From the NCBI RefSeq assembly GCF_002257585.1, contig NZ_CP022743.1, forward strand, positions 4,526,001 to 4,590,000: 64,000 nucleotides of DNA, written 5' to 3'. Positions 1 to 64,000 of this stretch are shown piece after piece. The translations under genes and the position numbers were made by a program. The first letter of the stretch is position 1. The number at the start of each line of letters is the position of its first letter. The stretch is from Mucilaginibacter xinganensis. Its GTDB lineage: Bacteria; Bacteroidota; Bacteroidia; Sphingobacteriales; Sphingobacteriaceae. Under the pieces are notes generated by a model that did not search any database, was not told the origin of the DNA, and saw only the letters and a list, made by a program, of their open reading frames with translations.

Positions 1-467
1 CGAATAAATTTAAACCATTGTCCGGCCGTGAGCATGCCAAGCCGCGGGTGTTTACTCCGAAAATTTGGTGATGAATCTTTTATCAAAGGCGCTGTATCAT
101 CAATACGCTTACGGCACTTCACAATTAAATTCCTGGCATCTTCCTTACTGATCTTTTCGGCTGGCATCTTAGCAGCTAACGCTTCAGACATTTTCACCCT
201 AACGGGCGGAAAGCTGCCCATCAACATCATATAACACCCAAGTAATGTTAATCCTTTTTTAGTTGGCTCGCAGTTACTGTGCGTGCAGCGCTCCAATGCA
301 ATTGATGAACCGAGGGTAGCCTTCAGTATATGTGAATACACCTCCGCATATGACCATCCTCCGTCCTCCGGATTTTTGGTAAAAAGCTCATCAGAGATGG
401 TATCCAGCTTAGCGCGGTAATCATCTAATGCTTTGTCAATCGCGCTGCGCTCTTTGGCAATATTCAT
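1..467 (-). CDS. DinB-like family protein (partial, C-terminus beyond the window)
   Basis: The reading frame opens with ATG at 467 and runs without a stop to base 1, giving 155 codons before the edge. The protein begins MNIAKERSAIDKALDDYRAK, contains a helix ending in GGWSYAEVYSHILKAT, and the visible end reads HPRLGMLTAGQWFKFI. This pattern of amphipathic helices with a buried His on the second helix and a late HxRLG..T..QW stretch is typical of DinB/DfsB-like four-helix-bundle proteins, which are often metal- or thiol-dependent enzymes of unknown substrate. The remaining C-terminal helix, which usually carries the last metal-binding histidines, is outside the window. No signal peptide is visible, so it is probably cytoplasmic. 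The family call rests on recalled sequence style only. Confidence 0.6.
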   Translation of the reverse strand, partial: MNIAKERSAIDKALDDYRAKLDTISDELFTKNPEDGGWSYAEVYSHILKATLGSSIALERCTHSNCEPTKKGLTLLGCYMMLMGSFPPVRVKMSEALAAKMPAEKISKEDARNLIVKCRKRIDDTAPLIKDSSPNFRSKHPRLGMLTAGQWFKFI

Positions 468-507
468 GGTAATAAAGGTATAATTTTTTTATGTGCACCG
501 GATATGC

Positions 508-2232
508 TTACAAGCTTCCCCGCATCCCTGTTAAAAAATCTTTATTTATGCTTACGGGCAACCTGCCGGTCGGCACCAACTGCCCGGTGATGGCTTTCGC
601 TGCCGACTGCTGCAGGGCATCTGTCAATTGGTAACAGGCAATTAATGCGCTGCAATTTTCAATACCAGGCAAATCTGCAATGGTGTAGGCATTGGCAAAA
701 ACAGTAATTACCGAATTGTTATGCGCCGCCACATTACTTATGAACTGTTTAACATCAGCCGTGTAATCCAATTTACTCGCGGGGCGCAGCCGGGTGTCAT
801 TTACACTTAAATAAACCTGATCATATCCCTTAAGCGTGATCAAAAGCGCATTTAATTCGGCAGGTGAAGCATTTTTATTGATGGTAAACAAGCTATTATT
901 CTCGTATTTTTTCGCCAATTCTTTCTGAAAAACAGTTATTTGCGTTACCCCCACACCTACTACAGCTGTTTTTAATAGCGGGTCCATTTTTAATAGTGAG
1001 GCACTACCTTTAACAAGGGTTATTGCAGCATCACTTAACTGCTGAACCAGACTGGTTGCTTCCGGCCGGTTTAAATCATCAGTTAAGGTACCCAGGCTGG
1101 TTTCCGTGTAATTGTTTAGCCCGGCCCAATATTTGGCAGCCAAAACTTTTTTTACGCGTTCCTTAAACTCTTCTTTAGAAATTTCGCCTTTCCTGATCGC
1201 CTTTTTTATTTTTTTTATAGCTCTTTTCGAGTTTTCTGACAGCTCAATAATGTCATTGCCAGCCAAAAAAGCCCTCACGTCCGCTTCGCCGTCCGGAAAA
1301 TATTTTTGTACTGCTTTCATTTCCATCGCGTCTGAAACTACAAGACCCTTAAATCTCAATGAGTCTTTTAAAACACCTGTCACAATTGGCCTGGACAAAG
1401 TGGACGGTAAATTTTTGGTTGTATCTAAAGCCGGGATGTCCATGTGGGCAATCATAACGCCGCTGATGCCAGCATTTATTGCCTCGCGAAAAGGGTATCC
1501 TTCCAGCGAATCGAGCCGAAGCCGGGTAAAAGGCAACAACGGCAGGTCAAGGTGTGAATCAGTATTGGTGTCGCCGTGACCCGGAAAATGTTTGGCGGTT
1601 GTTAAAAGGCCGGCATCCTGCATCCCTTTAAAATAAGCAATACCCTTTGTCGCAACGTTGTATTTGTTATCCCCAAATGAACGGTAGTTGATAACCGGGT
1701 TATTGGGGTTATTGTTAACATCCATATCAGGGCCAAAATTCATTTGCATCCCCAGGCGTTTAAAATCATAAGCTATCTGCTGCCCCATTTTATAAATCAG
1801 CGTATTATCCTGAATAGCTCCCAGTGTCATCTGGTAGGGATATGATATGGTTGAATCGAGCCTCATGCCGGCACCCCATTCGCCGTCCATAGCTATCAGT
1901 AAAGGCACTTTCGCAATTTTCTGGTAACGATTTATCAAACTGGCCTGCCGTACAGGGCCACCCTGGAAAAAGACAAGGCCACCCACCTGCTCTTTTTTAA
2001 CCACTTTTGCAACAGAGTCCTCATAAGCCTGGCCCAGGTTGGTATGCGCACGTACAAAAAACAACTGCGCTATCTTCTTCTTCTTGCTTAGTTTTTTATA
2101 TACAGAATCAACCCATTGATTTTGGTGCTGTAACGATTGGATATAGCTTTCCTTTTGCGCGAATGCATTTATCGAAATAAAACAAACCAAAGTTATCAAT
2201 GCGCATTTTAAGCGAAGTGGACAAAGTATCAT
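508..2232 (-). CDS. Secreted glycoside hydrolase family 3 protein, beta-N-acetylhexosaminidase (NagZ-like)
   Basis: GH3 hydrolases of this group remove terminal beta-N-acetylglucosamine, for example from peptidoglycan fragments. The N-terminus is a signal peptide ending near INAFAQ, so the enzyme is exported. The diagnostic loop KHFPGHGDTNTDSH lies near residues 213-226, with its Asp-His pair as the expected acid/base dyad. VVSDAMEMKAV near residue 300 carries the expected nucleophile Asp. At about 574 residues it has a C-terminal GH3_C-like domain but lacks the beta-lactamase fusion seen in many roughly 1000-residue Bacteroidota homologues. I chose ATG at 2232. A TTG six bases upstream lies inside a TACATTTG box (2236-2243 on this strand) that resembles a -7 promoter element, so it is unlikely to be translated. 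With that box the message would be nearly leaderless, which leaves the exact start uncertain. Confidence 0.88.
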   Translation of the reverse strand: MILCPLRLKCALITLVCFISINAFAQKESYIQSLQHQNQWVDSVYKKLSKKKKIAQLFFVRAHTNLGQAYEDSVAKVVKKEQVGGLVFFQGGPVRQASLINRYQKIAKVPLLIAMDGEWGAGMRLDSTISYPYQMTLGAIQDNTLIYKMGQQIAYDFKRLGMQMNFGPDMDVNNNPNNPVINYRSFGDNKYNVATKGIAYFKGMQDAGLLTTAKHFPGHGDTNTDSHLDLPLLPFTRLRLDSLEGYPFREAINAGISGVMIAHMDIPALDTTKNLPSTLSRPIVTGVLKDSLRFKGLVVSDAMEMKAVQKYFPDGEADVRAFLAGNDIIELSENSKRAIKKIKKAIRKGEISKEEFKERVKKVLAAKYWAGLNNYTETSLGTLTDDLNRPEATSLVQQLSDAAITLVKGSASLLKMDPLLKTAVVGVGVTQITVFQKELAKKYENNSLFTINKNASPAELNALLITLKGYDQVYLSVNDTRLRPASKLDYTADVKQFISNVAAHNNSVITVFANAYTIADLPGIENCSALIACYQLTDALQQSAAKAITGQLVPTGRLPVSINKDFLTGMRGSL

Positions 2233-2347
2233 TACCAAATGTAGTTGAAATATGTTTTTTTATTAACCTGCGCCATAAAAAAAACAACAATGAATAAACC
2301 TTTGTATTGTTTTTCAATCTATCAGGTATAATTAAACAAAACACGCT

Positions 2348-3010
2348 ATGAAAAAAATTCTCTCTTTTGCTATACTCCTGCTGGTGGCAGGTTCAGTAAG
2401 TGCTCAGGGCTATTACGGTCATCGCCGTGCGGTAAGGCGTTCAGCTCCGCGCAGCCAGTCGAACGATTTTTACCGGGTTAGGGTGGGCATTGCCGGTGGT
2501 TTCAATTTTGCTGATGCAGTTGACTCTTATAATACCGATTATTCAACCGCAGGAATTACTGCTTTTCATGTGGGCTTGACTTTAGATGTGCCTATTATTT
2601 ACCCTGTGTCTTTTGCACCGGAGGTTTTATTTTCGCAAAAAGGCTATTCAGCACAAACCAACGACGGCAATTTTACCCAGCGCGCTAACTTTATTGACGT
2701 ACCCTTGTTGGCAAAATTCAGGCTTTCGCCAAACTTTAACTTTGTAGTTGGCCCACAGGTTTCATTTCCTATATCAACCACAAACACTTATGACAATGGC
2801 TTTGACGTTACCGCCCGCGATCATTATAGCACCACTAATGACAGAACGGTTTTGGATGGCGTAATAGGCGTTGGTTTTGACATAAACCCAAGTGTTGAAT
2901 TACGCGCCAGGTACACCATTGATTTTCAGCAAACTGATGACAATGCCTACTTTCTTCCCGGCTACCGCAATGAGGTTTTCCAGTTGGGCATAGGGTTTAA
3001 GTTTCAATAA
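2348..3010 (+). CDS. Outer membrane beta-barrel protein (PorT/OMP_b-brl family)
   Basis: The 220-residue protein starts with a clear signal peptide (MKKILSFAILLLVAGSVSAQ). A short Arg-rich linker follows, then alternating hydrophobic strands with aromatic girdle residues, ending in a final strand FQLGIGFKFQ with a terminal aromatic-polar pattern expected for outer-membrane insertion. RVGIAGGFNFAD and DVPLLAKFRLSPNFNFVVGP are typical of the small eight-stranded barrels common in Bacteroidota. The substrate or role is not known. The gene is transcribed alone and away from the GH3 gene, and ends in a long bidirectional terminator. Confidence 0.75.
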   Translation: MKKILSFAILLLVAGSVSAQGYYGHRRAVRRSAPRSQSNDFYRVRVGIAGGFNFADAVDSYNTDYSTAGITAFHVGLTLDVPIIYPVSFAPEVLFSQKGYSAQTNDGNFTQRANFIDVPLLAKFRLSPNFNFVVGPQVSFPISTTNTYDNGFDVTARDHYSTTNDRTVLDGVIGVGFDINPSVELRARYTIDFQQTDDNAYFLPGYRNEVFQLGIGFKFQ

Positions 3011-3030
3011 GATAATCAATAAAAGTTGTG

Positions 3031-3070
3031 TTTAAATAAAAAATCCCGGTGTCGGGATTTTTTATTTAAA
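3031..3070. terminator. Bidirectional Rho-independent terminator
   Basis: An 18-bp inverted repeat, TTTAAATAAAAAATCCCG, is followed by loop GTGT and its exact complement. It lies between the convergent barrel gene and the glycosyltransferase at 3090. T-rich flanks on both strands suit termination in both directions. Confidence 0.85.
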
Positions 3071-3089
3071 GGTGCACCTGTCACCGGTT

Positions 3090-4049
3090 TCACTCATTGG
3101 TCATCAATTTTTCTTTTACCCATCTTTTAACTTTTCTTCTTAACAGGTTATGTCTTCTTTCCCGTTCTTCAATATTAAAATCATGCGACAGTGTGAAAAG
3201 ATCGGCTTGTTTTTCCGGTAAAAAATATCGCGGATGAACAATTTTTGTGAGGCTCCCCACCGGTAAATTCGCATACGGGCTATCGGTATTAACTGTGTGC
3301 GTTGAACCGGTCCCGAAACCTAAATTAGAAATCAGGTTGACATTAGGTATTATACACAGCCCATTGTTAAGGTAATTCAAAAAACCCAGCTGATAATCCC
3401 AAGTATCAATTTTCCCAGCTTTTAACTCCTTAAAAATTTGTTCCAGGCTATCCAGGATAAAACTATCCTGAAATATTTTACCAATTTCATAACGCAGGCT
3501 ACTTTCGTCAAACCGCTTAAGATCTTTATCATAATCCTTCCAAACGCGCCTCCAGCCAGCCCAGCCCCAAACATGCGTAATATTTGAAAAATAGTAACTT
3601 GCATCGCCCCATTTTTTTCCTTGCTGTAAATTACAGCCAGTTATGTGCCTTACCCTGGTATCATATCGATATTTTTCCAGCAGGTTGTCGCAAAAGCTAA
3701 AAAAACTATCAGCGGGCAGGCAATCATCTTCTAATATTATGCCCTCTTCTTCATGCTCAAAAAACCAGCTTATGGCGGTAGAAACTCCATCCTTACAACC
3801 AAGGTTTACATCCTGAAAACGCGTTTTAACATCACATTCCCAATCAATTTCGTTTACCACATTCCTGGCCGCCTCACATAATTGGGTTTCTCCGGGCCTT
3901 TCATTTCGCGCACCATCCCCTGCTATGTACAGCCGCTTTGGTTTAGCTTTTTTTATTTGATTAAAAACTTGCGCCGTAGTATCCGGTCTGTTAAATATTA
4001 TAAATAATACAGGTGATCTTGTTTGAATGAAATCAGAGGTAGCTGTCAT
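3090..4049 (-). CDS. Glycosyltransferase, GT-A fold (downstream tandem paralogue)
   Basis: The 319-residue protein has an N-terminal nucleotide-sugar core. PVLFIIFNRPDTTAQVF is a Rossmann-like strand-loop, followed by KPKRLYIAGDGARNERPGE and then FFEHEEEGIILEDDCLPADSFF with a DxD-like EDD expected to hold the metal and nucleotide sugar. HVWGWAGWRRVWKDYD is a conserved aromatic acceptor-site block. Proteins of this type are annotated as nucleotide-diphospho-sugar transferases or HlpA-like proteins; donor and acceptor are unknown. It is a close paralogue of the gene at 4220, with 41 identical consecutive bases in the two copies (3598-3638 and 4731-4771). No signal peptide is present, so it is a cytoplasmic or inner-leaflet enzyme. 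It sits in a block of glycan genes and probably shares their pathway. Confidence 0.75.
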   Translation of the reverse strand: MTATSDFIQTRSPVLFIIFNRPDTTAQVFNQIKKAKPKRLYIAGDGARNERPGETQLCEAARNVVNEIDWECDVKTRFQDVNLGCKDGVSTAISWFFEHEEEGIILEDDCLPADSFFSFCDNLLEKYRYDTRVRHITGCNLQQGKKWGDASYYFSNITHVWGWAGWRRVWKDYDKDLKRFDESSLRYEIGKIFQDSFILDSLEQIFKELKAGKIDTWDYQLGFLNYLNNGLCIIPNVNLISNLGFGTGSTHTVNTDSPYANLPVGSLTKIVHPRYFLPEKQADLFTLSHDFNIEERERRHNLLRRKVKRWVKEKLMTNE

Positions 4050-4219
4050 GTTATAAGTTGTTAAAACTATTTCATGAGCTTTTTTATGCCAATAAGTTTG
4101 TTATATTTTTAAACAGATATCCACATCAATTGCCCAATAGTTAATAGCATTACGTTGTAAAACGCAAATATGCTACTTGTATTGCCGAAAAAATTAGGAT
4201 TTTCTTTTTTATTACTCCG

Positions 4220-5185
4220 TTATAAAGCTGCATTACGAAACACCGCGCCCAGCCATTTCTTAACTTTTCGGTTTACTGAATTCTGCTTCCGACGTCTTTG
4301 ATCTATGTTAAAATCCCTGTTTATAATACAAAGGTCGGCTCTTTTTTCAGGTAGCATTAAAACAGGATCTATAATTTCATCAATTTCCGATAGTGGGAGG
4401 TTTGCGTATATATTGCCTTCTTCAGTGGTATTAGTAGCGCCGGCGCTAAAACCAATATTGGAGATCAGGTTTTGATTTGGAATAATTACAAGGCCATTAT
4501 TGAAAAAATTGGCAAAATCAAGCGGATACGCCCATGAATTAATTTTGTCAGCTTTCACATCCTCAAAAATTTGCGCCCAGCTTTCCGCTACAAGCGGGTC
4601 TTCATAAATATTTTGAAAAAGTTCGGTTATCTCACTTTGATCATATTTCTCTAAATTCAAATCGTAATCATTCCAAACCCTCCTCCAGCTGGCCCAACCC
4701 CAAACGTGGGTCCTGTTTGAAAAATAATAGCTTGCATCGCCCCATTTTTTTCCTTGCTGTAAATTACAGCCCGTAATATGCCTAACGCGTGTATCGTTTC
4801 TGTATTTATTTAAAAGCGTATCGCAAAATTTAAAAAAACTGTTTGCCGGCAAGCAATCATCTTCTAATATGATCCCTTCTTCCTCGTTATTAAAAAACCA
4901 GGTTACCGCTGCCGAAACCCCTTTCTTACAACCTATATTAGTTTCACTGTAACGGGTTTGTACCTCGCAGTCCCAATCTACATTTTTAACAATATCCCTT
5001 GCCTTTTTGCATAGCAACCCATCATTTGGATTATCTGAACGCGGACCATCAGCGGCTATATATAAACGTTTAGGCCTCGCCGCCCTTATCTGATCAAATA
5101 CCAGCTTAGTGGTATCCGGCCGGTTAAAAATAACAAATAAAACGGCTGAGTTTGTTTGGTAAGGAAAAGTATCAAATTGACCCAT
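4220..5185 (-). CDS. Glycosyltransferase, GT-A fold (upstream tandem paralogue)
   Basis: The 321-residue protein is colinear with the neighbour at 3090. It has SAVLFVIFNRPDTTKLVFDQ at the N-terminus, KRLYIAADGPRSDNPN, the metal-binding candidate GIILEDDCLPANSFF, GCNLQQGKKWGDASYYFSN and THVWGWASWRRVWNDYD. The C-terminal thirds diverge more than the catalytic half, as expected for paralogues with different acceptors. A 170-bp gap without an evident terminator separates the two genes, so they may be co-transcribed. The exact sugar is unknown; the GT-A assignment rests on the EDD motif and overall pattern. Confidence 0.75.
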   Translation of the reverse strand: MGQFDTFPYQTNSAVLFVIFNRPDTTKLVFDQIRAARPKRLYIAADGPRSDNPNDGLLCKKARDIVKNVDWDCEVQTRYSETNIGCKKGVSAAVTWFFNNEEEGIILEDDCLPANSFFKFCDTLLNKYRNDTRVRHITGCNLQQGKKWGDASYYFSNRTHVWGWASWRRVWNDYDLNLEKYDQSEITELFQNIYEDPLVAESWAQIFEDVKADKINSWAYPLDFANFFNNGLVIIPNQNLISNIGFSAGATNTTEEGNIYANLPLSEIDEIIDPVLMLPEKRADLCIINRDFNIDQRRRKQNSVNRKVKKWLGAVFRNAAL

Positions 5186-5307
5186 ATTATCGCGTTTACT
5201 GCTTAAAACTCAAACATCACAAGAATATTTTATTGATAACGTAACAATCTGAATGCATAGCAGTTTGAAAGAAAATTGTTACAATAAATCATTTTACGCT
5301 ACAACAG

Positions 5308-5904
5308 CTAACAGCGAAATATTTTCTCGGAATTTGTTCCCTGACGGGCAAGCACACCTAACCTGTCGATCTCAATATGTTTTTCATTTACCAGTAAATA
5401 ATCCTTTAAGTCCCATTCAATTGGGCGGTCGTTACCGGCCGAAAAGTCGATACTGTCAATCGTATTTATAAACAACCCCTTCTTCATATAGTAAAAAAAA
5501 GTATGGTAACCTTTTCCTTCAAAAACGTCATTATCATTTTTGAAAATACTATCATATTTCTTCCAAAGGGCTTGTACACTTTTAAAGAAGTAGTCGTCTT
5601 CAACAAGGTATTTCCCGGATAGCTTTATAATTGGCTGATGATCGTCGAAACCCGCTTGGTTTAAAAAAGACCGTAAATGTTTCATTTCATTTAAGCCTTT
5701 GTTGGCATGTACATTTCCCTCGGTGCTGTAAACTGTATTGTATTTATTAAGATAGTCTTCCTTTTCTGATACGCACTCCAAAATGGTATAGGAATGGAAA
5801 AAGTGACGATATTTTAAACAAGCTTCGATTGATTCGATGTACTGTTCTTTCCTGCTTTCGTATGAATCCTGAATATTAGCAGTAGTAATTATTAAGTGTG
5901 GCAT
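5308..5904 (-). CDS. Hypothetical protein in a glycan biosynthesis cluster
   Basis: I do not recognise a named family for this 198-residue cytoplasmic protein. It begins MPHLIITTANIQDSYESRKE. An early beta strand, the phrase YHSYTILECVSE-like region, and PIIKLSGKYLVEDDYFF with an acidic pair resemble the core of small GT-A-like or capsule-related enzymes. That pattern suggests a sugar-nucleotide-binding fold, but this is inference. It lies on the same strand as the two glycosyltransferases downstream and the MsbA-type exporter upstream. The flanking gap at 5905-6123 shows no feature I can name. Confidence 0.5.
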   Translation of the reverse strand: MPHLIITTANIQDSYESRKEQYIESIEACLKYRHFFHSYTILECVSEKEDYLNKYNTVYSTEGNVHANKGLNEMKHLRSFLNQAGFDDHQPIIKLSGKYLVEDDYFFKSVQALWKKYDSIFKNDNDVFEGKGYHTFFYYMKKGLFINTIDSIDFSAGNDRPIEWDLKDYLLVNEKHIEIDRLGVLARQGTNSEKIFRC

Positions 5905-6123
5905 AAAAGTCTATAACAACCCATGATGTAACCTTCCTGGTTTTATTTTCTTTTCCCATAATTCGTAGTTTTTAATTGATGCGTAAGACTTCGCTCTTCC
6001 GTATGTTAAATAAATAACAACAGGCCAGCTATTTTACTAAAAAGCAAAGTACCTAACTAGTAACGTTAAATACGGCAATTAATTGCTTCCTGAAACAATA
6101 TTTAGGTTATAGCTTTAATGTGG

Positions 6124-7953
6124 TTACCCTGCAAAAGTTTGCATATCAATCAACTTACGGTACAATCCATTGTTTTCAATGAGTTGCAAGTGATTACCCT
6201 GTTCCACAATAAAGCCATTTTCAAGCACAATAATAATATCGGCATTCTGTATAGTGCTTAACCGATGCGCAATAATTAATGAAGTCCTGTTCTTCATCAG
6301 GTTGTTTAAAGCATCCTGGACCAATTTTTCCGATTCGGTGTCAAGTGCTGAGGTAGCCTCATCAAGCAGCAAAACCGGAGGGTTATTTAAAACCGCACGC
6401 GCTATGCAAATGCGTTGCCGCTGTCCGCCTGATAGCTTGGTACCGCGGTCGCCGATGTTGGTTTCATAACCATTTTCGGTTTCAATAATAAAATTGTGTG
6501 CATTGGCTATTTTAGCAGCTTCTTTAACCTGCTCAAGGGTAACATTGGTTTTGCCAAAGGCTATGTTGTTAAAAATAGAATCGTTAAATAAAATTGATTC
6601 CTGATTAACTACCCCAAGCAAGTTCCGCAACGACTGGGCCGTAAAATTATTTATATTTTGTCCATCAATTAAGATTTCGCCCGATTGAGGCTCTATAAAA
6701 TGCGGCACCAGGTCCATCAGGGTCGATTTTCCGCCGCCAGATGGCCCAACCAGCGCGACGGTCTTCCCTTTAGGGATAGTCAGGTTAATATTATTAAGGA
6801 TCTGCCTGTCGCCATAAGCGAACGACACATTTTTAAACTCAATACTTTTGTTAAACCCTGTAAGTGTTGCCGCATTTGGAGCATCTTTAATAGCAGGTTT
6901 TTCGTCAATTAACGCAAGCACCCGCTCACCTGCCGCAATACCCGAATGGATGTTGCTGAATGAATCTGAAATAGATTTTGCCGGGCGCATCAGCTGCGAA
7001 AAAATAGCTATATAGGCAATGAACTGGCCGCCGCTTAAATCTGATCGTTTGTTCAAAATTAAAAAGCCGCCATAAAGCACAATGCACGATATCATGATGA
7101 TGGCAAGCGTTTCAGAAACCGGGGATGCCGATTGCTGGCGTTTAGCCATAGACCTCAAGATCCTGGAATATTTTGTATTCTCATCGTTAAAACGCTTTTT
7201 AATGAAATCAGTGGCGTTAAAAGCCTTAATTATCCGGATGCCCTGTAATGATTCATCAAGATAACTGATCATATTACCGTAAGTTTGCTGGGCAGCTACT
7301 GCCTGGGCTTTTAGCTTTTTTACGATTTTTGAAATGATAAATGCAGAAACAGGCACCACTAAAAGTGAACCGAGCGTGAGACTGACGGAAATTTTAAAAA
7401 GCAAAACCAGGAACACGATCATTTGAAATGGGTCTTTGAAAATAACCTGTAACGTAGCAGTCACTGAAAACTGTACCACCTGAACATCAGAGGCTATTTT
7501 TGAAATAATATCGCCCTTACGCTGGTTATTAAAATAACCCAGATGCATATCCATTACGTTGTTAAAAACCGAGCGGCGCAGGTTCAATAGAGTATGTAAG
7601 CGCAGGTTTTCCATCGTGCGGGCACCAAGGTAACGGAACAGGTTACCCAAAACCATGGTAATAATAATAACTGTACAAATAAACTTCAATGCCCCCCAAG
7701 GGCCCTGACTCTGAATAAAAGAGCTCATGTAGTACTTAAACCACCCTGTGATGTCAAGAAACCCAGGTTGTTGAACTACTTCAGTCGCCGCTGTTTTACA
7801 GGTATCTGTTATAAACAGCGTATTCATAAGCGGGATCAGCAACGGGTAAACCATTGAACTGAAAAGAACATACAATAAAGTGAACAGGATGTATGGAATG
7901 GCAAACTTTTCAATTGGTTTGGCAAATGACAGCAGCCGGAAATATGTCTTCAT
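6124..7953 (-). CDS. ABC transporter, MsbA-type lipid/glycan exporter (fused TMD-NBD)
   Basis: This 609-residue half-transporter has six predicted membrane helices in residues 1-330 and one ATPase domain. It shows Walker A GPSGGGKST near residue 401, signature LSGGQRQR near 506, Walker B VLLLDEATSALD near 525 and the switch His in IIAHRLST near 563. It would work as a homodimer in the inner membrane; MsbA-type proteins flip lipid A or other lipid-linked glycans. The surrounding glycosyltransferases support a surface-glycan substrate. There is no N-terminal C39 peptidase domain, so it is not a maturation transporter for the double-glycine peptides found elsewhere in the window. The GT9 gene lies 44 bp upstream on the same strand and may form an operon with it. 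The substrate remains unproven. Confidence 0.85.
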   Translation of the reverse strand: MKTYFRLLSFAKPIEKFAIPYILFTLLYVLFSSMVYPLLIPLMNTLFITDTCKTAATEVVQQPGFLDITGWFKYYMSSFIQSQGPWGALKFICTVIIITMVLGNLFRYLGARTMENLRLHTLLNLRRSVFNNVMDMHLGYFNNQRKGDIISKIASDVQVVQFSVTATLQVIFKDPFQMIVFLVLLFKISVSLTLGSLLVVPVSAFIISKIVKKLKAQAVAAQQTYGNMISYLDESLQGIRIIKAFNATDFIKKRFNDENTKYSRILRSMAKRQQSASPVSETLAIIMISCIVLYGGFLILNKRSDLSGGQFIAYIAIFSQLMRPAKSISDSFSNIHSGIAAGERVLALIDEKPAIKDAPNAATLTGFNKSIEFKNVSFAYGDRQILNNINLTIPKGKTVALVGPSGGGKSTLMDLVPHFIEPQSGEILIDGQNINNFTAQSLRNLLGVVNQESILFNDSIFNNIAFGKTNVTLEQVKEAAKIANAHNFIIETENGYETNIGDRGTKLSGGQRQRICIARAVLNNPPVLLLDEATSALDTESEKLVQDALNNLMKNRTSLIIAHRLSTIQNADIIIVLENGFIVEQGNHLQLIENNGLYRKLIDMQTFAG

Positions 7954-7997
7954 TAAAGGATTATAATATATAAAGGTGCAAATCTAACAGTAATTAA

Positions 7998-9146
7998 TTA
8001 ATTACCATATTGCTGTATTAATGGCAGTATGGCCTGCCAAACATTTTCAAAACTCACTTTTTCAATACACGGGTAAGGCTCCGTTTCCGTTGTTAAGTAG
8101 ATACAATTCCAGTTACAATAAAAACATTCCATTTTCTGATAAACACAAACGGGCCCGGTTTCAAAATAGGCCGGGTAAGGTGCAAAGCGTTCAAAATGCC
8201 CGCCGCCAAGGATACAAACCGATGGCGTTTTTGTAGCAACAGCAATATGGACAGCGCTGGTTTCATTAGCAATAACTAACGCCGCCCCGCCAATAAGATC
8301 AATCAGTTGAGGTAACGAAGTTTTACCGATTAAATTATTGATTCCTTGTTCAGGGAGGTTTTCTTCAATGAAATTTCCTGTCCCCACATCGCCATGGCCG
8401 CCTGCTAAATAAATTTGCGCATCAGTATGCTGTTTTATCCGTTTAATCAGGGCCAGGAAACGCTCCTTTTGCCAGCTCCGTTTAAAGATCCCTGCTCCCG
8501 GAAAAATAACAATCCCGTTGTTAGCGTTCTTTTCAGTGGGAATCGATAGTATTTTTATGCTGATCACTTCACCTAAAACGCTTTCAAAGAAGAATTTCGA
8601 CCGATCAAACTCAAAGCGGATGCTTTGGGGCAATATCAAACGCTCTTTGTAAAATTTATCCGTTTTGTTTTTGTACCGCGTCGGAATGCTGACACTATCG
8701 CCCTCAAACCCTATGATTTGGCGCGAACCGGTGAGCGCAGCAAATGAATCATTTATCAAGGTGCGGGAATAAGTTGGCTGTAACACAACCGAATAATTCT
8801 TTTTAAATAACCGCCACGCTAGTTTCAAAGTTTCCAGGGGAGAATTGTAATAGTCGTTGGCTTTTAAGAAGATAAATTCGTCCACAAAAGCAGCATCGTA
8901 ATTAACAGCCAGGTCCTGCCATAAAACATTCCCCAATAAATCAACCTTGTGATTATTGTATAAAGCAGATGTTTTAACAGCCTCAATAAAATTCCTGAAT
9001 AGTACGTAATCACCTATGGCGTCGGTTTTAATAATGAGCAACCGCTTTTGAGGTTTTCGAAATTTTGAAAAAAATCTGAATAACCATGGCAGCCTGAGAA
9101 AAAAAATGCGATTTATCCTAAATAAATTTCGGTTCTTAATATCCAT
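7998..9146 (-). CDS. Glycosyltransferase family 9 (ADP-heptose:LPS heptosyltransferase-like)
   Basis: The 382-residue GT-B protein has the N-terminal signature RLLIIKTDAIGDYVLFRNF and a second-domain nucleotide site IVIFPGAGIFKRSWQKERFLALIKR. GGAALVIANETSAVHIAVATKTPSVCILGGGH is the hallmark C-terminal GT9 block, and FYCNWNC near the C-terminus is Cys-rich, as in many family members. GT9 enzymes add heptose or related sugars to the lipopolysaccharide core. It lies immediately upstream of the MsbA-type exporter and divergent from the GT2 gene. No signal peptide is visible; a cytoplasmic, membrane-associated site is likely. The sugar donor cannot be read from the sequence. Confidence 0.82.
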   Translation of the reverse strand: MDIKNRNLFRINRIFFLRLPWLFRFFSKFRKPQKRLLIIKTDAIGDYVLFRNFIEAVKTSALYNNHKVDLLGNVLWQDLAVNYDAAFVDEFIFLKANDYYNSPLETLKLAWRLFKKNYSVVLQPTYSRTLINDSFAALTGSRQIIGFEGDSVSIPTRYKNKTDKFYKERLILPQSIRFEFDRSKFFFESVLGEVISIKILSIPTEKNANNGIVIFPGAGIFKRSWQKERFLALIKRIKQHTDAQIYLAGGHGDVGTGNFIEENLPEQGINNLIGKTSLPQLIDLIGGAALVIANETSAVHIAVATKTPSVCILGGGHFERFAPYPAYFETGPVCVYQKMECFYCNWNCIYLTTETEPYPCIEKVSFENVWQAILPLIQQYGN

Positions 9147-9202
9147 TATTCATTCCTTTGCAGGAGATATCGATAACTTGATTTATCAATACTTTTAAGC
9201 GG

Positions 9203-9210
9203 CAAATATA
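9203..9210 (-). promoter_or_regulatory. Candidate -7 box for the GT9-MsbA unit
   Basis: TATATTTG on the minus strand matches the Bacteroidota -7 consensus TAnnTTTG. It lies about 57 bases upstream of the GT9 start codon. The -33 element is weak (no clear TTG at 19-23 bases), so this is only a candidate. Confidence 0.4.
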
Positions 9211-9221
9211 AGTATCATAAA

Positions 9222-9965
9222 ATGATTAACCACGAAGGCAAAAGTTTAACAGCAGGCATTGGCATGCGGCGCATATCTGTAGTTATTGTTACCTATAATG
9301 CAGCTAAATTTTTGCAAAACTGCCTCAATAGCATTTACGCACAGCCATACCCCGCTATAGACATTATTGTAATTGACGGGAAAAGTACCGATGGCACTAT
9401 AAGAATATTGGAGGAAAATGCAAACCGCATAAACACTTGGATAAGTGAAAAAGATAACGGCGTGTACGACGCTATGAACAAAGCTTTAAAATACATTAAA
9501 GGCGAATGGGTATATTTTATAGGTGCCGATGATGAACTCTTACCTGAATTTTCGCAGATGGTTGCTGAACTTGATGATCCATCGGCTATTTATTACGCCA
9601 ACGTATTTGCTGAAGGTAAAAAACGGGCCGGCTATTTAAATAAATACAGATTTGCAAAATTTGGAGCCTATCACCAGGCTATGATTTATCCCAAACAAGT
9701 ATTTGATAAATACAAGTATAACATACTGTACAAAATTTCGGCTGATTTTGCGCTTACTCTTGAGCTATATGCTGATAAAAATTTCCATTTTCTTTACAAA
9801 GATTATACGCTTGCAAACTTTAACCATACGGGCTTATCAGGCACACAAGTAGATAAACCTTTTCAAAAAGACAAGTCAGCGATGATATTAAAGTATTTTG
9901 GTTTAAAAATCTGGCTCCGTTATAAAGTATACAAATTTAAACACAGGCATAATCCAAGGGCTTAA
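9222..9965 (+). CDS. Glycosyltransferase family 2
   Basis: The 247-residue protein has the classical GT2 GT-A start RRISVVIVTYNAAKFLQNCL, then IDIIVIDGKSTDGTIRIL and the metal-binding GADDELLPEFS (DDE), preceded by KGEWVYFIG. It is short, as in WcaA/WbyM-like enzymes that add one sugar to a lipid-linked chain. The frame opens at 9222, but family members usually start two or three residues before ISVV, so ATG at 9264 is an equally good start. It is transcribed toward the gene at 9962, and the two convergent stop codons overlap by four bases (9962-9965). Confidence 0.85.
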   Translation: MINHEGKSLTAGIGMRRISVVIVTYNAAKFLQNCLNSIYAQPYPAIDIIVIDGKSTDGTIRILEENANRINTWISEKDNGVYDAMNKALKYIKGEWVYFIGADDELLPEFSQMVAELDDPSAIYYANVFAEGKKRAGYLNKYRFAKFGAYHQAMIYPKQVFDKYKYNILYKISADFALTLELYADKNFHFLYKDYTLANFNHTGLSGTQVDKPFQKDKSAMILKYFGLKIWLRYKVYKFKHRHNPRA

Positions 9966-10915
9966 TTAACATTACTGCCATTTAAGCTTTTTACAAGCCA
10001 TTCAAAATGATCCTGTAAAAAGAAATCATGCCCGTTTTCTCCTTCTGGAACGACATTTATTACATCAAAAGCAACCTCCAGTATTCGCGGTACCTTTAAA
10101 GCTTCGGCTATTGCGTACGGAAAAGACTGGTTGCCTATAAAAAATTTACAGCCTGCTATTGTTTGGGCCATTTGCATAAAGTTTTCAATTTCAATCCACT
10201 CTATTTTAGGTAAACATCGTTTAATATCATCGTACTCACTTTTAACCCCTATAAATTTCAGGTTGTTATATTGATTGATAAATGAATAATCAATAGTTTC
10301 GTTATGATAGCGGCCGCTGCGGGCTATAACAATACTCTCTGAATAGCTTTGATCTGCTTGCACATTAAGCCATTTTTTCCACAAATCCGGACTTACCCCT
10401 GTAATGTATCCGCACCAGCGAGCTATGTTTCCGGTATTCATGGGAATAAACCCCGACCTGAAATAATCAAGATCAATGTCAATAACCTGGTTTGTATATA
10501 CTTCCACACCGGCAATATATTCCTGGCTACGAATTAAAGGGAAGAGCATTTCTGCCATTTTTTGGTTTAACATAACGTTGCCCAGGGGATGTGATCTAAA
10601 AGCTTCGATCTTTGACAACTGATTTAACTTCAGGTACAGATTAATCGGTACGCCGGTTATTTCGTATATTTTCTTTATTGATGGTAACGCGTATATGATA
10701 TCCCCGGCGTTCCCGCTATGCATTAAATTTAATTTACCTGTATTATCAGCAACAGCCTTTATTTTATCAATGCTGTTTAACTTTTTGCTTCCTAATAAAA
10801 AATTGGTCTGCTGTACATCGTTGTAATTTGCTAAATCCCATTTATAGGTTGTATATGCTGGCTTGTCAGTATATTTTAACCACAACTTACTTAACTTATT
10901 TCTTTTTTTAAACAT
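9962..10915 (-). CDS. GT-B-type glycosyltransferase-like protein (GT9-related)
   Basis: The 317-residue protein shows NLMHSGNAGDIIYALPSIKKIYE, a GDxxxxLP block like the N-terminal nucleotide-sugar loop of heptosyltransferases, and AGCKFFIGNQSFPYAIAEAL, which matches the C-terminal GN.S...A.A..... pattern of GT9 proteins. Other regions are divergent, so I call it GT9-like rather than GT9. It belongs to the glycan cluster by position. The GT4 gene lies 32 bp upstream on the same strand, suggesting co-transcription, and its stop overlaps the convergent GT2 stop. The sugar and acceptor are unknown. Confidence 0.6.
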   Translation of the reverse strand: MFKKRNKLSKLWLKYTDKPAYTTYKWDLANYNDVQQTNFLLGSKKLNSIDKIKAVADNTGKLNLMHSGNAGDIIYALPSIKKIYEITGVPINLYLKLNQLSKIEAFRSHPLGNVMLNQKMAEMLFPLIRSQEYIAGVEVYTNQVIDIDLDYFRSGFIPMNTGNIARWCGYITGVSPDLWKKWLNVQADQSYSESIVIARSGRYHNETIDYSFINQYNNLKFIGVKSEYDDIKRCLPKIEWIEIENFMQMAQTIAGCKFFIGNQSFPYAIAEALKVPRILEVAFDVINVVPEGENGHDFFLQDHFEWLVKSLNGSNVN

Positions 10916-10947
10916 AATTTTCTATTGGTTGGCCGGAAACTTCAATA

Positions 10948-12000
10948 TTAACTTAAGCATTCACCATATAATTGCAGGTATTGTCGCGCTGTACTCTCCC
11001 AGTCGAATTGCTCCGCATGTCTTATTGAGCGTTCAGCCAAATTTTTTTTATGAAATTCCTTTAACCCATGCCTTAAAACCTGCTGCATGTGGTTGGGCTC
11101 AAAGTTTTCGAAGTAAAATGCAGCGTCGCCACCAATTTCAGGTAATGAGGTATGTGTCGATAAAAATACCGGTTTGCCAAAATGCATGGCCTCAATAACC
11201 GGCAACCCAAAACCTTCCGCAAGCGAAGGAAAAACAAAGGCCTCGCAATTTTTATAATACCATGCTTTGTCAAACTCGCTTATGGTACCTGTAATTTTAA
11301 CCCTATCAGCAACGCCATGCTTTTGTGCCTCTTCCATTATTTTATCTTTATAAGGTGTTTCTACCCCCGATATCACCAATTCGTAATCATTACCCCGCAG
11401 CAACGCGGGCAGTACGTGAAAGTTCTTTTTGGCAGATATAAAGCCGATGGTGAATAAAAAAACCTTTTGGGGCAGATAGGCGGGAACATGATCCTCCGGA
11501 ACATAAAGTTTATCCGCGCCATTATAAATAACACTTAACTTATCTTTTGCTTCCGGGAAATAATTTAAAATATCATCAGCCACAAAGTTTGATATGGTCA
11601 CCACTTTATCGCACGCGGCAATATAGCGTCTTAGTTTCTCTATATGTTTTGCAATCTTTCTTTCCGATTTTCTCTTTTCGTGGATGGGGTTAATATCGTG
11701 TATAGTCAGTATTTTTTTGCCGCTTGCCTTTTGCGGCCTCAACCTGCAATACTGATCAGTAAAGTGAACCAGTTGATAGTTGCTTTTCCCCGGAAAAATT
11801 AACTTGTGCAGCTTGGATAAATAAACCAGGGCTACTTTACCCATAAAAACATACGTAGATCTTTTATGAACATAAAATGTAAAATCGAAACGATCGTTAT
11901 TTTCACTTAATAACGCCTCGCCTAAACTTTTACCAAATGAAAAGAAACCCGAGTTAGGGTACTTCATAGAATCAAAAGTGACTAAAACAGATTTCTTCAT
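10948..12000 (-). CDS. Glycosyltransferase family 4 (GT-B)
   Basis: The 350-residue GT-B enzyme has the GT4 donor-site signature AFVFPSLAEGFGLPVIEAMH, containing the E-x7-E motif. The domain also holds KVFLFTIGFISAKKNFHVLP, and GGDAAFYFENFEP follows. The N-terminal domain contains KKILTIHDINPIHEK and DKVVTISNFVADDILNYF, typical of retaining mannosyl- or rhamnosyltransferases. It acts on the cytoplasmic face in assembling surface polysaccharide. It is the first gene of a minus-strand pair with the GT9-like gene. The 264-bp gap upstream holds AT-rich repeated TAATC/GATTA words and the meaB promoter. Confidence 0.85.
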   Translation of the reverse strand: MKKSVLVTFDSMKYPNSGFFSFGKSLGEALLSENNDRFDFTFYVHKRSTYVFMGKVALVYLSKLHKLIFPGKSNYQLVHFTDQYCRLRPQKASGKKILTIHDINPIHEKRKSERKIAKHIEKLRRYIAACDKVVTISNFVADDILNYFPEAKDKLSVIYNGADKLYVPEDHVPAYLPQKVFLFTIGFISAKKNFHVLPALLRGNDYELVISGVETPYKDKIMEEAQKHGVADRVKITGTISEFDKAWYYKNCEAFVFPSLAEGFGLPVIEAMHFGKPVFLSTHTSLPEIGGDAAFYFENFEPNHMQQVLRHGLKEFHKKNLAERSIRHAEQFDWESTARQYLQLYGECLS

Positions 12001-12213
12001 GCTTTAAAAGTTACCAAAAGCCACAAATATAACTTTCTGGTTAATCGATTAGGCTCATTAGTTAGATTAAGTTGCCTGGAATAACTTCAAAGTCTATTTC
12101 AAACTTAATCCATCCAATCTACTAATTTCATATAATTAACTTGATTGACCAGACCATTTAGCTATTAATTATTAAAAACCTAATCAACTATTCACTTAAT
12201 CAACCTAATCAAA

Positions 12214-12243
12214 CTGTATTACGCTAAATACATTATATTTTTG
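12214..12243 (+). promoter_or_regulatory. Candidate promoter of the meaB gene
   Basis: TATTTTTG at 12236-12243 fits TAnnTTTG. CTG at 12214-12216 lies 19 bases upstream as a one-mismatch -33 element. The box covers the in-frame TTG at 12241, which argues that translation starts at ATG 12265. Confidence 0.5.
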
Positions 12244-12264
12244 TTCCTTTATAACGATTATAAA

Positions 12265-13164
12265 ATGCAGAGCGCTACAACTAATATTAAACCGCATTTT
12301 ACTGATTTCCGTTCGGTTGCCCGAGCCTTAACTATTGTTGAAAACGATTTGCAGGGTACCGGCGAACTTTTAAAAAGTTTGTCATTTACAAAAAACGCGC
12401 CTGTTATTGGCATTACCGGCCCCCCGGGAGCAGGTAAAAGCACATTGGTAAACGCACTCATCAGCGGGTTAATTGCTGATAGTAAAAAAATAGCGGTATT
12501 GGCTATTGATCCAACTTCACCTTTTAATTTTGGTTCGCTGCTTGGCGACAGGATCCGGATGGCTCCCCACTTTAACCATCCCGATGTATTTATCCGTTCG
12601 CTGGCCACGCGCGGATCCCTTGGCGGCCTCTCTGCCAAAACGATTGAAATGACAGATGTTTTGAGGGCATCCGGGTTTGATTATATACTCGTAGAGACGG
12701 TTGGTGTCGGGCAGTCAGAAATTGAGATCGCAGGGCTTGCAGATATCACTTTATTGGTTTTAGTGCCCGAAAGCGGTGATGAGATCCAAAACATAAAATC
12801 AGGACTAATGGAAATTGCAGATGCTTTTATAGTGAATAAAAGCGACCGGCCGGATGCTGATTTTTTTGTAAATAATTTAAAAAAGATCCAAAGCAATAAA
12901 GAAACCCAACTCCCGGTGTTTAAAACCGTTGCATCAAAAAACGAGGGAATTGACCAGGTGATCCAATTTATCCAATCAAGATCTGAAATAAAGAACGCCC
13001 GCAAAGAACTTTTGCTTGCCGAAAAAGCTTACCAGCTAATTCAGCAAAAGCGCATGGCTGATGTAGATAAAAAAAAGCTTCAGCAAGCAATTGCCAAAGC
13101 TTTGAAAGATCCGAAATTTAATTTGTATGAGTTTATAGGTCCGCTGACCCATAATACTGAATAA
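12265..13164 (+). CDS. meaB: Methylmalonyl-CoA mutase-associated GTPase MeaB (ArgK family)
   Basis: This P-loop GTPase (299 residues from ATG 12265) protects and reloads adenosylcobalamin-dependent methylmalonyl-CoA mutase. Motifs seen are Walker A ITGPPGAGKSTLVNALI, VLAIDPTSPFNFGSLLGDRIRM, IRSLATRGSLGGLSAKT with the switch region, YILVETVGVGQSEIEIAG with the G3-like Glu-Thr, and base-specificity FIVNKSDRPDAD (NKSD). All are canonical for G3E-type MeaB/ArgK. The start at 12265 is preferred over an in-frame TTG at 12241 because that TTG overlaps the promoter box. The gene is convergent with the aminopeptidase at 13193 across a 28-bp gap. No mutase gene is in the window, so its client must be encoded elsewhere. 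Confidence 0.9.
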   Translation: MQSATTNIKPHFTDFRSVARALTIVENDLQGTGELLKSLSFTKNAPVIGITGPPGAGKSTLVNALISGLIADSKKIAVLAIDPTSPFNFGSLLGDRIRMAPHFNHPDVFIRSLATRGSLGGLSAKTIEMTDVLRASGFDYILVETVGVGQSEIEIAGLADITLLVLVPESGDEIQNIKSGLMEIADAFIVNKSDRPDADFFVNNLKKIQSNKETQLPVFKTVASKNEGIDQVIQFIQSRSEIKNARKELLLAEKAYQLIQQKRMADVDKKKLQQAIAKALKDPKFNLYEFIGPLTHNTE

Positions 13165-13192
13165 TGCCATCCCCTGTTTGCGGCAAGGTACG

Positions 13193-14479
13193 CTAGTTCA
13201 TTATATCCTCAATATGAGCCGCTTCAACAGGTATATCAGCCATTAAATCAACATTACCCTCGGCAGTTATTAATATATTATTCTCTATCCTTATACCCAG
13301 TCCTTCTTCTGCTATATAAATGCCCGGCTCGCAGGTTAAAATATTTCCCACTTCAAAAGGCTTATAACGGCTGGCAAAATCATGTACATCCAAACCCAGG
13401 TGATGCGACGTACCATGCATAAAGTACCTTTTATAAACGGGAACATCAGGATTTTGCTTCGCAATATCATGTTTGGTTAACAATCCCAGGCCGATCAGTT
13501 CATCTGTCATTATTTTTCCCACCTCTTCATGGTATTCGTTTAAAACAGTGCCGGCAACAATCATTTTTGTGGCGGAACGCATAACCCGTAAAACGGCATT
13601 ATAAACGTCGCGCTGGCGTTTGGTAAAGCGACCGTTTACGGGTACAGACCGGCTCATGTCTGCATTATAGTTGGCATATTCGGCACCAAAATCAAAAAGG
13701 ATTACATCCCCGTCTTTGCAAACCTGGTTATTATCCACGTAATGAAGCACAATGGCATTTTTGCCTGAGGCAATGATAGGATTGTAAGCGTTGCCCGTAG
13801 CACGTTGCCTTAAAAACTCATGAGTTATTTCAGCTTCAATTTCATACTCAGTAACGCCTGGTTTTGTAAATTCAAGTACACGTATGAACGCATCCCGGGT
13901 AATATTACAAGCTTTTTTTGTCAGTTCTATTTCTGTGGCCGATTTAACAGCCCGAAGATCACGCAGGATCAGTGCTGAGCGTTCATACTTGTGCAGCGGG
14001 TATTTTGCACGCAATGAGTCAAGGAACCTGATATCCCGGTAAGGCACCGCATGGCTATACCTGTCGTTTTCATTTGTATTTATATAAATATACTCAGCAT
14101 AATTAATTATTGCCTGCAATACCGCGTCAAATTCACTTAACCAGTAAATGCTTTTAATACCGGAAGTAATTTTACCTTCTTCTTTAGTATATTTATGGCC
14201 CTCCCAAATTGCGATATGTTCGTTAGTTTGTCTTAAAAATAGTACTTCTTTGTATAGTGGATTAGGACACTCTGGGAATAAAACCAGGACACTCTGCTCC
14301 TGGTCTATACCGGTCAGGTAAAAAAAATCAGGATTTTGTTTAAAAAGAAAACTTTGGTCCCCGCTTCTTGGAAATTCATCATTAGAATTGAAAATAGCTA
14401 TAGAACAGGGCTTTAATCGCGAAACGAAATTTTTTCTATTATGTACAAACACCTCATTATTAATAGGAAGATATTTCAT
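13193..14479 (-). CDS. pepP: Xaa-Pro aminopeptidase (aminopeptidase P, M24B)
   Basis: The 428-residue dimanganese peptidase removes an N-terminal residue next to proline. The first 150 residues are the AMP_N creatinase-like domain (FLFKQNPDFFYLTGIDQEQS). The pita-bread domain carries the metal ligands in order: the two Asp of ILFDFGAEYANYNADMSRS, His in FMHGTSHHLGLDVHD, Glu in LTCEPGIYI and Glu in GIRIENNILIT. The length is normal for bacterial PepP. No signal peptide is present, so the enzyme is cytoplasmic. It is transcribed as a single gene away from the ompA promoter, with a 148-bp divergent region upstream. Confidence 0.9.
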   Translation of the reverse strand: MKYLPINNEVFVHNRKNFVSRLKPCSIAIFNSNDEFPRSGDQSFLFKQNPDFFYLTGIDQEQSVLVLFPECPNPLYKEVLFLRQTNEHIAIWEGHKYTKEEGKITSGIKSIYWLSEFDAVLQAIINYAEYIYINTNENDRYSHAVPYRDIRFLDSLRAKYPLHKYERSALILRDLRAVKSATEIELTKKACNITRDAFIRVLEFTKPGVTEYEIEAEITHEFLRQRATGNAYNPIIASGKNAIVLHYVDNNQVCKDGDVILFDFGAEYANYNADMSRSVPVNGRFTKRQRDVYNAVLRVMRSATKMIVAGTVLNEYHEEVGKIMTDELIGLGLLTKHDIAKQNPDVPVYKRYFMHGTSHHLGLDVHDFASRYKPFEVGNILTCEPGIYIAEEGLGIRIENNILITAEGNVDLMADIPVEAAHIEDIMN

Positions 14480-14556
14480 CTTAAAATATTTATGAATTTA
14501 AAAAAAACATTTTTTTTCCTTTATTTGTATAATAATTATAAAATTTGGAACGGTGT

Positions 14557-14590
14557 TTGGATACAAAATCAAACATAATTACTATTTTTG
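14557..14590 (+). promoter_or_regulatory. Candidate promoter of the ompA-like gene
   Basis: TTG at 14557-14559 and TATTTTTG at 14583-14590 are separated by 23 bases. The -7 box matches TAnnTTTG. It lies 37 bases before the start codon, a normal leader length for this phylum. Confidence 0.5.
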
Positions 14591-14627
14591 AAAAAAATCA
14601 CAATTAAAATCGTTTAATCTTAAAACT

Positions 14628-15986
14628 ATGAACTATTCTACATTAAAGAAAACAGTCGTCTTATCATTTGTTTCCTTGATGGCAGTTGGCTTAGCTTCGG
14701 CTCAGGACACCGCTAAAATGAAAACTATGAAAATGTCTGACACTGCTTCTACTGCCAAAGTATTTGGTGGTATTGGTCAGTACAACACATTCAGTATCGG
14801 AATTAACGCTGGTGTAACATCAGGCCTTGTTCCTTTCCTTAACAACTCAACCAACCACTTTAAAGCGGCTTTAGGTTACGGAGCAACTTTAAGGCAACAA
14901 TTATCACATGCTTTCAGCTTGCAGTTAGATTACTACGGCGGTAAAGTTAAAGGTGATGACGTTGCTGGTCAAGGTAACTCAGGATCAACTGCTACCAAAT
15001 TTGGTGCTTCTTATTTCGAAACCAAATTCAACCAGGTTTCATTAAGCGGTGTTGTTAATTTCGGAAGCGTTAGCTTTTTACACCGTGCAAATGCTGTAAA
15101 CTTTTACGGTTCTGCTGGTCTTGGTTTAGATTTCTACAAACCAGCTTACGCTGTAACTCCAGGTGCTACAGCTCCTGAAGCAGGATTTATCCAAACTAAC
15201 ACTATTAAAGAATTAGCAGCTCCGGTTGGCGTAGGTGTTAAATTCAAACTTACTGATGCGTTAGCTTTAAACTTAGGTTACACTGTAACTTTTGTTAAAG
15301 GTTATAACTTCTCTGGTTTCAACACTTACGATACCTTTAACCACTACGCTTACACTTACGGTGGTTTAGAGTACACTTTCGGTCCAAAATCAAAACAAAA
15401 CTTAGAGTGGGTAAACCCTGTTGCTATGATGTATGATGAATTATATGATGCAGCATTACGTCAGGAAGTTGAAGCTTTAAAAGGCCGTGTTACAAATGTT
15501 GAAACTGCAGTTAATGACCTGAAGAAAGATTCTGACGGTGATGGTGTTGCTGATCAATTTGACAAATGCCCTAACACTCCTGCCGGAAGCGTTGTTGATG
15601 GTGCTGGTTGCCCAATTGTATTCCCTAAACCAGATAGCGCTAAGGCTGCTGCTGCAACTGCTGTTGCTTACTCAAACATTCAGTTTGAATTTGACAGCTC
15701 AGTATTGAAAACTTCTTCATACCCAGTATTAGATGCTACATCTGCTGACATGAGGACTAACTCAAGCACACTTACTTTAGCTGGTTACGCTTCATCTGAA
15801 GGTACTGCAGCTCACAACCTGCGTTTATCTAAAGACCGTGCTAACTCTGTAAAAACTTACTTAGTTAACTCAGGTGTTGATGCAAAACGCATTAAAGTTA
15901 AAGGATTTGGTGAAACTCATCCAATAGCTGACAACTCAACAGAAGAAGGACGTGTTGCAAACCGTCGTGTTGAATTCCACAAATAA
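14628..15986 (+). CDS. OmpA-family outer membrane protein with TSP3 linker
   Basis: The 452-residue protein has a signal peptide ending LASAQ and an N-terminal beta-barrel to about residue 250. A short coiled stretch (EVEALKGRVTNVETAVNDL) precedes one thrombospondin type-3 calcium repeat, DSDGDGVADQFDKCPNTPAG, near residue 300. The C-terminal OmpA peptidoglycan-binding domain occupies about residues 345-452, with FEFDSSVLK, LAGYASSEGT, RLSKDRANSVKTYL and RVANRRVEF. It anchors the outer membrane to peptidoglycan. Repeated use of a small codon set (GCT, GGT, TTA, AAC, ACT) resembles the ribosomal genes and suggests very high expression. It is monocistronic, with its own promoter and a strong terminator. 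Confidence 0.9.
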   Translation: MNYSTLKKTVVLSFVSLMAVGLASAQDTAKMKTMKMSDTASTAKVFGGIGQYNTFSIGINAGVTSGLVPFLNNSTNHFKAALGYGATLRQQLSHAFSLQLDYYGGKVKGDDVAGQGNSGSTATKFGASYFETKFNQVSLSGVVNFGSVSFLHRANAVNFYGSAGLGLDFYKPAYAVTPGATAPEAGFIQTNTIKELAAPVGVGVKFKLTDALALNLGYTVTFVKGYNFSGFNTYDTFNHYAYTYGGLEYTFGPKSKQNLEWVNPVAMMYDELYDAALRQEVEALKGRVTNVETAVNDLKKDSDGDGVADQFDKCPNTPAGSVVDGAGCPIVFPKPDSAKAAAATAVAYSNIQFEFDSSVLKTSSYPVLDATSADMRTNSSTLTLAGYASSEGTAAHNLRLSKDRANSVKTYLVNSGVDAKRIKVKGFGETHPIADNSTEEGRVANRRVEFHK

Positions 15987-16007
15987 TTTTAATAACAAAA
16001 TTATACT

Positions 16008-16038
16008 AAAAGGCTTCCCGGATTCGGGAAGCCTTTTT
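16008..16038 (+). terminator. Rho-independent terminator of the ompA-like gene
   Basis: AAAGGCTTCCCG pairs with CGGGAAGCCTTT across a four-base loop (GATT) and is followed by TTT. It begins about 20 bases after the stop codon. Confidence 0.9.
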
Positions 16039-16154
16039 ACATTTAACCCTTTCTGAAACTAATTTCTTCGCCTCAGGGGCTAATCCTTCCCCCATTTCGC
16101 TTTTTTTAGTTTCTGCTTTTTGATTTCAGCCTGAAGCTTCGCTATATTTGTTTT

Positions 16155-16298
16155 ATGTATTTCTTTAGAAAAAAAGATCCCACCAGGCCTACAAGCTTTA
16201 ACCTTAAGGTAATGCATACCATTAATGCCATTGCTATAATTATGTTTTTACTTGGCATAATCTGGACGCTGATTAAAATATTCATCTTAAAAAAATAG
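16155..16298 (+). CDS. Small conserved-looking membrane protein, 47 residues
   Basis: ATG at 16155 opens a 47-codon frame ending in TAG. The product starts MYFFRKKDPTRPTSFNLKVM, then has one strong hydrophobic helix (INAIAIIMFLLGIIWTLI) and a basic tail IFILKK. The positively charged N-terminus followed by a single transmembrane helix is typical of the small uncharacterised inner-membrane proteins found throughout Bacteroidota (possibly DUF6728-like; recalled, not searched). It lies in the otherwise empty 368-bp stretch between the ompA-like gene and ridA, and ends 56 bp before ridA on the same strand, so the two may be co-transcribed. The function is unknown. Confidence 0.65.
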   Translation: MYFFRKKDPTRPTSFNLKVMHTINAIAIIMFLLGIIWTLIKIFILKK

Positions 16299-16354
16299 AT
16301 ATTTTAAACTTTAAAACTCGCAAAATCATCTGCTTTAATAAATAACCCGCTCTC

Positions 16355-16732
16355 ATGAAAACTGTAATTAACACTGATAATGCCCCCGCTCCTATAGGCC
16401 CTTACAGCCAGGCCGTTGCTGCCGGAGGTTTTGTATTTCTTTCAGGCCAGATCCCTCTGGACCCAGCCACCGGCCAGTTGATAACCGGAGATATTAAAGC
16501 TGAAACTAAACAGGTAATGGAAAACATCAAAACCATTTTGGCAGAAGCCGGGATTGATTTTGGCCATGTTGTTAAAACAAGTATATTTTTAACAGATATG
16601 CAAAACTTTGCCCAGGTTAATGAAGTGTACGGAACCTATTTTAAAGAAGCGTTTCCAGCGCGCGAAACGGTACAGGTATCAGGGCTACCTAAAGGCGTTA
16701 ACGTTGAAATAACGGTTACGGCGTTAAAGTAA
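16355..16732 (+). CDS. ridA: RidA family reactive intermediate deaminase
   Basis: The 125-residue protein matches RidA/YjgF throughout. It has APAPIGPYSQAV, FVFLSGQIPLDPATGQL, VVKTSIFLTDMQNFAQVNEV, the expected active-site Arg in FPARETVQVSGLPKG, and VEITVTAL at the C-terminus. RidA trimers hydrolyse 2-aminoacrylate and related enamines or imines released by PLP enzymes such as threonine dehydratase. It is cytoplasmic and of the usual length. It is followed by recG on the same strand after about 97 bases without an obvious terminator. Confidence 0.93.
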   Translation: MKTVINTDNAPAPIGPYSQAVAAGGFVFLSGQIPLDPATGQLITGDIKAETKQVMENIKTILAEAGIDFGHVVKTSIFLTDMQNFAQVNEVYGTYFKEAFPARETVQVSGLPKGVNVEITVTALK

Positions 16733-16829
16733 CTGAATTGAAAATTTAAAAATAAAGGCCCTGCTGCTATTTTTCAATTTTCAAACCTCCAGATTAGCAT
16801 ATCATTGAATTTATTTAATCCATCACTAA

Positions 16830-18938
16830 TTGAATACCAAGGTATTTGAAACTCCTATTGAATATTTAAAAGGCGTGGGCCTTCATCGTGCAGAGATCTT
16901 GAAAAAAGAACTGCAGGTATTCAATTTTAGTGACCTTTTAAATTATTTCCCTTATAAGTATATTGACCGCACGCGGTTCTATAAAATCAGGGATATCCAA
17001 CCCGATCTTCCCTACGTGCAGGTGCTTGCGCGTTTAACGCACAAAGAAATAATAGGAGAGAAACGCAGCAGCCGGTTGGTCGCACAGGCACAGGATGATA
17101 CCGGCTTAATTGAGCTGGTATGGTTCCAGGGAGTTAAATGGATAGAAAAAACCCTGATTCCCGGAAAAGTGTATGTGCTTTTTGGCAAACCTACGTTCTT
17201 TAACGGAAAGGTCCAGATGGCGCACCCCGAAATGGAATTGTACAGCACTGAAGTACAGCAGCGTAAAGGAAATTTAACGCTTCAACCTGCATACAATTCA
17301 ACTGAAAAACTAAAACAATTTTCGCTGGACAGTAAAGGGATAATGAAGCTGGTTGCCGCACTATTAGAGCAGCAACTGCATGATATTCACGAAAACCTCC
17401 CGCTATATATCATCAACCAGTTTAAACTTACCGGGCGGGCAGAGGCTTATAAAAACATTCATTTTCCCGATAATTCCACAAAGCTTAACGAAGCTCAGTA
17501 CAGATTAAAGTTTGAAGAATTATTTTTTTTACAGCTCAAACTTTTAAAGAACAAGTTATTGCATACCCAAAAATTCAAAGGCAATATATTTGATACTATT
17601 GGCGAGATTTTTAATGCGTTTTATCACCATAAGCTCCCTTTCCCTTTAACAAATGCACAAAAACGCGTTTTAAAGGAGATAAGGCTGGATACACAGCGAG
17701 GTGTACAAATGAATCGCCTTTTGCAGGGCGATGTGGGCAGCGGTAAAACCGTTGTTGCTTTAATGAGTATGCTGATTGCCATTGACAATGGCTTTCAAAC
17801 CTGTATTATGGCCCCCACCGAAATTTTGGCCAACCAGCATTACCAAACTATTAAGGAACTTGTTGGCGATGATTTTATTGAAGTGGGTTTACTAACAGGA
17901 TCAACCAAACAAAAAGACAGAAATGTTTTGCATCAAAAGCTGGAGAGCGGACAGCTTAAAATATTGATAGGTACCCATGCGCTTATTGAAGATAAGGTAC
18001 AATACAAAAATCTTGGCTTTGTAGTAATTGATGAACAACACCGTTTTGGTGTAGAACAAAGGGCAAAATTGTGGCGTAAAAATACTATCCCCCCTCATAT
18101 TTTGGTTATGACTGCCACACCAATTCCGCGTACGCTGGCTATGACCTTGTATGGAGACCTTGATATTTCTGTAATCGATGAACTACCGGCCGGCAGAAAG
18201 CCGATACAAACAGTGCATTACTATGAAAATCAACGACTTGCGATGTTTGGGTTTATGAAACGCGAAATTGCAAAAGGCAGGCAGGTTTACATAGTTTACC
18301 CCCTGATACAGGAAAGTGAAAAACTTGACCTTAAAAACTTGATGGATGGTATTGAGGTAATGGCACATGAATTTCCGCTACCCCAATACCGTATCAGTAT
18401 AGTACACGGAAAATTGAAAGCTGCCGAAAAGCAATTTGAGATGAACCGCTTTATAAAGGGCGAAACGCAAATAATGGTTGCTACCACCGTAATTGAGGTT
18501 GGCGTTAATATCCCTAACGCTTCAGTAATGATCATAGAAAATGCAGAGCGCTTCGGCCTTTCACAATTACACCAGTTAAGAGGGCGTGTAGGCAGGGGTG
18601 CGGAGCAATCGTTCTGTATCTTAATGAGCAGCCATAAGTTGAGCCACGACGGAAAAATAAGGCTTAATACCATGGTTAAAACAAACAATGGTTTTGAAAT
18701 AGCTGAAACCGACCTTCAATTACGCGGCCCGGGGAATATAGAAGGTACCCAGCAAAGCGGGGTACTTGATTTAAAAGTAGCCAACCTGGTTACCGATCAG
18801 GAGTTATTGATAAAAGTGCGTAAATGCGTTGAAAGTATTTTTGAGAAAGATCCGCAACTGGCATCACCAGAAAACCTGATTCTCCATAGCTCGTTTAAGA
18901 CAAAGCAGGACGGGCTAACCTGGGATAAAATCTCATAA
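16830..18938 (+). CDS. recG: ATP-dependent DNA helicase RecG
   Basis: RecG (702 residues) remodels stalled replication forks and branched recombination intermediates. The N-terminal wedge/OB domain begins ETPIEYLKGVGLHRAEILKK. The superfamily 2 helicase core has Walker A LLQGDVGSGKTVVAL near residue 299, MAPTEILANQHYQ, the DExx box VVIDEQHRFGVEQRAKL near 400, MTATPIPRTLAMT, VATTVIEVGVNIPNAS and QLRGRVGRGAEQSFC. TTG at 16830 is the start: a TAA stop lies directly upstream in frame and there is no ATG before the conserved N-terminus. The length is normal. It shares a bidirectional terminator with the small peptide gene at 19080. Confidence 0.95.
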   Translation: MNTKVFETPIEYLKGVGLHRAEILKKELQVFNFSDLLNYFPYKYIDRTRFYKIRDIQPDLPYVQVLARLTHKEIIGEKRSSRLVAQAQDDTGLIELVWFQGVKWIEKTLIPGKVYVLFGKPTFFNGKVQMAHPEMELYSTEVQQRKGNLTLQPAYNSTEKLKQFSLDSKGIMKLVAALLEQQLHDIHENLPLYIINQFKLTGRAEAYKNIHFPDNSTKLNEAQYRLKFEELFFLQLKLLKNKLLHTQKFKGNIFDTIGEIFNAFYHHKLPFPLTNAQKRVLKEIRLDTQRGVQMNRLLQGDVGSGKTVVALMSMLIAIDNGFQTCIMAPTEILANQHYQTIKELVGDDFIEVGLLTGSTKQKDRNVLHQKLESGQLKILIGTHALIEDKVQYKNLGFVVIDEQHRFGVEQRAKLWRKNTIPPHILVMTATPIPRTLAMTLYGDLDISVIDELPAGRKPIQTVHYYENQRLAMFGFMKREIAKGRQVYIVYPLIQESEKLDLKNLMDGIEVMAHEFPLPQYRISIVHGKLKAAEKQFEMNRFIKGETQIMVATTVIEVGVNIPNASVMIIENAERFGLSQLHQLRGRVGRGAEQSFCILMSSHKLSHDGKIRLNTMVKTNNGFEIAETDLQLRGPGNIEGTQQSGVLDLKVANLVTDQELLIKVRKCVESIFEKDPQLASPENLILHSSFKTKQDGLTWDKIS

Positions 18939-19000
18939 GGAGTACGCGCTCACAATTTTTAACAAGGGCAAGAGGTTAAACAAAAACAAAGTGTTATAAT

Positions 19001-19038
19001 ATTGAAAAACCCTCGCTGCAACAGGAGGGTTTTTCAAT
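19001..19038. terminator. Bidirectional terminator between recG and the GG-leader peptide gene
   Basis: A perfect 14-bp stem, ATTGAAAAACCCTC, is separated by a 10-base loop from its complement. T runs on both strands suit the convergent genes on either side. Confidence 0.85.
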
Positions 19039-19079
19039 TCAAAATTCGCAATCAGCCCGTTTGGTTGTTGCGTAAAAAA

Positions 19080-19265
19080 CTAAGAGCATCCAAGGAAAGA
19101 CCCATGTCCGGCAGCGCTACAATAGGCTGGGGCACAACCAATTTGGTAAATTCCGCCTGTACAGCTGGTATATCCGCTTAAACCGCCTACAATTTGCTTT
19201 AATTCATTTTTGGTTAGTTCCTTTTTCAGGCTGAGTTTGCCTAATGATTTTTCTTCCTTTTTCAT
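19080..19265 (-). CDS. Double-glycine leader peptide, RiPP/bacteriocin-like precursor
   Basis: The 61-residue product has a leader rich in Lys and Leu (KLSLKKELTKNELKQIVGG) ending in Gly-Gly near residue 28, and a short Gly/Cys/Tyr-rich core with four cysteines. This matches the general form of Bacteroidota bacteriocin-like or rSAM/lanthipeptide-type precursors, in which a transporter peptidase cuts after GG. No modifying enzyme, C39 ABC transporter or immunity gene is adjacent; the neighbours are recG and an M28 peptidase. It has its own upstream AT-rich region and terminator. The leader type differs from the 37.9-39.1 kb family, so it is a separate member. Function is inferred only from the architecture. 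Confidence 0.7.
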   Translation of the reverse strand: MKKEEKSLGKLSLKKELTKNELKQIVGGLSGYTSCTGGIYQIGCAPAYCSAAGHGSFLGCS

Positions 19266-19498
19266 AATTTTATTGGTTTAGTTTATAGTTAAATTTAGGT
19301 ATATATTTATTAATTGCAAATATTATTTAATAAATAAATCCTTTTGTATCAAGCCATTGAAAAAAGTCTTTCATTTTAGTTATTAACTGTATCGATAATA
19401 CAACAACCCCCAACAGTAGAGAATGTATTTTTAAGTACTTAAAATCCATTCCGACTATACCCTCATATTTTTTATCTTTACTGCATAACTGATCAACA

Positions 19499-20881
19499 AT
19501 GAAAATAAAATTTACCCTTCTTACTGCTCTTATTTTTACCGGCAGTGTATTAAAAGCCCAGGATTCCCTCATGATCCGAAAAATCTATGATGAGGAGTTG
19601 GTTAACGGACAATCCTACAGCAACCTGCATTACCTATGCAAAAACATCGGACAGCGCCTGAGCGGCTCGGCAAATGCGCAAAAAGCAGTTGAGTGGGGTA
19701 AAAAGTTAATGGAAAGCTACGGCTTCGACCGGGTTTTTTTACAGCCCGTAATGGTTCCGCACTGGGTGCGTGGCGCTAAAGAAGAAGGAATAATTATTAA
19801 AGGCGACAAAAAGATCAGCGTACATATTGCTGCCCTCGGTATGTCAGTAGCTACACCCAAAAATGGCATAACAGCGCCTGTAATTGAGGTCCACAGCTTA
19901 AAAGAACTGGAAACCCTTGGGAAAGATGCAATAAAAGGAAAGATCGTATTCTTTAACCGCCCTTTTGATCCCAAATTTATTGAAACACTTTGGGCCTATG
20001 GAACAGCAGGCGATCAACGTAATGCAGGGCCGGCGGCGGCAGCAAAATACGGAGCGGTGGGTGTAATTGTGCGCTCATTAACGGAAAGCCTCGATAACTT
20101 TCCCCATACGGGTGCAACAGCTGTTGTAAAAGATGGCGCCAATATCCCGGCGGCCGCTATTTCTACCGTTGATGCTAACAAATTAAGTACCATGCTGAAG
20201 ATGCGTTCGCTGCCTGCGGTTAAATTCTATTTTAAGCAAAACTGCCAAACGTTGCCTGATGCACCTTCCTTTAATGTGGTAGGTGAAATGAAGGGGTCTG
20301 AAAACCCTAATAAGTTTATTACTGTTGGTGGCCACCTTGACTCATGGGACCTGGCAGAAGGAGCACATGACGATGGTACCGGAATTGTGCAGTCTGTTGA
20401 AGCATTGCGCCTGCTTAAAGTTTTGGGATATAAACCCAAAAACTCCATCCGGGCGGTGTTTTTTATAAATGAAGAGAACGGTGACAGGGGCGGCATTAAA
20501 TATGCTGAACTTGCCACAGAGAATAAAGAAGAACACATTGCGGCGATAGAATCAGACCTTGGTGGTTTTACACCCAGGGGATTTACTTTCCAGGGCGTAT
20601 CTGCCGGCCGGCTTCAGAACATCAACGCCAAATGGGGTAAATTACTGGCGCCTTACGGCTCGGGTACACTTGCGGCAGGTGGCGGCGGCAGTGATATTGG
20701 CCCATTAAATGAAAAACAAAAAGGCGTAGTACTAATTGGTTACCTGCCCGATTCACAACGCTACTTTGATGTGCATCACACCCCAAATGATGTTTTTGAA
20801 AACGTAAATAAACGTGAGCTTGAATTAGGGGCAGCGTCAATGGCTTCACTGATTTACCTTATAGATACGCAGGGTATTTAA
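19499..20881 (+). CDS. Exported M28 family zinc metallopeptidase
   Basis: The 460-residue peptidase has a signal peptide ending SVLKAQ. The PA-like insert is near residues 130-250 and the M28 core contains TVGGHLDSWDLAEGAHDDGTG near residue 278 (zinc ligands His and Asp), FINEENGDRGG near 324 (catalytic and ligand Glu), a later Asp in EAAIESDLGG-like context and a C-terminal His in FDVHHTPND. M28 enzymes of this group are aminopeptidases or carboxypeptidases; the order resembles eukaryotic plasma glutamate carboxypeptidase. It acts in the periplasm or outside the cell. It is transcribed alone and followed by a weak terminator. Confidence 0.88.
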   Translation: MKIKFTLLTALIFTGSVLKAQDSLMIRKIYDEELVNGQSYSNLHYLCKNIGQRLSGSANAQKAVEWGKKLMESYGFDRVFLQPVMVPHWVRGAKEEGIIIKGDKKISVHIAALGMSVATPKNGITAPVIEVHSLKELETLGKDAIKGKIVFFNRPFDPKFIETLWAYGTAGDQRNAGPAAAAKYGAVGVIVRSLTESLDNFPHTGATAVVKDGANIPAAAISTVDANKLSTMLKMRSLPAVKFYFKQNCQTLPDAPSFNVVGEMKGSENPNKFITVGGHLDSWDLAEGAHDDGTGIVQSVEALRLLKVLGYKPKNSIRAVFFINEENGDRGGIKYAELATENKEEHIAAIESDLGGFTPRGFTFQGVSAGRLQNINAKWGKLLAPYGSGTLAAGGGGSDIGPLNEKQKGVVLIGYLPDSQRYFDVHHTPNDVFENVNKRELELGAASMASLIYLIDTQGI

Positions 20882-20942
20882 TCAGGTCAAAAGAGTAATA
20901 ATACACCTTAGTTTGTTAACTCAAGGTAATTTTAAACGGCGT

Positions 20943-20987
20943 AGCCGCACCAGGTTTTTTAAATTTAGTGCGGCTGCTTTGTTTTTA
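20943..20987 (+). terminator. Probable terminator after the M28 peptidase gene
   Basis: AGCCGCAC (20943-20950) pairs with GTGCGGCT (20969-20976) across an 18-base AT-rich loop, followed by GCTTTGTTTTT. Confidence 0.65.
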
Positions 20988-21030
20988 GCCCGTAAATAGT
21001 AATTTTACCGCATCACAAAAAAAATCATTA

Positions 21031-22320
21031 GTGTCAGAAGAAGGCGATAGTATCCACAAACCCGATTCATTTGCAGCATTACGCTATAAAGACTTCCGCT
21101 CCTACCTTGGCATGCGTTTTTTCTTCACATTCGCGTACCAGATGCAGGCTGTAATTATTGGCTTTTACATTTATCAGCTTACAAAAAGTGCCTTTGCATT
21201 AGGTTTGGTTGGCCTTTGCGAAGCGGTGCCGGCTATTGGCATTGCTATGTATGGCGGCTACGTTGCAGATAAATCTGAAAAACGGAAAATGCTGCTTACT
21301 ATATCCTCCCTGGTATTTTTTGCTTCGATAGTAATATTTGTTGTTACCATGAAAAGCATGAGCCCCTACCTGCATAAAGGTTGGATAATCCCTATTATAT
21401 ATTTCATGATATTTTTAAATGGTTTGGCCCGTGCTTTTTATGGTCCGGCAACCTTTACCATATATGCGCAAAGTATTCCCAAAGAACTTTACCCAAACGG
21501 AAGCACTTGGAGCAGCTCCAGCTGGCAGATTGCTTCCATACTGGGGCCAGCGGCAGGCGGTTTGATTTACGGATTTTACGGTATAACGATAGCTTTCGGC
21601 GTTATAATTGCATTTCTGCTGCTTTCAATTATTCTTATTTACCTTTTGCGATCGTATCCACCGGTATTTATCCCAAAAGAAGATATCTGGACAAGCCTTA
21701 AAGAAGGCCTGAATTTTGTTTTTAACAGTAAAATGCTGATTTGGGCCATGAGCCTCGACTTGTTTTCCGTATTTTTCGGGGGTGCTGTCGCCCTACTGCC
21801 TGTTTTCGCAAATGACATTTTAAAGGTAGGTTCTCAGGGATTGGGAATAATGCGCGCTACATCATCGTTAGGTGCAGTGTTAACGATGCTGGCAATGGCA
21901 CGATTCTCTCCAATGGGAAAGCCATGGCGTAACCTGCTGATTGCGGTTACAGGGTTTGGTTTATCCATTATATGTTTCGGGCTTTCGCGCAGTTTTTATT
22001 TATCACTGATATTCCTGTTTACAGAGGGAGCTTTTGATAGTATTAGCGTTATCATCAGGGGTACCATTATGCAATTGTTAACGCCCGATCATATGCGTGG
22101 CAGAGTATCCGCAGTTAACTCAATGTTCATTGGCTCCTCTAATGAGATTGGTGCCTTTGAATCGGGCACTGCAGCAAAATTATTAGGCACCGTTACTTCC
22201 GTTATTTTTGGTGGAACGATGACGCTGGCTATTGTCTCTATTACTTTTCTCAAAACAAAAAAACTGATCCCGTTATCGTTAAGCGAGATCCAAACGCCCG
22301 AAGTACACACCACCGATTAA
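21031..22320 (+). CDS. MFS transporter (MFS_3/EntS-like)
   Basis: The 429-residue protein shows about eleven to twelve hydrophobic helices in two halves. It has the N-terminal signature FAALRYKDFRSYLGMRF common to the MFS_3 group, and the loop 2-3 region AMYGGYVADKSEKRKMLL containing the MFS motif A-like GxxADxxxxRK. Members export siderophores, macrolides or other small molecules; the substrate here is unknown. GTG at 21031 is taken as the start because no ATG lies between it and the upstream in-frame stop. It is a single gene with no siderophore genes nearby. Confidence 0.85.
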   Translation: MSEEGDSIHKPDSFAALRYKDFRSYLGMRFFFTFAYQMQAVIIGFYIYQLTKSAFALGLVGLCEAVPAIGIAMYGGYVADKSEKRKMLLTISSLVFFASIVIFVVTMKSMSPYLHKGWIIPIIYFMIFLNGLARAFYGPATFTIYAQSIPKELYPNGSTWSSSSWQIASILGPAAGGLIYGFYGITIAFGVIIAFLLLSIILIYLLRSYPPVFIPKEDIWTSLKEGLNFVFNSKMLIWAMSLDLFSVFFGGAVALLPVFANDILKVGSQGLGIMRATSSLGAVLTMLAMARFSPMGKPWRNLLIAVTGFGLSIICFGLSRSFYLSLIFLFTEGAFDSISVIIRGTIMQLLTPDHMRGRVSAVNSMFIGSSNEIGAFESGTAAKLLGTVTSVIFGGTMTLAIVSITFLKTKKLIPLSLSEIQTPEVHTTD

Positions 22321-22485
22321 ATAGCTTAAATGCATATTTATAGCGCTTTAACATTTCCGTTTTCTTTTGATTCCAAAACCTTTCTTAGAAATTAACGTTA
22401 AAGTTACAATCAGGAAATATCAGGTTAGCGCATCATACCTATAAGTGGCGTTTCTCACGACCATCTCCTTTAAGCAAAACCGTAA

Positions 22486-25400
22486 ATGTTGTATTCTTAC
22501 CTAAAGTCTTGTTTTTTACGACTGGCATTACTGTCGGGAATATTAGTAGCATTCACTGGTATATCATTTTCTCAAAATAAAATTGTAAAATTTTCTACTT
22601 TATCTATTGGAGACGGACTATCACAAAGCAATGTGAAATGCATATTAAAGGATCGTTTGGGCTTTATGTGGTTCGCCACAGACGATGGGCTAAATCGTTT
22701 CGATGGCTACAGCTTTACTATTTACCGGCATGATAAAAACACCCCCGGTTCGCTGCCTTCAAGTAATATCAGTAAAATCTTCGAGGATAAAATAGGCAAT
22801 ATATTGGTAGGGAGCAGTGAAGGGTTAAGTATTTACAACCGCAGCCTAAACACATTCACTAATTTTGTTCCCAATAAAGAGGACGACACTACCCTTTCAA
22901 ATCCCGACATAAACGCCATATACCAGGATAGTAAAGGCAACATTTGGATTGGTACATACTCGGGTCTAAATCTCTTTGACACACATACGCATAAGTTTAA
23001 AAGATTTTTTTATACCAAAAATCATAATGAGATTGACAGCCATCATATAAATGCAATAACCGGGGATGACGAGGGTAACCTGTGGCTTGCAACAAGTGGC
23101 GGATTAGTGCAATTTAACTATGGCACAGGCGTCACCAAAAAATACCTGAACGGCGGAAAAAACACATTGATTGACAATCAGTTAAATACCTTATTAAAAG
23201 ACAAAGATGGCAACTTGTTATTAGGCACAGCTGGCCACGGCATAGACCTGTTTAATCTAAAAACCAGGAATTTCACCAACTTTTCCCACCAGTCCGGCAA
23301 TACCAACTCATTGGTTAATAACAATGTATTTGCGTTAACACCCGGCTGGGACAGAAAAATTTGGGTTGGTACAGAAGATGGCCTTAATTTATTTGATGAA
23401 GCAACCGGCGCATTTACAAGGTACCTTGACGGTGAAACAACTACCTCCGCAGCAAACAACTCTATTAATTGCATCTTAAACTGCGGTGGTATTTTATGGT
23501 TGGGTACCTATGAATCAGGGGTGAGGTTTTATGATACCAATTTATCGCTTTTTAATTATTATCATAAAGAAGCCAATAACCCTAACAGCCTTAGTAATAA
23601 TATTGTAACATCATTTTCGGAAGATGAAAAAGGTTATTGGATTGGGACTGACGGCGGCGGGTTAAACTTTTTAAACACAGCAACACAAAAATTTACGCAC
23701 TACAACCCACTGCCGGGTAACAAGAACGCGGTAAGCGGCAAACATGTACTTAAGCTGTTTAAGGACAGTAAAAACAACCTGTGGATTGGCTATTATGGCG
23801 ACGGGCTTGATGTATTAAATCAGAAAACAAAAAACTTTACCCATTATACCGTTGGCAATAAAGCTAACCAGGTAAGCGGTGCCAATATTTTTGGTATAGA
23901 GGAAGATAAAAACGGCAAGATTTGGGTGGGTATGGATGGCGAAGGGCTGGAAGTTCTTGATCACTCAAAAGCTATAAAACGCTATAAATATTCAACAGCA
24001 GACACCTTGCACTGCCTGTCAAATAATGACGTGCGCACCATATACAGGGACAGAGAAAACAACATGTGGATTGGCACTTTCGGCGGGCTAAATTTATACA
24101 ACCCAACCGCCGATAACTTCACGCATTTTAATATTTATAACAGCGGCCTTAGCAATAATACAATTATTTCAATGTTCGAAGATAGCCATTCAAACTTTTG
24201 GGTGGGTACTTTGGGCAACGGATTAAATTTATACAATCGCCAAAAGAAAACATTCTCTGAGTATACGTTTCCTATGGGAACACATTATTCCATAATAAAT
24301 AGTATCACAGAGGACGATAATGGCTTTTTATGGGTAAGTACTAACGCAGGGCTCATCAGTTTTAAACCAGGCACAAACCAATTCAGGAATTATACCGTAG
24401 CGAATAACCTGCAAGGTTACGAGTTTTTTATGGGTGCCGGATTAAAAGCAGAGAATGGCGACCTACTTTTTGGCGGGCATAAAGGTTTCAATATAGTGGT
24501 ACCGTATCAGCTTTCGGGAAACATAAATGCACATCAGGTGGTATTTACCGACTTTCAGCTTTTTAATAGAAAAGTTCCTGTTGGCGAAAATTCTGTGCTG
24601 AAAAAATCTATCACCCAAACAAAAGAAATTAAGCTTAAGCATGAACAATCGGTTTTTACTATTGAGTATAGTGCCTTAAATTATACTTTGCCCGAAATGA
24701 CTTCGTATGCATATATGCTTGAGGGTTTTGAAAACACCTGGAACTACGTTGGAACACAACGAAAAGCAACATATACCAACCTTAACCCGGGCACCTACAC
24801 ATTTAAAGTAAAAGCCGCCAATAACGATGGCATTTGGAACAATACGCCGGCAACTATCAAAATCATTATTATACCTCCATTTTATATGACATGGTGGTTC
24901 AGAATTACTGTTGTTTTATTGTTATGCATGCTTATATATAGTTATTACCGTTACCGTATTTACGCAATTAAGGCACAGGGGAAGAGATTACAAAAACTTG
25001 TTAACGAACGAACGTCCGAAGTTGTTCAACAATCTGAGGAACTGCAAAACCAGTCGGAAGAACTACAGGCGCTTAATGAAGAGTTACAGGCACAGTCAGA
25101 AGAGTTACAGGCACAGTCAGGTTATTTACAGGTATTGAACGAAAAGCTGCAAGAGCAAAAAGAGCAGGAGTTGCAGGCGCGAAAAGAAGCAGAAAGGGCA
25201 AATAAAGCCAAAAGCGTTTTCCTTGCTACTATGAGCCATGAGATCAGGACGCCTATGAATGGCGTATTGGGAATGACGTCTTTGCTCTGCGAAACGCCAC
25301 TAAATGAGGAGCAGCGTGAATATACTGATGTCATCCGTATCAGCGGCGAAAACCTGCTGGGCGTAATTAATGATATTCTTGATTTTTCTAAAATAGAATC

Positions 25401-26739
25401 GGGCCAGATGGAGCTTGATCACCATGGTTTCGACCTCAGGAATTGTATCGAAGATGTGCTTGACGTATTTTCCGAAGCGGCCGCAAAAAAACAGCTAAAT
25501 CTTTTATATCAAATTTCATGCGGGGTGCCTGAGAAATTAATAGGCGATCAGCTGCGGATCAGGCAGATTCTATTGAACCTGGTAAACAATGCAATTAAAT
25601 TTACCGGTAAAGGTGAGATAGTGGTTGAGGTAAATCTACTTGAAAAAACAGGGAACAACCTAAGCATTGGTTTTATAATTAAAGATACCGGTATAGGCAT
25701 TGCCGCTGAAAAACAAAAACGCCTGTTTAAAGCGTTTTCCCAGGTTGACGCTTCAATTACACGCAGCTACGGCGGTACAGGATTGGGGCTGGTTATATGT
25801 GAACGCCTTGTTGAACTAATGGGTGGCACTATCAATATAGAAAGCGAACCAGGGAAAGGAACTGCTGTACTGTTCAATATAACGAGCATAGCAGATGAAA
25901 CTGCATCGGCAACAAACCATTATGATATAAATACCGGAAAAGATAACCGTGTGTTAGTAATTGATCAAAGTTTAAAAACACTTGAAATTTTAGGTGGTCA
26001 ACTAAAACAATGGAAATTAAGTCCGGTTTGTACTTCATCCGGCAGCCAGGCATGGAAACATTTAACTTACGGCAGCAAGTTCAATTTAGTTATAATGGGC
26101 AAAGCATCGGAGGTGGCCAATCCGGATGAGCTAGTTAAAAGCATTAGGAAGATTAACAAACATATCCCTGTCATAGCGCTTTGTTCCGTTCTTGAAAAAA
26201 ACATAATAACTGATGAATCTGTTAAAACATTACTTAAGCCTGTTAAACAACAGCAATTATATAATGTGATACAAACAGCACTGGCAATCAGCAAGCCCAT
26301 ATCATCCGAAAAAAACGGCACAACAATACTTTCTCAGCAATTCGCAGAAAAATTTCCGATGAACATTTTGATTGCTGAAGACAATATAATTAATCAAAAA
26401 CTTATCACAAAGGTTATAAACAAGCTCGGCTATACGCCACAGGTGGTTAACAACGGGACCCAGGTATTGGAAATAATGACCGGTAACTATTTTGATATGA
26501 TATTAATGGATGTGCAAATGCCCGAACTTGACGGCCTGGAAACAACCCGCATCATTCGTAAAAGCAAAGAAAAGCAACCCTGTATTATTGCTATGACAGC
26601 CAGCGCAATGGCAGAAGATAAGGCTGCATGCCTGGAAGCAGGGATGAATTATTTTATTTCAAAACCTATAAGCATCCAAGACCTGGTTGCTGCACTCGAG
26701 CGTTCCTATAACGAAACGAAAATTGATCAAATAGCTTAA
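22486..26739 (+). CDS. Hybrid two-component sensor histidine kinase (Reg_prop/Y_Y_Y type) with two receiver domains
   Basis: The 1417-residue protein has a signal peptide or N-terminal helix, then about a dozen repeats of the form [15 protein letters not shown] (Reg_prop beta-propeller, residues 35-690). A Y_Y_Y domain follows ([20 protein letters not shown]), then a membrane helix near 800-825 and a long EELQ-repeat coiled coil. HisKA comes next (phospho-His in [13 protein letters not shown] near 916), and HATPase with N, G1 and G2 boxes ([36 protein letters not shown]). The C-terminus holds a degenerate receiver (about 1150-1270) and an intact receiver with Asp in [13 protein letters not shown] near 1340. 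The periplasmic propeller suggests sensing of extracellular ligand, often glycans. Unlike classic HTCS proteins it has no AraC DNA-binding domain, so it must signal through a partner. Confidence 0.9.
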
Positions 26740-26887
26740 TCATTGTCAATCAAAACTTTGTCGCACAAAACTCCTGTCCGATAAATTACCCAAAAGTTAA
26801 TTATTGAGCAATATGGAAACGTAACATTTTTTTAGCTGCTCCGTATAAAAAATCAAGATATCTTACCTGAATCTGAACAATTAACTC

Positions 26888-29185
26888 ATGAAAAAAGGGC
26901 TACAAGCGGGTTGTTGGGAATGGAATATAAAGGGCGATTTGCCTTTTGATGACGTTTCGCTTATGAAAAACCTCGGTTTTACTTCAGATGAGTTAAACAC
27001 TTCGCCGATCTGGTCGCAAAAAATTCCTGACGTTAATCTAGAACTTTTCAAACAACAATTACAGTCCCATATTAAAAGCCATGCCACCGATCCTTTTGCC
27101 CAGGAAGTTTGTTTTCTATATAAAGGAGGCAAAAAGCGCTATTTTGTTTTTACCGGTCGTATAGTTCAATGGGATAATGACCAACCATTATTAATGATCG
27201 GCAGTTATTTCGATATGACCAGTCAGCGGGAAACAGAAAAGGAACTATCAAGAGTTAAACGTTTTTTAACTAAAACCAGCGACTCGTCAGAAGTTGGTGG
27301 GTGGGAAATCAACATGAACACCATGCAGGTAACATGGACGCTGGGAACCCGTCAAATATTTGGATTACCGGAGGATTTTATACCCGATAAAGACAATTTT
27401 GCACAGTTTTTTAAAGAAAGTCCTGATCGCCAGTTATTGAAGGACGCCTTTGAAGAAGCCGTTACAAAGGGTAAGTCATATGACCTGGAACTTCGGGTGA
27501 TTAACGCCGCCGATGAGGAGATTTGGACGCGCACCATAGGACAGCCAGAGTTTGAGAATGGCCGGTGCATACGCGTTTATGGCATATTTCAGGATATAAC
27601 CACGCAGAAACGTGATGCCGAAAAGCTGGCGATGAAGCAACTTCAATTAGAAGCTTTTATTAGCAGCGCCCCTGCAGCAATTGCTATGCTCGACAAGAGT
27701 TATAACTACATTGCAGCGAGCAAAATATGGATGGCTTCCTACAATATTGATGTGTCAACCATTATTGGCAAAAACCATTTACAAATTTTTCACGAAATAT
27801 CTGAAGAATGGAAAGGATATATGGCCCGATGCCTCAAGGGCGAATCATTTAAAATGGAGGAAGACCAGTTTACCAGGCGCGATGGAAAGCTGGAATGGCT
27901 GCGTTGGGAAATTAAGCCATGGTATGAGGCCCCCGGACAAGTTGGCGGCATCATTTTATTTACAGAACTTATAACCGAAAAAAAGAGAGCTCAGGAAGAG
28001 CTGATAAAAGCCAAGGAACAAGCGGAAATAGCATTACAGGCCAAATCACGATTTTTATCGGTAATGAGCCATGAAATACGTACGCCCATGAATGCGGTAA
28101 TCGGTTTTAGTAACCTGCTACTCGAAAACCCTCGCGACGACCAGCAAGAATACCTTAACTTACTTAAGTTTTCGGCAGATAACCTGATGGTTATCATCAA
28201 TGACATTTTAAGTCTCAGCAAAATTGAGGAGGGGATGGTTATCCTGGAACTGATTGATTTTAATTTAAAAGAATTACTGGAAAACATCTATGCCATCAAC
28301 AAAGCGGTAATAACTGGTAAAAACATCACTCTGCAGTTAAATTATGATAAAAAGCTGCCATCATTTGTTAAAGGCGATTCAGTAAGGTTAGGACAAATCA
28401 TTAGTAACCTGGTAAATAATGCTGTAAAGTTTACCGATACCGGCGGCGTAACTATAACAGCCAAAATGGTTGTCGAGCATCACGGCTACTCCAGCGTGTA
28501 TTTTGAAGTTCGTGATACCGGCATTGGCATACCCGAAGATAAACAGGATCATGTTTTTGGCATTTTCACCCAAGCAAGTACCGAAACCACGCGAAAGTTT
28601 GGCGGAATAGGGCTGGGATTGGCAATTTGCCGGCGACTGGTAGAGTTGATGGGCGGCAAAATAAAGATTAAAAGTAAAGTTGGCGAAGGATCCGCCTTTT
28701 ATTTTACGCTAAAACTCAAAAAGGCCGGGGCTGCTGCACCTGCAACAAAGCTACAGGGTAGTGTTTCTGTTAAAGACAGTAACAGCAGAGATACTATAAG
28801 GGGAACCAGGTTGTTGCTCGCCGAGGATAATGCCATAAATGTTTTGGTAGTAAAGCGTTATCTTGAACTATGGGGTGTTGAGTTCGATGTTGTTGAAAAT
28901 GGGGAAAAGGCGGTGCAGTTGGTTGCTGAAAATGATTATGATTTAATATTGATGGATTTGCAAATGCCTGTAATGGATGGATATGAAGCTGCCATGAAAA
29001 TCAGACAGATGAAGGAAAAAAAGTACTCGACTATCCCCATCATTGCTATAACGGCTTCCCTGGTGGGCGATATCAAACAAGCGGTAATTAATAGTGGCAT
29101 GAATTCGTGGATAAGCAAGCCATTTAACCCGGGTGAGCTTTTTGACATCATTAAAAACTATTCAAGGGCAAAATCGCATAAATAA
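26888..29185 (+). CDS. Cytoplasmic PAS-domain hybrid histidine kinase
   Basis: The 765-residue protein has no signal peptide or membrane helix. Residues 1-120 look like a divergent PAS domain, 130-240 are a PAS_3/PAC module (EIWTRTIGQPEFENGRCIRVYGIFQD), and 255-370 another PAS (MLDKSYNYIAASKIWM). HisKA has phospho-His in [13 protein letters not shown] near residue 391. HATPase boxes are NLVNNAVKFTD, VRDTGIGIPED and FGGIGLGLAICRRL. A C-terminal receiver (about 640-755) carries the phospho-acceptor Asp in LILMDLQMPVMDGYE near 687. It lies 148 bp after the larger hybrid kinase on the same strand, which suggests joint expression or a phosphorelay pair. No response regulator with an output domain is encoded beside them. 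Confidence 0.88.
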   Translation: MKKGLQAGCWEWNIKGDLPFDDVSLMKNLGFTSDELNTSPIWSQKIPDVNLELFKQQLQSHIKSHATDPFAQEVCFLYKGGKKRYFVFTGRIVQWDNDQPLLMIGSYFDMTSQRETEKELSRVKRFLTKTSDSSEVGGWEINMNTMQVTWTLGTRQIFGLPEDFIPDKDNFAQFFKESPDRQLLKDAFEEAVTKGKSYDLELRVINAADEEIWTRTIGQPEFENGRCIRVYGIFQDITTQKRDAEKLAMKQLQLEAFISSAPAAIAMLDKSYNYIAASKIWMASYNIDVSTIIGKNHLQIFHEISEEWKGYMARCLKGESFKMEEDQFTRRDGKLEWLRWEIKPWYEAPGQVGGIILFTELITEKKRAQEELIKAKEQAEIALQAKSRFLSVMSHEIRTPMNAVIGFSNLLLENPRDDQQEYLNLLKFSADNLMVIINDILSLSKIEEGMVILELIDFNLKELLENIYAINKAVITGKNITLQLNYDKKLPSFVKGDSVRLGQIISNLVNNAVKFTDTGGVTITAKMVVEHHGYSSVYFEVRDTGIGIPEDKQDHVFGIFTQASTETTRKFGGIGLGLAICRRLVELMGGKIKIKSKVGEGSAFYFTLKLKKAGAAAPATKLQGSVSVKDSNSRDTIRGTRLLLAEDNAINVLVVKRYLELWGVEFDVVENGEKAVQLVAENDYDLILMDLQMPVMDGYEAAMKIRQMKEKKYSTIPIIAITASLVGDIKQAVINSGMNSWISKPFNPGELFDIIKNYSRAKSHK

Positions 29186-29208
29186 TATAAGTGATAGTCG
29201 GCTAACAC

Positions 29209-30207
29209 CTATTCACCCTGAAATTCTTCATCTACACTCTCTCTCAAATCATAAAGTAACCATTGTTTTTTGGCGATAGATTGCGTCTTTGATCTCAGCA
29301 GTTTTATAAAATCATTTACGCCTACGGGTTCGTTGCCATTACCATGGATCAATACAATGCTGCCTGCCTGTGGCTGCTGCCCTTTTGCCAGCCAGGCATC
29401 GGTGCCAATCGGGATCAGTCCGAAATCGGTGATCTCAAACACCAGTTTCTGGTCAGACACAAGGCCGGGGAAGCGAAAGAACACCGAAGGCAACAAGCCG
29501 TTTTTAAGCATAGCTATTTCTGTTTGCAGTACTTCGTAACTAATATTTGTACCTGCCTCCAGCAAAAAGTTTTGTTTTAAGGGCAGCTTTGCGCTTACCC
29601 GGTGATTGAAAGAATGATTGATCCAGGTGACATAAATCTCATGGTCCTGCTGCATTTTTTTTAGCCAGTCCAGGTCCTGCGGATGCTGCCGCATCCAGAT
29701 GCCCGTAATGGAAAGCGCCACAGGTACCGGGTGTTCCACTCTTTTAAATTCAGTTATAATATCGGTAAAGATCCTTTTATCAAGCGGCTTGTGCGACGGG
29801 CAAAGGTCGGCAGTTAAACTTATGCCAGTTTGTTTGGGCATCCCGCTTTCAATACCGGCATCCTGTATATTAACTGATTGTTTTTCGGCTTTTTGTAAAG
29901 CCTTTATGTAAGGCGTTCTTTTAAAAAATATCCTTGCCTCATCCATCGACATCGGTTTAACCTGGTAAAAGCCGGGCTCATCTATTTTAGTCTCCAGCGT
30001 TTGTGGATTTACCAGCAAAAAATAGCTTTTACCATCGTTTTCAAACTGGCGGATGATCATCCAATCCTGCGGAGAATGCTTGGCCCATCCATAGTAAACC
30101 TTATAGTTCGTTATTTTTGTATAATTGGCCTGAGCATTTGCTAACTGCTGTAAACAAATCAAACCGGCAAACATTAAAAGAAGGCGTTTTATATAATCAG
30201 GATACAT
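29209..30207 (-). CDS. Secreted polysaccharide deacetylase-like protein (CE4 fold)
   Basis: The 332-residue protein has a signal peptide ending LANAQ and a C-terminal NodB-like domain. GISLTADLCPSHKPLDKRIF supplies a degenerate first Asp motif and YVTWINHSFNHRVS contains the His-x3-His metal motif. VFFRFPGLVSDQKLVFEI holds the motif-3 RFPG and SIVLIHGNGNEPVG is the usual LH-like last motif. CE4 enzymes deacetylate chitin-like oligosaccharides, peptidoglycan or exopolysaccharide. The first motif reads TAD rather than TDD, so activity or metal use may differ. The gene overlaps the preceding membrane-protein gene by 11 bp, implying translational coupling. Confidence 0.75.
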   Translation of the reverse strand: MYPDYIKRLLLMFAGLICLQQLANAQANYTKITNYKVYYGWAKHSPQDWMIIRQFENDGKSYFLLVNPQTLETKIDEPGFYQVKPMSMDEARIFFKRTPYIKALQKAEKQSVNIQDAGIESGMPKQTGISLTADLCPSHKPLDKRIFTDIITEFKRVEHPVPVALSITGIWMRQHPQDLDWLKKMQQDHEIYVTWINHSFNHRVSAKLPLKQNFLLEAGTNISYEVLQTEIAMLKNGLLPSVFFRFPGLVSDQKLVFEITDFGLIPIGTDAWLAKGQQPQAGSIVLIHGNGNEPVGVNDFIKLLRSKTQSIAKKQWLLYDLRESVDEEFQGE

Positions 30208-30706
30208 TTTTATTTGAGTTCCAGTTTTTACCTGTTACTATTGCAAGTATAACTAACAATGCTACTAAAAAGATTTGCAGATAAAAGATTATTTGCGTGA
30301 TCCCAACGAATGGATTAGGTTGAGGAGCGGCCATAATTGGCTGATGAGATGATGATGCTGAAAGTGGAGGATAAATGGTCCAGCCGTTGAATTGACTTGT
30401 TTTTTTAGACATTACAGCCAGAGATCCAATAAATTTGGACACTTCAATATTGATAAAAAACAGACTTAGTAATAATATAATATTCTGAAGCCTCCGCTTA
30501 TACTTATAAAATGCCTCCTTAATTATATAAATAAAAAATATAAGCAGCAAAACAGGAAAGCCTACAATATTTTCCGAAAAAACCAGATAGGTATCATGAA
30601 GGTTTATATCTAATTGAGGTCTCCCAAATAAAACGACCAATATTCGAACCAATAAAACTGAGGCGGCTAATATGAATATCTCAATAAGGAAAGTCTTCCG
30701 TTTCAT
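30197..30706 (-). CDS. Small integral membrane protein of unknown function
   Basis: The 169-residue protein has about four hydrophobic helices (residues 8-28, 45-65, 75-95 and 140-162). After the first helix comes DINLHDTYLVFSENIVGFP, which recalls the LHDTYFVVAHFHYV helix of haem-copper oxidase subunit I, but the second and third haem-ligand histidines are absent. It overlaps the deacetylase-like gene by 11 bp on the same strand, so the two are probably co-translated. I cannot assign a function; a role beside the exported deacetylase is only positional inference. Confidence 0.55.
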   Translation of the reverse strand: MKRKTFLIEIFILAASVLLVRILVVLFGRPQLDINLHDTYLVFSENIVGFPVLLLIFFIYIIKEAFYKYKRRLQNIILLLSLFFINIEVSKFIGSLAVMSKKTSQFNGWTIYPPLSASSSHQPIMAAPQPNPFVGITQIIFYLQIFLVALLVILAIVTGKNWNSNKNVS

Positions 30707-30766
30707 TGTGTGAATATAAACTTATGCTTTAATTTAAAAAAAATGATTCAACCATATCATTACTAA

Positions 30767-30854
30767 ATTTCGGATTAAGTATTTAAGTTTGTATTTGAGC
30801 ATTTTGTAATGCAAACTATTAAAATTCCGAAATCGAACGTCGGAAATCCGAAAT
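30767..30854. repeat. Nested inverted repeats in the pdxJ leader
   Basis: Three inverted repeats are nested here. ATTTCGGATT (30767-30776) pairs with AATCCGAAAT (30845-30854). GTTTGTATT (30787-30795) pairs with AATGCAAAC (30808-30816). TTCCGA (30825-30830) pairs with TCGGAA (30840-30845). The outer arm could also pair with the inner TTCCGAAAT, so alternative folds are possible. They end four bases before the pdxJ start codon. Confidence 0.55.
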
Positions 30855-30858
30855 AAAA

Positions 30859-31584
30859 ATGACAAGATTATCCGTCAATATCAATAAAATAGCAACGCTT
30901 CGTAACTCGCGCGGCGGCAATAACCCCGATCTGATCCAGGTGGCTAAAGACTGCGAGCGTTTCGGCGCGCAGGGAATAACTGTACACCCGCGCCCGGATG
31001 AAAGACATATCCGTTACCAGGATGTTTTTGACCTGAAAAAAATTGTGACCACCGAGTTTAATATTGAGGGCAATTCCCAGGAGCAAAAATTCATAGACCT
31101 GGTGCTGGCTAATAAACCCGAACAGGTTACCCTTGTCCCTGATGTTTTAGGGCAGATTACCTCAAACCATGGCTGGGATACTATTGCTAATCAGCAATAT
31201 CTAACTGACATGATTACGGTTTTTAAAAACGCCGGTATCAGGGTGTCGATATTTGTTGATCCGGATGTTGAAATGGTTGAGGGTGCGGCCAAAACCGGTA
31301 CCGACCGCATTGAGCTTTATACCGAGGCTTATGCTCATCAATATCATGCAAACAAAGAATTGGCTATAGCTCCTTATATAAAAGCCGCAGAAGTGGCTGA
31401 AGAATTGGGTCTCGGTATAAATGCAGGCCACGACCTTGACCTGCAAAACCTTAAATATTTTGCAGCGAACATTCCGGGTTTGGATGAGGTAAGTATCGGG
31501 CACGCGCTTATAAGCGATGCTTTATATTATGGGCTGGAAAATACGATACAAATGTATTTGCGCTGTTTAGATAAGACCCAATAA
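30859..31584 (+). CDS. pdxJ: Pyridoxine 5'-phosphate synthase
   Basis: PdxJ condenses 1-deoxyxylulose 5-phosphate with 3-amino-2-oxopropyl phosphate to make pyridoxine phosphate, the last ring-forming step of the DXP-dependent vitamin B6 pathway. The 241-residue TIM barrel shows [66 protein letters not shown] and [27 protein letters not shown] supplies the phosphate site. The length and motif order are normal. It is monocistronic, with an unusual leader of nested inverted repeats. Its product supplies the PLP used by enzymes such as the adjacent GcvP. Confidence 0.95.
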
Positions 31585-31595
31585 TTGGTATAAAA

Positions 31596-31630
31596 AAGGG
31601 TCGGCATTTTAAATTAAATACCGGCCCTTA
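31596..31630 (+). terminator. Probable terminator after pdxJ
   Basis: AAGGGTCGG pairs with CCGGCCCTT (one G-T pair) across a 16-base AT-rich loop. T residues follow only sparsely, so it is of moderate quality. Confidence 0.5.
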
Positions 31631-31680
31631 TCGTTCAAAAAAGCTACCCAGGATAAGCACCCTGTTTTGCTTCTTTCTTG

Positions 31681-31857
31681 TTAGTCATTATTACAGCAAA
31701 TTAAATACTGCCCTGTATTACAATATTGAATCTGGTTAGGGGTGTAAGTACACCCGTAAGTTAACAGCGGTGGCAAAGGCCCGCAAGAGCATCCCGGCGG
31801 CAATTGTACTTTTCCACCATTTACATTTTTCATTTCATTCCTGGTTAGCTTGTTCAT
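31681..31857 (-). CDS. Short Cys-rich double-glycine leader peptide (58 residues)
   Basis: ATG at 31857 opens a 58-codon frame ending in TAA at 31681. The leader MNKLTRNEMKNVNGG is very short, with the family features Leu-Thr, Glu-Met and Gly-Gly at residues 14-15. The core contains GCSCGPLPP, YGCTYTPNQ and a C-terminal YLICCNND, giving six cysteines in total. The leader pattern L(T/S)(K/R)xE(M/L)xxVxGGK is the same as in the 37.9-39.1 kb peptides, so it is a divergent relative. It stands alone between pdxJ and gcvP on the opposite strand. No processing or export gene is adjacent. It is shorter than 60 residues and easily missed by automated calling. Function is inferred from architecture. 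Confidence 0.72.
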   Translation of the reverse strand: MNKLTRNEMKNVNGGKVQLPPGCSCGPLPPLLTYGCTYTPNQIQYCNTGQYLICCNND

Positions 31858-32240
31858 TTGGTTTAGTGATTTAGTTATTTGACCCTAGTTTTGTTATCGG
31901 TACAGGGTGCTTATACCGCAGATCGCTATTTTAGTTTATAGGTATGAGTATTGCCCCGTTAAACTGTTGTGTAAATCCTCAAATTATGATGCTGTTTTTT
32001 ATTTGTGACTAATGGTTAAGGTTAATAACCCAAGGTAGATAAAAAAATGCGAAAAGCAGCAAACCATCTAATATTTTCCAATCAGGCAATACCGGCAACC
32101 TTTCTACTGCAAAACAGACCAATATGCGGCAGCAACATTTAATGGTTTTGCTAAAAGTTTTCAGGGATCGGGCTGTAAAACAATTTGCCTTACCGGCAAT
32201 TACATCTTACTGTAAAATACATAACATTAGCTTAACGCAA
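31858..32240. other. Intergenic region without a recognised feature
   Basis: This 383-base AT-rich stretch between the peptide gene and the gcvP promoter shows no convincing open frame, tRNA or riboswitch. I looked for paired glycine-aptamer motifs because gcvP lies downstream and saw none. The peptide promoter must lie at its left end, but no clear TAnnTTTG box was found. Confidence 0.5.
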
Positions 32241-32271
32241 TTGATACTCATTTTATAAAATTGTACCTTTG
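32241..32271 (+). promoter_or_regulatory. Promoter of gcvP
   Basis: TTG at 32241-32243 and TACCTTTG at 32264-32271 are spaced by 20 bases, a full match to the Bacteroidota housekeeping consensus. The start codon follows only 25 bases after the box, so the leader is very short. Confidence 0.65.
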
Positions 32272-32295
32272 CAGCAAAATAACTGACCCCATTTG

Positions 32296-35205
32296 ATGAA
32301 GTTGAATATTGATTACCAGGAAAAATTCCAGTCGCGTCATATAGCTCCAAACGAAGCTGATACGGCACAAATGTTAAAAGCTATTGGCGTAAATTCATTA
32401 GATGAATTGATCAGCCAAACCATTCCGGAAAAAATAAGGTTAAAAGCACCGCTTGATCTTCCGCCGGCAAAAAGCGAGTTTGATTATTTAAATACGCTTA
32501 AACAAACTGCATCAAAGAACAAAGTATTTAAATCGTTCATCGGGCAGGGTTATTACGATGTAATTGTGCCCGGTGTCATCCAGCGAAACATCCTGGAAAA
32601 TCCAGGCTGGTACACGCAATATACCCCCTACCAGGCTGAAATTGCACAGGGCCGCTTACAAGCCCTGCTGAACTTCCAAACCATGGTAATTGAACTTACC
32701 GGGATGGAAATTGCCAATGCCTCGTTACTTGATGAAGGTACCGCCGCTGCGGAAGCCATGTTTATGCAATACAGCACGCGTAAAAATCAAAGCGCTAATG
32801 TATTCTTTGTTTCTGAAGAGGTTTTCCCCCAAACTATTGATATTTTAAAAACCCGCGCACAGCCTTATGGTATTGAATTACTAATTGGCGACCACCAAAC
32901 CGTTGAGCTGACTGATGAGATGTTTGGTGCCATAATTCAATACCCTGCCGGAAGCGGTGCGGTTTATAACTATAAAAGTTATGCCGAAAAAGCACACGAA
33001 AAAGCCATTAAGCTTACTGTTGTTGCTGATATAATGAGCCTGGTGCTGTTAACGCCTCCGGGCGAATGGGGTGCCGACATTGTGGTTGGCTCTACCCAAC
33101 GCTTCGGTGTACCAATGGGCTTTGGGGGCCCACATGCTGCATTTTTTGCTACAAAAGAAGAATATAAAAGGTCAATCCCCGGCCGCATCATCGGTGTTAC
33201 CATTGACAGCGCCGGCGATTATGCGTTGCGGATGGCCTTACAAACCCGTGAGCAGCATATCCGCAGGGACAAAGCAACCTCCAACATTTGTACAGCACAG
33301 GCATTGCTGGCCATTATGGCTGGCATGTATGCCGTTTACCATGGCCCTAAAGGCGTAAAGCTAATTGCAGAAAGGATTCATGGATTAACCATTTTACTGG
33401 CAGAATCATTAAAGCAGTTAGGCTACGATCAATTGAACGGCGCTTATTTTGATACCGTTAAGTTCGATCTTGGTGCTTTAGCCGGCCCTATCCATAGCGA
33501 AGCCGTTAACAACCAGATGAACTTTAATTATAAAGGTTCGGCTGTTACTATCTCAGTTGATGAAACTACATCGCCTGAAGATATTAAAACGATTGTACGC
33601 TTTTTTGCCCGCGTAAAAGGTAAATCTTTAAATGATGTAAGCTTTGATGAGTTAACTCAAAATCTAAAAACCGTTATCCCGGCAGATCTTCAACGTAAAT
33701 CGGCTTATTTAACGCATGCAATATTTAATTCGCATCATTCAGAACATGAAATGCTGCGATATATCAAATCATTGGAAGCGAAAGACCTTTCCCTTTGCCA
33801 TTCCATGATCGCGTTGGGTTCATGCACCATGAAGCTGAATGCTACAACTGAGATGGTTCCGGTAACCTGGGCCGAATTCAGTAAAATGCACCCCTTTGCA
33901 CCAACCGATCAGGTTGGCGGTTATATGCAATTATTTGATGAATTAAATAAATGGCTAAGCGAAATTACAGGCTTTGCAGCGATGAGCCTGCAGCCTAATG
34001 CCGGTGCCCAGGGCGAGTATGCGGGCCTGATGGTAATCCGCGCTTATCATAACGACAAAGGCGACAGCCACCGTAATATTGCCCTTATTCCGTCATCAGC
34101 ACATGGCACTAACCCTGCTTCTGCAGCAATGGCCGGTATGAAAATTGTGGTGGTAAGGTGTGACGATAACGGGAATATTGATGTTGCCGATCTGAAAGCA
34201 AAAGCAGATCAGTATAAAAATGAACTTTCCTGTTTAATGGTTACTTACCCATCTACACACGGTGTGTTTGAAGAATCTATCATCGAGATCTGCGAAATCA
34301 TCCATGCAAATGGCGGCCAGGTTTATATGGACGGTGCCAATATGAATGCCCAGGTAGGCTTAACAAGCCCGGCTAACATAGGTGCAGACGTTTGCCACCT
34401 TAACTTACACAAAACGTTTTGCATTCCGCACGGCGGCGGCGGCCCGGGTATGGGCCCTATCGGCGTAGCCAAACACCTGGTACCTTATTTACCGGGCCAT
34501 GCAGTAGTTGATATTGACAAAGGCAAATCAATTCATGCCGTGTCATCAGCACCATGGGGGTCAGCCTCTATCCTGGTGATCTCACATGCTTATATTGCTA
34601 TGATGGGCAGCGAAGGTTTAACCAACGCCACCCGCTATGCCATTTTGAACGCTAACTACATTAAAAAACGTTTAGAGCATCATTACCCTGTATTATATAC
34701 AGGCGCTAATGGCCGTTGCGCACATGAAATGATATTAGATTGCAGAGCGTTTAAAAACTTTGGTATAGAAGTTACTGATATTGCTAAACGATTAATGGAC
34801 TATGGTTTCCACGCACCAACTGTATCGTTCCCGGTTGCGGGTACGGTTATGGTTGAACCAACGGAATCAGAACCGAAGCATGAACTGGATCGTTTTTGCG
34901 ATGCGATGATCTCCATCCGCCATGAAATTGACAATGTAGAAAAAGGCATTTTAGATAAAACTGATAACCCGCTTAAAAATGCGCCACACACCGCATCGGT
35001 TATTACAGCTAATGAATGGGAACACCCCTACACCCGCCAAAATGCTGCATTCCCGCTGCCTTATGTTGCAGCCTTCAAATTCTGGCCATCCGTTGGTCGT
35101 GTGAACGATACTTATGGTGACCGGACCCTGATCTGCAGCTGCCCGCCTTTAACTGACTATGAGTTTGAAGAAAGCGAAGTAACAACACCGGAATACGGAA
35201 CGTGA
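32296..35205 (+). CDS. gcvP: Glycine dehydrogenase (decarboxylating), P-protein of the glycine cleavage system
   Basis: The single-chain P-protein (969 residues) decarboxylates glycine with pyridoxal phosphate and passes the aminomethyl group to lipoyl-GcvH. The N-terminal half has [20 protein letters not shown] and [20 protein letters not shown]. The C-terminal half carries the cofactor lysine in [20 protein letters not shown] near residue 705, and both halves are intact. ATG at 32296 is preferred; the TTG immediately before it is also in frame. gcvT and gcvH are not in the window, so the system is split in this genome. It is monocistronic, with its own promoter and terminator. Confidence 0.96.
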
Positions 35206-35270
35206 GATTGATATGCAGATTTTTGACGTGCAGACGCGCGGATGAAATTGGCTAATAAAATAAGTAGGAA

Positions 35271-35301
35271 AGCCGTTGGATATTTATCCGGCGGCTTTTT
35301 T
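35271..35301 (+). terminator. Terminator of gcvP
   Basis: AGCCGTTGGATA pairs imperfectly with TATCCGGCGGCT and is followed by six T residues. It lies about 65 bases after the gcvP stop. Confidence 0.75.
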
Positions 35302-35603
35302 GTTTAATTAACGTGATTTCAACATAAGCAAAAGGTAAGCTAACACCTAAACCGCTCTGCAACCACGTGCAACTGTAGTTTTAGATGAAGCAAGTTTATG
35401 CAATTCACGCCGCTAAAGCGTTCCATTTTTCTCAGCGGAACACCTGGAACACAGTGAAACATCCTGATTATCAGGGCATTTACTTTCTATCAAAAATAAA
35501 TAGATGTAAGTAACTGATAATTAACATGTTCCATAAATATTCTTATCGAATCCACGTTAATCAGGTTTGCAAATATTACTATTCTGGTTTCACCTCAAAT
35601 AAA
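35302..35603. other. Intergenic region between gcvP and dnaK
   Basis: This 302-base stretch between convergent genes holds no open frame I trust. A local cluster of GTTCC and GGAAC words near 35420-35455 and a further GTTCC near 35530 stand out, but I cannot name an element. Confidence 0.45.
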
Positions 35604-35632
35604 AACCCCGGCTAAATAAATAGCCGGGGTTA
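35604..35632 (-). terminator. Terminator of dnaK
   Basis: AACCCCGGCTA and TAGCCGGGGTT form an 11-bp stem with a six-base loop, followed on the minus strand by TTTTATTTG. It lies about 30 bases past the dnaK stop. Confidence 0.88.
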
Positions 35633-35663
35633 ATAGTTTAATATATCTCTTAGGAGATTGGGA

Positions 35664-37571
35664 TTATTTTACTTCTTCAAAGTCAACATCTGTTACAGTG
35701 TCAGAGTTGCCTTCTGCATTTGGTGCACCTGCGCCACCTTCTGCACCTGGCTGAGCCTGGCCTGCATCGCCTGTTGCTTTATACATCTCTTCAGATGCTG
35801 CATTCCATGCATTGCTCAATTCAGCCTGCGCTGTATCAATATCAGCAAAGTTTTTAGCTGCGTAAGCTTCTTTCAATTTTGTCAGACCTGACTCAATTGG
35901 TGCTTTTTTGTCAGCCGAAATTTTATCGCCGTACTCTTTCAGTTGTTTTTCTGTTGAGAAGATCAGGGCGTCGGCTGCGTTCAGTTTTTCAACTTCTTCT
36001 TTTGCCTTTTTGTCAGCATCAGCATTTGCTTCAGCTTCGTCCTTCATCTTTTTGATTTCAGCATCAGTTAAACCTGATGAAGCTTCGATACGGATTTTCT
36101 GCTCTTTGCCGGTTGCCTTATCTTTTGCAGATACATTCAGGATACCGTTGGCATCAATATCAAAAGTTACTTCTACCTGTGGTACGCCGCGCGGAGCCGG
36201 TGGTATCCCGTCCAGGTGGAAACGTCCAATGGTACGGTTACCTGAAGCAATAGGGCGTTCACCCTGTAATATATGGATCTCTACTGAAGGCTGGTTATCA
36301 GACGCAGTTGAGAACACTTCAGATTTTTTTGTTGGGATAGTAGTGTTTGATTCTATCAGTTTGGTCATTACACCACCCATAGTTTCAATACCTAATGAAA
36401 GCGGGGTAACATCCAGCAACAATACATCTTTAACTTCACCTGTCAATACACCACCCTGTATAGCTGCACCAATAGCAACTACTTCATCAGGGTTAACACC
36501 TTTTGACGGCGCTTTACCGAAGAATTTTTCAACAGCTTCCTGGATAGCAGGGATACGGGTTGAACCACCTACCAAAATCACTTCATCAATATCAGCTGTG
36601 GTATAACCTGCATTTTTCAATGCTGTTTTACAAGGCTCAATGGTACGTTTGATTAAGCTGTCAGCAAGTTGCTCAAATTTAGCACGGGTTAAAGTTTTAA
36701 CAAGGTGCTTAGGCACACCGTCAGAAGCGGTAACATATGGTAAGTTAATTTCAGTTTGAGCTGAGCTTGATAACTCAATCTTAGCTTTTTCAGCAGACTC
36801 TTTTAAACGCTGTAAAGCCATTGGATCTTTACGCAGATCAACACCTTCGTCATTTTTAAATTCGTCAGCCATCCAGTCGATGATCACCTGGTCAAAGTCG
36901 TCACCACCAAGGTGCGTATCACCATCGGTTGATTTTACTTCAAAAACACCATCACCTAACTCAAGGATAGATACGTCATGCGTACCACCACCGCAGTCAA
37001 ATACTGCAATTTTCATATCCCTGTGTGCTTTGTCAAGGCCATAAGCCAGGGCAGCAGCAGTAGGTTCGTTAATTATACGGCGTACTTTTAAGCCTGCAAT
37101 TTCACCGGCTTCTTTAGTAGCCTGGCGCTGTGCATCGTTAAAATAAGCCGGTACGGTAATAACCGCTTCAGTTACTTCATGTCCTAAAAAATCTTCAGCA
37201 GTTTTCTTCATTTTCTGAAGTATCATTGCTGAAATTTCCTGTGGTGTGTACATGCGGTCGCCAATTTCAACACGCGGCGTGTTGTTATCACCTTTAACCA
37301 CTTTGTAAGGTACACGTGATGCTTCTTTGGTAACTTCGTTAAAGTTGTTACCCATAAAGCGTTTTATAGAATAAATAGTTTTTGTTGGGTTAGTGATAGC
37401 CTGACGTTTAGCCGGATCACCAACTTTACGCTCGCCATTGTCAACAAAAGCCACTACTGACGGCGTAGTACGTTTACCCTCACTGTTGGCAATAACTACG
37501 GGTTCGTTACCCTCCATTACCGCAACGCAGGAGTTAGTTGTTCCTAAGTCGATTCCAATTATTTTAGACAT
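35664..37571 (-). CDS. dnaK: Molecular chaperone DnaK (Hsp70)
   Basis: DnaK (635 residues) is the ATP-driven Hsp70 that binds exposed hydrophobic peptide segments with DnaJ and GrpE. The nucleotide-binding domain starts with [19 protein letters not shown] and includes [36 protein letters not shown] and [14 protein letters not shown]. The linker is [19 protein letters not shown], followed by the beta-sandwich and helical lid. The C-terminus TDVDFEEVK keeps the EEVD-like tail common in bacteria. One detail: the phosphate loop reads CGGGTHDVS where DLGGGTFDVS is usual. The gene is monocistronic; dnaJ and grpE are not adjacent. A sigma-54-like element and repeated CTG(C/T)CA words lie upstream. 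Confidence 0.97.
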
Positions 37572-37616
37572 ATGATTATATTTTCTTGATTGATTATTTG
37601 TATTATAACCTATTTA

Positions 37617-37632
37617 ACAAGGGTTGTGCCAA
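37617..37632 (-). promoter_or_regulatory. Candidate -24/-12 (sigma-54-like) promoter element of dnaK
   Basis: The minus strand reads TTGGCAC-AACCC-TTGT, close to the sigma-54 consensus TGGCAC-N5-TTGC. It ends 46 bases before the dnaK start codon. No good TAnnTTTG box is present in this leader. Further CTGCCA/CTGTCA words lie upstream at 37641-37732. The sigma assignment is inference. Confidence 0.4.
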
Positions 37633-37867
37633 TATGCCTTTGGCAGAAAATATAGTTAACAGGCAGACAGAACAAGATTATTCCGTCAGTGATTAAAGAA
37701 AATATGGTGACAGGTTGGCAGAATATCGGCAGTAAATAATACCACGGCAGATTGTATATTCAGACGTCGATATGCAATTGGTTTTCATGCTGAAGTTAGC
37801 CCTAATTTAGCGCAAAAGGGTAAATGTGCTTCCTGTGCATGCCTGATGAAATATACTATAAAAACAA

Positions 37868-37893
37868 CTATTCCCGTTTTAACGCGGGAATAG
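37868..37893 (-). terminator. Terminator after the first GG-leader peptide gene
   Basis: CTATTCCCG pairs with CGGGAATAG across an eight-base loop. On the minus strand it is followed by TTGTTTTTATAG. It lies about 17 bases after the peptide stop. Confidence 0.75.
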
Positions 37894-37910
37894 CTTTACT
37901 TATTCAGTTA

Positions 37911-38105
37911 TTAAAAAATATCAAAACAAGGGTCAGTCGGTGGTTCGCAGGTATGTGTTGTGCCGGGGCACTGGCTAAGGCCTGTGCAACATCCCTGCGA
38001 ATAAGCGTTCCCATTTTGCCCCTGTGCTGCGCAACCAGGATATTTACCACCCTGAACTGCTCTCATTTCCTTTTTTGTCAGCGATTTTCCTAAGTTAGAT
38101 TTCAT
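37911..38105 (-). CDS. GG-leader Cys-rich peptide, paralogue 1
   Basis: The 64-residue precursor has a 20-residue leader MKSNLGKSLTKKEMRAVQGG and a core that begins KYPGCA and includes YSQGCCTGLSQC. Its six cysteines are shared in position with paralogues 2 and 3 up to the fourth cysteine. The double-glycine site at residues 19-20 is the classic cut point for C39 peptidase transporters. The core is neutral to acidic and Gly/Cys-rich, resembling bacteriocin-like or disulfide-rich signalling peptides. It is the promoter-distal member of a minus-strand array between rplQ and dnaK and has its own terminator. No modification, transport or immunity gene is present. Function is inferred. Confidence 0.78.
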   Translation of the reverse strand: MKSNLGKSLTKKEMRAVQGGKYPGCAAQGQNGNAYSQGCCTGLSQCPGTTHTCEPPTDPCFDIF

Positions 38106-38125
38106 AATAGTTTGTTTGTTCTAAT

Positions 38126-38191
38126 GCTTTGGTTTTAACGGAGGTACAAAGCTCATATACCGGTTGTAGTTACTGTTTTAAGATTTTAGGT
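38126..38191 (-). repeat. Conserved upstream block, copy A (before peptide 1)
   Basis: This block, starting GCTTTGGTTTTAACGGAGG on the plus strand, is about 85% identical by eye to 38744-38811. It precedes peptide 1 by 20 bases. GAGCTTTG on the minus strand is one mismatch from a -7 TAnnTTTG box. Confidence 0.65.
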
Positions 38192-38228
38192 GTTTGAAAC
38201 CGGAAACCGGTTTAAATTACTGCACTGC

Positions 38229-38414
38229 TTAAGTACAATCTGCAACGTCTATACATAAAAGCCCGGTTGGGCCGCCGCAGGCATATAGTCCTGTACAACA
38301 TCCATACTGGTATGCCACTCCCGCCTGCCCATAAGCTGCACAACCAGGATACTTACCGCCCTGTACTTCTTTCATTTCTTTTTTAGAAAGTGGTTTTCCT
38401 AAATTCGATTTCAT
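38229..38414 (-). CDS. GG-leader Cys-rich peptide, paralogue 2
   Basis: The 61-residue precursor has leader MKSNLGKPLSKKEMKEVQGG, nearly identical to paralogue 1. The core KYPGCAAYGQ then reads GVAYQYGCCTGLYACGG and ends in a shorter, divergent tail with two more cysteines. The leader and the first 25 core residues are conserved while the C-terminal tail varies, the usual pattern when the leader is read by a shared protease or transporter and the tail defines specificity. It is the middle copy of the array, about 120 bp from each neighbour. No adjacent maturation gene is seen. Confidence 0.78.
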   Translation of the reverse strand: MKSNLGKPLSKKEMKEVQGGKYPGCAAYGQAGVAYQYGCCTGLYACGGPTGLLCIDVADCT

Positions 38415-38430
38415 ATTTTTCGTTTGTTTG

Positions 38431-38460
38431 CGGCTTTGGTTTCAACTGGGTACAAAGCAC
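38431..38460 (-). repeat. Conserved upstream block, copy C (before peptide 2, truncated)
   Basis: CGGCTTTGGTTTCAACTGGG followed by TACAAAGC repeats the left half of the blocks at 38126 and 38744; the right half has diverged. It lies 16 bases upstream of peptide 2. Confidence 0.55.
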
Positions 38461-38528
38461 ACTACCCTATCAGATCAACCGGAAATTAAAACAGATTATC
38501 GCCGGTTAACTACTACTTTATATACCAA

Positions 38529-38723
38529 TTAGCAAGTAGTGCAGGGCGGACAACCGCCAACAGGCTCGCATAAATTATTAACGGTACATTTAATCAATCC
38601 TGTACAACAGCCTTCGGAGTAGAAATTGCCATTTTGCCCTTGCACTGCGCAACCAGGATACTTACCACCCTGAACTTCTCTCAGTTCTTTTTTTGTAAGC
38701 GGTTTACCTAAATTAGAATTCAT
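38529..38723 (-). CDS. GG-leader Cys-rich peptide, paralogue 3
   Basis: The 64-residue precursor has leader MNSNLGKPLTKKELREVQGG and core KYPGCAVQGQNGNFYSEGCC, then TGLIKCTVNNLCEP and a C-terminal tail with three further cysteines (CPPCTTC). The CPPC motif in the tail resembles redox-active or metal-binding dithiols, though in a secreted peptide a disulfide is as likely. It shares leader and core start with paralogues 1 and 2. Its upstream block (38744-38811) is the best match to that of paralogue 1. No biosynthetic enzyme is nearby. Confidence 0.78.
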   Translation of the reverse strand: MNSNLGKPLTKKELREVQGGKYPGCAVQGQNGNFYSEGCCTGLIKCTVNNLCEPVGGCPPCTTC

Positions 38724-38743
38724 AAAATTAATATTTGTGTTTC

Positions 38744-38811
38744 GGCTTTGGTTTTAATGGAGGTACAAAGCTCATATACCATTTTGTGGTTATTGTTTTA
38801 AGATGTTAGGT
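38744..38811 (-). repeat. Conserved upstream block, copy B (before peptide 3)
   Basis: This 68-base block repeats the sequence at 38126-38191, including GAGGTACAAAGCTCATATACC-like and TGTTTTAAGAT segments. Shared upstream DNA implies that gene and promoter were duplicated together. Confidence 0.65.
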
Positions 38812-38882
38812 TATTAAACAGGGGACTATGGCCTCAGCACTTACCCCTCACGCTAATATTTGAGTTTCTGACTTATCGCAAA

Positions 38883-38917
38883 AAAAAAGACGACCTGCAG
38901 TACAGATCGTCTTTTTT
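38883..38917. terminator. Bidirectional terminator after the fourth GG-leader peptide gene
   Basis: AAAAAAGACGA pairs with TCGTCTTTTTT across 13 bases and directly precedes the stop of the peptide gene at 38921. It isolates that gene from the three-copy array. Confidence 0.85.
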
Positions 38918-38920
38918 ATA

Positions 38921-39118
38921 TCAGTAAGCCGGGCAATTAGCCGGGTACTGGCAGGTATTGCTGGGCGGGCACAAAACCAAACCGGTAGTGTAATAACAAC
39001 AACCTAATGTATAGGCTGCCGCAAGCTGCCCTGCCTGCGTCGCGCAGCCTTCAATTTTGCCGCCTTTAACGCTTCTAAGTTCTTCTTTTGTAAGTCTTTT
39101 TCCGAATTGGGTTTCCAT
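38921..39118 (-). CDS. GG-leader Cys-rich peptide, divergent paralogue 4
   Basis: The 65-residue precursor has leader METQFGKRLTKEELRSVKGG, aligning residue for residue with the 20-residue leaders of paralogues 1-3. The core starts KIEGCATQAG and includes AYTLGCCYYTTGLVLC and a tail with two more cysteines. The G-C-A and G-C-C anchors are kept although the spacing differs by a few residues. ATG at 39118 is chosen because it gives the same 20-residue leader; an ATG 14 codons earlier would add a hydrophobic stretch not found in the others. It has its own terminator at 38883 and lies closest to rplQ. Confidence 0.76.
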   Translation of the reverse strand: METQFGKRLTKEELRSVKGGKIEGCATQAGQLAAAYTLGCCYYTTGLVLCPPSNTCQYPANCPAY

Positions 39119-39305
39119 TGTGATTTTGATTAATATCAGTTTAGGGTTTAAACAAGACAAAGCACCTTGCTTTGTCGTATTATAATTCTAAATTTAAAAA
39201 CATTAATTCAAAAAAACAAAGTTAATCTGCGAGAAATATAAAATTAAACATTCCTTAAAGTTGTGCAAAATAGCCTGAACTGCAATCAGATATGTGTACA
39301 AAAAC

Positions 39306-39338
39306 AAAACGTCCTGCTCTAATTGAGCAGGACGTTTT
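39306..39338 (-). terminator. Terminator of the ribosomal block after rplQ
   Basis: AAAACGTCCTGCTC pairs perfectly with GAGCAGGACGTTTT across a five-base loop, followed by TTTTG on the minus strand. It lies 24 bases beyond the rplQ stop. Confidence 0.9.
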
Positions 39339-39361
39339 CATTGTGCAAAAGGCAAGTTTAA

Positions 39362-39964
39362 TTATTCGCCTTTTTCTGCATTTTCTTCATTTGCAGCTGG
39401 TGATTCCGGAGTTTTTTCTTCAGCAGCATGCTGTGATGCCGGAGTTTCAATTTCTATTTCGTTATCAGCCGTTTCGCCAAGCGCTAAAGGAGCTTCAGCT
39501 ACCGGAGCAGCTTTTTCAGCAGGAGCTTCAGTTTTAGCTTTTGCAGAACCACCACGACGACGGGTTGATTTCTTCTCTACTTTAGCAACATCACTTCCGT
39601 AAACGGTATTGTAATCTACTAATTCAATCATCGCCATTTCAGCGTTATCACCTAAACGGTTTTCCATCTTAATGATACGTGTATAACCACCCGGACGGGT
39701 TGCTATTTTTTGAGCAATTTCGCGGAAAAGAATGGTAACCGCGTCTTTATCCTGTAAGTAGCTAAATACTGTACGACGTGAGTGCGTAGTATCGTTTTTT
39801 GATTTCGTAAGAATTGGCTCAACATATCCGCGTAAAGCTTTTGCCTTAGCTAATGTTGTTGTAATACGCTTGTGTAAAATAAGCGAAGTGGCCATGTTGC
39901 TCATCATCGCCTTGCGATGGCTGTTTGTGCGGCCTAAGTGATTTACTTTTTTTCCGTGTCTCAT
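39362..39964 (-). CDS. rplQ: 50S ribosomal protein L17 with acidic C-terminal extension
   Basis: The first 120 residues are canonical L17 ([56 protein letters not shown]). L17 sits near the peptide exit tunnel of the large subunit. The roughly 75-residue tail is Ala/Glu/Pro-rich and acidic, following a basic RRRGG linker; such tails are common in Bacteroidota and absent from E. coli L17. It is the last gene of the minus-strand ribosomal block but is separated from rpoA by a terminator-like hairpin and a leader with alternative short stems, so it may be controlled separately. Confidence 0.95.
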
Positions 39965-39993
39965 TATATTTTGTTGTTTGTGGCACGTGCATA

Positions 39994-40014
39994 CCGTCGG
40001 ACGGCGTTACCGTC
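39994..40014 (-). promoter_or_regulatory. Short competing stems in the rplQ leader
   Basis: Three complementary segments occur in order on the plus strand: CCGTC (39994), GACGG (40000), CCGTC (40010). The middle segment can pair with either side, giving mutually exclusive hairpins 30-50 bases upstream of the rplQ start. The arrangement resembles an attenuator switch but is short. Confidence 0.35.
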
Positions 40015-40101
40015 AAGTCCTCGGAATTATGCAAATACTCAGTTGTAAATTTGAGTGTTGGGTAGTGAGATCGCCTCAGTACACTGCTCTGTTATTATAT
40101 T

Positions 40102-40148
40102 AAAAAAAAGCGATTAAAGTTCGAACTGATCCGTAATCGCTTTTTTTT
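40102..40148 (-). terminator. Terminator-like hairpin between rpoA and rplQ
   Basis: AAAAAAAAGCGATTA and its complement TAATCGCTTTTTTTT form a long stem around an 18-base centre. It lies only a few bases after the rpoA stop and should end much of the alpha-operon transcript before rplQ. Confidence 0.75.
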
Positions 40149-40151
40149 AAA

Positions 40152-41144
40152 TTATTCTTCGTCTAACTTAAATTTTGACAGGTTCATACCAAAAGATAAG
40201 CCTTTTGATTTAACCAGGTCCTGAATTTCAGTTAATGATTTTTTACCAAAGTTTCTGAACTTAAGCATATCAGCAACGTCATACGAAACCAAATCAGCCA
40301 GGCTGCGGATGTCTGCAGCTTTAAGGCAATTTAATGCACGTACTGAAAGGTCAAGATCTACCAATTCAGTTTTAAGGATCTTACGCATGTGTAAAATTTC
40401 CTCATCAACCTCTTTAGTTTCCTCTTTAGCCTGTGCTTCAAGCATCATGTTCTCATCGCTGAACAACATAAAGTGCTGGATAAGAATCTTAGCAGCTTCT
40501 TTAAGCGCATCTTCAGGATGGATAGAACCATCTGTGGTAATGTCCAGAACTAATTTTTCATAGTCCGTTTTTTGTTCCACACGATAATTCTCGATAGTAT
40601 ATTTAACGTTTTTGATAGGCGTGTAAATAGAATCGATAGCTATCACACCTACATTAGCGTCAGGGTTTTTGTTTTCTTCGCTTGGAACGTAACCACGGCC
40701 TTTTCCAACAGTAAGCTCAATTTCAAGCGTTACAGATGAATCCATGTTACAGATCACAAGATCAGGATTTAAAACCGAAAAGTTATTTGAGAACTTAGTG
40801 ATATCACCTGCACTAAAAGCATCCTGACCATTAATGATAACAAATATCTTTTCGTTGTCACCAGATTCACCGGTTTTCTTAAACCTAACCTGTTTTAGGT
40901 TAAGTATAATTTCGGTTACGTCTTCAACAACACCTTTTATGGTTGAAAACTCATGCATCACTCCCGAAAAACGAACTGAAGTGATCGCATAACCCTCAAG
41001 TGATGAAAGTAAGATACGACGAAGAGCATTACCAATGGTTATACCGAAGCCTGGTTCTAACGGACGAAACTCAAACGTGCCATCAAAATCAGTTGACTTC
41101 TGCATGATAACCTTGTCTGGTTTTTGAAATGCTAAAATTGCCAT
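40152..41144 (-). CDS. rpoA: DNA-directed RNA polymerase subunit alpha
   Basis: The 330-residue alpha subunit forms the dimer that nucleates RNA polymerase assembly. The N-terminal domain has [20 protein letters not shown]-type sequence ([21 protein letters not shown]), and residues 245-330 are the alpha-CTD that contacts DNA and activators ([31 protein letters not shown]). The length is normal. It follows rpsD with about 96 bases between, in the standard rpsM-rpsK-rpsD-rpoA order. A terminator-like hairpin directly follows the stop codon. Confidence 0.97.
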
Positions 41145-41240
41145 TTATATCCTTTATTTATTGTTTACTAATTTGAATTGATTTAAACTGCAAAAATGAT
41201 TGACAGAATATGCCAACCATAATGCAGATAAGTATCGTTA

Positions 41241-41849
41241 TTATTTTGAGTACAACTCGACGATCAGGTTTTCCTTGATATTTTCAGGGATCTCATCGCG
41301 GTTTGGATAGTTAAGGAATTTACCAGTTAAATTGGCAGCATCCCATTCAAGCCAGCTGTATTTGTTAATTCTGCGGCCAGCCACTGAATTTGTAATTGCC
41401 TCTAATGTTTTTGATTTCTCACGAACCGCAATTACATCACCTGCTCTTAACGCATAAGACGCAATGTTTACAACTTCGCCATTAACAGTAATATGCTTGT
41501 GACCAACTAACTGGCGTGCACCTGAACGGCTTGGAGAAATACCTAAACGGTAAACAGCATTGTCTAAACGGGCTTCTAAAAATTTCAACAAGTTTTCGCC
41601 TGTGATACCTTCTTTAGCAGAAGCGCGGTGAAACAGGTTTTCGAACTGACGCTCTAATACACCGTAAGTGTATTTAACTTTTTGTTTCTCCATCAACTGG
41701 GTTGAGTACTCCGATTGCTTTCCTCTTCTTTTGGAAGCACCGTGCATCCCAGGGGGATAATTTTTTCTTTCCAGCGCTTTATCCGGACCGAAGATCGGTT
41801 CACGGAAACGGCGCGCAATTTTGGATTTTGGTCCTGTATATCTAGCCAT
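41241..41849 (-). CDS. rpsD: 30S ribosomal protein S4
   Basis: S4 (202 residues) is a primary 16S rRNA binding protein. The motifs seen are [20 protein letters not shown], the [20 protein letters not shown] region and the S4 domain [20 protein letters not shown] with [14 protein letters not shown]. The N-terminus lacks the zinc-binding cysteines of the C+ form, so it is the zinc-free type. It lies between rpsK and rpoA as in other bacteria. In E. coli S4 represses this operon; no such site could be identified here. Confidence 0.97.
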
Positions 41850-41916
41850 TTTTTGTGGTTTTTAAAGTATCAGGCAGCCCGCAGCCGCCGAATCTTAGCT
41901 TTAAAAAAATTGTTAA

Positions 41917-42306
41917 TTAAACTCTTCTCCTTTTTGAAGGACGACAACCGTTATGCGGTAGCGGTGTGATATCTTTTATAGTAGTTACTTCAATACCTGC
42001 AGTTTGCAAAGTACGGATAGCTGATTCACGACCAGCGCCCGGGCCTTTTACAAACACTTCAACCTTGCGTAAGCCTAAATCATAAGCCACTTTACCGCAA
42101 TCGCTGGCAGCTTGTCCTGCAGCATATGGAGTATTTTTTTTTGATCCTTTGAAACCCATTTTACCTGCAGACGACCATGAAATAGCCTGGCCTGTTTTGT
42201 TGGTAAGGGTGATAATGATGTTGTTAAAAGTAGCATTGATGTGTGCCTCGCCAACCGGTTCAACAATTACAATGCGCTTTTTGGTTACTTTTTTGCTCTT
42301 AGCCAT
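41917..42306 (-). CDS. rpsK: 30S ribosomal protein S11
   Basis: S11 (129 residues) lines the mRNA exit platform of the small subunit. It shows [60 protein letters not shown] and [13 protein letters not shown], all canonical. The N-terminus [20 protein letters not shown] is the usual short basic segment. It lies 67 bases upstream of rpsD. The gap to rpsM holds an inverted repeat. Confidence 0.97.
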
Positions 42307-42389
42307 TTTTTTGATTATTGAGCTTACGAATTACTGGATCATCTAATGACCCGGACCCGTACAGCCGTTCTTTATAATTCTATATTCCT

Positions 42390-42431
42390 AAAGGTTAGCA
42401 AGCGTCAAATAATTTCAGCCTTCTAACCTTT
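42390..42431. repeat. Inverted repeat between rpsM and rpsK
   Basis: AAAGGTTAG (42390-42398) and CTAACCTTT (42423-42431) can pair around a 24-base loop in the transcript. Confidence 0.5.
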
Positions 42432-42440
42432 AATCACTTA

Positions 42441-42818
42441 CTATTTAGTAGCTTTCTTTTTGTTAGCAACTGTTTTACGTTTTCCTTTACGGGTACGTGA
42501 GTTGTTCTTAGTACGCTGACCACGCAAAGGCAAACCTTTACGGTGACGGGTACCACGGTAGCAACCTATATCCATTAAACGCTTAATATTAAGCTGAACT
42601 TCTGAACGCAGGGAGCCTTCAACTTTTATCTGATCATTAATTATACCACGGATGGTAGCTAATTGCTCATCATTCCAGTCTTGGACTTTCGTATTGAAAT
42701 CAATACCTGCTTCAGTCAAAATTCTTTGAGCTGTTGAGCGGCCGATCCCGAATATATACGTAAGTCCGATCTCTCCTCTTTTATTTTTTGGTAAATCAAT
42801 ACCTGATATCCTTGCCAT
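42441..42818 (-). CDS. rpsM: 30S ribosomal protein S13
   Basis: S13 (125 residues) contacts 23S rRNA and P-site tRNA at the subunit interface. Motifs are [53 protein letters not shown] and [20 protein letters not shown], ending in a basic tail. The length is normal. It follows rpmJ with 19 bases between, in the usual order. Confidence 0.97.
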
Positions 42819-42837
42819 ATTTTTTATTTATTGATTT

Positions 42838-42954
42838 TTAGCCCTGGCGTTGTTTAAACTTCGGATTCTTTTTGTTAATCACATAAAGTTTCCCGTTACG
42901 GCGGATGATTTTGCAATCAACACTGCGTTTTTTAATGGATGCTCTAACTTTCAT
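42838..42954 (-). CDS. rpmJ: 50S ribosomal protein L36
   Basis: The 38-codon frame encodes [20 protein letters not shown] and then [19 protein letters not shown]36 is the smallest large-subunit protein. Usual L36 has a C-C-C-H zinc site; here only the Cys of VDCKII is present, and the other positions are Ile, Asn and Lys, so this is the zinc-free C- form common in Bacteroidota. It lies between infA and rpsM as expected. The frame is too short for many gene finders. Confidence 0.93.
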
Positions 42955-42961
42955 CTCTTCG

Positions 42962-43180
42962 TTATTTATATCTATAGGTTATTCTGCCCTTTGTTAAATC
43001 GTATGGACTCATCTCCAGTTTAACCCTGTCGCCAGGTAAAATTTTGATGTAGTGCATTCGCATTTTTCCGGAAATATGCGCAATAATCTCATGACCATTT
43101 TCGAGTTCAACCCTGAACATTGCATTTGATAATGCTTCCCGAATTGTTCCGTCCTGTTCAATCGATGATTGTTTAGCCAT
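42962..43180 (-). CDS. infA: Translation initiation factor IF-1
   Basis: IF-1 (72 residues) binds the A site of the small subunit during initiation. The OB fold shows [60 protein letters not shown] and [12 protein letters not shown]. The length and sequence are canonical. It lies between map and rpmJ, seven bases before the L36 start, in the order typical of the spc-alpha junction. Confidence 0.97.
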
Positions 43181-43243
43181 ATTTTACTGATTATTACTTA
43201 ATTATCCGCCCTAAAACCGGGATGCAAAATTAATAAAAATATT

Positions 43244-44035
43244 TTAATTATTATTTTTTTCTTTTAAAACATTATCTACGTAAGAAAATGTTGAAAGTAT
43301 ATCGGGTTGCCCCTTCCTGATAGCTACTGTATGCTCATAATGAGCAGACGGTTTGCCATCAATGGTTGATACCGTCCATCCATCGTCCCAAAACTTAACC
43401 CGGGCCTTGCCTGCGTTAATCATAGGTTCGATAGCAATCACCATTCCTTCTTCCAGCTTCGTTCCTGAGCCGCGCTTACCATAATTAGGTACCTCGGGCT
43501 TCTCATGCAGCTCTAAACCCACACCATGACCCACCAGTTCCTTCACTACACCGTAGCCATGCTTCTCGGCATGTTCCTGTACAGCATGCCCTATATCTCC
43601 CACACGCAGTCCTGCAACCGCTTTCTCTACGCCAAGGTCAAGGCATTCTCTGGTAACCCGCATTAACTGCTTTGCCGTTTCGCTAACCTCGCCAATGGCA
43701 AAAGTAAATGCAGAATCGCCAAAGTACTTATTCAGGATCACCCCGCAGTCAACCGATACTACATCGCCCTCAACCAGCACATGCTGACCGGGGAAACCAT
43801 GTACTACCTGGTCATTCATTGAAATACACAATGAATAAGGGAACCCGTGATAGTTTAAAAATGCAGGGACCCCTCCGTTATCACGGATGAACGCCTCTGC
43901 AAGTTTATCTAATTCAATGGTTTTAATACCGGGGCGTATTACTTTCGCAATCTCCCCAAGTGTTTTGGAAACAAGTAAAGAACTTTCTCTTATCAGCTCT
44001 ATCTCTTCGACAGACTTATAATGAATCTTTGACAT
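43244..44035 (-). CDS. map: Methionine aminopeptidase, type I
   Basis: MetAP (263 residues) removes the initiator methionine from nascent proteins. Metal ligands are seen as Asp in VVSVDCGVILNKYFGDSAF (two Asp), His in ELVGHGVGLELHEKPEVPNY, Glu in VIAIEPMINAG and Glu in SAHYEHTVAI. The protein lacks the N-terminal SH3 or zinc extension, so it is type Ia. The stop of secY lies six bases upstream, suggesting tight co-translation. The position between secY and infA is standard. Confidence 0.96.
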   Translation of the reverse strand: MSKIHYKSVEEIELIRESSLLVSKTLGEIAKVIRPGIKTIELDKLAEAFIRDNGGVPAFLNYHGFPYSLCISMNDQVVHGFPGQHVLVEGDVVSVDCGVILNKYFGDSAFTFAIGEVSETAKQLMRVTRECLDLGVEKAVAGLRVGDIGHAVQEHAEKHGYGVVKELVGHGVGLELHEKPEVPNYGKRGSGTKLEEGMVIAIEPMINAGKARVKFWDDGWTVSTIDGKPSAHYEHTVAIRKGQPDILSTFSYVDNVLKEKNNN

Positions 44036-44041
44036 GTTAAT

Positions 44042-45385
44042 TTATATAACCGGCTCGCTTGTTCCGCTTGCCGATGGGATAGCTGTACGCCCTTTAACTC
44101 TTCCGCTCTTCATCAACCCGTCGTAATGACGCATCAGTAAATGACTTTCTATTTGCTGTAAAGTATCCAATACAACCTGTACAAGAATGATCAGTGATGT
44201 ACCTCCAAAGAACCGGGCAAATGAACTGCTGATGTGTATCATACTGGCAAGTGCCGGTATAACAGCTACAATAGCCAAGGCAAAAGCACCTGGAAGCGTA
44301 ATTCTTGAAATTACCGCATCTAAAAACGCACCGGTTGCACGTCCTGGTTTAATACCCGGAACAAAGCCACCGTTCTTTTTCATATCCTCAGCCATTTGGT
44401 TAGGATTAACCGTAATAGCAGTATAGAAGAAAGTGAACAGGATGATCAATATGGCGAACAATACGTTATGCCACACAGATGTATAATCGGATAATGACAT
44501 TAATATGCCGTTTGATGCCGCATTAGGGAAAAACTGTGCAACTGTTGACGGTATAAACATTAAAGCCTGCGCAAATATGATCGGCATTACTCCGGCCGCA
44601 GTTACTTTTAAGGGGATATACTGACGAACGCCGCCATATTGTTTGTTACCAACAATACGTTTTGCGTATTGAACAGCTACTTTCCTGGTTCCCTGTACAA
44701 TAAGTACAGTAAACATTACCACACCTATAAGGGCTATAATTTCAACAATAAAAGTTACCAAACCACCCGCGCCCACCGTACGTGACTGGAATTCCGTGAG
44801 GAATGCACCTGGAAGAGCTGAGATAATACCAACCATTATGATCAATGAGATACCGTTTCCGATACCTTTGTCAGTAATTTTTTCACCAAGCCACATCACA
44901 AACATAGTACCTGCAGTTAACACAAACATATTCAAAATAGTGAAATATGGGTTTACCAACAGCATTTGCTCAGGTGAGATCTGCGACTTTAAGTAACCGA
45001 TAGCCTGCAATGCAGTAATACCGATTGTAAGGTAACGGGTCCACTGGTTGATTTTGTTTCTTCCACTTTCGCCTTCTTTCTGAAGTTTGGCAAAATACGG
45101 AACAGCAATACCTAATAATTGCACCACTATGGAAGCCGAAATATAAGGCATTACCCCTAACGCAAAAATTGAGGCCCGTGAAAACGATCCTCCGGCAAAC
45201 ATATTGAGTAAACCTGTTATGCCTTCATTGCCTTGCTGGTGGCTAAGCAAATTAGCGTTAACACCCGGAAGAACTACGTATGAGCCTACACGATATATAA
45301 AAAGAAATAAGAGTGTGTTCAAAATACGCACTCTTAAATCATCGATTTTCCAAATATTGGATAATGTGGTGAAAAATTTCTTCAT
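44042..45385 (-). CDS. secY: Protein translocase subunit SecY
   Basis: SecY (447 residues) forms the central channel of the SecYEG translocon in the inner membrane. Ten hydrophobic helices are visible. MFAGGSFSRASIFALGVMPY and ISASIVVQLLG are the conserved plug/TM2 region, and NPNQMAEDMKKNGGFVPGIK followed by PGRATGAFLDAVISRIT is the cytoplasmic loop that binds SecA and the ribosome. The length is normal. It lies six bases after rplO, so it is translated from the spc operon transcript. Confidence 0.96.
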   Translation of the reverse strand: MKKFFTTLSNIWKIDDLRVRILNTLLFLFIYRVGSYVVLPGVNANLLSHQQGNEGITGLLNMFAGGSFSRASIFALGVMPYISASIVVQLLGIAVPYFAKLQKEGESGRNKINQWTRYLTIGITALQAIGYLKSQISPEQMLLVNPYFTILNMFVLTAGTMFVMWLGEKITDKGIGNGISLIIMVGIISALPGAFLTEFQSRTVGAGGLVTFIVEIIALIGVVMFTVLIVQGTRKVAVQYAKRIVGNKQYGGVRQYIPLKVTAAGVMPIIFAQALMFIPSTVAQFFPNAASNGILMSLSDYTSVWHNVLFAILIILFTFFYTAITVNPNQMAEDMKKNGGFVPGIKPGRATGAFLDAVISRITLPGAFALAIVAVIPALASMIHISSSFARFFGGTSLIILVQVVLDTLQQIESHLLMRHYDGLMKSGRVKGRTAIPSASGTSEPVI

Positions 45386-45391
45386 TGAAAA

Positions 45392-45838
45392 TTATAGCTT
45401 AACTATTGTACCACCTGCTGCTTCAATAGCTTTTTGCGCTGTAGCAGTAAATGCATGTGCTTTAACTTCTAACTTGGCTTTCAGTTCGCCACGACCTAAA
45501 ATTTTAACAAGGTCATTACGGGATGCCAAACCATGTTCTTTAAGTGTATCAAAATCAACTGATGATAATGTAAATTTCTCAGTCAATGCTTGTAACACGT
45601 CAAGGTTAACGCCAACGTACTCAACGCGGTTTGGATTTTTAAATCCAACCTTAGGAACACGACGCTGTAAAGGCATCTGGCCACCTTCAAAACCAACTTT
45701 AGTGCTGGTACCCGAACGAGATCCGGCACCTTTATGGCCACGGGTTGATGTTCCGCCACGGCCTGAACCAGTACCACGGCCAATTCTTTTCCTATTTTTA
45801 GTAGAACCTTCTGCAGGTTTAAGATTGCTTAAATTCAT
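45392..45838 (-). CDS. rplO: 50S ribosomal protein L15
   Basis: L15 (148 residues) is an early assembly protein of the large subunit. The basic Gly/Arg-rich N-terminus (AEGSTKNRKRIGRGTGSGRG then TSTRGHKGAGSRSG) and FEGGQMPLQRRVPKVGFKNP are diagnostic. The C-terminal globular domain ends AIEAAGGTIVKL. It follows rpmD and precedes secY with only six bases between. Confidence 0.96.
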   Translation of the reverse strand: MNLSNLKPAEGSTKNRKRIGRGTGSGRGGTSTRGHKGAGSRSGTSTKVGFEGGQMPLQRRVPKVGFKNPNRVEYVGVNLDVLQALTEKFTLSSVDFDTLKEHGLASRNDLVKILGRGELKAKLEVKAHAFTATAQKAIEAAGGTIVKL

Positions 45839-45842
45839 GATA

Positions 45843-46022
45843 TTAAATATTTTCTACCGCTACAAGGTGATTAACTTTTTTAACCATACCGATGATAGCT
45901 GCAGTAGCTTCAACTTCTACACTGTGGTTGATCTTTCTTAAGCCCAGGGCCTCAACCGTACGTTTTTGGCGCTCACTTCTATCGATCACGCTTTTAATCT
46001 GAGTTATTTTGATTTTTGCCAT
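45843..46022 (-). CDS. rpmD: 50S ribosomal protein L30
   Basis: ATG at 46022 opens a 59-codon frame beginning MAKIKITQIKSVIDRSERQK, then RTVEALGLRKINHSVEVEAT and a C-terminal VKKVNHLVAVENI. The RTVEALGLRK block and length identify bacterial L30, which binds 5S/23S rRNA. The order rpsE-rpmD-rplO is standard. It lies six bases after rpsE and four bases before rplO. At 59 residues it falls just under common length cut-offs. Confidence 0.94.
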   Translation of the reverse strand: MAKIKITQIKSVIDRSERQKRTVEALGLRKINHSVEVEATAAIIGMVKKVNHLVAVENI

Positions 46023-46028
46023 GACTGA

Positions 46029-46547
46029 TTATCCGTTAAATACTTTACCTAAACTAACGCCGCGTTGTTGTGCTACAGTATAAGCATCACGCAATTGTGA
46101 TAATGCTGATACAGTTGCCTTAACCACGTTGTGCGGGTTTGATGAACCTTTTGATTTTGCCAATACGTTGTGGATACCGGCTGACTCTAATACGGCACGC
46201 ATTGCACCACCTGCAATTACACCGGTACCGTTTGCTGCTGGTTTGATGAAAACAAAACCACCTGAAAACTTACCAATTTGCTCGTGAGGTATAGTGCTGT
46301 TGATAATAGGAACCTTTACAAGGTTCTTTTTTGCATCATCAATACCTTTTGCAATCGCTTCAGTAACCTCTTTAGCTTTACCTAACCCGTAACCTACAAC
46401 ACCATTCTCATCGCCCACTACCACAATGGCACTGAAGCTGAAAGTACGGCCGCCTTTGGTTACTTTGGCCACACGCTGTATGCTTACCAAGCGGTCTTTT
46501 AATTCGATCTCGCTTGTTTTTACTCTTTTTATGTTGATTGTTGACAT
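46029..46547 (-). CDS. rpsE: 30S ribosomal protein S5
   Basis: S5 (172 residues) helps hold translational accuracy at the mRNA entry site. It shows [60 protein letters not shown] and the C-terminal [20 protein letters not shown]. The spectinomycin loop region KGGRTFSF is intact and matches the sensitive form. It lies in rplR-rpsE-rpmD order. Confidence 0.97.
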
Positions 46548-46559
46548 TTCTCTTTTCGA

Positions 46560-46919
46560 TTAAAAGTTTAAACCACCCTCACGTGCACCTTCGGCCAGTG
46601 ATTTAACACGACCATGGTACAAATAACCGTTCCTGTCGAAAACCACATCTTTTATACCTGCTGCAATAGCTTTTGAAGCAACCAGTTTGCCTACGGCTAC
46701 TGACTGATCAATCTTAGTGCCTTCTGCTGCAGTAAAATCTTTTGATAATGATGAGGCCGACACTAATGTCTTGCCGCTTACATCGTCAATGATCTGCGCA
46801 TAGATACCTTTATTGCTACGGTAAACTGATAAACGCGGGCGTGCTGAAGAACCTGAAAGGCGCTTCCTTATCCCCATCTTAATTCTGTCTCTTCTTGATA
46901 ATTTTGCTCTAGCTGCCAT
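46560..46919 (-). CDS. rplR: 50S ribosomal protein L18
   Basis: L18 (119 residues) binds 5S rRNA. Diagnostic pieces are [40 protein letters not shown] and the C-terminal [20 protein letters not shown] with EGGLNF. The length is normal. It follows rplF by five bases. Confidence 0.96.
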
Positions 46920-46924
46920 GACGA

Positions 46925-47482
46925 TTATTTTTTAGATGCTGATTTACCTGCTTTTCTTCTCAATACTTCGCCAACAAACTTGATACCTTTACCTTTGTAA
47001 GGCTCTGGAGCACGTAACGAGCGTATTTTTGCCGCTACCTGGCCAATAAGTTGTTTATCAATTGACTCTAAAATGATGGTAGGGTTTTTACCCTTCTCAG
47101 CAGTTGTTGAAACTGTAATTTCTTTTGGTAATTCAAAAACATAGTGGTGAGAATATCCCAAAACTAAGTCTAAAGTGTTACCTGTATTGGTTGCACGATA
47201 ACCCACACCTACTAATTCCTGCTGGATTTTGTAACCGGTGGTTACGCCTACAACCATGTTGTTGATCAATGCACGATACAAACCGTGTAATGCTTTATGG
47301 CGTTTTTGATCAGAAGGGCGTTTTACAACCAGATTTCCTTCTTCCTGTTCAACAGTGATATCACTGTCAACAGCCTGATGCAACTCACCTTTAGGGCCTT
47401 TGACAGTAACAACATTATCTGCTGATACGCTAATAGTTACTCCCTGTGGTAGTGCTATAGGTGATTTTCCTACTCTTGACAT
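46925..47482 (-). CDS. rplF: 50S ribosomal protein L6
   Basis: L6 (185 residues) lies near the sarcin-ricin loop where elongation factors bind. Motifs are [60 protein letters not shown] and the C-terminal [20 protein letters not shown] with [16 protein letters not shown]. All are canonical. It lies between rpsH and rplR. Confidence 0.97.
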
Positions 47483-47499
47483 TGCTTAATTTCCTCCTA

Positions 47500-47898
47500 T
47501 TAATATACGTAGCATAAAACCTCACCGCCAACATTCTGTGTACGGGCTTCTTTATCGGTCATTACACCTTTTGAAGTCGACAGGATGGCGATACCTAAAC
47601 CATTTAATACTCTTGGCATATTGTCCATGCCTGCGTATTTCCTCAAACCTGGTTTACTGATGCGTGAAATGCTGCGGATAGCAGAAATTTTAGTTATCGG
47701 ATGGTACTTCAAAGCCACCTTGATGATGCCCTGGGGTCCGTTATCTTCAAACTTAAAATTAGCAATGTAACCTTTGTCGAAAAGCACCTTAGTGATTTCC
47801 TTTTTCAGATTTGATGCAGGAATTTCAACAACCCGGTGGTTGGCTTTAATAGCATTCCTTACTCTTGTAAGATAATCTGCGATTGGATCTGTATTCAT
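47500..47898 (-). CDS. rpsH: 30S ribosomal protein S8
   Basis: S8 (132 residues) is a primary 16S rRNA binder and the spc-operon repressor in E. coli. It shows DPIADYLTRVRNAIKANHRV, SRISKPGLRKYAGMDNMPRV and the C-terminal GLGIAILSTSKGVMTDKEAR with GGEVLCYVY. A long hairpin lies in the gap upstream (47981-48027), between rpsN and rpsH; I cannot show that it is an S8 site. Confidence 0.97.
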   Translation of the reverse strand: MNTDPIADYLTRVRNAIKANHRVVEIPASNLKKEITKVLFDKGYIANFKFEDNGPQGIIKVALKYHPITKISAIRSISRISKPGLRKYAGMDNMPRVLNGLGIAILSTSKGVMTDKEARTQNVGGEVLCYVY

Positions 47899-47980
47899 TT
47901 TATTGTGTTATGATAGTGGTTTCCTTCCGGTAACATCCCGGGCGACCTTCTATCGGTTAATTCATTATAGTTAATCAGAA

Positions 47981-48027
47981 GTTAGAGACCAGCGGTTAGT
48001 TATTCTTTCTAACCACTGGTCTCTAAT
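47981..48027. repeat. Long hairpin between rpsN and rpsH
   Basis: GTTAGAGACCAGCGGTTAG and CTAACCACTGGTCTCTAA form an 18-bp stem with one G-T pair around a nine-base loop. It occupies most of the 142-bp gap and lies in the transcribed spc operon. Confidence 0.65.
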
Positions 48028-48040
48028 CTCCAATCGCTGT

Positions 48041-48310
48041 TTACCAGCTTGCTTTTTTAATTCCGGGGATCTTACCGGCCAGGGCCATATCACGGAATGT
48101 AACACGTGAAATACCAAACTGACGCATATATCCGCGAGGACGGCCTGTTAATTTGCAACGGTTGTGCAATTTAACCGGTGATGATGCTTTTGGTAATGCA
48201 TCTAAAGCTGCGTAATCGCCGGCTTCTTTAAGGGCCGCTCTTTTTTCAGCGTATTTAGCTACTAATTTAGCACGTTTAACTTCGCGTGCTTTTACACCTT
48301 CTTTAGCCAT
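48041..48310 (-). CDS. rpsN: 30S ribosomal protein S14 (zinc-free type)
   Basis: S14 (89 residues from ATG 48310) shows [39 protein letters not shown] and the C-terminal [10 protein letters not shown]. It is the long form without the CxxC zinc site. The start at 48310 is chosen because it matches the family N-terminus [20 protein letters not shown]; the reading frame is open further upstream but that part lies inside rplE. The start codon overlaps the last eight bases of rplE, which implies translational coupling. Confidence 0.95.
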
Positions 48311-48866
48311 TGCTATTTTGATTTTTAAATGGTAATCCAAATTGTTTCAACAACTCCAATGCTTCAACATCATTTGTTGCCGAGGTTACAAAGGTAATAT
48401 CCATACCCTGTATTTTATTGATTTTATCAATATTGATTTCAGGGAATATAATTTGCTCTGATACACCTAAAGTATAGTTTCCGCGTCCGTCAAAACCTTT
48501 ATCGTTAATACCTTTGAAATCACGGATACGTGGTAAAGCAACTGCAATTAAGCGATCAAGAAACTCATACATTGTATTATCACGTAAGGTAACACGTACG
48601 CCGATAGGCATGTTTTTACGTAACTTAAAGTTTGAAATATCTTTCTTGGATTTTGAAGAAACAGCCTGCTGACCGGTAATAGTGGTCAATTCAGTAATTG
48701 TACTTTCAATAAGTTTTTTATCAGTAGTAGCACCACCAACACCCTGGTTAATGGCAATTTTTTCAAGCTTAGGAACCTGCATTACGCTTTTATACTGAAA
48801 TTTTTCTTTCAGTGCAGTACGAATTTCGTCCTTATACTTCGTTTTTAATCTTGGTACGTATTCCAT
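48303..48866 (-). CDS. rplE: 50S ribosomal protein L5
   Basis: L5 (187 residues) binds 5S rRNA and forms a bridge to the small subunit. It shows [60 protein letters not shown] and the C-terminal [20 protein letters not shown]. The start overlaps the rplX stop by one base, and the end overlaps the rpsN start by eight bases. Confidence 0.97.
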
Positions 48867-49210
48867 TACTTAATTTCCTCTCCTGATATTTTTGCAAACC
48901 TTACTAATTTACCGGCATCATTCTTTTTACGGCCTACGCGGGTTGGTTTTCCTGATTTAGGATCAACCAGCATCAGGTTTGAAATAGCTATAGCAGCTTC
49001 CTGCTTAACAATTCCGCCGTTTGGTTTTGCTGCGTTAGGTTTAGTATGTTTTGATACCATATTGGCACCTTCAACAATAGCTCTGCCTTTTTCTAATATT
49101 ACTTCTAATATCTTACCTTCTGATCCTTTTGAATCGCCGGCTATAACCTTCACCAGATCACCTTTTTTGATCTTAAGTTTGGTTGGTTGTGTGTGTTGTT
49201 TCTTTTCCAT
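48866..49210 (-). CDS. rplX: 50S ribosomal protein L24
   Basis: L24 (114 residues) is an assembly initiator of the large subunit with a KOW motif: [20 protein letters not shown] then [20 protein letters not shown]. The C-terminal part ([20 protein letters not shown]) is canonical. It overlaps rplE by one base and follows rplN by two bases, so the three are translated together. Confidence 0.96.
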
Positions 49211-49212
49211 TG

Positions 49213-49581
49213 TTACAATACCTCCGGTGCTAATGATACAATTTTCATAAATTGTTTTTCACGTAACTCCCTTGCTACCGGGCCAAAAATACGTGTACCT
49301 CTTGGCTCATCCTGGTTGTTTAACAAAACCGCAGCATTGTCATCAAAACGGATGTAAGAACCATCCTTACGACGGATCTCTTTTTTAGTTCTAACCACAA
49401 CGGCTTTTGAAACGGTACCTTTTTTAACGTTGCCTGATGGCAAAGCGCTTTTTACGGTAACTACTATCTTATCGCCGATTGATGCATACCTTTTACCGGT
49501 ACCACCTAACACACGGATCACTAAAACTTCTTTAGCACCGCTGTTATCAGCTACATTTAATCTTGATTCCTGTTGTACCAT
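49213..49581 (-). CDS. rplN: 50S ribosomal protein L14
   Basis: L14 (122 residues) forms the inter-subunit bridge B8. Diagnostic pieces are [60 protein letters not shown] and [20 protein letters not shown]. The length is normal. It begins one base after rpsQ ends, in the usual rpsQ-rplN-rplX order. Confidence 0.97.
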
Positions 49582-49582
49582 C

Positions 49583-49837
49583 TTATTTAGCCCTTTCTAA
49601 AATTTGAACTAATCTCCAGTTTTTATTTTTGCTCAGCGGGCGGGTTTCCATAATCAATACGGTATCGCCTACACCACAAGTATTAGCTTCATCATGAGCC
49701 ATGAATTTGGTAGTTTTCTTAACGAACTTACCGTAGATCGGGTGTTTCACTTTACGTTCCACAGCTACAACAATAGATTTTTCCATCTTACTGCTAACTA
49801 CCATGCCGGTACGTGTTTTTCTTAAATTTCTTTCCAT
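49583..49837 (-). CDS. rpsQ: 30S ribosomal protein S17
   Basis: S17 (84 residues) binds the 5' domain of 16S rRNA. Pieces seen are [40 protein letters not shown] and the conserved [20 protein letters not shown]. The length is normal. It follows rpmC by 20 bases. Confidence 0.96.
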
Positions 49838-49857
49838 TTTTCTCGACGCTTAAAAAA

Positions 49858-50061
49858 TTATTCAGAAGCTGACGCCGCTTTGCGCTTTGTTAATTCAGTA
49901 TTTAAACGGGCGATGTCCTTACGTACTTTTGTAATACGGGTAGGGTTTTCAATAGCAGAAACCGCATGTGCAAATTTCAGTTTGGTGAGTGTTCCTCTTT
50001 CCTCGCTGACCCTGGCAACCAATTCTTCAGTTGACAACTCCAAAATTTCTGAGTTCTTCAT
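49858..50061 (-). CDS. rpmC: 50S ribosomal protein L29
   Basis: L29 (67 residues) sits beside the exit tunnel and helps form the trigger factor and SRP site. It shows MKNSEILELSTEELVARVSE, ERGTLTKLKFAHAVSAIENP and VRKDIARLNTELTKRKAAS. The length is normal. The gap between it and the upstream rplP carries direct and inverted repeats. Confidence 0.95.
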   Translation of the reverse strand: MKNSEILELSTEELVARVSEERGTLTKLKFAHAVSAIENPTRITKVRKDIARLNTELTKRKAASASE

Positions 50062-50132
50062 TTTATTTTATTTGTGTGTTGTAATATTGGAAAGTTACAA
50101 TGTTCAAATGTTTCCATTATGGCGGCTGTAAT

Positions 50133-50166
50133 CAACATTACAACCTTTCAACATTACAACCTTTCA
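50133..50166. repeat. Tandem direct repeat between rplP and rpmC
   Basis: CAACATTACAACCTTT occurs twice in a row (50133-50148 and 50149-50164). GTTGTAATATTGGAAAG at 50079-50095 is a partial inverted copy, so the transcript can fold. The whole 116-bp gap appears built from this word. Confidence 0.65.
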
Positions 50167-50177
50167 ACTCTTTTTAT

Positions 50178-50600
50178 TTATGCTTCTACGTAATCTCTAC
50201 GTACTATAAATCTTGTTTGCACAGGTAACTTTTGTGCTGCCAGGCGCAATGCCTCTTTAGCAACGTCCAAAGGTACGCCTTCTGCTTCAAAAATGATCCT
50301 ACCGGGGCGTACTACCGCTACCCAATATTCCGGAGCACCTTTACCTTTACCCATACGTACCTCTGCTGGTTTTTTGGTTACAGGCTTGTCAGGAAATATC
50401 CTGATCCACACCTGGCCTTCACGTTTCATAAAACGTGTTACAGCAATACGTGCAGCTTCGATCTGGCGGCTGGTTATCCAGGCCGGCTCGAGTGATTTTA
50501 TACCGAAAGATCCGAATGAAAGCTCAGCGCCACGACTGGCGTTACCTTTCATTTTGCCTTTTTGCATCTTTCTGAACTTCGTTCTTTTTGGCTGTAGCAT
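50178..50600 (-). CDS. rplP: 50S ribosomal protein L16
   Basis: L16 (140 residues) shapes the A-site tRNA elbow pocket. Diagnostic pieces are [60 protein letters not shown] and [32 protein letters not shown] contains the Arg that is hydroxylated in some bacteria. It follows rpsC by 47 bases. Confidence 0.97.
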
Positions 50601-50647
50601 TTTCTTAAGCTTTTATATCGTTACGATATATTTTTCTACTAATATTA

Positions 50648-51550
50648 TTATCTCTTTCCTGGACCACCCGGGCGATTTCCACCTGGACGATTTGCACCGC
50701 CTGGACCACCCGGACGATTTCCCTGGCCACCCGGACGGCTTCCGCCAGCGCCTGGTCCGCCACGGCGATCACCGCCTGGTTTCCTGTCGCCTCTGCGTTC
50801 GCCACCGCGCTCTCCGCCTCTTTCATTGCCGCCACGACCGCCGAAGCCTGCCGCGCCGCCTTCAGGGCGTCCGCCTTTACCGCTGGCGCTGCTTGCGCCA
50901 CCAATGTTTGGTGATAAGTCGCGTTTGCCGTAAACCTCGCCTTTGCAAATCCAAACCTTAACACCTATTTTTCCATAAGTAGTTAATGCTTCAGCTAATG
51001 CATAATCGATGTCTGCGCGGAAAGTATGTAGAGGAATTCTTCCTTCTTTATATTGTTCTGTACGTGCCATTTCAGCGCCGCCTAAACGACCAGATGTCAT
51101 TACCTTAATTCCTTCTGCACCCATTCTCATGGTTGAAGCAATTGTGGTTTTCATGGCGCGACGGAATGAAATACGTGCTTCCAGTTGTTTTGCTATGCCT
51201 TCTGCAACTAATTGTGCATCAAGCTCGGGGCGTTTGATCTCGAAGATGTTGATCTGAACTTCCTTTTTAGTAAGTTTCTTTAACTCTTCTTTGATCTTGT
51301 CAACTTCCTGGCCACCTTTACCTATAACAATACCCGGACGGGCGGTGTGTATAGTTACAGTGATACGTTTCAATGTGCGCTCAATAACTACCTTTGATAC
51401 ACCACCTTTTGAGATACGTGCTGAAAGATATTTACGGATTTTTTCGTCTTCAACTAATTTGTCGGCATAATGATTGCCACCGAACCAATTAGAATCCCAA
51501 CCTCTGATGATTCCTAATCTGTTACCTATTGGATGTGCTTTCTGTCCCAT
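50648..51550 (-). CDS. rpsC: 30S ribosomal protein S3 with Gly/Arg/Pro-rich C-terminal extension
   Basis: Residues 1-210 are standard S3 with the KH RNA-binding domain ([20 protein letters not shown]) and the C-terminal [20 protein letters not shown]3 lines the mRNA entry pore and contributes helicase activity. Unlike E. coli S3, which ends around residue 233, this protein carries about 80 extra residues that are almost only Gly, Arg, Pro, Asn and Glu, with RGG, GGER and RPGG repeats. The coding DNA there is far more GC-rich than the surroundings. Extended S3 proteins occur in Bacteroidota, but this RGG-type tail resembles eukaryotic RNA-binding tails. The frame is intact to its stop. Confidence 0.95.
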
Positions 51551-51556
51551 TTCAAA

Positions 51557-51985
51557 TTAATTGTTGTCGTTTTTACTATCTACGATCAGGTGTACATGGT
51601 TTGAGCGTTTACGGATACGGTATCCTCTTCCTTGCGGAGCAGGGCGTAACCTTTTTAGCTGACGACCACCGCCTACTGAAACCTCTTTTACATATAAGTT
51701 ACTGTCTTCAACACGCTTGCCTTCGTTTTTTGCTTCCCAGTTTTTGATGGCTGATAACAAAAGCTTTTCAACACGTATTGCTGCTTCCTTATTTAAGAAC
51801 TTTAGGGTATATATCGCTTTCTCAACGTTCATACCGCGGATCAGATCAACCACCAAACGCATTTTACGTGGTGATGTAGGGCAGTTTTGCAGTTTGGCAA
51901 CAGAAGAGCCGCCTTGCTGAGCTTTTTCCTGCTCCTTGCGTTGTCTGATCAATACAGACTTTTTGATTTTTGTTGTTGCTTCCAT
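51557..51985 (-). CDS. rplV: 50S ribosomal protein L22
   Basis: L22 (142 residues) lines the exit tunnel constriction with L4. The core has [40 protein letters not shown] and the tunnel loop [20 protein letters not shown], ending [18 protein letters not shown] 30-residue Lys/Glu/Gln-rich N-terminal extension precedes the usual start. It lies six bases before rpsC. Confidence 0.96.
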
Positions 51986-51988
51986 GCC

Positions 51989-52255
51989 TTATTTTTTCTT
52001 TTCTGCGTGACCACGGAATGTACGGGTTGGTGCAAACTCTCCCAGCTTGTGTCCAACCATGTTCTCTGTTACATACACAGGGATAAATTTATTACCGTTG
52101 TGTACTGCGAATGTATGACCAACGAAATCAGGAGAGATCATGGAGCGCCTTGACCATGTTTTTACAACTGATTTTTTGTTTGAATCATTCAGTACCATAA
52201 CTTTCTTGTCTAAGTTATGATCGATGTAAGGTCCTTTTTTAATTGAACGAGCCAT
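51989..52255 (-). CDS. rpsS: 30S ribosomal protein S19
   Basis: S19 (88 residues) sits in the head of the small subunit with S13. It shows [40 protein letters not shown] and the C-terminal [20 protein letters not shown]. Its start codon overlaps the rplB stop by one base, and it ends three bases before rplV. The length is normal. Confidence 0.97.
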
Positions 52256-53082
52256 TATTTTTTCCTTCTTTCAATGATATAACGATCCGATGTTTTTTTC
52301 TTGTCACGAGTTTTGTAGCCTTTGGCTAATAAACCTTTGCGTGAACGTGGATGACCACCTGAGGCTCTTCCCTCACCACCACCCATAGGGTGATCTACCG
52401 GGTTCATGGCTACACCACGAACTCTTGGCCTGCGGCCTAACCAGCGTTTGCGGCCAGCCTTGCCTAATACTGCATTTGCTTTGTCGCCATTTGAAACTGT
52501 ACCGATAGTAGCCAGGCAAGTTGCCAGGATCATACGGGTTTCGCCTGAAGGCAATTTGATAATAGCATATTTGCCATCACGTGCCGAAAGCTGTGCGTAA
52601 GTACCTGCACTACGTGCAATGGTACCGCCCTGGCCAGGGTTCAATTCAATATTGTGAATAATAGAACCCAATGGAATGGTTTTTAACGGTAACGTGTTAC
52701 CAACCTCAGGAGGTGCTGTTTCGCCCGATAAAACGGTTTGTCCAACCGCTAAACCTGCAGGGGCTATCATATATCTTTTTTCTCCGTCAGCAAAATGTAA
52801 CAGTGCTATACGTGCCGAACGGTTAGGATCGTACTCAATAGTTGCAACCTTTGCAGGGATATCAAATTTATTACGTTTGAAATCAATTAACCTGTAAGCT
52901 TGTTTGTGGCCACCACCCATGTAGCGCATGGTCATCTTACCGCTGTTGTTACGTCCGCCTGATCTTGTGTTAGACGAAACCACCAACGACTTTTCAGGAA
53001 CGTTTGTTGTGATATCCGACGTATCAGTATCTATGCGGAAGCGGGTACCCGGCGTAACCGGTTTAAATCTTTTAACTGCCAT
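52255..53082 (-). CDS. rplB: 50S ribosomal protein L2
   Basis: L2 (275 residues) is needed for subunit joining and peptidyl-transferase activity. Diagnostic sequence includes [40 protein letters not shown] and [20 protein letters not shown], with the conserved functional His in [10 protein letters not shown]. The length is normal. It overlaps rpsS by one base and follows rplW by eight bases. Confidence 0.97.
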
Positions 53083-53090
53083 CTCTTTAT

Positions 53091-53381
53091 TTATATACCG
53101 CTATAAAAATCAATTACTTCTCCGTCTTTCAACGTAATAACCGCTTTTTTGTAAGTTGCAGCGCGGCCGCTAACGGCGCCTGCCTTAGTATTGCGGGTCT
53201 TCAGTTTTCCAACGTATTTCATAGTGTTTACAGCTTTCACGGTAACACCATACATAGCCTCAACGGCTCCTTTGATCTGAATTTTGTTAGCTCTGTGATC
53301 AACTTTGAAAGCATAACGATTAAGCTTCTCTGTTAATTGAGCTACTTTTTCAGTAAGTAAGGGTTTCTTTAAAATTTCCAT
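53091..53381 (-). CDS. rplW: 50S ribosomal protein L23
   Basis: L23 (96 residues) is the main docking site for trigger factor and SRP at the tunnel exit. It has [40 protein letters not shown] and [20 protein letters not shown]. The length is normal, with the usual conserved Glu region in the first loop. It begins two bases after rplD ends. Confidence 0.95.
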
Positions 53382-53383
53382 AA

Positions 53384-54013
53384 TTACTTAGCTAATGCTT
53401 CCTCCAAAGTTTTAAGAGCACCTGTGGTTAATATCAGCTTGCCTGCATTTAACACATCATAAGTGTTTAACTGGTTTGCTGTGATAACCTTAGTTCTTTT
53501 CAGGTTTCTGCTTGATAAATAAACATTGTTATTTGCAGCGCCTAATACTAAAAGTGTCTTTACGTCACTAACATTAAGATCTGCGGTAAGCTGTATATAG
53601 CTTTTTGTTTTGATTGACTCAAAAGAAAAATCTTCTACAACTACTATGTTGCTGTCTTTTGCCTTGTATGATAAAGCAGAGTTGCGTGCCAATGATTTAA
53701 GCTTTTTATTTAATTTGAAGCTATAATCGCGGGGCTGCGGACCGAATACACGGCCACCACCGTTAAACAATGGTGATTTCACACTACCTGCACGGGCACC
53801 ACCGGTACCTTTTTGCTTATATAATTTGCGGGTTGAACCTGCAATTTCGTTACGCTGTTTTGACTTGTGTGTACCCTGACGCTGATTAGCTAAATACTGC
53901 TTAACATCAAGATAAATTGCGTGATCGTTTGGTTCAATACCGAATACGGATTCAGGAAGTTGCACCTTGGCACCTGTTTCTTTACCTGATACATTTACTA
54001 CGTTAACTTCCAT
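53384..54013 (-). CDS. rplD: 50S ribosomal protein L4
   Basis: L4 (209 residues) reaches into the exit tunnel and represses the S10 operon in E. coli. Pieces seen are [20 protein letters not shown], the tunnel loop [40 protein letters not shown] and [20 protein letters not shown]. The length is normal. It starts one base after rplC ends. Confidence 0.96.
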
Positions 54014-54014
54014 C

Positions 54015-54632
54015 TTATTTATCCACTATTACGAATGAACCCTTAGCTCCTGGGATGGAACCTTTAACAACCAACAGATTCTGCTCTGCGAAAACTTTCA
54101 CAACTTGCAAGTTCTGAATCTTTACACGCTCATTTCCCATCTGACCCGCCATACGCATACCTTTAAATACGCGTGAAGGCCATGATGAAGCTCCCAATGA
54201 ACCCGGTGCACGTAAACGATTGTGCTGACCGTGAGTTTGCATACCCACACCACCAAAACCGTGACGCTTTACCACACCCTGGAAACCTTTACCTTTTGAA
54301 GTACCAACCACATCCACAAAATCACCGATCTCGAAAATCTCAACGGTAACAGTGTCACCTAATGATTTTTCTTCCGGGAAAGTTTTGAATTCAACCAGTT
54401 TACGTTTTGGTGTAGTACCGGCTTTTTGGAAGTGGCCTTTTAAAGGACCTGTAGTGTGTTTTTCTTTTTTCTCGCCATATGCAAGCTGTATAGCCGCATA
54501 TCCGTCTGTTTCAACAGATCTGATCTGTGTTACCACGCAAGGGCCAGCTTCGATTACTGTGCAGGGAATGTTTTTTCCTGCTTCATCGAAAATGCTGGTC
54601 ATTCCTACTTTTTTACCAATAATTCCTGACAT
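54015..54632 (-). CDS. rplC: 50S ribosomal protein L3
   Basis: L3 (205 residues) is an early assembly protein near the peptidyl-transferase centre. It shows [40 protein letters not shown] and [20 protein letters not shown], with the Gln of QTHGQHNR that is methylated in some bacteria. It is the first gene of the S10-spc-alpha block here. Unusually, rpsJ is not directly upstream; it lies 5.7 kb away, so rplC begins its own transcript from 54706-54735. Confidence 0.97.
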
Positions 54633-54655
54633 TTTCTTTTTTAGTTTGTGTCCAT

Positions 54656-54673
54656 CGAAGCAGTAGGGCTTCG
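54656..54673 (-). promoter_or_regulatory. Small hairpin in the rplC leader
   Basis: CGAAGC and GCTTCG form a six-bp stem with a six-base loop, about 24 bases before the rplC start codon. It could affect ribosome loading or act in feedback, but no homology to the E. coli L4 site is visible. Confidence 0.4.
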
Positions 54674-54705
54674 TTCAAGACATATTATTCCCCGTTAAGG
54701 GACGG

Positions 54706-54735
54706 CAAAGATAGAAATTTTAGATTAATTGTCAA
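54706..54735 (-). promoter_or_regulatory. Promoter of the rplC-rplQ ribosomal block
   Basis: On the minus strand TTGAC is followed after 19 bases from TTG by TATCTTTG, a full TAnnTTTG match. The box lies 74 bases before the rplC start. Confidence 0.68.
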
Positions 54736-54850
54736 ATAGTTAGCAAGTTATTTTTTTATAAATATTTTGCGCAGGGTTTTTTAGTGAAAATAGTTGATTG
54801 CGTGAGGGGTTCACAGGTTAGTAATTAAACCCTGTAACCATTGATATGGT

Positions 54851-56011
54851 TTATTTTCCCGAAACCTGTTGTTTAAGTATGCTGATAAGATCTCCGTCCC
54901 TTAGTTTTATTAAACTAAGTATAATTAAAAAAATTACCGCCCCTGCTCCGAACGAGCCGAAGATCCAGGCAAGTTTATTGCCGTTTCTATTTGAATAAAC
55001 ATCATACACCGGTTTCAGAACAACCGGAAAACCATCAACAACATCACCTTTTAGCTTTATTGCATCAAGGTAATTCTGTGAATCGTTATTGTATGGGATT
55101 CTGTCGAGATAAATAAAACGATCAAAACGCATATTCCGGAAATCAGTTTCGCTCTGCGTTGCAAACGCCCTGTAGATTTGATCCTTTTCCTGAACCGTTA
55201 ATCGGTTACTGATCGTTTTTGTGTACTTAACAGCAAGCCAGGCCGCAGGTGCAATTTTAGGCGGCGGGGATTCTGATTTGATTTTGAAACCTCTGGTTAA
55301 TACCAGCAGTGCACCGAATTTGCCGGCATCACCATATTGAGGCATTACCAATGATGGATTCAAATAACGCATTCTACGGATTGAATCGGCCGGAAGCCTT
55401 TTTAAAACCTGCATGTTACTTAATTTTCCGTTGATGATAACCAGCCCTTTTGCATTCAGGTTATTCCGCATAACTGTTATCATGTTAGTATCGGGAAACA
55501 GGTGGTCAAAAACAGGGATGGGAGCGTAAATGGCCATATTGAAGTCGCTGTTTGATTTACCGCTTACACGAAAAACAGGCCGCAAATGCACCAGACCCTT
55601 GGCTACGTAAAAACGCTTTACTGTATAATACTTTGTGGGTTTATTATAATCAATCTGGCTCATATAATCCAGTCTGGTTAACTTTCCTGTTGCGGTAACC
55701 ATATACTCCTGGGATATCACTAAAGGAATAGCAATCGCAATCCAGCATACCATTAAGATCCCTGTAGCCGGATCCCTGTTTCCTTTATTATTCAGTTTTA
55801 GCAATTTAACCCTTGCCCTTAACAAAAATAAAAGCGGGAGCCATGGTATCACCATAGGTATTATCAAATTGACTACCGCTTCATCAACTTTAATTAAATT
55901 AAGTTTAACAATAATGAGCCAGTCAAAAAAAGTATAGATAGTTATAGTGCTTACGCTAATTATCAAAAAAGGCAGGAAAATGTATCTGAGCTTAACGTAA
56001 GATTGATCCAT
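54851..56011 (-). CDS. Membrane protein with a TonB-receptor plug-like segment
   Basis: The 386-residue protein has three hydrophobic helices in the first 115 residues (about 12-35, 45-63 and 85-105), a soluble region, and a fourth helix near 350-370 (AWIFGSFGAGAVIFLIILSL). Between about residues 195 and 250 the sequence GLVIINGKLSNMQVLKRLPA continues to YGDAGKFGALLVLTRG. This copies the pattern of TonB-dependent receptor plug domains and M56 antirepressor-like proteins (DG.. ... I..i.vl....a..yG..g..GvllvtT). No barrel and no metallopeptidase motif is present. The function is unknown; transport or envelope sensing is inference. It stands in the insert separating rpsJ from rplC. Confidence 0.55.
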   Translation of the reverse strand: MDQSYVKLRYIFLPFLIISVSTITIYTFFDWLIIVKLNLIKVDEAVVNLIIPMVIPWLPLLFLLRARVKLLKLNNKGNRDPATGILMVCWIAIAIPLVISQEYMVTATGKLTRLDYMSQIDYNKPTKYYTVKRFYVAKGLVHLRPVFRVSGKSNSDFNMAIYAPIPVFDHLFPDTNMITVMRNNLNAKGLVIINGKLSNMQVLKRLPADSIRRMRYLNPSLVMPQYGDAGKFGALLVLTRGFKIKSESPPPKIAPAAWLAVKYTKTISNRLTVQEKDQIYRAFATQSETDFRNMRFDRFIYLDRIPYNNDSQNYLDAIKLKGDVVDGFPVVLKPVYDVYSNRNGNKLAWIFGSFGAGAVIFLIILSLIKLRDGDLISILKQQVSGK

Positions 56012-56142
56012 TAAAGGAATTCAGCAAGGCGGTTAATTTGTTCAAATATATCAAGATTAACAAAAACGCACTCTAGTTTCACTGCATTTTGAAAATTTAC
56101 TAAGTTTCTCTATATTCAACCATCACTTAACTGACCGTAAAA

Positions 56143-57555
56143 ATGAAAACCCCTATCAAAATTTTTATCGCTGTAATACTAACAACAGCGTTTTTTAGCT
56201 GTAAAAACACACCTGCAAAAAGTAGCCGGCTCGGCAATGCAACCCGCGAAGACAAAAATGGCTGGATCTATGTGCACCTGGCAGGCTCCCCTGCTGATAT
56301 TGGTTACCAGCATGGTTATTTAGTGGCTAATGAAATTGACACTTTAATTAAAGTGATGCAATATTACCTTCCCAGCAGCAGCGGAAAGGACTGGGATTTT
56401 TACCGTGCAGCTTCGAAACGTTTTTTATGGAAAAAGATAGATAAGGAATACCAGGATGAAATAAAAGGAATTGCCGAAGGCCTGCAGGCAAAGGGCATGA
56501 AATATGACACGTTGGATATTACGGCCTTAAACGCAAACATTGAGCTGGCCCAATATTACGTTGCCGGCCTTGATAATAAAGTTAAACCCGGCAGCGGCGA
56601 TAACAAAGCACCCGGTAACTGCAGCGCGTTTATTGCCACAGGCAGCTTCACAAAAGACCATAAAATTGTTATTGGCCATAATAACTGGACCGATTATATT
56701 GTTGGCGAGCGCTGGAATGTAATTGCCGATATCAAACCTGAAAAAGGAAATCATATCCTGATGGACATCGCCCCTGGTTTTATCCATAGTGGAGATGACT
56801 TTGTGGTAACCAATAGTGGCATCCTGATCACTGAAACAACCATAACCGGCTTTAAAGGTTTTGACACTACCCGTACGCCTGAATTTGTACGCGCACGTAA
56901 AGCCGCTCAATATGCCAAAAGTATTGATGATGTAATTAAAATAATGACTACGGACAACAACGGTGGCTATGCAAATGATTGGTTAATTGGCGATACCAAA
57001 ACCAACGAAGTGGCTAAACTGGAACTTGGCCTTAAAAACTACAAGGTATGGCGATCAAAAGACACCGCTATTATAGGATCTAATTTTCCGAGTGACCCAA
57101 AACTTATAAAAGAAGAAACTACGTTTGATGTGAACAACCATGAAAACTCGCCAAATGCGCGCAGGTTACGCATGGAGAAACTGGTTGCTGTTGATTACAA
57201 AGGCAAACTGGATGAAGCTACAGGCAAAACTATTGAAGGTGACACTTATGATGCAGTACATGGCAAAAAAGCCAATAACCGCTGCGTAATTGACGGCCAT
57301 GTAGATGAAGACCCCGTTGGCGTGCCTGAATGGAGCGAAGGTCCGTTTTACCCCATGGGCGCTGTACAGGGAAAAGTTAGCAGCACTGCTTTAGCTAAAA
57401 AGATGTCGCTTTGGGCCCACATGGGCCATCCCGGCGGTGCTGATTTTTTGGCTGCTCCTTTCTTTAAAAAGCACCCGGAATATTTTAAAACACAGGGTAA
57501 ATATTTAAGAGATATGAAATCGTACCCGTGGACCTTATTTGCAGTCAGCAACTAA
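56143..57555 (+). CDS. C45-type Ntn-hydrolase lipoprotein (acyltransferase/phospholipase B-like)
   Basis: The 470-residue protein starts with a lipoprotein signal whose lipobox is TAFFSC (Cys at about residue 20), so it is exported and lipid-anchored. GSPADIGYQHGYLVANEIDT is the GxxHG block typical of C45/AAT and phospholipase-B-like hydrolases. GNCSAFIATGSFTKDHKIVI near residues 158-178 carries the presumed autocatalytic nucleophile Cys, followed by GHNNWTDY. The C-terminal region LWAHMGHPGG is also conserved in style. Members cleave amides such as acyl-amino acids or ceramide-like lipids; the substrate here is unknown. The length suits the phospholipase-B branch rather than the shorter penicillin acyltransferases. 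Confidence 0.75.
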   Translation: MKTPIKIFIAVILTTAFFSCKNTPAKSSRLGNATREDKNGWIYVHLAGSPADIGYQHGYLVANEIDTLIKVMQYYLPSSSGKDWDFYRAASKRFLWKKIDKEYQDEIKGIAEGLQAKGMKYDTLDITALNANIELAQYYVAGLDNKVKPGSGDNKAPGNCSAFIATGSFTKDHKIVIGHNNWTDYIVGERWNVIADIKPEKGNHILMDIAPGFIHSGDDFVVTNSGILITETTITGFKGFDTTRTPEFVRARKAAQYAKSIDDVIKIMTTDNNGGYANDWLIGDTKTNEVAKLELGLKNYKVWRSKDTAIIGSNFPSDPKLIKEETTFDVNNHENSPNARRLRMEKLVAVDYKGKLDEATGKTIEGDTYDAVHGKKANNRCVIDGHVDEDPVGVPEWSEGPFYPMGAVQGKVSSTALAKKMSLWAHMGHPGGADFLAAPFFKKHPEYFKTQGKYLRDMKSYPWTLFAVSN

Positions 57556-57575
57556 TTCGTTATTAATTTAGTATT

Positions 57576-57609
57576 GATTCCGCCGATCGTTCATCACGTC
57601 GGCGGAATC
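57576..57609. terminator. Bidirectional terminator between the C45-type hydrolase and tyrA
   Basis: GATTCCGCCGA pairs with TCGGCGGAATC across a 12-base loop, between convergent genes. T-runs are modest on both sides. Confidence 0.75.
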
Positions 57610-57623
57610 GTTATTTAACAATA

Positions 57624-58883
57624 CTATTCCATCATTAGTCTTCTTATCAACTCAGCGCTCTGCTTGTTACCTTCTTCCAGCCTGCCATCAAAAAATGCCT
57701 GCACATCATTAAAGTGTTTTTTGTAACCCTGCATATCACCGTAACCTATAATTGACGACCATTCCCGTACCGCTGAATGAAACTCTAAATCATCCCCGCG
57801 GATGGTCTTATCGTACAAAGCCGTAACAATTGATTCTTCCAGCAACTCTTCATTCTTAAACAGGTATTCGGCTATGCCCAGGCGCAGCCTAAACGGCGGG
57901 GTTTGACAAATCAGGTTATCATAAGGGTTTACGCCCAAATGATACCACGCATCAACCATGCTTAATATACTCAGGTGCGAATTAGGCTTTTGCTGCTCGG
58001 GCTTTTGCGAAAGGGAAAACTCTTTCATCACCGTATCATTTAGCATGATAGGCTTGCGGCTTTCATGGAAGACAAAGTCACGGGCACGATAAAGCCTTTC
58101 CCTGAACGCCTGCTCTTCCTCCTTTATCATCAGCTTAAACAATTCCGACTCAGATACAGCATACCGCTTTACCTGCTGCCTGGCATAAGGGTTAAGTATG
58201 GCCAATCCTGCGTAAACGTGTGCTTTATAGCTAAAGATCCGCAGCGTGGTCAGGATTTTCACGTTATCGATGCCTCCTATATACGAAGCATTTTCCCAGG
58301 GGAAAAACCCTGCCTCTTTCCAGGCTGTCCCCATACTTTCGAAGCCTACATGGGTTACGGCCTGCGTGTCGGCAACAATTTTATCATGTTCGTGGTAGTC
58401 ATTCATCTCCACGATATCCGATCCTATGGCAGTAAACAGGTCAAGCATGCGCTGGTAGGCCTCTCCATCTGCCCTGTGGCGGATCAGGATCAACTTTTGC
58501 CCCCGGGGCTTAAACCCCGGCCCATGCATGCCGTGAAAGGTTATTATTTGTGCATCAGCAGGCAGGTATTTTTCAAATGTTGTTATTTCAGGTGTTTTAA
58601 CTGATGTCTGCCCGGCTACAATAGCACCATACTTGGTCGATGAGCCACATTCCGCAACAACCTGCAGCATCTTATCTGCTTCAACAGAATAGATGATAAG
58701 GTCTGAAATCCGGGATACATCCATGCCGCTTTCCATAATTTTAATATGGTATGGTGAAAGCTCTTCCTCCAGCCGGTCGCGGTTATCGGGCAGGTCGCAA
58801 CCACAAACCTGGTAGCCTGCATCAGCAAAAGCTTTTGCGTACAAACGCCCCATATCCCCCAAGCCAATGATGCCTATATTCAT
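57624..58883 (-). CDS. Prephenate dehydrogenase, fungal Tyr1-like type
   Basis: The 419-residue protein has an N-terminal NAD(P) Rossmann motif MNIGIIGLGDMGRLYAKAFA and the blocks IYSVEADKMLQVVAECG, VAGQTSVKTPEITTFEKYLP, ITFHGMHGPGFKPRGQKLIL and EHDKIVADTQAVTHVGFESM. The C-terminal half contains RIFSYKAHVYAGLAILNPYA, NSHLSILSMVDAWYHLGVNP and HSAVREWSSIIGYG. From memory these blocks match yeast TYR1 along the whole length better than E. coli TyrA. Prephenate dehydrogenase makes 4-hydroxyphenylpyruvate for tyrosine. There is no chorismate mutase or ACT domain. The gene stands alone, away from other aromatic genes. Confidence 0.8.
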   Translation of the reverse strand: MNIGIIGLGDMGRLYAKAFADAGYQVCGCDLPDNRDRLEEELSPYHIKIMESGMDVSRISDLIIYSVEADKMLQVVAECGSSTKYGAIVAGQTSVKTPEITTFEKYLPADAQIITFHGMHGPGFKPRGQKLILIRHRADGEAYQRMLDLFTAIGSDIVEMNDYHEHDKIVADTQAVTHVGFESMGTAWKEAGFFPWENASYIGGIDNVKILTTLRIFSYKAHVYAGLAILNPYARQQVKRYAVSESELFKLMIKEEEQAFRERLYRARDFVFHESRKPIMLNDTVMKEFSLSQKPEQQKPNSHLSILSMVDAWYHLGVNPYDNLICQTPPFRLRLGIAEYLFKNEELLEESIVTALYDKTIRGDDLEFHSAVREWSSIIGYGDMQGYKKHFNDVQAFFDGRLEEGNKQSAELIRRLMME

Positions 58884-59013
58884 ACTGCTAATATAGGTAT
58901 GAGTAGCAAAATTCCGTACTAAACCTTACATTCGCCTTTATAAAAGAGGCTTTTTGCACAATAAAAACCTTTAAACTCCTGTTTTGTTAATATTGTTGAA
59001 CTAAATTAATACC

Positions 59014-59709
59014 ATGAAGAACTTTTTTATTGTAAGATTATTCACCTTTATAACCTTAATTTTGTTGGGTGCCGCACAGGTTTTTTCAGCTAACAATAAA
59101 AATTTATCTAATCAAATTCCTCCTGCTAAACCTGCGCCTGTTCAAATTAGGCAAGCCCCCCCTTTTAAATATCATAAACCGACAAAGGAAGATACCATAC
59201 TGATGCGGGATAAATCGCTTAACGGCCAATACAAGTACTTGCTAACCAAAATATACCATTACCAGGAACCGTTTGTTTCCTCGCTATATAAAAATCTGAA
59301 AGATACTATCAATGCTGACCGCCTTAAATTACAGCAAGCCGAAACAAAACTTGCCGCACAAACCAAAACAACCAGCAACCTGCAAAGCAGCGTAAGTGAA
59401 AAGGAGCAATCTCTTGCGCAGTCAAACGCCAGGGTTAACTCTGTAAATTTCCTTGGCATGTACATCAACAAATCTGCCTACAACCTGATAATGTGGGGCC
59501 TTGTAATTATCCTTGGTGCTACCGCAGCTGTGGTCATTTTCCGATCAGGCGCCCACAGCCGCGAAGCCAGGTACCGTATAAACCTCTATAACGAACTTGA
59601 TGAAGAGTTTAAAAACTACAAAGCCAAGGCTAACGAAAAAGAAAAGAAACTTGCCCGCGAGCTGCAAACGGAGCGAAATAAGGTAGATGAGCTGATGGGC
59701 AGATCATAA
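59014..59709 (+). CDS. Coiled-coil membrane protein of unknown function
   Basis: The 231-residue protein has a signal peptide or N-terminal anchor (residues 5-25), a Pro-rich segment, and a periplasmic coiled coil near 95-135 (QQAETKLAAQTKTTSNLQSS). A second membrane helix follows near 150-172 (NLIMWGLVIILGATAAVVIF), then a charged cytoplasmic coiled coil ending KKLARELQTERNKVDELMG. Similar Bacteroidota proteins are sometimes labelled tRNA (guanine-N1)-methyltransferase, which this sequence does not support: no SAM or SPOUT motif is visible. The EVE-domain gene follows 12 bases after its stop, so the two are likely co-transcribed. Confidence 0.6.
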   Translation: MKNFFIVRLFTFITLILLGAAQVFSANNKNLSNQIPPAKPAPVQIRQAPPFKYHKPTKEDTILMRDKSLNGQYKYLLTKIYHYQEPFVSSLYKNLKDTINADRLKLQQAETKLAAQTKTTSNLQSSVSEKEQSLAQSNARVNSVNFLGMYINKSAYNLIMWGLVIILGATAAVVIFRSGAHSREARYRINLYNELDEEFKNYKAKANEKEKKLARELQTERNKVDELMGRS

Positions 59710-59720
59710 AGTAAGCTAAC

Positions 59721-60167
59721 ATGAAAGCTTACCTGTTTGGATGGAACCCTTTGAAGTGGGAATGGCCCGGACTTGACGAAGATATCAAAAAGCTTGTTGA
59801 CGGCAAGTTTGAAGAAAACTGGAGCGTAGCCAGCCATAAGACTATTCAACCCGGCGACAGGGCTTACATCGTAAGGCTTGGCTTAGCGCCCAAGGGTATT
59901 TTTGCTTCCGGTTTTATTACCTCAACACCTTACCAGGTATATCGGAATGGCAGGTTGCGTTATCGCATAAATATTACTCTTGATGTGTTACTCAACCCGG
60001 ATAAGGAATCTATCCTCACAATGGATGTTTTAAAAACAGGAAACTTCGCCGCTCAAAACTGGACACCGCAGGCATCCGGCATTTCCATAAAGCCACAACT
60101 GGTTGATGAACTGGAGGCGCTTTGGCTGGAGTTTCTGGCAAATAACGGTAAGGTTGAGCTTTTTTAA
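59721..60167 (+). CDS. EVE (PUA-like) domain protein
   Basis: The 148-residue protein consists of one EVE/PUA-like fold. It begins MKAYLFGWNPLKWEWPGLDE, has WSVASHKTIQPGDRAYIVRL and then PKGIFASGFITSTPYQVY, the typical aromatic-cage and strand order. The last third has the usual beta strand and helix (PQLVDELEALWLEFLA). EVE domains bind modified bases in DNA or RNA, often beside restriction endonucleases; this copy has no fused nuclease. It forms a two-gene unit with the coiled-coil membrane protein. Function is unknown. Confidence 0.65.
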   Translation: MKAYLFGWNPLKWEWPGLDEDIKKLVDGKFEENWSVASHKTIQPGDRAYIVRLGLAPKGIFASGFITSTPYQVYRNGRLRYRINITLDVLLNPDKESILTMDVLKTGNFAAQNWTPQASGISIKPQLVDELEALWLEFLANNGKVELF

Positions 60168-60245
60168 CATGTTATCCTGGTAAAGAAACTATGCGCGTAC
60201 CATCCAGCGAGGCTAACAAGATCAGTTAATGGTTACGTTATAACT

Positions 60246-60278
60246 AAAAAAGGCCACTGTTTTCAGAATGGCCTTTTT
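60246..60278. terminator. Bidirectional terminator between the EVE gene and rpsJ
   Basis: AAAAAGGCCA and TGGCCTTTTT form the stem around a central CTGTTTTCAGAA. It lies 20 bases past the rpsJ stop, ending the str operon before S10 partners. Confidence 0.85.
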
Positions 60279-60297
60279 ATATGATCTTCCGGTACTA

Positions 60298-60603
60298 TCA
60301 CACCTTGATCTCAACTTCAACACCGCTTGGCAATTCAAGCTTCATTAAAGCATCAACAGTTTTTGAGTTTGAACTGTAGATATCCAATAAGCGCTTGTAT
60401 GAGCATAATTGAAATTGCTCACGTGCTTTTTTGTTTACGTGCGGCGAACGCAATACCGTGAAAATTTTCTTTTCAGTTGGTAATGGAAGCGGTCCGCTTA
60501 CTACAGCGCCCGTAGGCTTTACTGTTTTTACGATCTTCTCAGCTGATTTATCAACCAGGTTGTAATCGTACGATTTTAATTTAATTCTGATCCTTTGGCT
60601 CAT
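60298..60603 (-). CDS. rpsJ: 30S ribosomal protein S10
   Basis: S10 (101 residues) is part of the small-subunit head and also acts in transcription antitermination as NusE. It shows [40 protein letters not shown] and [20 protein letters not shown]. The length is normal. In most bacteria rplC follows at once; here a terminator and 5.6 kb of unrelated genes follow. It lies 122 bp after fusA in the same direction. Confidence 0.97.
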
Positions 60604-60673
60604 TTTGTTTTTGTTTTGTAATTACTCTAAGAGCTATTTGTTAGAGCAATTGATTATTTATTGTATTTAAAAA

Positions 60674-60714
60674 GTTGATTGGGTTCAAAAACTAATCTCT
60701 GATCACCAATCAAC
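60674..60714. repeat. Inverted repeat between fusA and rpsJ
   Basis: GTTGATTGG (60674-60682) pairs with CCAATCAAC (60706-60714) around 23 bases. A second weak pair, TTGCTCTAA-like, lies nearby at 60622-60650. Confidence 0.5.
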
Positions 60715-60725
60715 CAATCACTTAT

Positions 60726-62837
60726 TTACGCATTAGCAGCAGCTCTTTTGCCTCTTGCTTTGGCAACTACTTCTTCCTGTACGGCACGTGGCGCTTCAGC
60801 ATAGTGATCAAACTCCATAGTTGAAGTAGCACGACCTGAAGTGATGGTACGTAACTGGGTTACATAACCAAACATTTCTGAAAGTGGTACAGTAGCTTTA
60901 ATTACCTGTGCACCTGCACGTGAATCCATACCTAAAAGCTGGCCACGACGACGGTTCATGTCACCGATAACATCACCCATGTTTTCTTCAGGGGTTAAGA
61001 TCTCAATTTTCATGATCGGCTCAAGCAATACCGGTTTACATTTTGGCAATGCCTCGCGATAAGCCATCTTTGCAGCTAACTCGAAAGATAGCGCATCTGA
61101 ATCGACTGCGTGGAATGAACCATCAATTAAACGAACTTTTAAGCTGGTTAACGGATAGCCTGCCAATACACCATTTACCATTGAAGCTGCAAAGCCTTTT
61201 TCAACAGATGGGATAAACTCACGTGGTATTGAACCACCTGAAATTTCGTTCACAAATTGTAAGCCTTCTTTACCTTCATCATTCGGCGAAAGAATAACCT
61301 GGATATCGGCAAATTTACCACGACCACCAGTTTGTTTCTTATATGTTTCACGGTGTTGTGTAGTACCTGTAATTGCTTCTTTGTAAGCAACCTGCGGAGC
61401 ACCCTGGTTAACTTCCACTTTAAACTCACGTTTTAAGCGGTCCATGATAATATCCAAGTGAAGCTCGCCCATACCTGAAATTACAGTTTGGCCGGTTTCT
61501 TCGTCAGAGTTTACACGGAAAGTAGGATCCTCTTCTGATAATTTACCTAAAGCCATACCTAATTTATCTACGTCAGCCTGTGTTTTAGGCTCAATAGCTA
61601 AACCGATAACCGGCTCAGGGAAGTTCATTGATTCAAGAACTATCGGATGTTTCTCATCGCAAAGGGTATCACCTGTTTTAATATCCTTAAAGCCTACTAC
61701 CGCAGCAATATCACCTGCACCTACATTAGGGATAGGGTTTTGCTTGTTAGCATGCATTTGGAAAATACGGCTGATCCGTTCTTTATTACCTGAACGCATG
61801 TTATGCACATATGAACCGGCCTCAAGATTACCTGAATACACACGGATAAAGCACAAACGGCCTACGAAAGGATCGGTTGCAATTTTAAACGCTAATGCAG
61901 CAAATGGCTCTTTTTCTGATGGCTGACGAACAATTTCTTCGCCGGTATCAGGGTTTGTACCCACAATACCATCAACGTCCATTGGTGAAGGAAGTAATTC
62001 CATCACATAATCAAGCATGGTTTGTACACCTTTGTTTTTGAAAGATGAACCGCAAACCATAGGAACAATCTTAGCGTCCAAAACAGCTTTACGTAAAGCG
62101 TCAAGCACTTCACGCTCAGTAATTGTTTCAGGAGCGTCAAAGAATTTCTCCATCAGGCTCTCATCATAATCAGCTACTGATTCAAGCAATTTCTCTCTCC
62201 ACTCAGTTGCTTCTTCCAGCATATCCTCCGGAATAGGCACTTCAGTAAAGGTCATACCTTTATCATGCTCATTCCAAACAATACCTTTCCAGTTAATTAA
62301 GTCAACAACACCTTTAAAGTTCTCTTCTGCACCAATTGGCAACTGAAGCGGAACAGCGTTGCTGCCTAACATGCTTTTTACTTGTTTTACAACATTTAAA
62401 AAGTCGGCACCTGAACGGTCCATTTTATTAACGAAACCTATACGGGCAACGTTGTAATTATTTGCAAGTCTCCAGTTGGTTTCTGATTGTGGCTCAACAC
62501 CATCAACGGCAGAAAACAAGAACACCAAACCATCCAGTACACGTAATGAACGATTTACCTCAACGGTAAAATCCACGTGTCCCGGGGTATCAATAATGTT
62601 GATATGGTATGAGTGGCCCCTGTATTTCCAGTCGATAGTAGTAGCAGCCGAAGTGATAGTGATACCACGTTCCTGCTCCTGCGCCATCCAGTCCATTGTA
62701 GCTGCACCTTCGTGAACTTCGCCAATTTTGTGGCTAAAGCCAGAATAGTACAGGATACGCTCTGTAGTTGTAGTTTTACCGGCATCAATGTGAGCGGCAA
62801 TACCTATGTTTCTTGTATATCTTAGATCTCTTGACAT
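60726..62837 (-). CDS. fusA: Elongation factor G
   Basis: EF-G (703 residues) drives ribosomal translocation with GTP. The G domain has [60 protein letters not shown] and [12 protein letters not shown]. Domains II-V follow, with [20 protein letters not shown] and the domain [21 protein letters not shown]. All motifs are intact and the length is normal. It is the third gene of the str operon. A 16-bp hairpin lies in the 109-bp gap before it. Confidence 0.97.
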
Positions 62838-62873
62838 CTTTGTTTTTTTTGGATTTCACCAATTTGGTTTAAT

Positions 62874-62919
62874 GATTACACCGATTATTAAAATGTAAAC
62901 ATAAATAATCGGTGTAATC
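62874..62919. repeat. Long hairpin between rpsG and fusA
   Basis: GATTACACCGATTATT (62874-62889) pairs without mismatch to AATAATCGGTGTAATC (62904-62919) across a 14-base loop. A third copy of the arm, TCGGTGTAATC, occurs at 62931-62941. It is within the transcribed str operon. Confidence 0.7.
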
Positions 62920-62946
62920 GTATTATTAAATCGGTGTAATCTAATT

Positions 62947-63414
62947 TTAGAATCTAAAGTGTGAGAACGCTTTGTTAGCCTCAGCCATTTTGTGCGTATC
63001 TTCTTTTTTCTTCACTGCGGCACCTTCACCTTTAGCTGCTGAGATGATCTCACCTGCTAATTTCTCCATCATGGTTTTTTCACCACGACGACGGGCATAG
63101 CTGATCAGCCATTTCATACCCAAAGCTACTTTACGCTCAGGACGAACTTCTGTAGGAACCTGGAAGTTAGCACCACCTACACGGCGGCTTTTTACTTCAA
63201 CAGCAGGCATTACATTGTTCAAAGCTTTTTTCCATGTATCCAAACCGTTTTCGCTGGTTTTCTTCTCAACAATATCAACGGCGTTATAGAATATAGCATA
63301 TGCGGTAGATTTCTTACCGTCATACATCATGTTATTTACAAACCTGGTTACCAGAACATCATTGAATCTTGGATCAGGAAGAAGGATTCTTTTTTTTGGT
63401 TTTGACTTTCTCAT
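62947..63414 (-). CDS. rpsG: 30S ribosomal protein S7
   Basis: S7 (155 residues) organises the head of the small subunit near the E site. It shows [60 protein letters not shown] and the C-terminal [16 protein letters not shown]. The length is normal. It starts 19 bases after rpsL ends. Confidence 0.97.
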
Positions 63415-63433
63415 TATTACTATCCTCCTTTAA

Positions 63434-63847
63434 TTATTTCTTTTTACCTTTTGTTGGCGCTGCTGCTACTTGTCCCGGTTTAGGGCGTTTAGTTCCGTAT
63501 TTACTACGACGCTGGTTACGGCCTGCTACACCTGATGTATCTAATGCCCCACGGATGATGTGGTAACGTACACCTGGTAAATCCTTAACACGTCCGCCGC
63601 GGATCAATACAATTGAGTGCTCCTGTAAGTTGTGACCTTCACCCGGAATATAAGCATTAACTTCTTTTCCGTTGGTAAGGCGCACACGGGCAACTTTACG
63701 CATTGCTGAGTTTGGTTTTTTAGGGGTAGTGGTATACACGCGTGTGCATACTCCTCTTCGCTGTGGACAGCTGTCCAACGCTGGCGACTTACTCTTGTCA
63801 ACCAGAGCTACTCTACCTTTTCTAACTAATTGTTGAATAGTAGGCAT
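63434..63847 (-). CDS. rpsL: 30S ribosomal protein S12
   Basis: S12 (137 residues) monitors decoding at the A site. It has [40 protein letters not shown] and the conserved TPKKPNS and [13 protein letters not shown] loops, where changes give streptomycin resistance. Both loops are wild type, so no rpsL-based resistance is predicted. A short basic tail follows the normal end ([17 protein letters not shown]). It is the first gene of the str operon. Confidence 0.97.
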
Positions 63848-63893
63848 TCTTCCTTTTTTTGTTTATTTGTTTTTAACCCGGTTTTCGGGACTG

Positions 63894-63924
63894 CAAAAGT
63901 ACGGACTTATTTTTTGATTTTCAA
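63894..63924 (-). promoter_or_regulatory. Promoter of the str operon (rpsL-rpsG-fusA-rpsJ)
   Basis: On the minus strand TTG and TACTTTTG are separated by 20 bases, a full consensus match. The box is 47 bases before the rpsL start codon. Confidence 0.7.
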
Positions 63925-64000
63925 TAGGTTATTGAAAAAAGTTTACGGTTTAAGTTATAGAGGGTGAAAGGGTTGGGAATGTTTGGGTTGACTGCGCGTT

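What the first reader, a model, noticed from the sequence alone, without database searches (positions are those of the whole stretch)
37911..39118. Array of four Cys-rich double-glycine leader peptides between dnaK and rplQ
Four small genes encode precursors with matching 20-residue leaders ending in Gly-Gly and cores anchored by GCA and GCC motifs. Three are close paralogues (KYPGCA, GCCTGL) with conserved leader and core start but variable, Cys-containing tails. That pattern fits secreted RiPP-like or disulfide-rich peptides processed by a shared protease. No maturation or export gene is in the window, so either a remote system acts on them or they form an undescribed family. Leader shape and paralogy are seen; secretion and function are inferred.
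Basis: partly seen in the sequence, partly recalled or inferred. Interest (0 to 1): 0.82.

Follow-up and report, generated by a model that had tools for sequence, protein, structure and literature searches.

The report
Tandem cysteine-rich secreted mini-protein genes
A Mucilaginibacter bacterium carries four side-by-side genes for tiny cysteine-rich peptides that look built for export and disulfide locking by machinery encoded elsewhere in its genome, most likely to act on neighbouring microbes.

Summary
Four minus-strand genes (37911-38105, 38229-38414, 38529-38723, 38921-39118) encode 61-65 aa precursors with 20-aa double-glycine leaders and 6-8 Cys cores. The frames are under purifying selection. 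Relatives occur in 12 of 149 genomes of the genus, in 11 of those 12 within about 1 kb upstream of dnaK. The leaders carry the L-12, E-8, L/M-7, V-4, GG residues that C39 peptidases read. The complete genome holds 22 such precursors, two C39-peptidase ABC exporters with HlyD partners, and three fusions of a C39-like domain without the catalytic Cys stretch to a VKOR oxidase and a thioredoxin domain. All 72 distinct double-glycine cores held have an even number of Cys. So these are most likely disulfide-locked secreted mini-proteins, bacteriocin-like in logic, made by a scattered pathway. No LanC-like protein was found. The predicted fold of one core resembles cystine-knot peptides, but no match is statistically significant. 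Target, secretion and disulfide connectivity remain untested.

The parts
37911..38105 (-). Precursor A, 64 aa: leader 38046-38105, core 37914-38045 (44 aa, 6 Cys)
38229..38414 (-). Precursor B, 61 aa: leader 38355-38414, core 38232-38354 (41 aa, 6 Cys); passes NCBIfam TIGR03949
38529..38723 (-). Precursor C, 64 aa: leader 38664-38723, core 38532-38663 (44 aa, 8 Cys)
38921..39118 (-). Precursor D (divergent), 65 aa: leader 39059-39118, core 38924-39058 (45 aa, 6 Cys)
38143..38161 (-). Upstream motif of A (GGTA...GAGCTTTGTACC, starts 56 nt before the ATG)
38449..38466 (-). Upstream motif of B (starts 52 nt before the ATG)
38762..38780 (-). Upstream motif of C (starts 57 nt before the ATG)
37981..38725 (.). 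309-nt period tandem duplication holding the 5' parts of A, B and C (127-nt copies at 37981, 38290, 38599; 74% and 82% identical to the first)
37866..37895 (-). Terminator-like hairpin downstream of A, before dnaK
   Evidence: pattern match only
38872..38928 (.). Inverted repeat just downstream of D with T-runs on both strands: terminator-like
   Evidence: sequence
39306..39338 (-). Terminator-like hairpin after rplQ, upstream of D
   Evidence: pattern match only

Best explanation
The four genes encode secreted, disulfide-locked mini-proteins of about 4.1-4.7 kDa. Each is made with a 20-aa double-glycine leader. A C39-peptidase ABC exporter encoded elsewhere (one of two, each with an HlyD-like partner gene) binds the leader through L-12, M/L-7 and V-4, cuts after GG and exports the core through a type I-like channel. 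A protein joining a C39-like domain without the catalytic Cys stretch, a VKOR oxidase and a thioredoxin domain oxidises the even number of cysteines; its C39-like domain may dock the leader. The conserved core start (GCA...GCCxGLxxC) is the scaffold; the variable tail, diversified by tandem duplication, sets the target. The most likely job is a bacteriocin-like weapon against related Bacteroidota, as for bacteroidetocins. Shown: genes, leader residues, selection, even Cys rule, presence of exporters and oxidases. Inferred: processing, export, oxidation, scaffold/tail roles, antibacterial function.
For: All 4 window leaders have L-12, E-8, M/L-7, V-4, GG, the positions a C39 peptidase reads (passages of PMC6363468); so do the other 16 members kept, with I-12, Q-8 or I-4 in a few, though the extraction pattern demanded these classes. 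Purifying selection in leader and core. Two C39-ABC exporters with HlyD-like genes and three C39-like/VKOR/thioredoxin fusions in the same complete genome. In an alignment the fusions lack the stretch with the exporters' N-terminal Cys, which I recall as catalytic. Even Cys number in 20 of 20 family members kept and in 72 of 72 distinct double-glycine cores, against 174 of 243 control ORFs with 4 or more Cys and 48 of 117 with 5 or more. VKOR in 11 of 12 genomes with the family against 61 of 137 without (Fisher p 0.0016). Double-glycine Cys peptides in 14 of the 30 VKOR loci returned (of 72 genomes with VKOR) and in 0 of 60 dnaK-upstream loci. C39 in 12 of 12 against 95 of 137. Bacteroidetocins: GG leader, Cys core, C39 exporter, and a thiol oxidoreductase whose deletion attenuates the toxin; no immunity gene (passages of PMC6671954).
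Against: No transcript, peptide, activity or cleavage data. No exporter, oxidase or immunity gene beside the array. The VKOR and C39 associations are not corrected for kinship, and 61 of 137 genomes without the family also have VKOR. Cores are neutral to acidic (net charge -2, -1, 0, 0), unlike many membrane-active bacteriocins (recalled). Which exporter serves these peptides is unknown. The 72 cores fall into only 18 loose clusters, one of 49. Cores are conserved between species (pooled pN 0.13), not fast evolving as weapons often are.
Confidence: 0.6

Rival explanations
1. Same export and disulfide pathway, but the products are not weapons: they are extracellular enzyme inhibitors (for example of competitors' or grazers' proteases), using a knottin-like scaffold with a variable loop or tail.
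For: Neutral to acidic cores. Predicted fold of the B core resembles venom and sponge knottin-type peptides. Another precursor of the same genome carries a squash-inhibitor-like Cys pattern (Pfam Squash E 0.01, 16.3 bits against a cut-off of 22; best PDB match a squash trypsin inhibitor at E 0.065).
Against: The squash-like peptides are other families, not this one. All these sequence and fold matches are below significance. No inhibitory loop is recognisable in this family.
Confidence: 0.2
2. Peptide signals: exported double-glycine peptides sensed by the population, as for Gram-positive double-glycine pheromones.
For: Double-glycine exporters also carry quorum peptides (PMC6363468 passages). 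An upstream motif shared by 15 of 20 family members suggests common regulation.
Against: 6-8 Cys cores and 22 precursors in this genome are unlike known short pheromones (recalled). No receptor or regulator gene was recognised next to the array in the ORF list.
Confidence: 0.12
3. Enzyme-modified RiPPs (lanthipeptide, radical-SAM or graspetide type) with remote maturation enzymes.
For: Weak leader similarity to the radical-SAM target family TIGR04149 (best of 16 members 18 bits against a cut-off of 25).
Against: No LanC-like protein; one SPASM protein, with no double-glycine peptide in its 3.2-kb locus; the even Cys number fits disulfides. ATP-grasp and YcaO enzymes were not searched for.
Confidence: 0.06
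4. Decaying or silent paralogues left by duplication at a permissive intergenic site.
For: Patchy presence in the genus (12 of 149) at an interval with variable content; one G018 copy has only 4 Cys and a short tail.
Against: Purifying selection; no stop inside any of the 22 matches; Cys number stays even.
Confidence: 0.05

Closest known systems
Bacteroidetocins (class IIf, Bacteroidales; PMC6671954)
   Same: Bacteroidota, double-glycine leader, Cys core of similar length with Lys right after GG, C39 exporter plus thiol oxidoreductase pathway, no immunity gene (passages read).
   Different: Leader 20 aa not 15-16; 6-8 Cys not 4; four tandem genes with no linked exporter, oxidoreductase or TM gene; activity unknown.
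NCBIfam TIGR03949, class IIb bacteriocin lactobin A/cerein 7B family
   Same: Leader and core start match; B scores 25.8 against cut-off 21.5, a G018 homologue 24.3.
   Different: A, C and D score below cut-off (20, 19.5, 17.9); Cys-rich core; no evidence of a two-peptide system.
NCBIfam NF047798 leader_Chryseo and NF047792 CCPGW 'putative bacteriocin' families
   Same: Same leader type; 12 of 16 family members scanned match leader_Chryseo at E up to 0.1; a GCCPG motif in two members.
   Different: Best CCPGW score of the 16 is 16.6 bits against a cut-off of 80.
Inhibitor cystine knot peptides (venom, sponge)
   Same: CCxGLxxC followed by a strand pair; the predicted B core overlays the best 13 rows at 1.8-2.9 A over 30-36 residues.
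   Different: Cys order is C-CC-C-C-C instead of C-C-CC-C-C; all Foldseek E-values above 1, best Z 3.9; leader and organism quite different.

Membership tests
Double-glycine C39-processed peptides | Leader with L-12, E-8, L-7, hydrophobic -4 and GG | tested here: met
   4 of 4 window precursors (M at -7 in A and B). The other 16 members also fit, but were extracted by a pattern that demands these classes
Double-glycine C39-processed peptides | C39 ABC exporter in the genome | tested here: met
   two in this genome; C39 in 12 of 12 genomes with the family
Double-glycine C39-processed peptides | Cleavage after GG and export | not testable with these tools
   needs peptide data
TIGR03949 lactobin A/cerein 7B | Score over curated cut-off (21.5 bits) | tested here: inconclusive
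   1 of 4 passes (B)
Bacteroidetocin (class IIf) | 15-16 aa leader | tested here: not met
   20 aa in all four; definition from PMC6671954 passages
Bacteroidetocin (class IIf) | Four similarly placed Cys (at least two in the wider set) | tested here: not met
   6, 6, 8, 6 Cys; definition
Bacteroidetocin (class IIf) | Linked exporter, TM protein and (mostly) thiol oxidoreductase | tested here: not met
   no C39 match in the window; exporters and VKOR fusions at remote loci
Bacteroidetocin (class IIf) | Kills Bacteroidales | not testable with these tools
   -
Lanthipeptide | LanC-like cyclase in the genome | tested here: not met
   0 matches; the control search rings in 1 of 14 genomes
Radical-SAM RiPP (TIGR04149) | Precursor over cut-off (25 bits) and linked SPASM enzyme | tested here: not met
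   13.1 bits or less for the window's peptides; best of 16 members 18 bits
CCPGW family NF047792 | Score over cut-off (80 bits) | tested here: not met
   best of 16 members 16.6 bits
Inhibitor cystine knot (knottin) | C-C-CC-C-C spacing | tested here: not met
   this family is C-CC-C-C-C; the pattern scan hits other peptides only
Inhibitor cystine knot (knottin) | Fold | tested here: inconclusive
   knottin-type peptides dominate the lists, no significant E-value, best Z 3.9
Inhibitor cystine knot (knottin) | Knotted disulfide connectivity | not testable with these tools
   coordinates of the model were not readable here

The most novel reading that the evidence does not exclude
Mucilaginibacter species secrete a large repertoire of cystine-knot-like mini-proteins (22 precursors in this genome) through one shared leader code. 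A membrane oxidase with an inactive C39-like domain reads the same double-glycine leader as the exporter, so that each core is disulfide-locked before the leader is cut: a bacterial route to knottins, with the rplQ-dnaK array as its tandemly diversifying member.
Probability: 0.3. Interest if true: 0.82.

Novelty: new variant of a known kind. Interest (0 to 1): 0.58.

Why it matters
If right, precursor genes in these genomes must be sought without a linked exporter, which mining for gene clusters would miss. The even-Cys rule and the C39-like/VKOR/thioredoxin fusion give a testable model of how bacteria that secrete Cys-rich peptides lock them: leader-guided oxidation. The family also offers a compact natural scaffold with a variable tail, possibly knottin-like, made by a Gram-negative bacterium.

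Tried and rejected
Lanthipeptide and radical-SAM maturation: rejected. ATP-grasp and YcaO enzymes: not searched. Functional link to dnaK or the ribosome: rejected, because the same interval in other genomes holds varied other genes (an acetyltransferase-like one by eye, others) or none, and both ends of the array have terminator-like hairpins. Phage or plasmid origin: no match in plasmids (precursor B only) and, of 32 stretches with a pattern, no confirmed relative in viral contigs. Structured RNA in the interval: no Rfam match. Sigma-70 promoter scan: no excess, 5 found against 5.8 expected; Bacteroidota use another promoter type (recalled). Family outside the genus: with A2 at E up to 0.001, 19 of 399 genomes drawn from the family matched, 13 of them in the genus and 6 outside, in 4 of 25 genera; at most 15 candidates per genome were scored. 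Outside the genus only G215 (E 3.1e-11, L115) looks like a distant relative; I judge the others, from their sequences, to share the leader or to be chance. Kinship of presence/absence: a rplQ tree of 9 carriers and 23 non-carriers needs 5 changes, of which starred branches force 2, and is more clustered than shuffles (4 of 500 as low). Rows without a usable rplQ were dropped: of 60 fetched loci 31 showed rplQ and 23 passed the filter; carriers G044, G045 and G112 were not put in. PDB sequence search with the core profile gave nothing significant; a sponge knottin at E 3.5 was 17th of 19. The second fold model (core A) was weaker: pLDDT 76.6; 5 of 7 Foldseek rows are knottin-type chains, two of them from one entry, all E above 1. 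Rows dropped: one search gave 22 matches; I kept 20 as the family and left out the two weakest (L037, L038) as other cores. Alignment A2 holds 16 of these 20, the fold alignments 12 sequences. Literature: searches listed no paper whose title or abstract start concerns double-glycine peptides of Mucilaginibacter, C39-VKOR fusions, or knottins of Bacteroidetes; this covers only the open-access library held. Listings only, except passages of PMC6671954 and PMC6363468 and the abstract of PMC12648078. PMC10352776 (RiPP mining in Bacteroidales) was listed and not read.

Full report
What is there. The window is 4526001-4590000 of a single-contig 5.30-Mb genome rated 100% complete. Genomes of the same genus carry peptides identical to those of records named Mucilaginibacter, so I take it as that genus. 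Between dnaK (35664-37571, minus) and rplQ (39362-39964, minus) lie four minus-strand ORFs, A 37911-38105, B 38229-38414, C 38529-38723, D 38921-39118. They align without a gap through a 20-aa leader ending in GG; 24 columns are invariant, five of them Cys.

They are genes. A leader regex finds 6 ORFs in the window and none in 20 shuffled copies. Over 12 homologue pairs that I chose across species, pooled pS is 0.40 (leader) and 0.67 (core) against pN 0.12 and 0.13, and differences fall at codon positions 1/2/3 as 32/24/68 in the leader and 71/67/248 in the core. Where computable, dN/dS of these pairs runs from 0 to 0.50; several core pairs are saturated at synonymous sites. Pairs share members, so the pooled figures are descriptive. 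A, B and C sit on a 309-nt period (127-nt copies, 74% and 82% identical to the first). Within A-C, identity is 0.80 (leader), 0.73 (core 21-46) and 0.21 (tail).

Distribution. A profile of the four finds 22 matches in 12 of 149 genomes of the genus at E up to 1e-4, own included; I keep 20 as the family. In 11 of the 12 genomes a copy lies within about 1 kb upstream of dnaK on the same strand, with one other ORF of 175-181 aa between them in G034, G066, G095 and G112. rplQ is seen on the far side in 9 of the 11 (for G016 and G128 through named loci L042 and L040 with identical peptides); the fetched locus shows none in G044 and G112. G045 has its only copy elsewhere; G069 and G092 have extra copies elsewhere. 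In 60 further dnaK-upstream stretches (2.9-4.7 kb), that of G045 among them, no double-glycine peptide is found; rplQ is recognised in 31 and the gap content varies. So the site is a variable interval; presence is clustered on a rplQ tree but needs about five changes.

Upstream element. A near-palindromic GGTAnTGAGCYTTGTACC motif, which I read off these same sequences, starts 50-59 nt before the ATG in 15 of 20 members at 3 or fewer mismatches, against none in 200 rounds of shuffling. Two of the 15 (L023, L033) lie at other genomic places. In the own genome a looser pattern occurs three times only, before A, B and C. D and four others lack it. Promoter, operator or RNA element is open.

Export. 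The eLife paper on LahT (passages) names L-12, E-8, L-7 and a hydrophobic -4 as read by C39 peptidases. The four window leaders have L-12, E-8, M or L-7, V-4 and GG; the other 16 fit too (I-12 in two, Q-8 in one), but were extracted by a pattern that demands these classes. The genome has five C39 matches: two are C39-ABC exporters of 725-726 aa followed by HlyD-like genes; three are C39-like, VKOR, Thioredoxin_4 fusions of 522-559 aa. In an alignment the fusions lack the segment that holds the N-terminal Cys of the exporters, recalled as catalytic.

Cysteines. A profile of 13 leaders finds 23 places in the own genome; 22 are double-glycine precursors and one is not. All 22 cores have 4, 6 or 8 Cys. 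Over all loci held, most of them of this genus, 72 of 72 distinct cores caught by the leader regex have an even count. Control ORFs from the same DNA with 4 or more Cys are even in 174 of 243; with 5 or more in 48 of 117 (from its table), where the double-glycine cores are even in 67 of 67 (from the table). The 72 form 18 clusters at 40% identity by single linkage, one of 49, so the binomial p overstates independence.

Oxidase link. VKOR is found in 72 of 149 genomes of the genus: in 11 of 12 carriers of the family (the miss, G069, is 61% complete) and 61 of 137 others, Fisher p 0.0016; among genomes at least 90% complete and at most 5% contaminated 10 of 10 and 54 of 107. Kinship is not corrected. 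Of the 30 VKOR loci returned (one for each of 30 genomes, 2.2-3.4 kb), 14 hold a Cys-rich double-glycine ORF; of 60 dnaK-upstream loci none does. Only the three fusions of the own genome were read domain by domain. That the fusion oxidises these peptides is inference, by analogy with the thiol oxidoreductase of bacteroidetocins (PMC6671954 passages).

Fold. AlphaFold2 with 12 sequences gives the B core mean pLDDT 86.3, pTM 0.56, with a strand pair, and the A core 76.6, pTM 0.46. Foldseek on B: 21 rows, all E above 1, 13 of them venom or sponge peptides that I recall as knottins. VIA-align: 25 chains aligned, 18 at Z 2 or more, 16 of those such peptides (one, 2kyj, I recall as a disulfide-directed hairpin), best Z 3.9 at 1.8 A over 33 residues. 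This is suggestive only. The Cys order C-CC-C-C-C is not the knottin order. Of the 72 double-glycine cores, 6, all of this genus, match C-C-CC-C-C and 4, one of them (L116) from another genus, match a squash-like pattern. Scans of eight such peptides gave Pfam hits below cut-off for five, mostly conotoxin-type families, and weak PDB hits to venom peptides and squash inhibitors for the three searched (best E 7.1e-4, a tau-theraphotoxin).

Function. I commit to a bacteriocin-like role, since the nearest studied pathway makes such toxins without immunity genes. Inhibitor and signal roles stay open; the neutral to acidic charge and between-species conservation speak somewhat against a classical membrane-active weapon.

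Noticed in passing
window 19080-19265 (-) and 31681-31857 (-): Two more double-glycine, Cys-containing precursors (61 and 58 aa; 4 and 6 Cys in the core) outside the finding.
   Followed up: partly
L014 13702-13857 (+) and L171 1450-1677 (+), own genome: Double-glycine peptides with a squash-trypsin-inhibitor-like Cys pattern; the first lies 1.9 kb downstream of a C39-like/VKOR/thioredoxin fusion.
   Followed up: partly
L160 2647-2814 and 3006-3233; L162 2737-2910 and 3116-3301; L141 2684-2893; L131 1492-1671: Double-glycine peptides of other genomes of the genus with true C-C-CC-C-C knottin spacing; all but L131 lie beside VKOR genes; weak matches to venom knottin families for those searched.
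   Followed up: partly
L016 10224-16540 (own genome): C39 exporter, HlyD-like gene, C39-like/VKOR/thioredoxin fusion and three paralogous double-glycine peptides with CCC cores in one run: exporter, oxidase and peptides in one place.
   Followed up: partly
rplQ-dnaK interval of other genomes, e.g. L048, L073, L061: An acetyltransferase-like gene (by eye) and other varied genes fill the same interval, which looks like a permissive insertion site between two conserved genes.
   Followed up: partly
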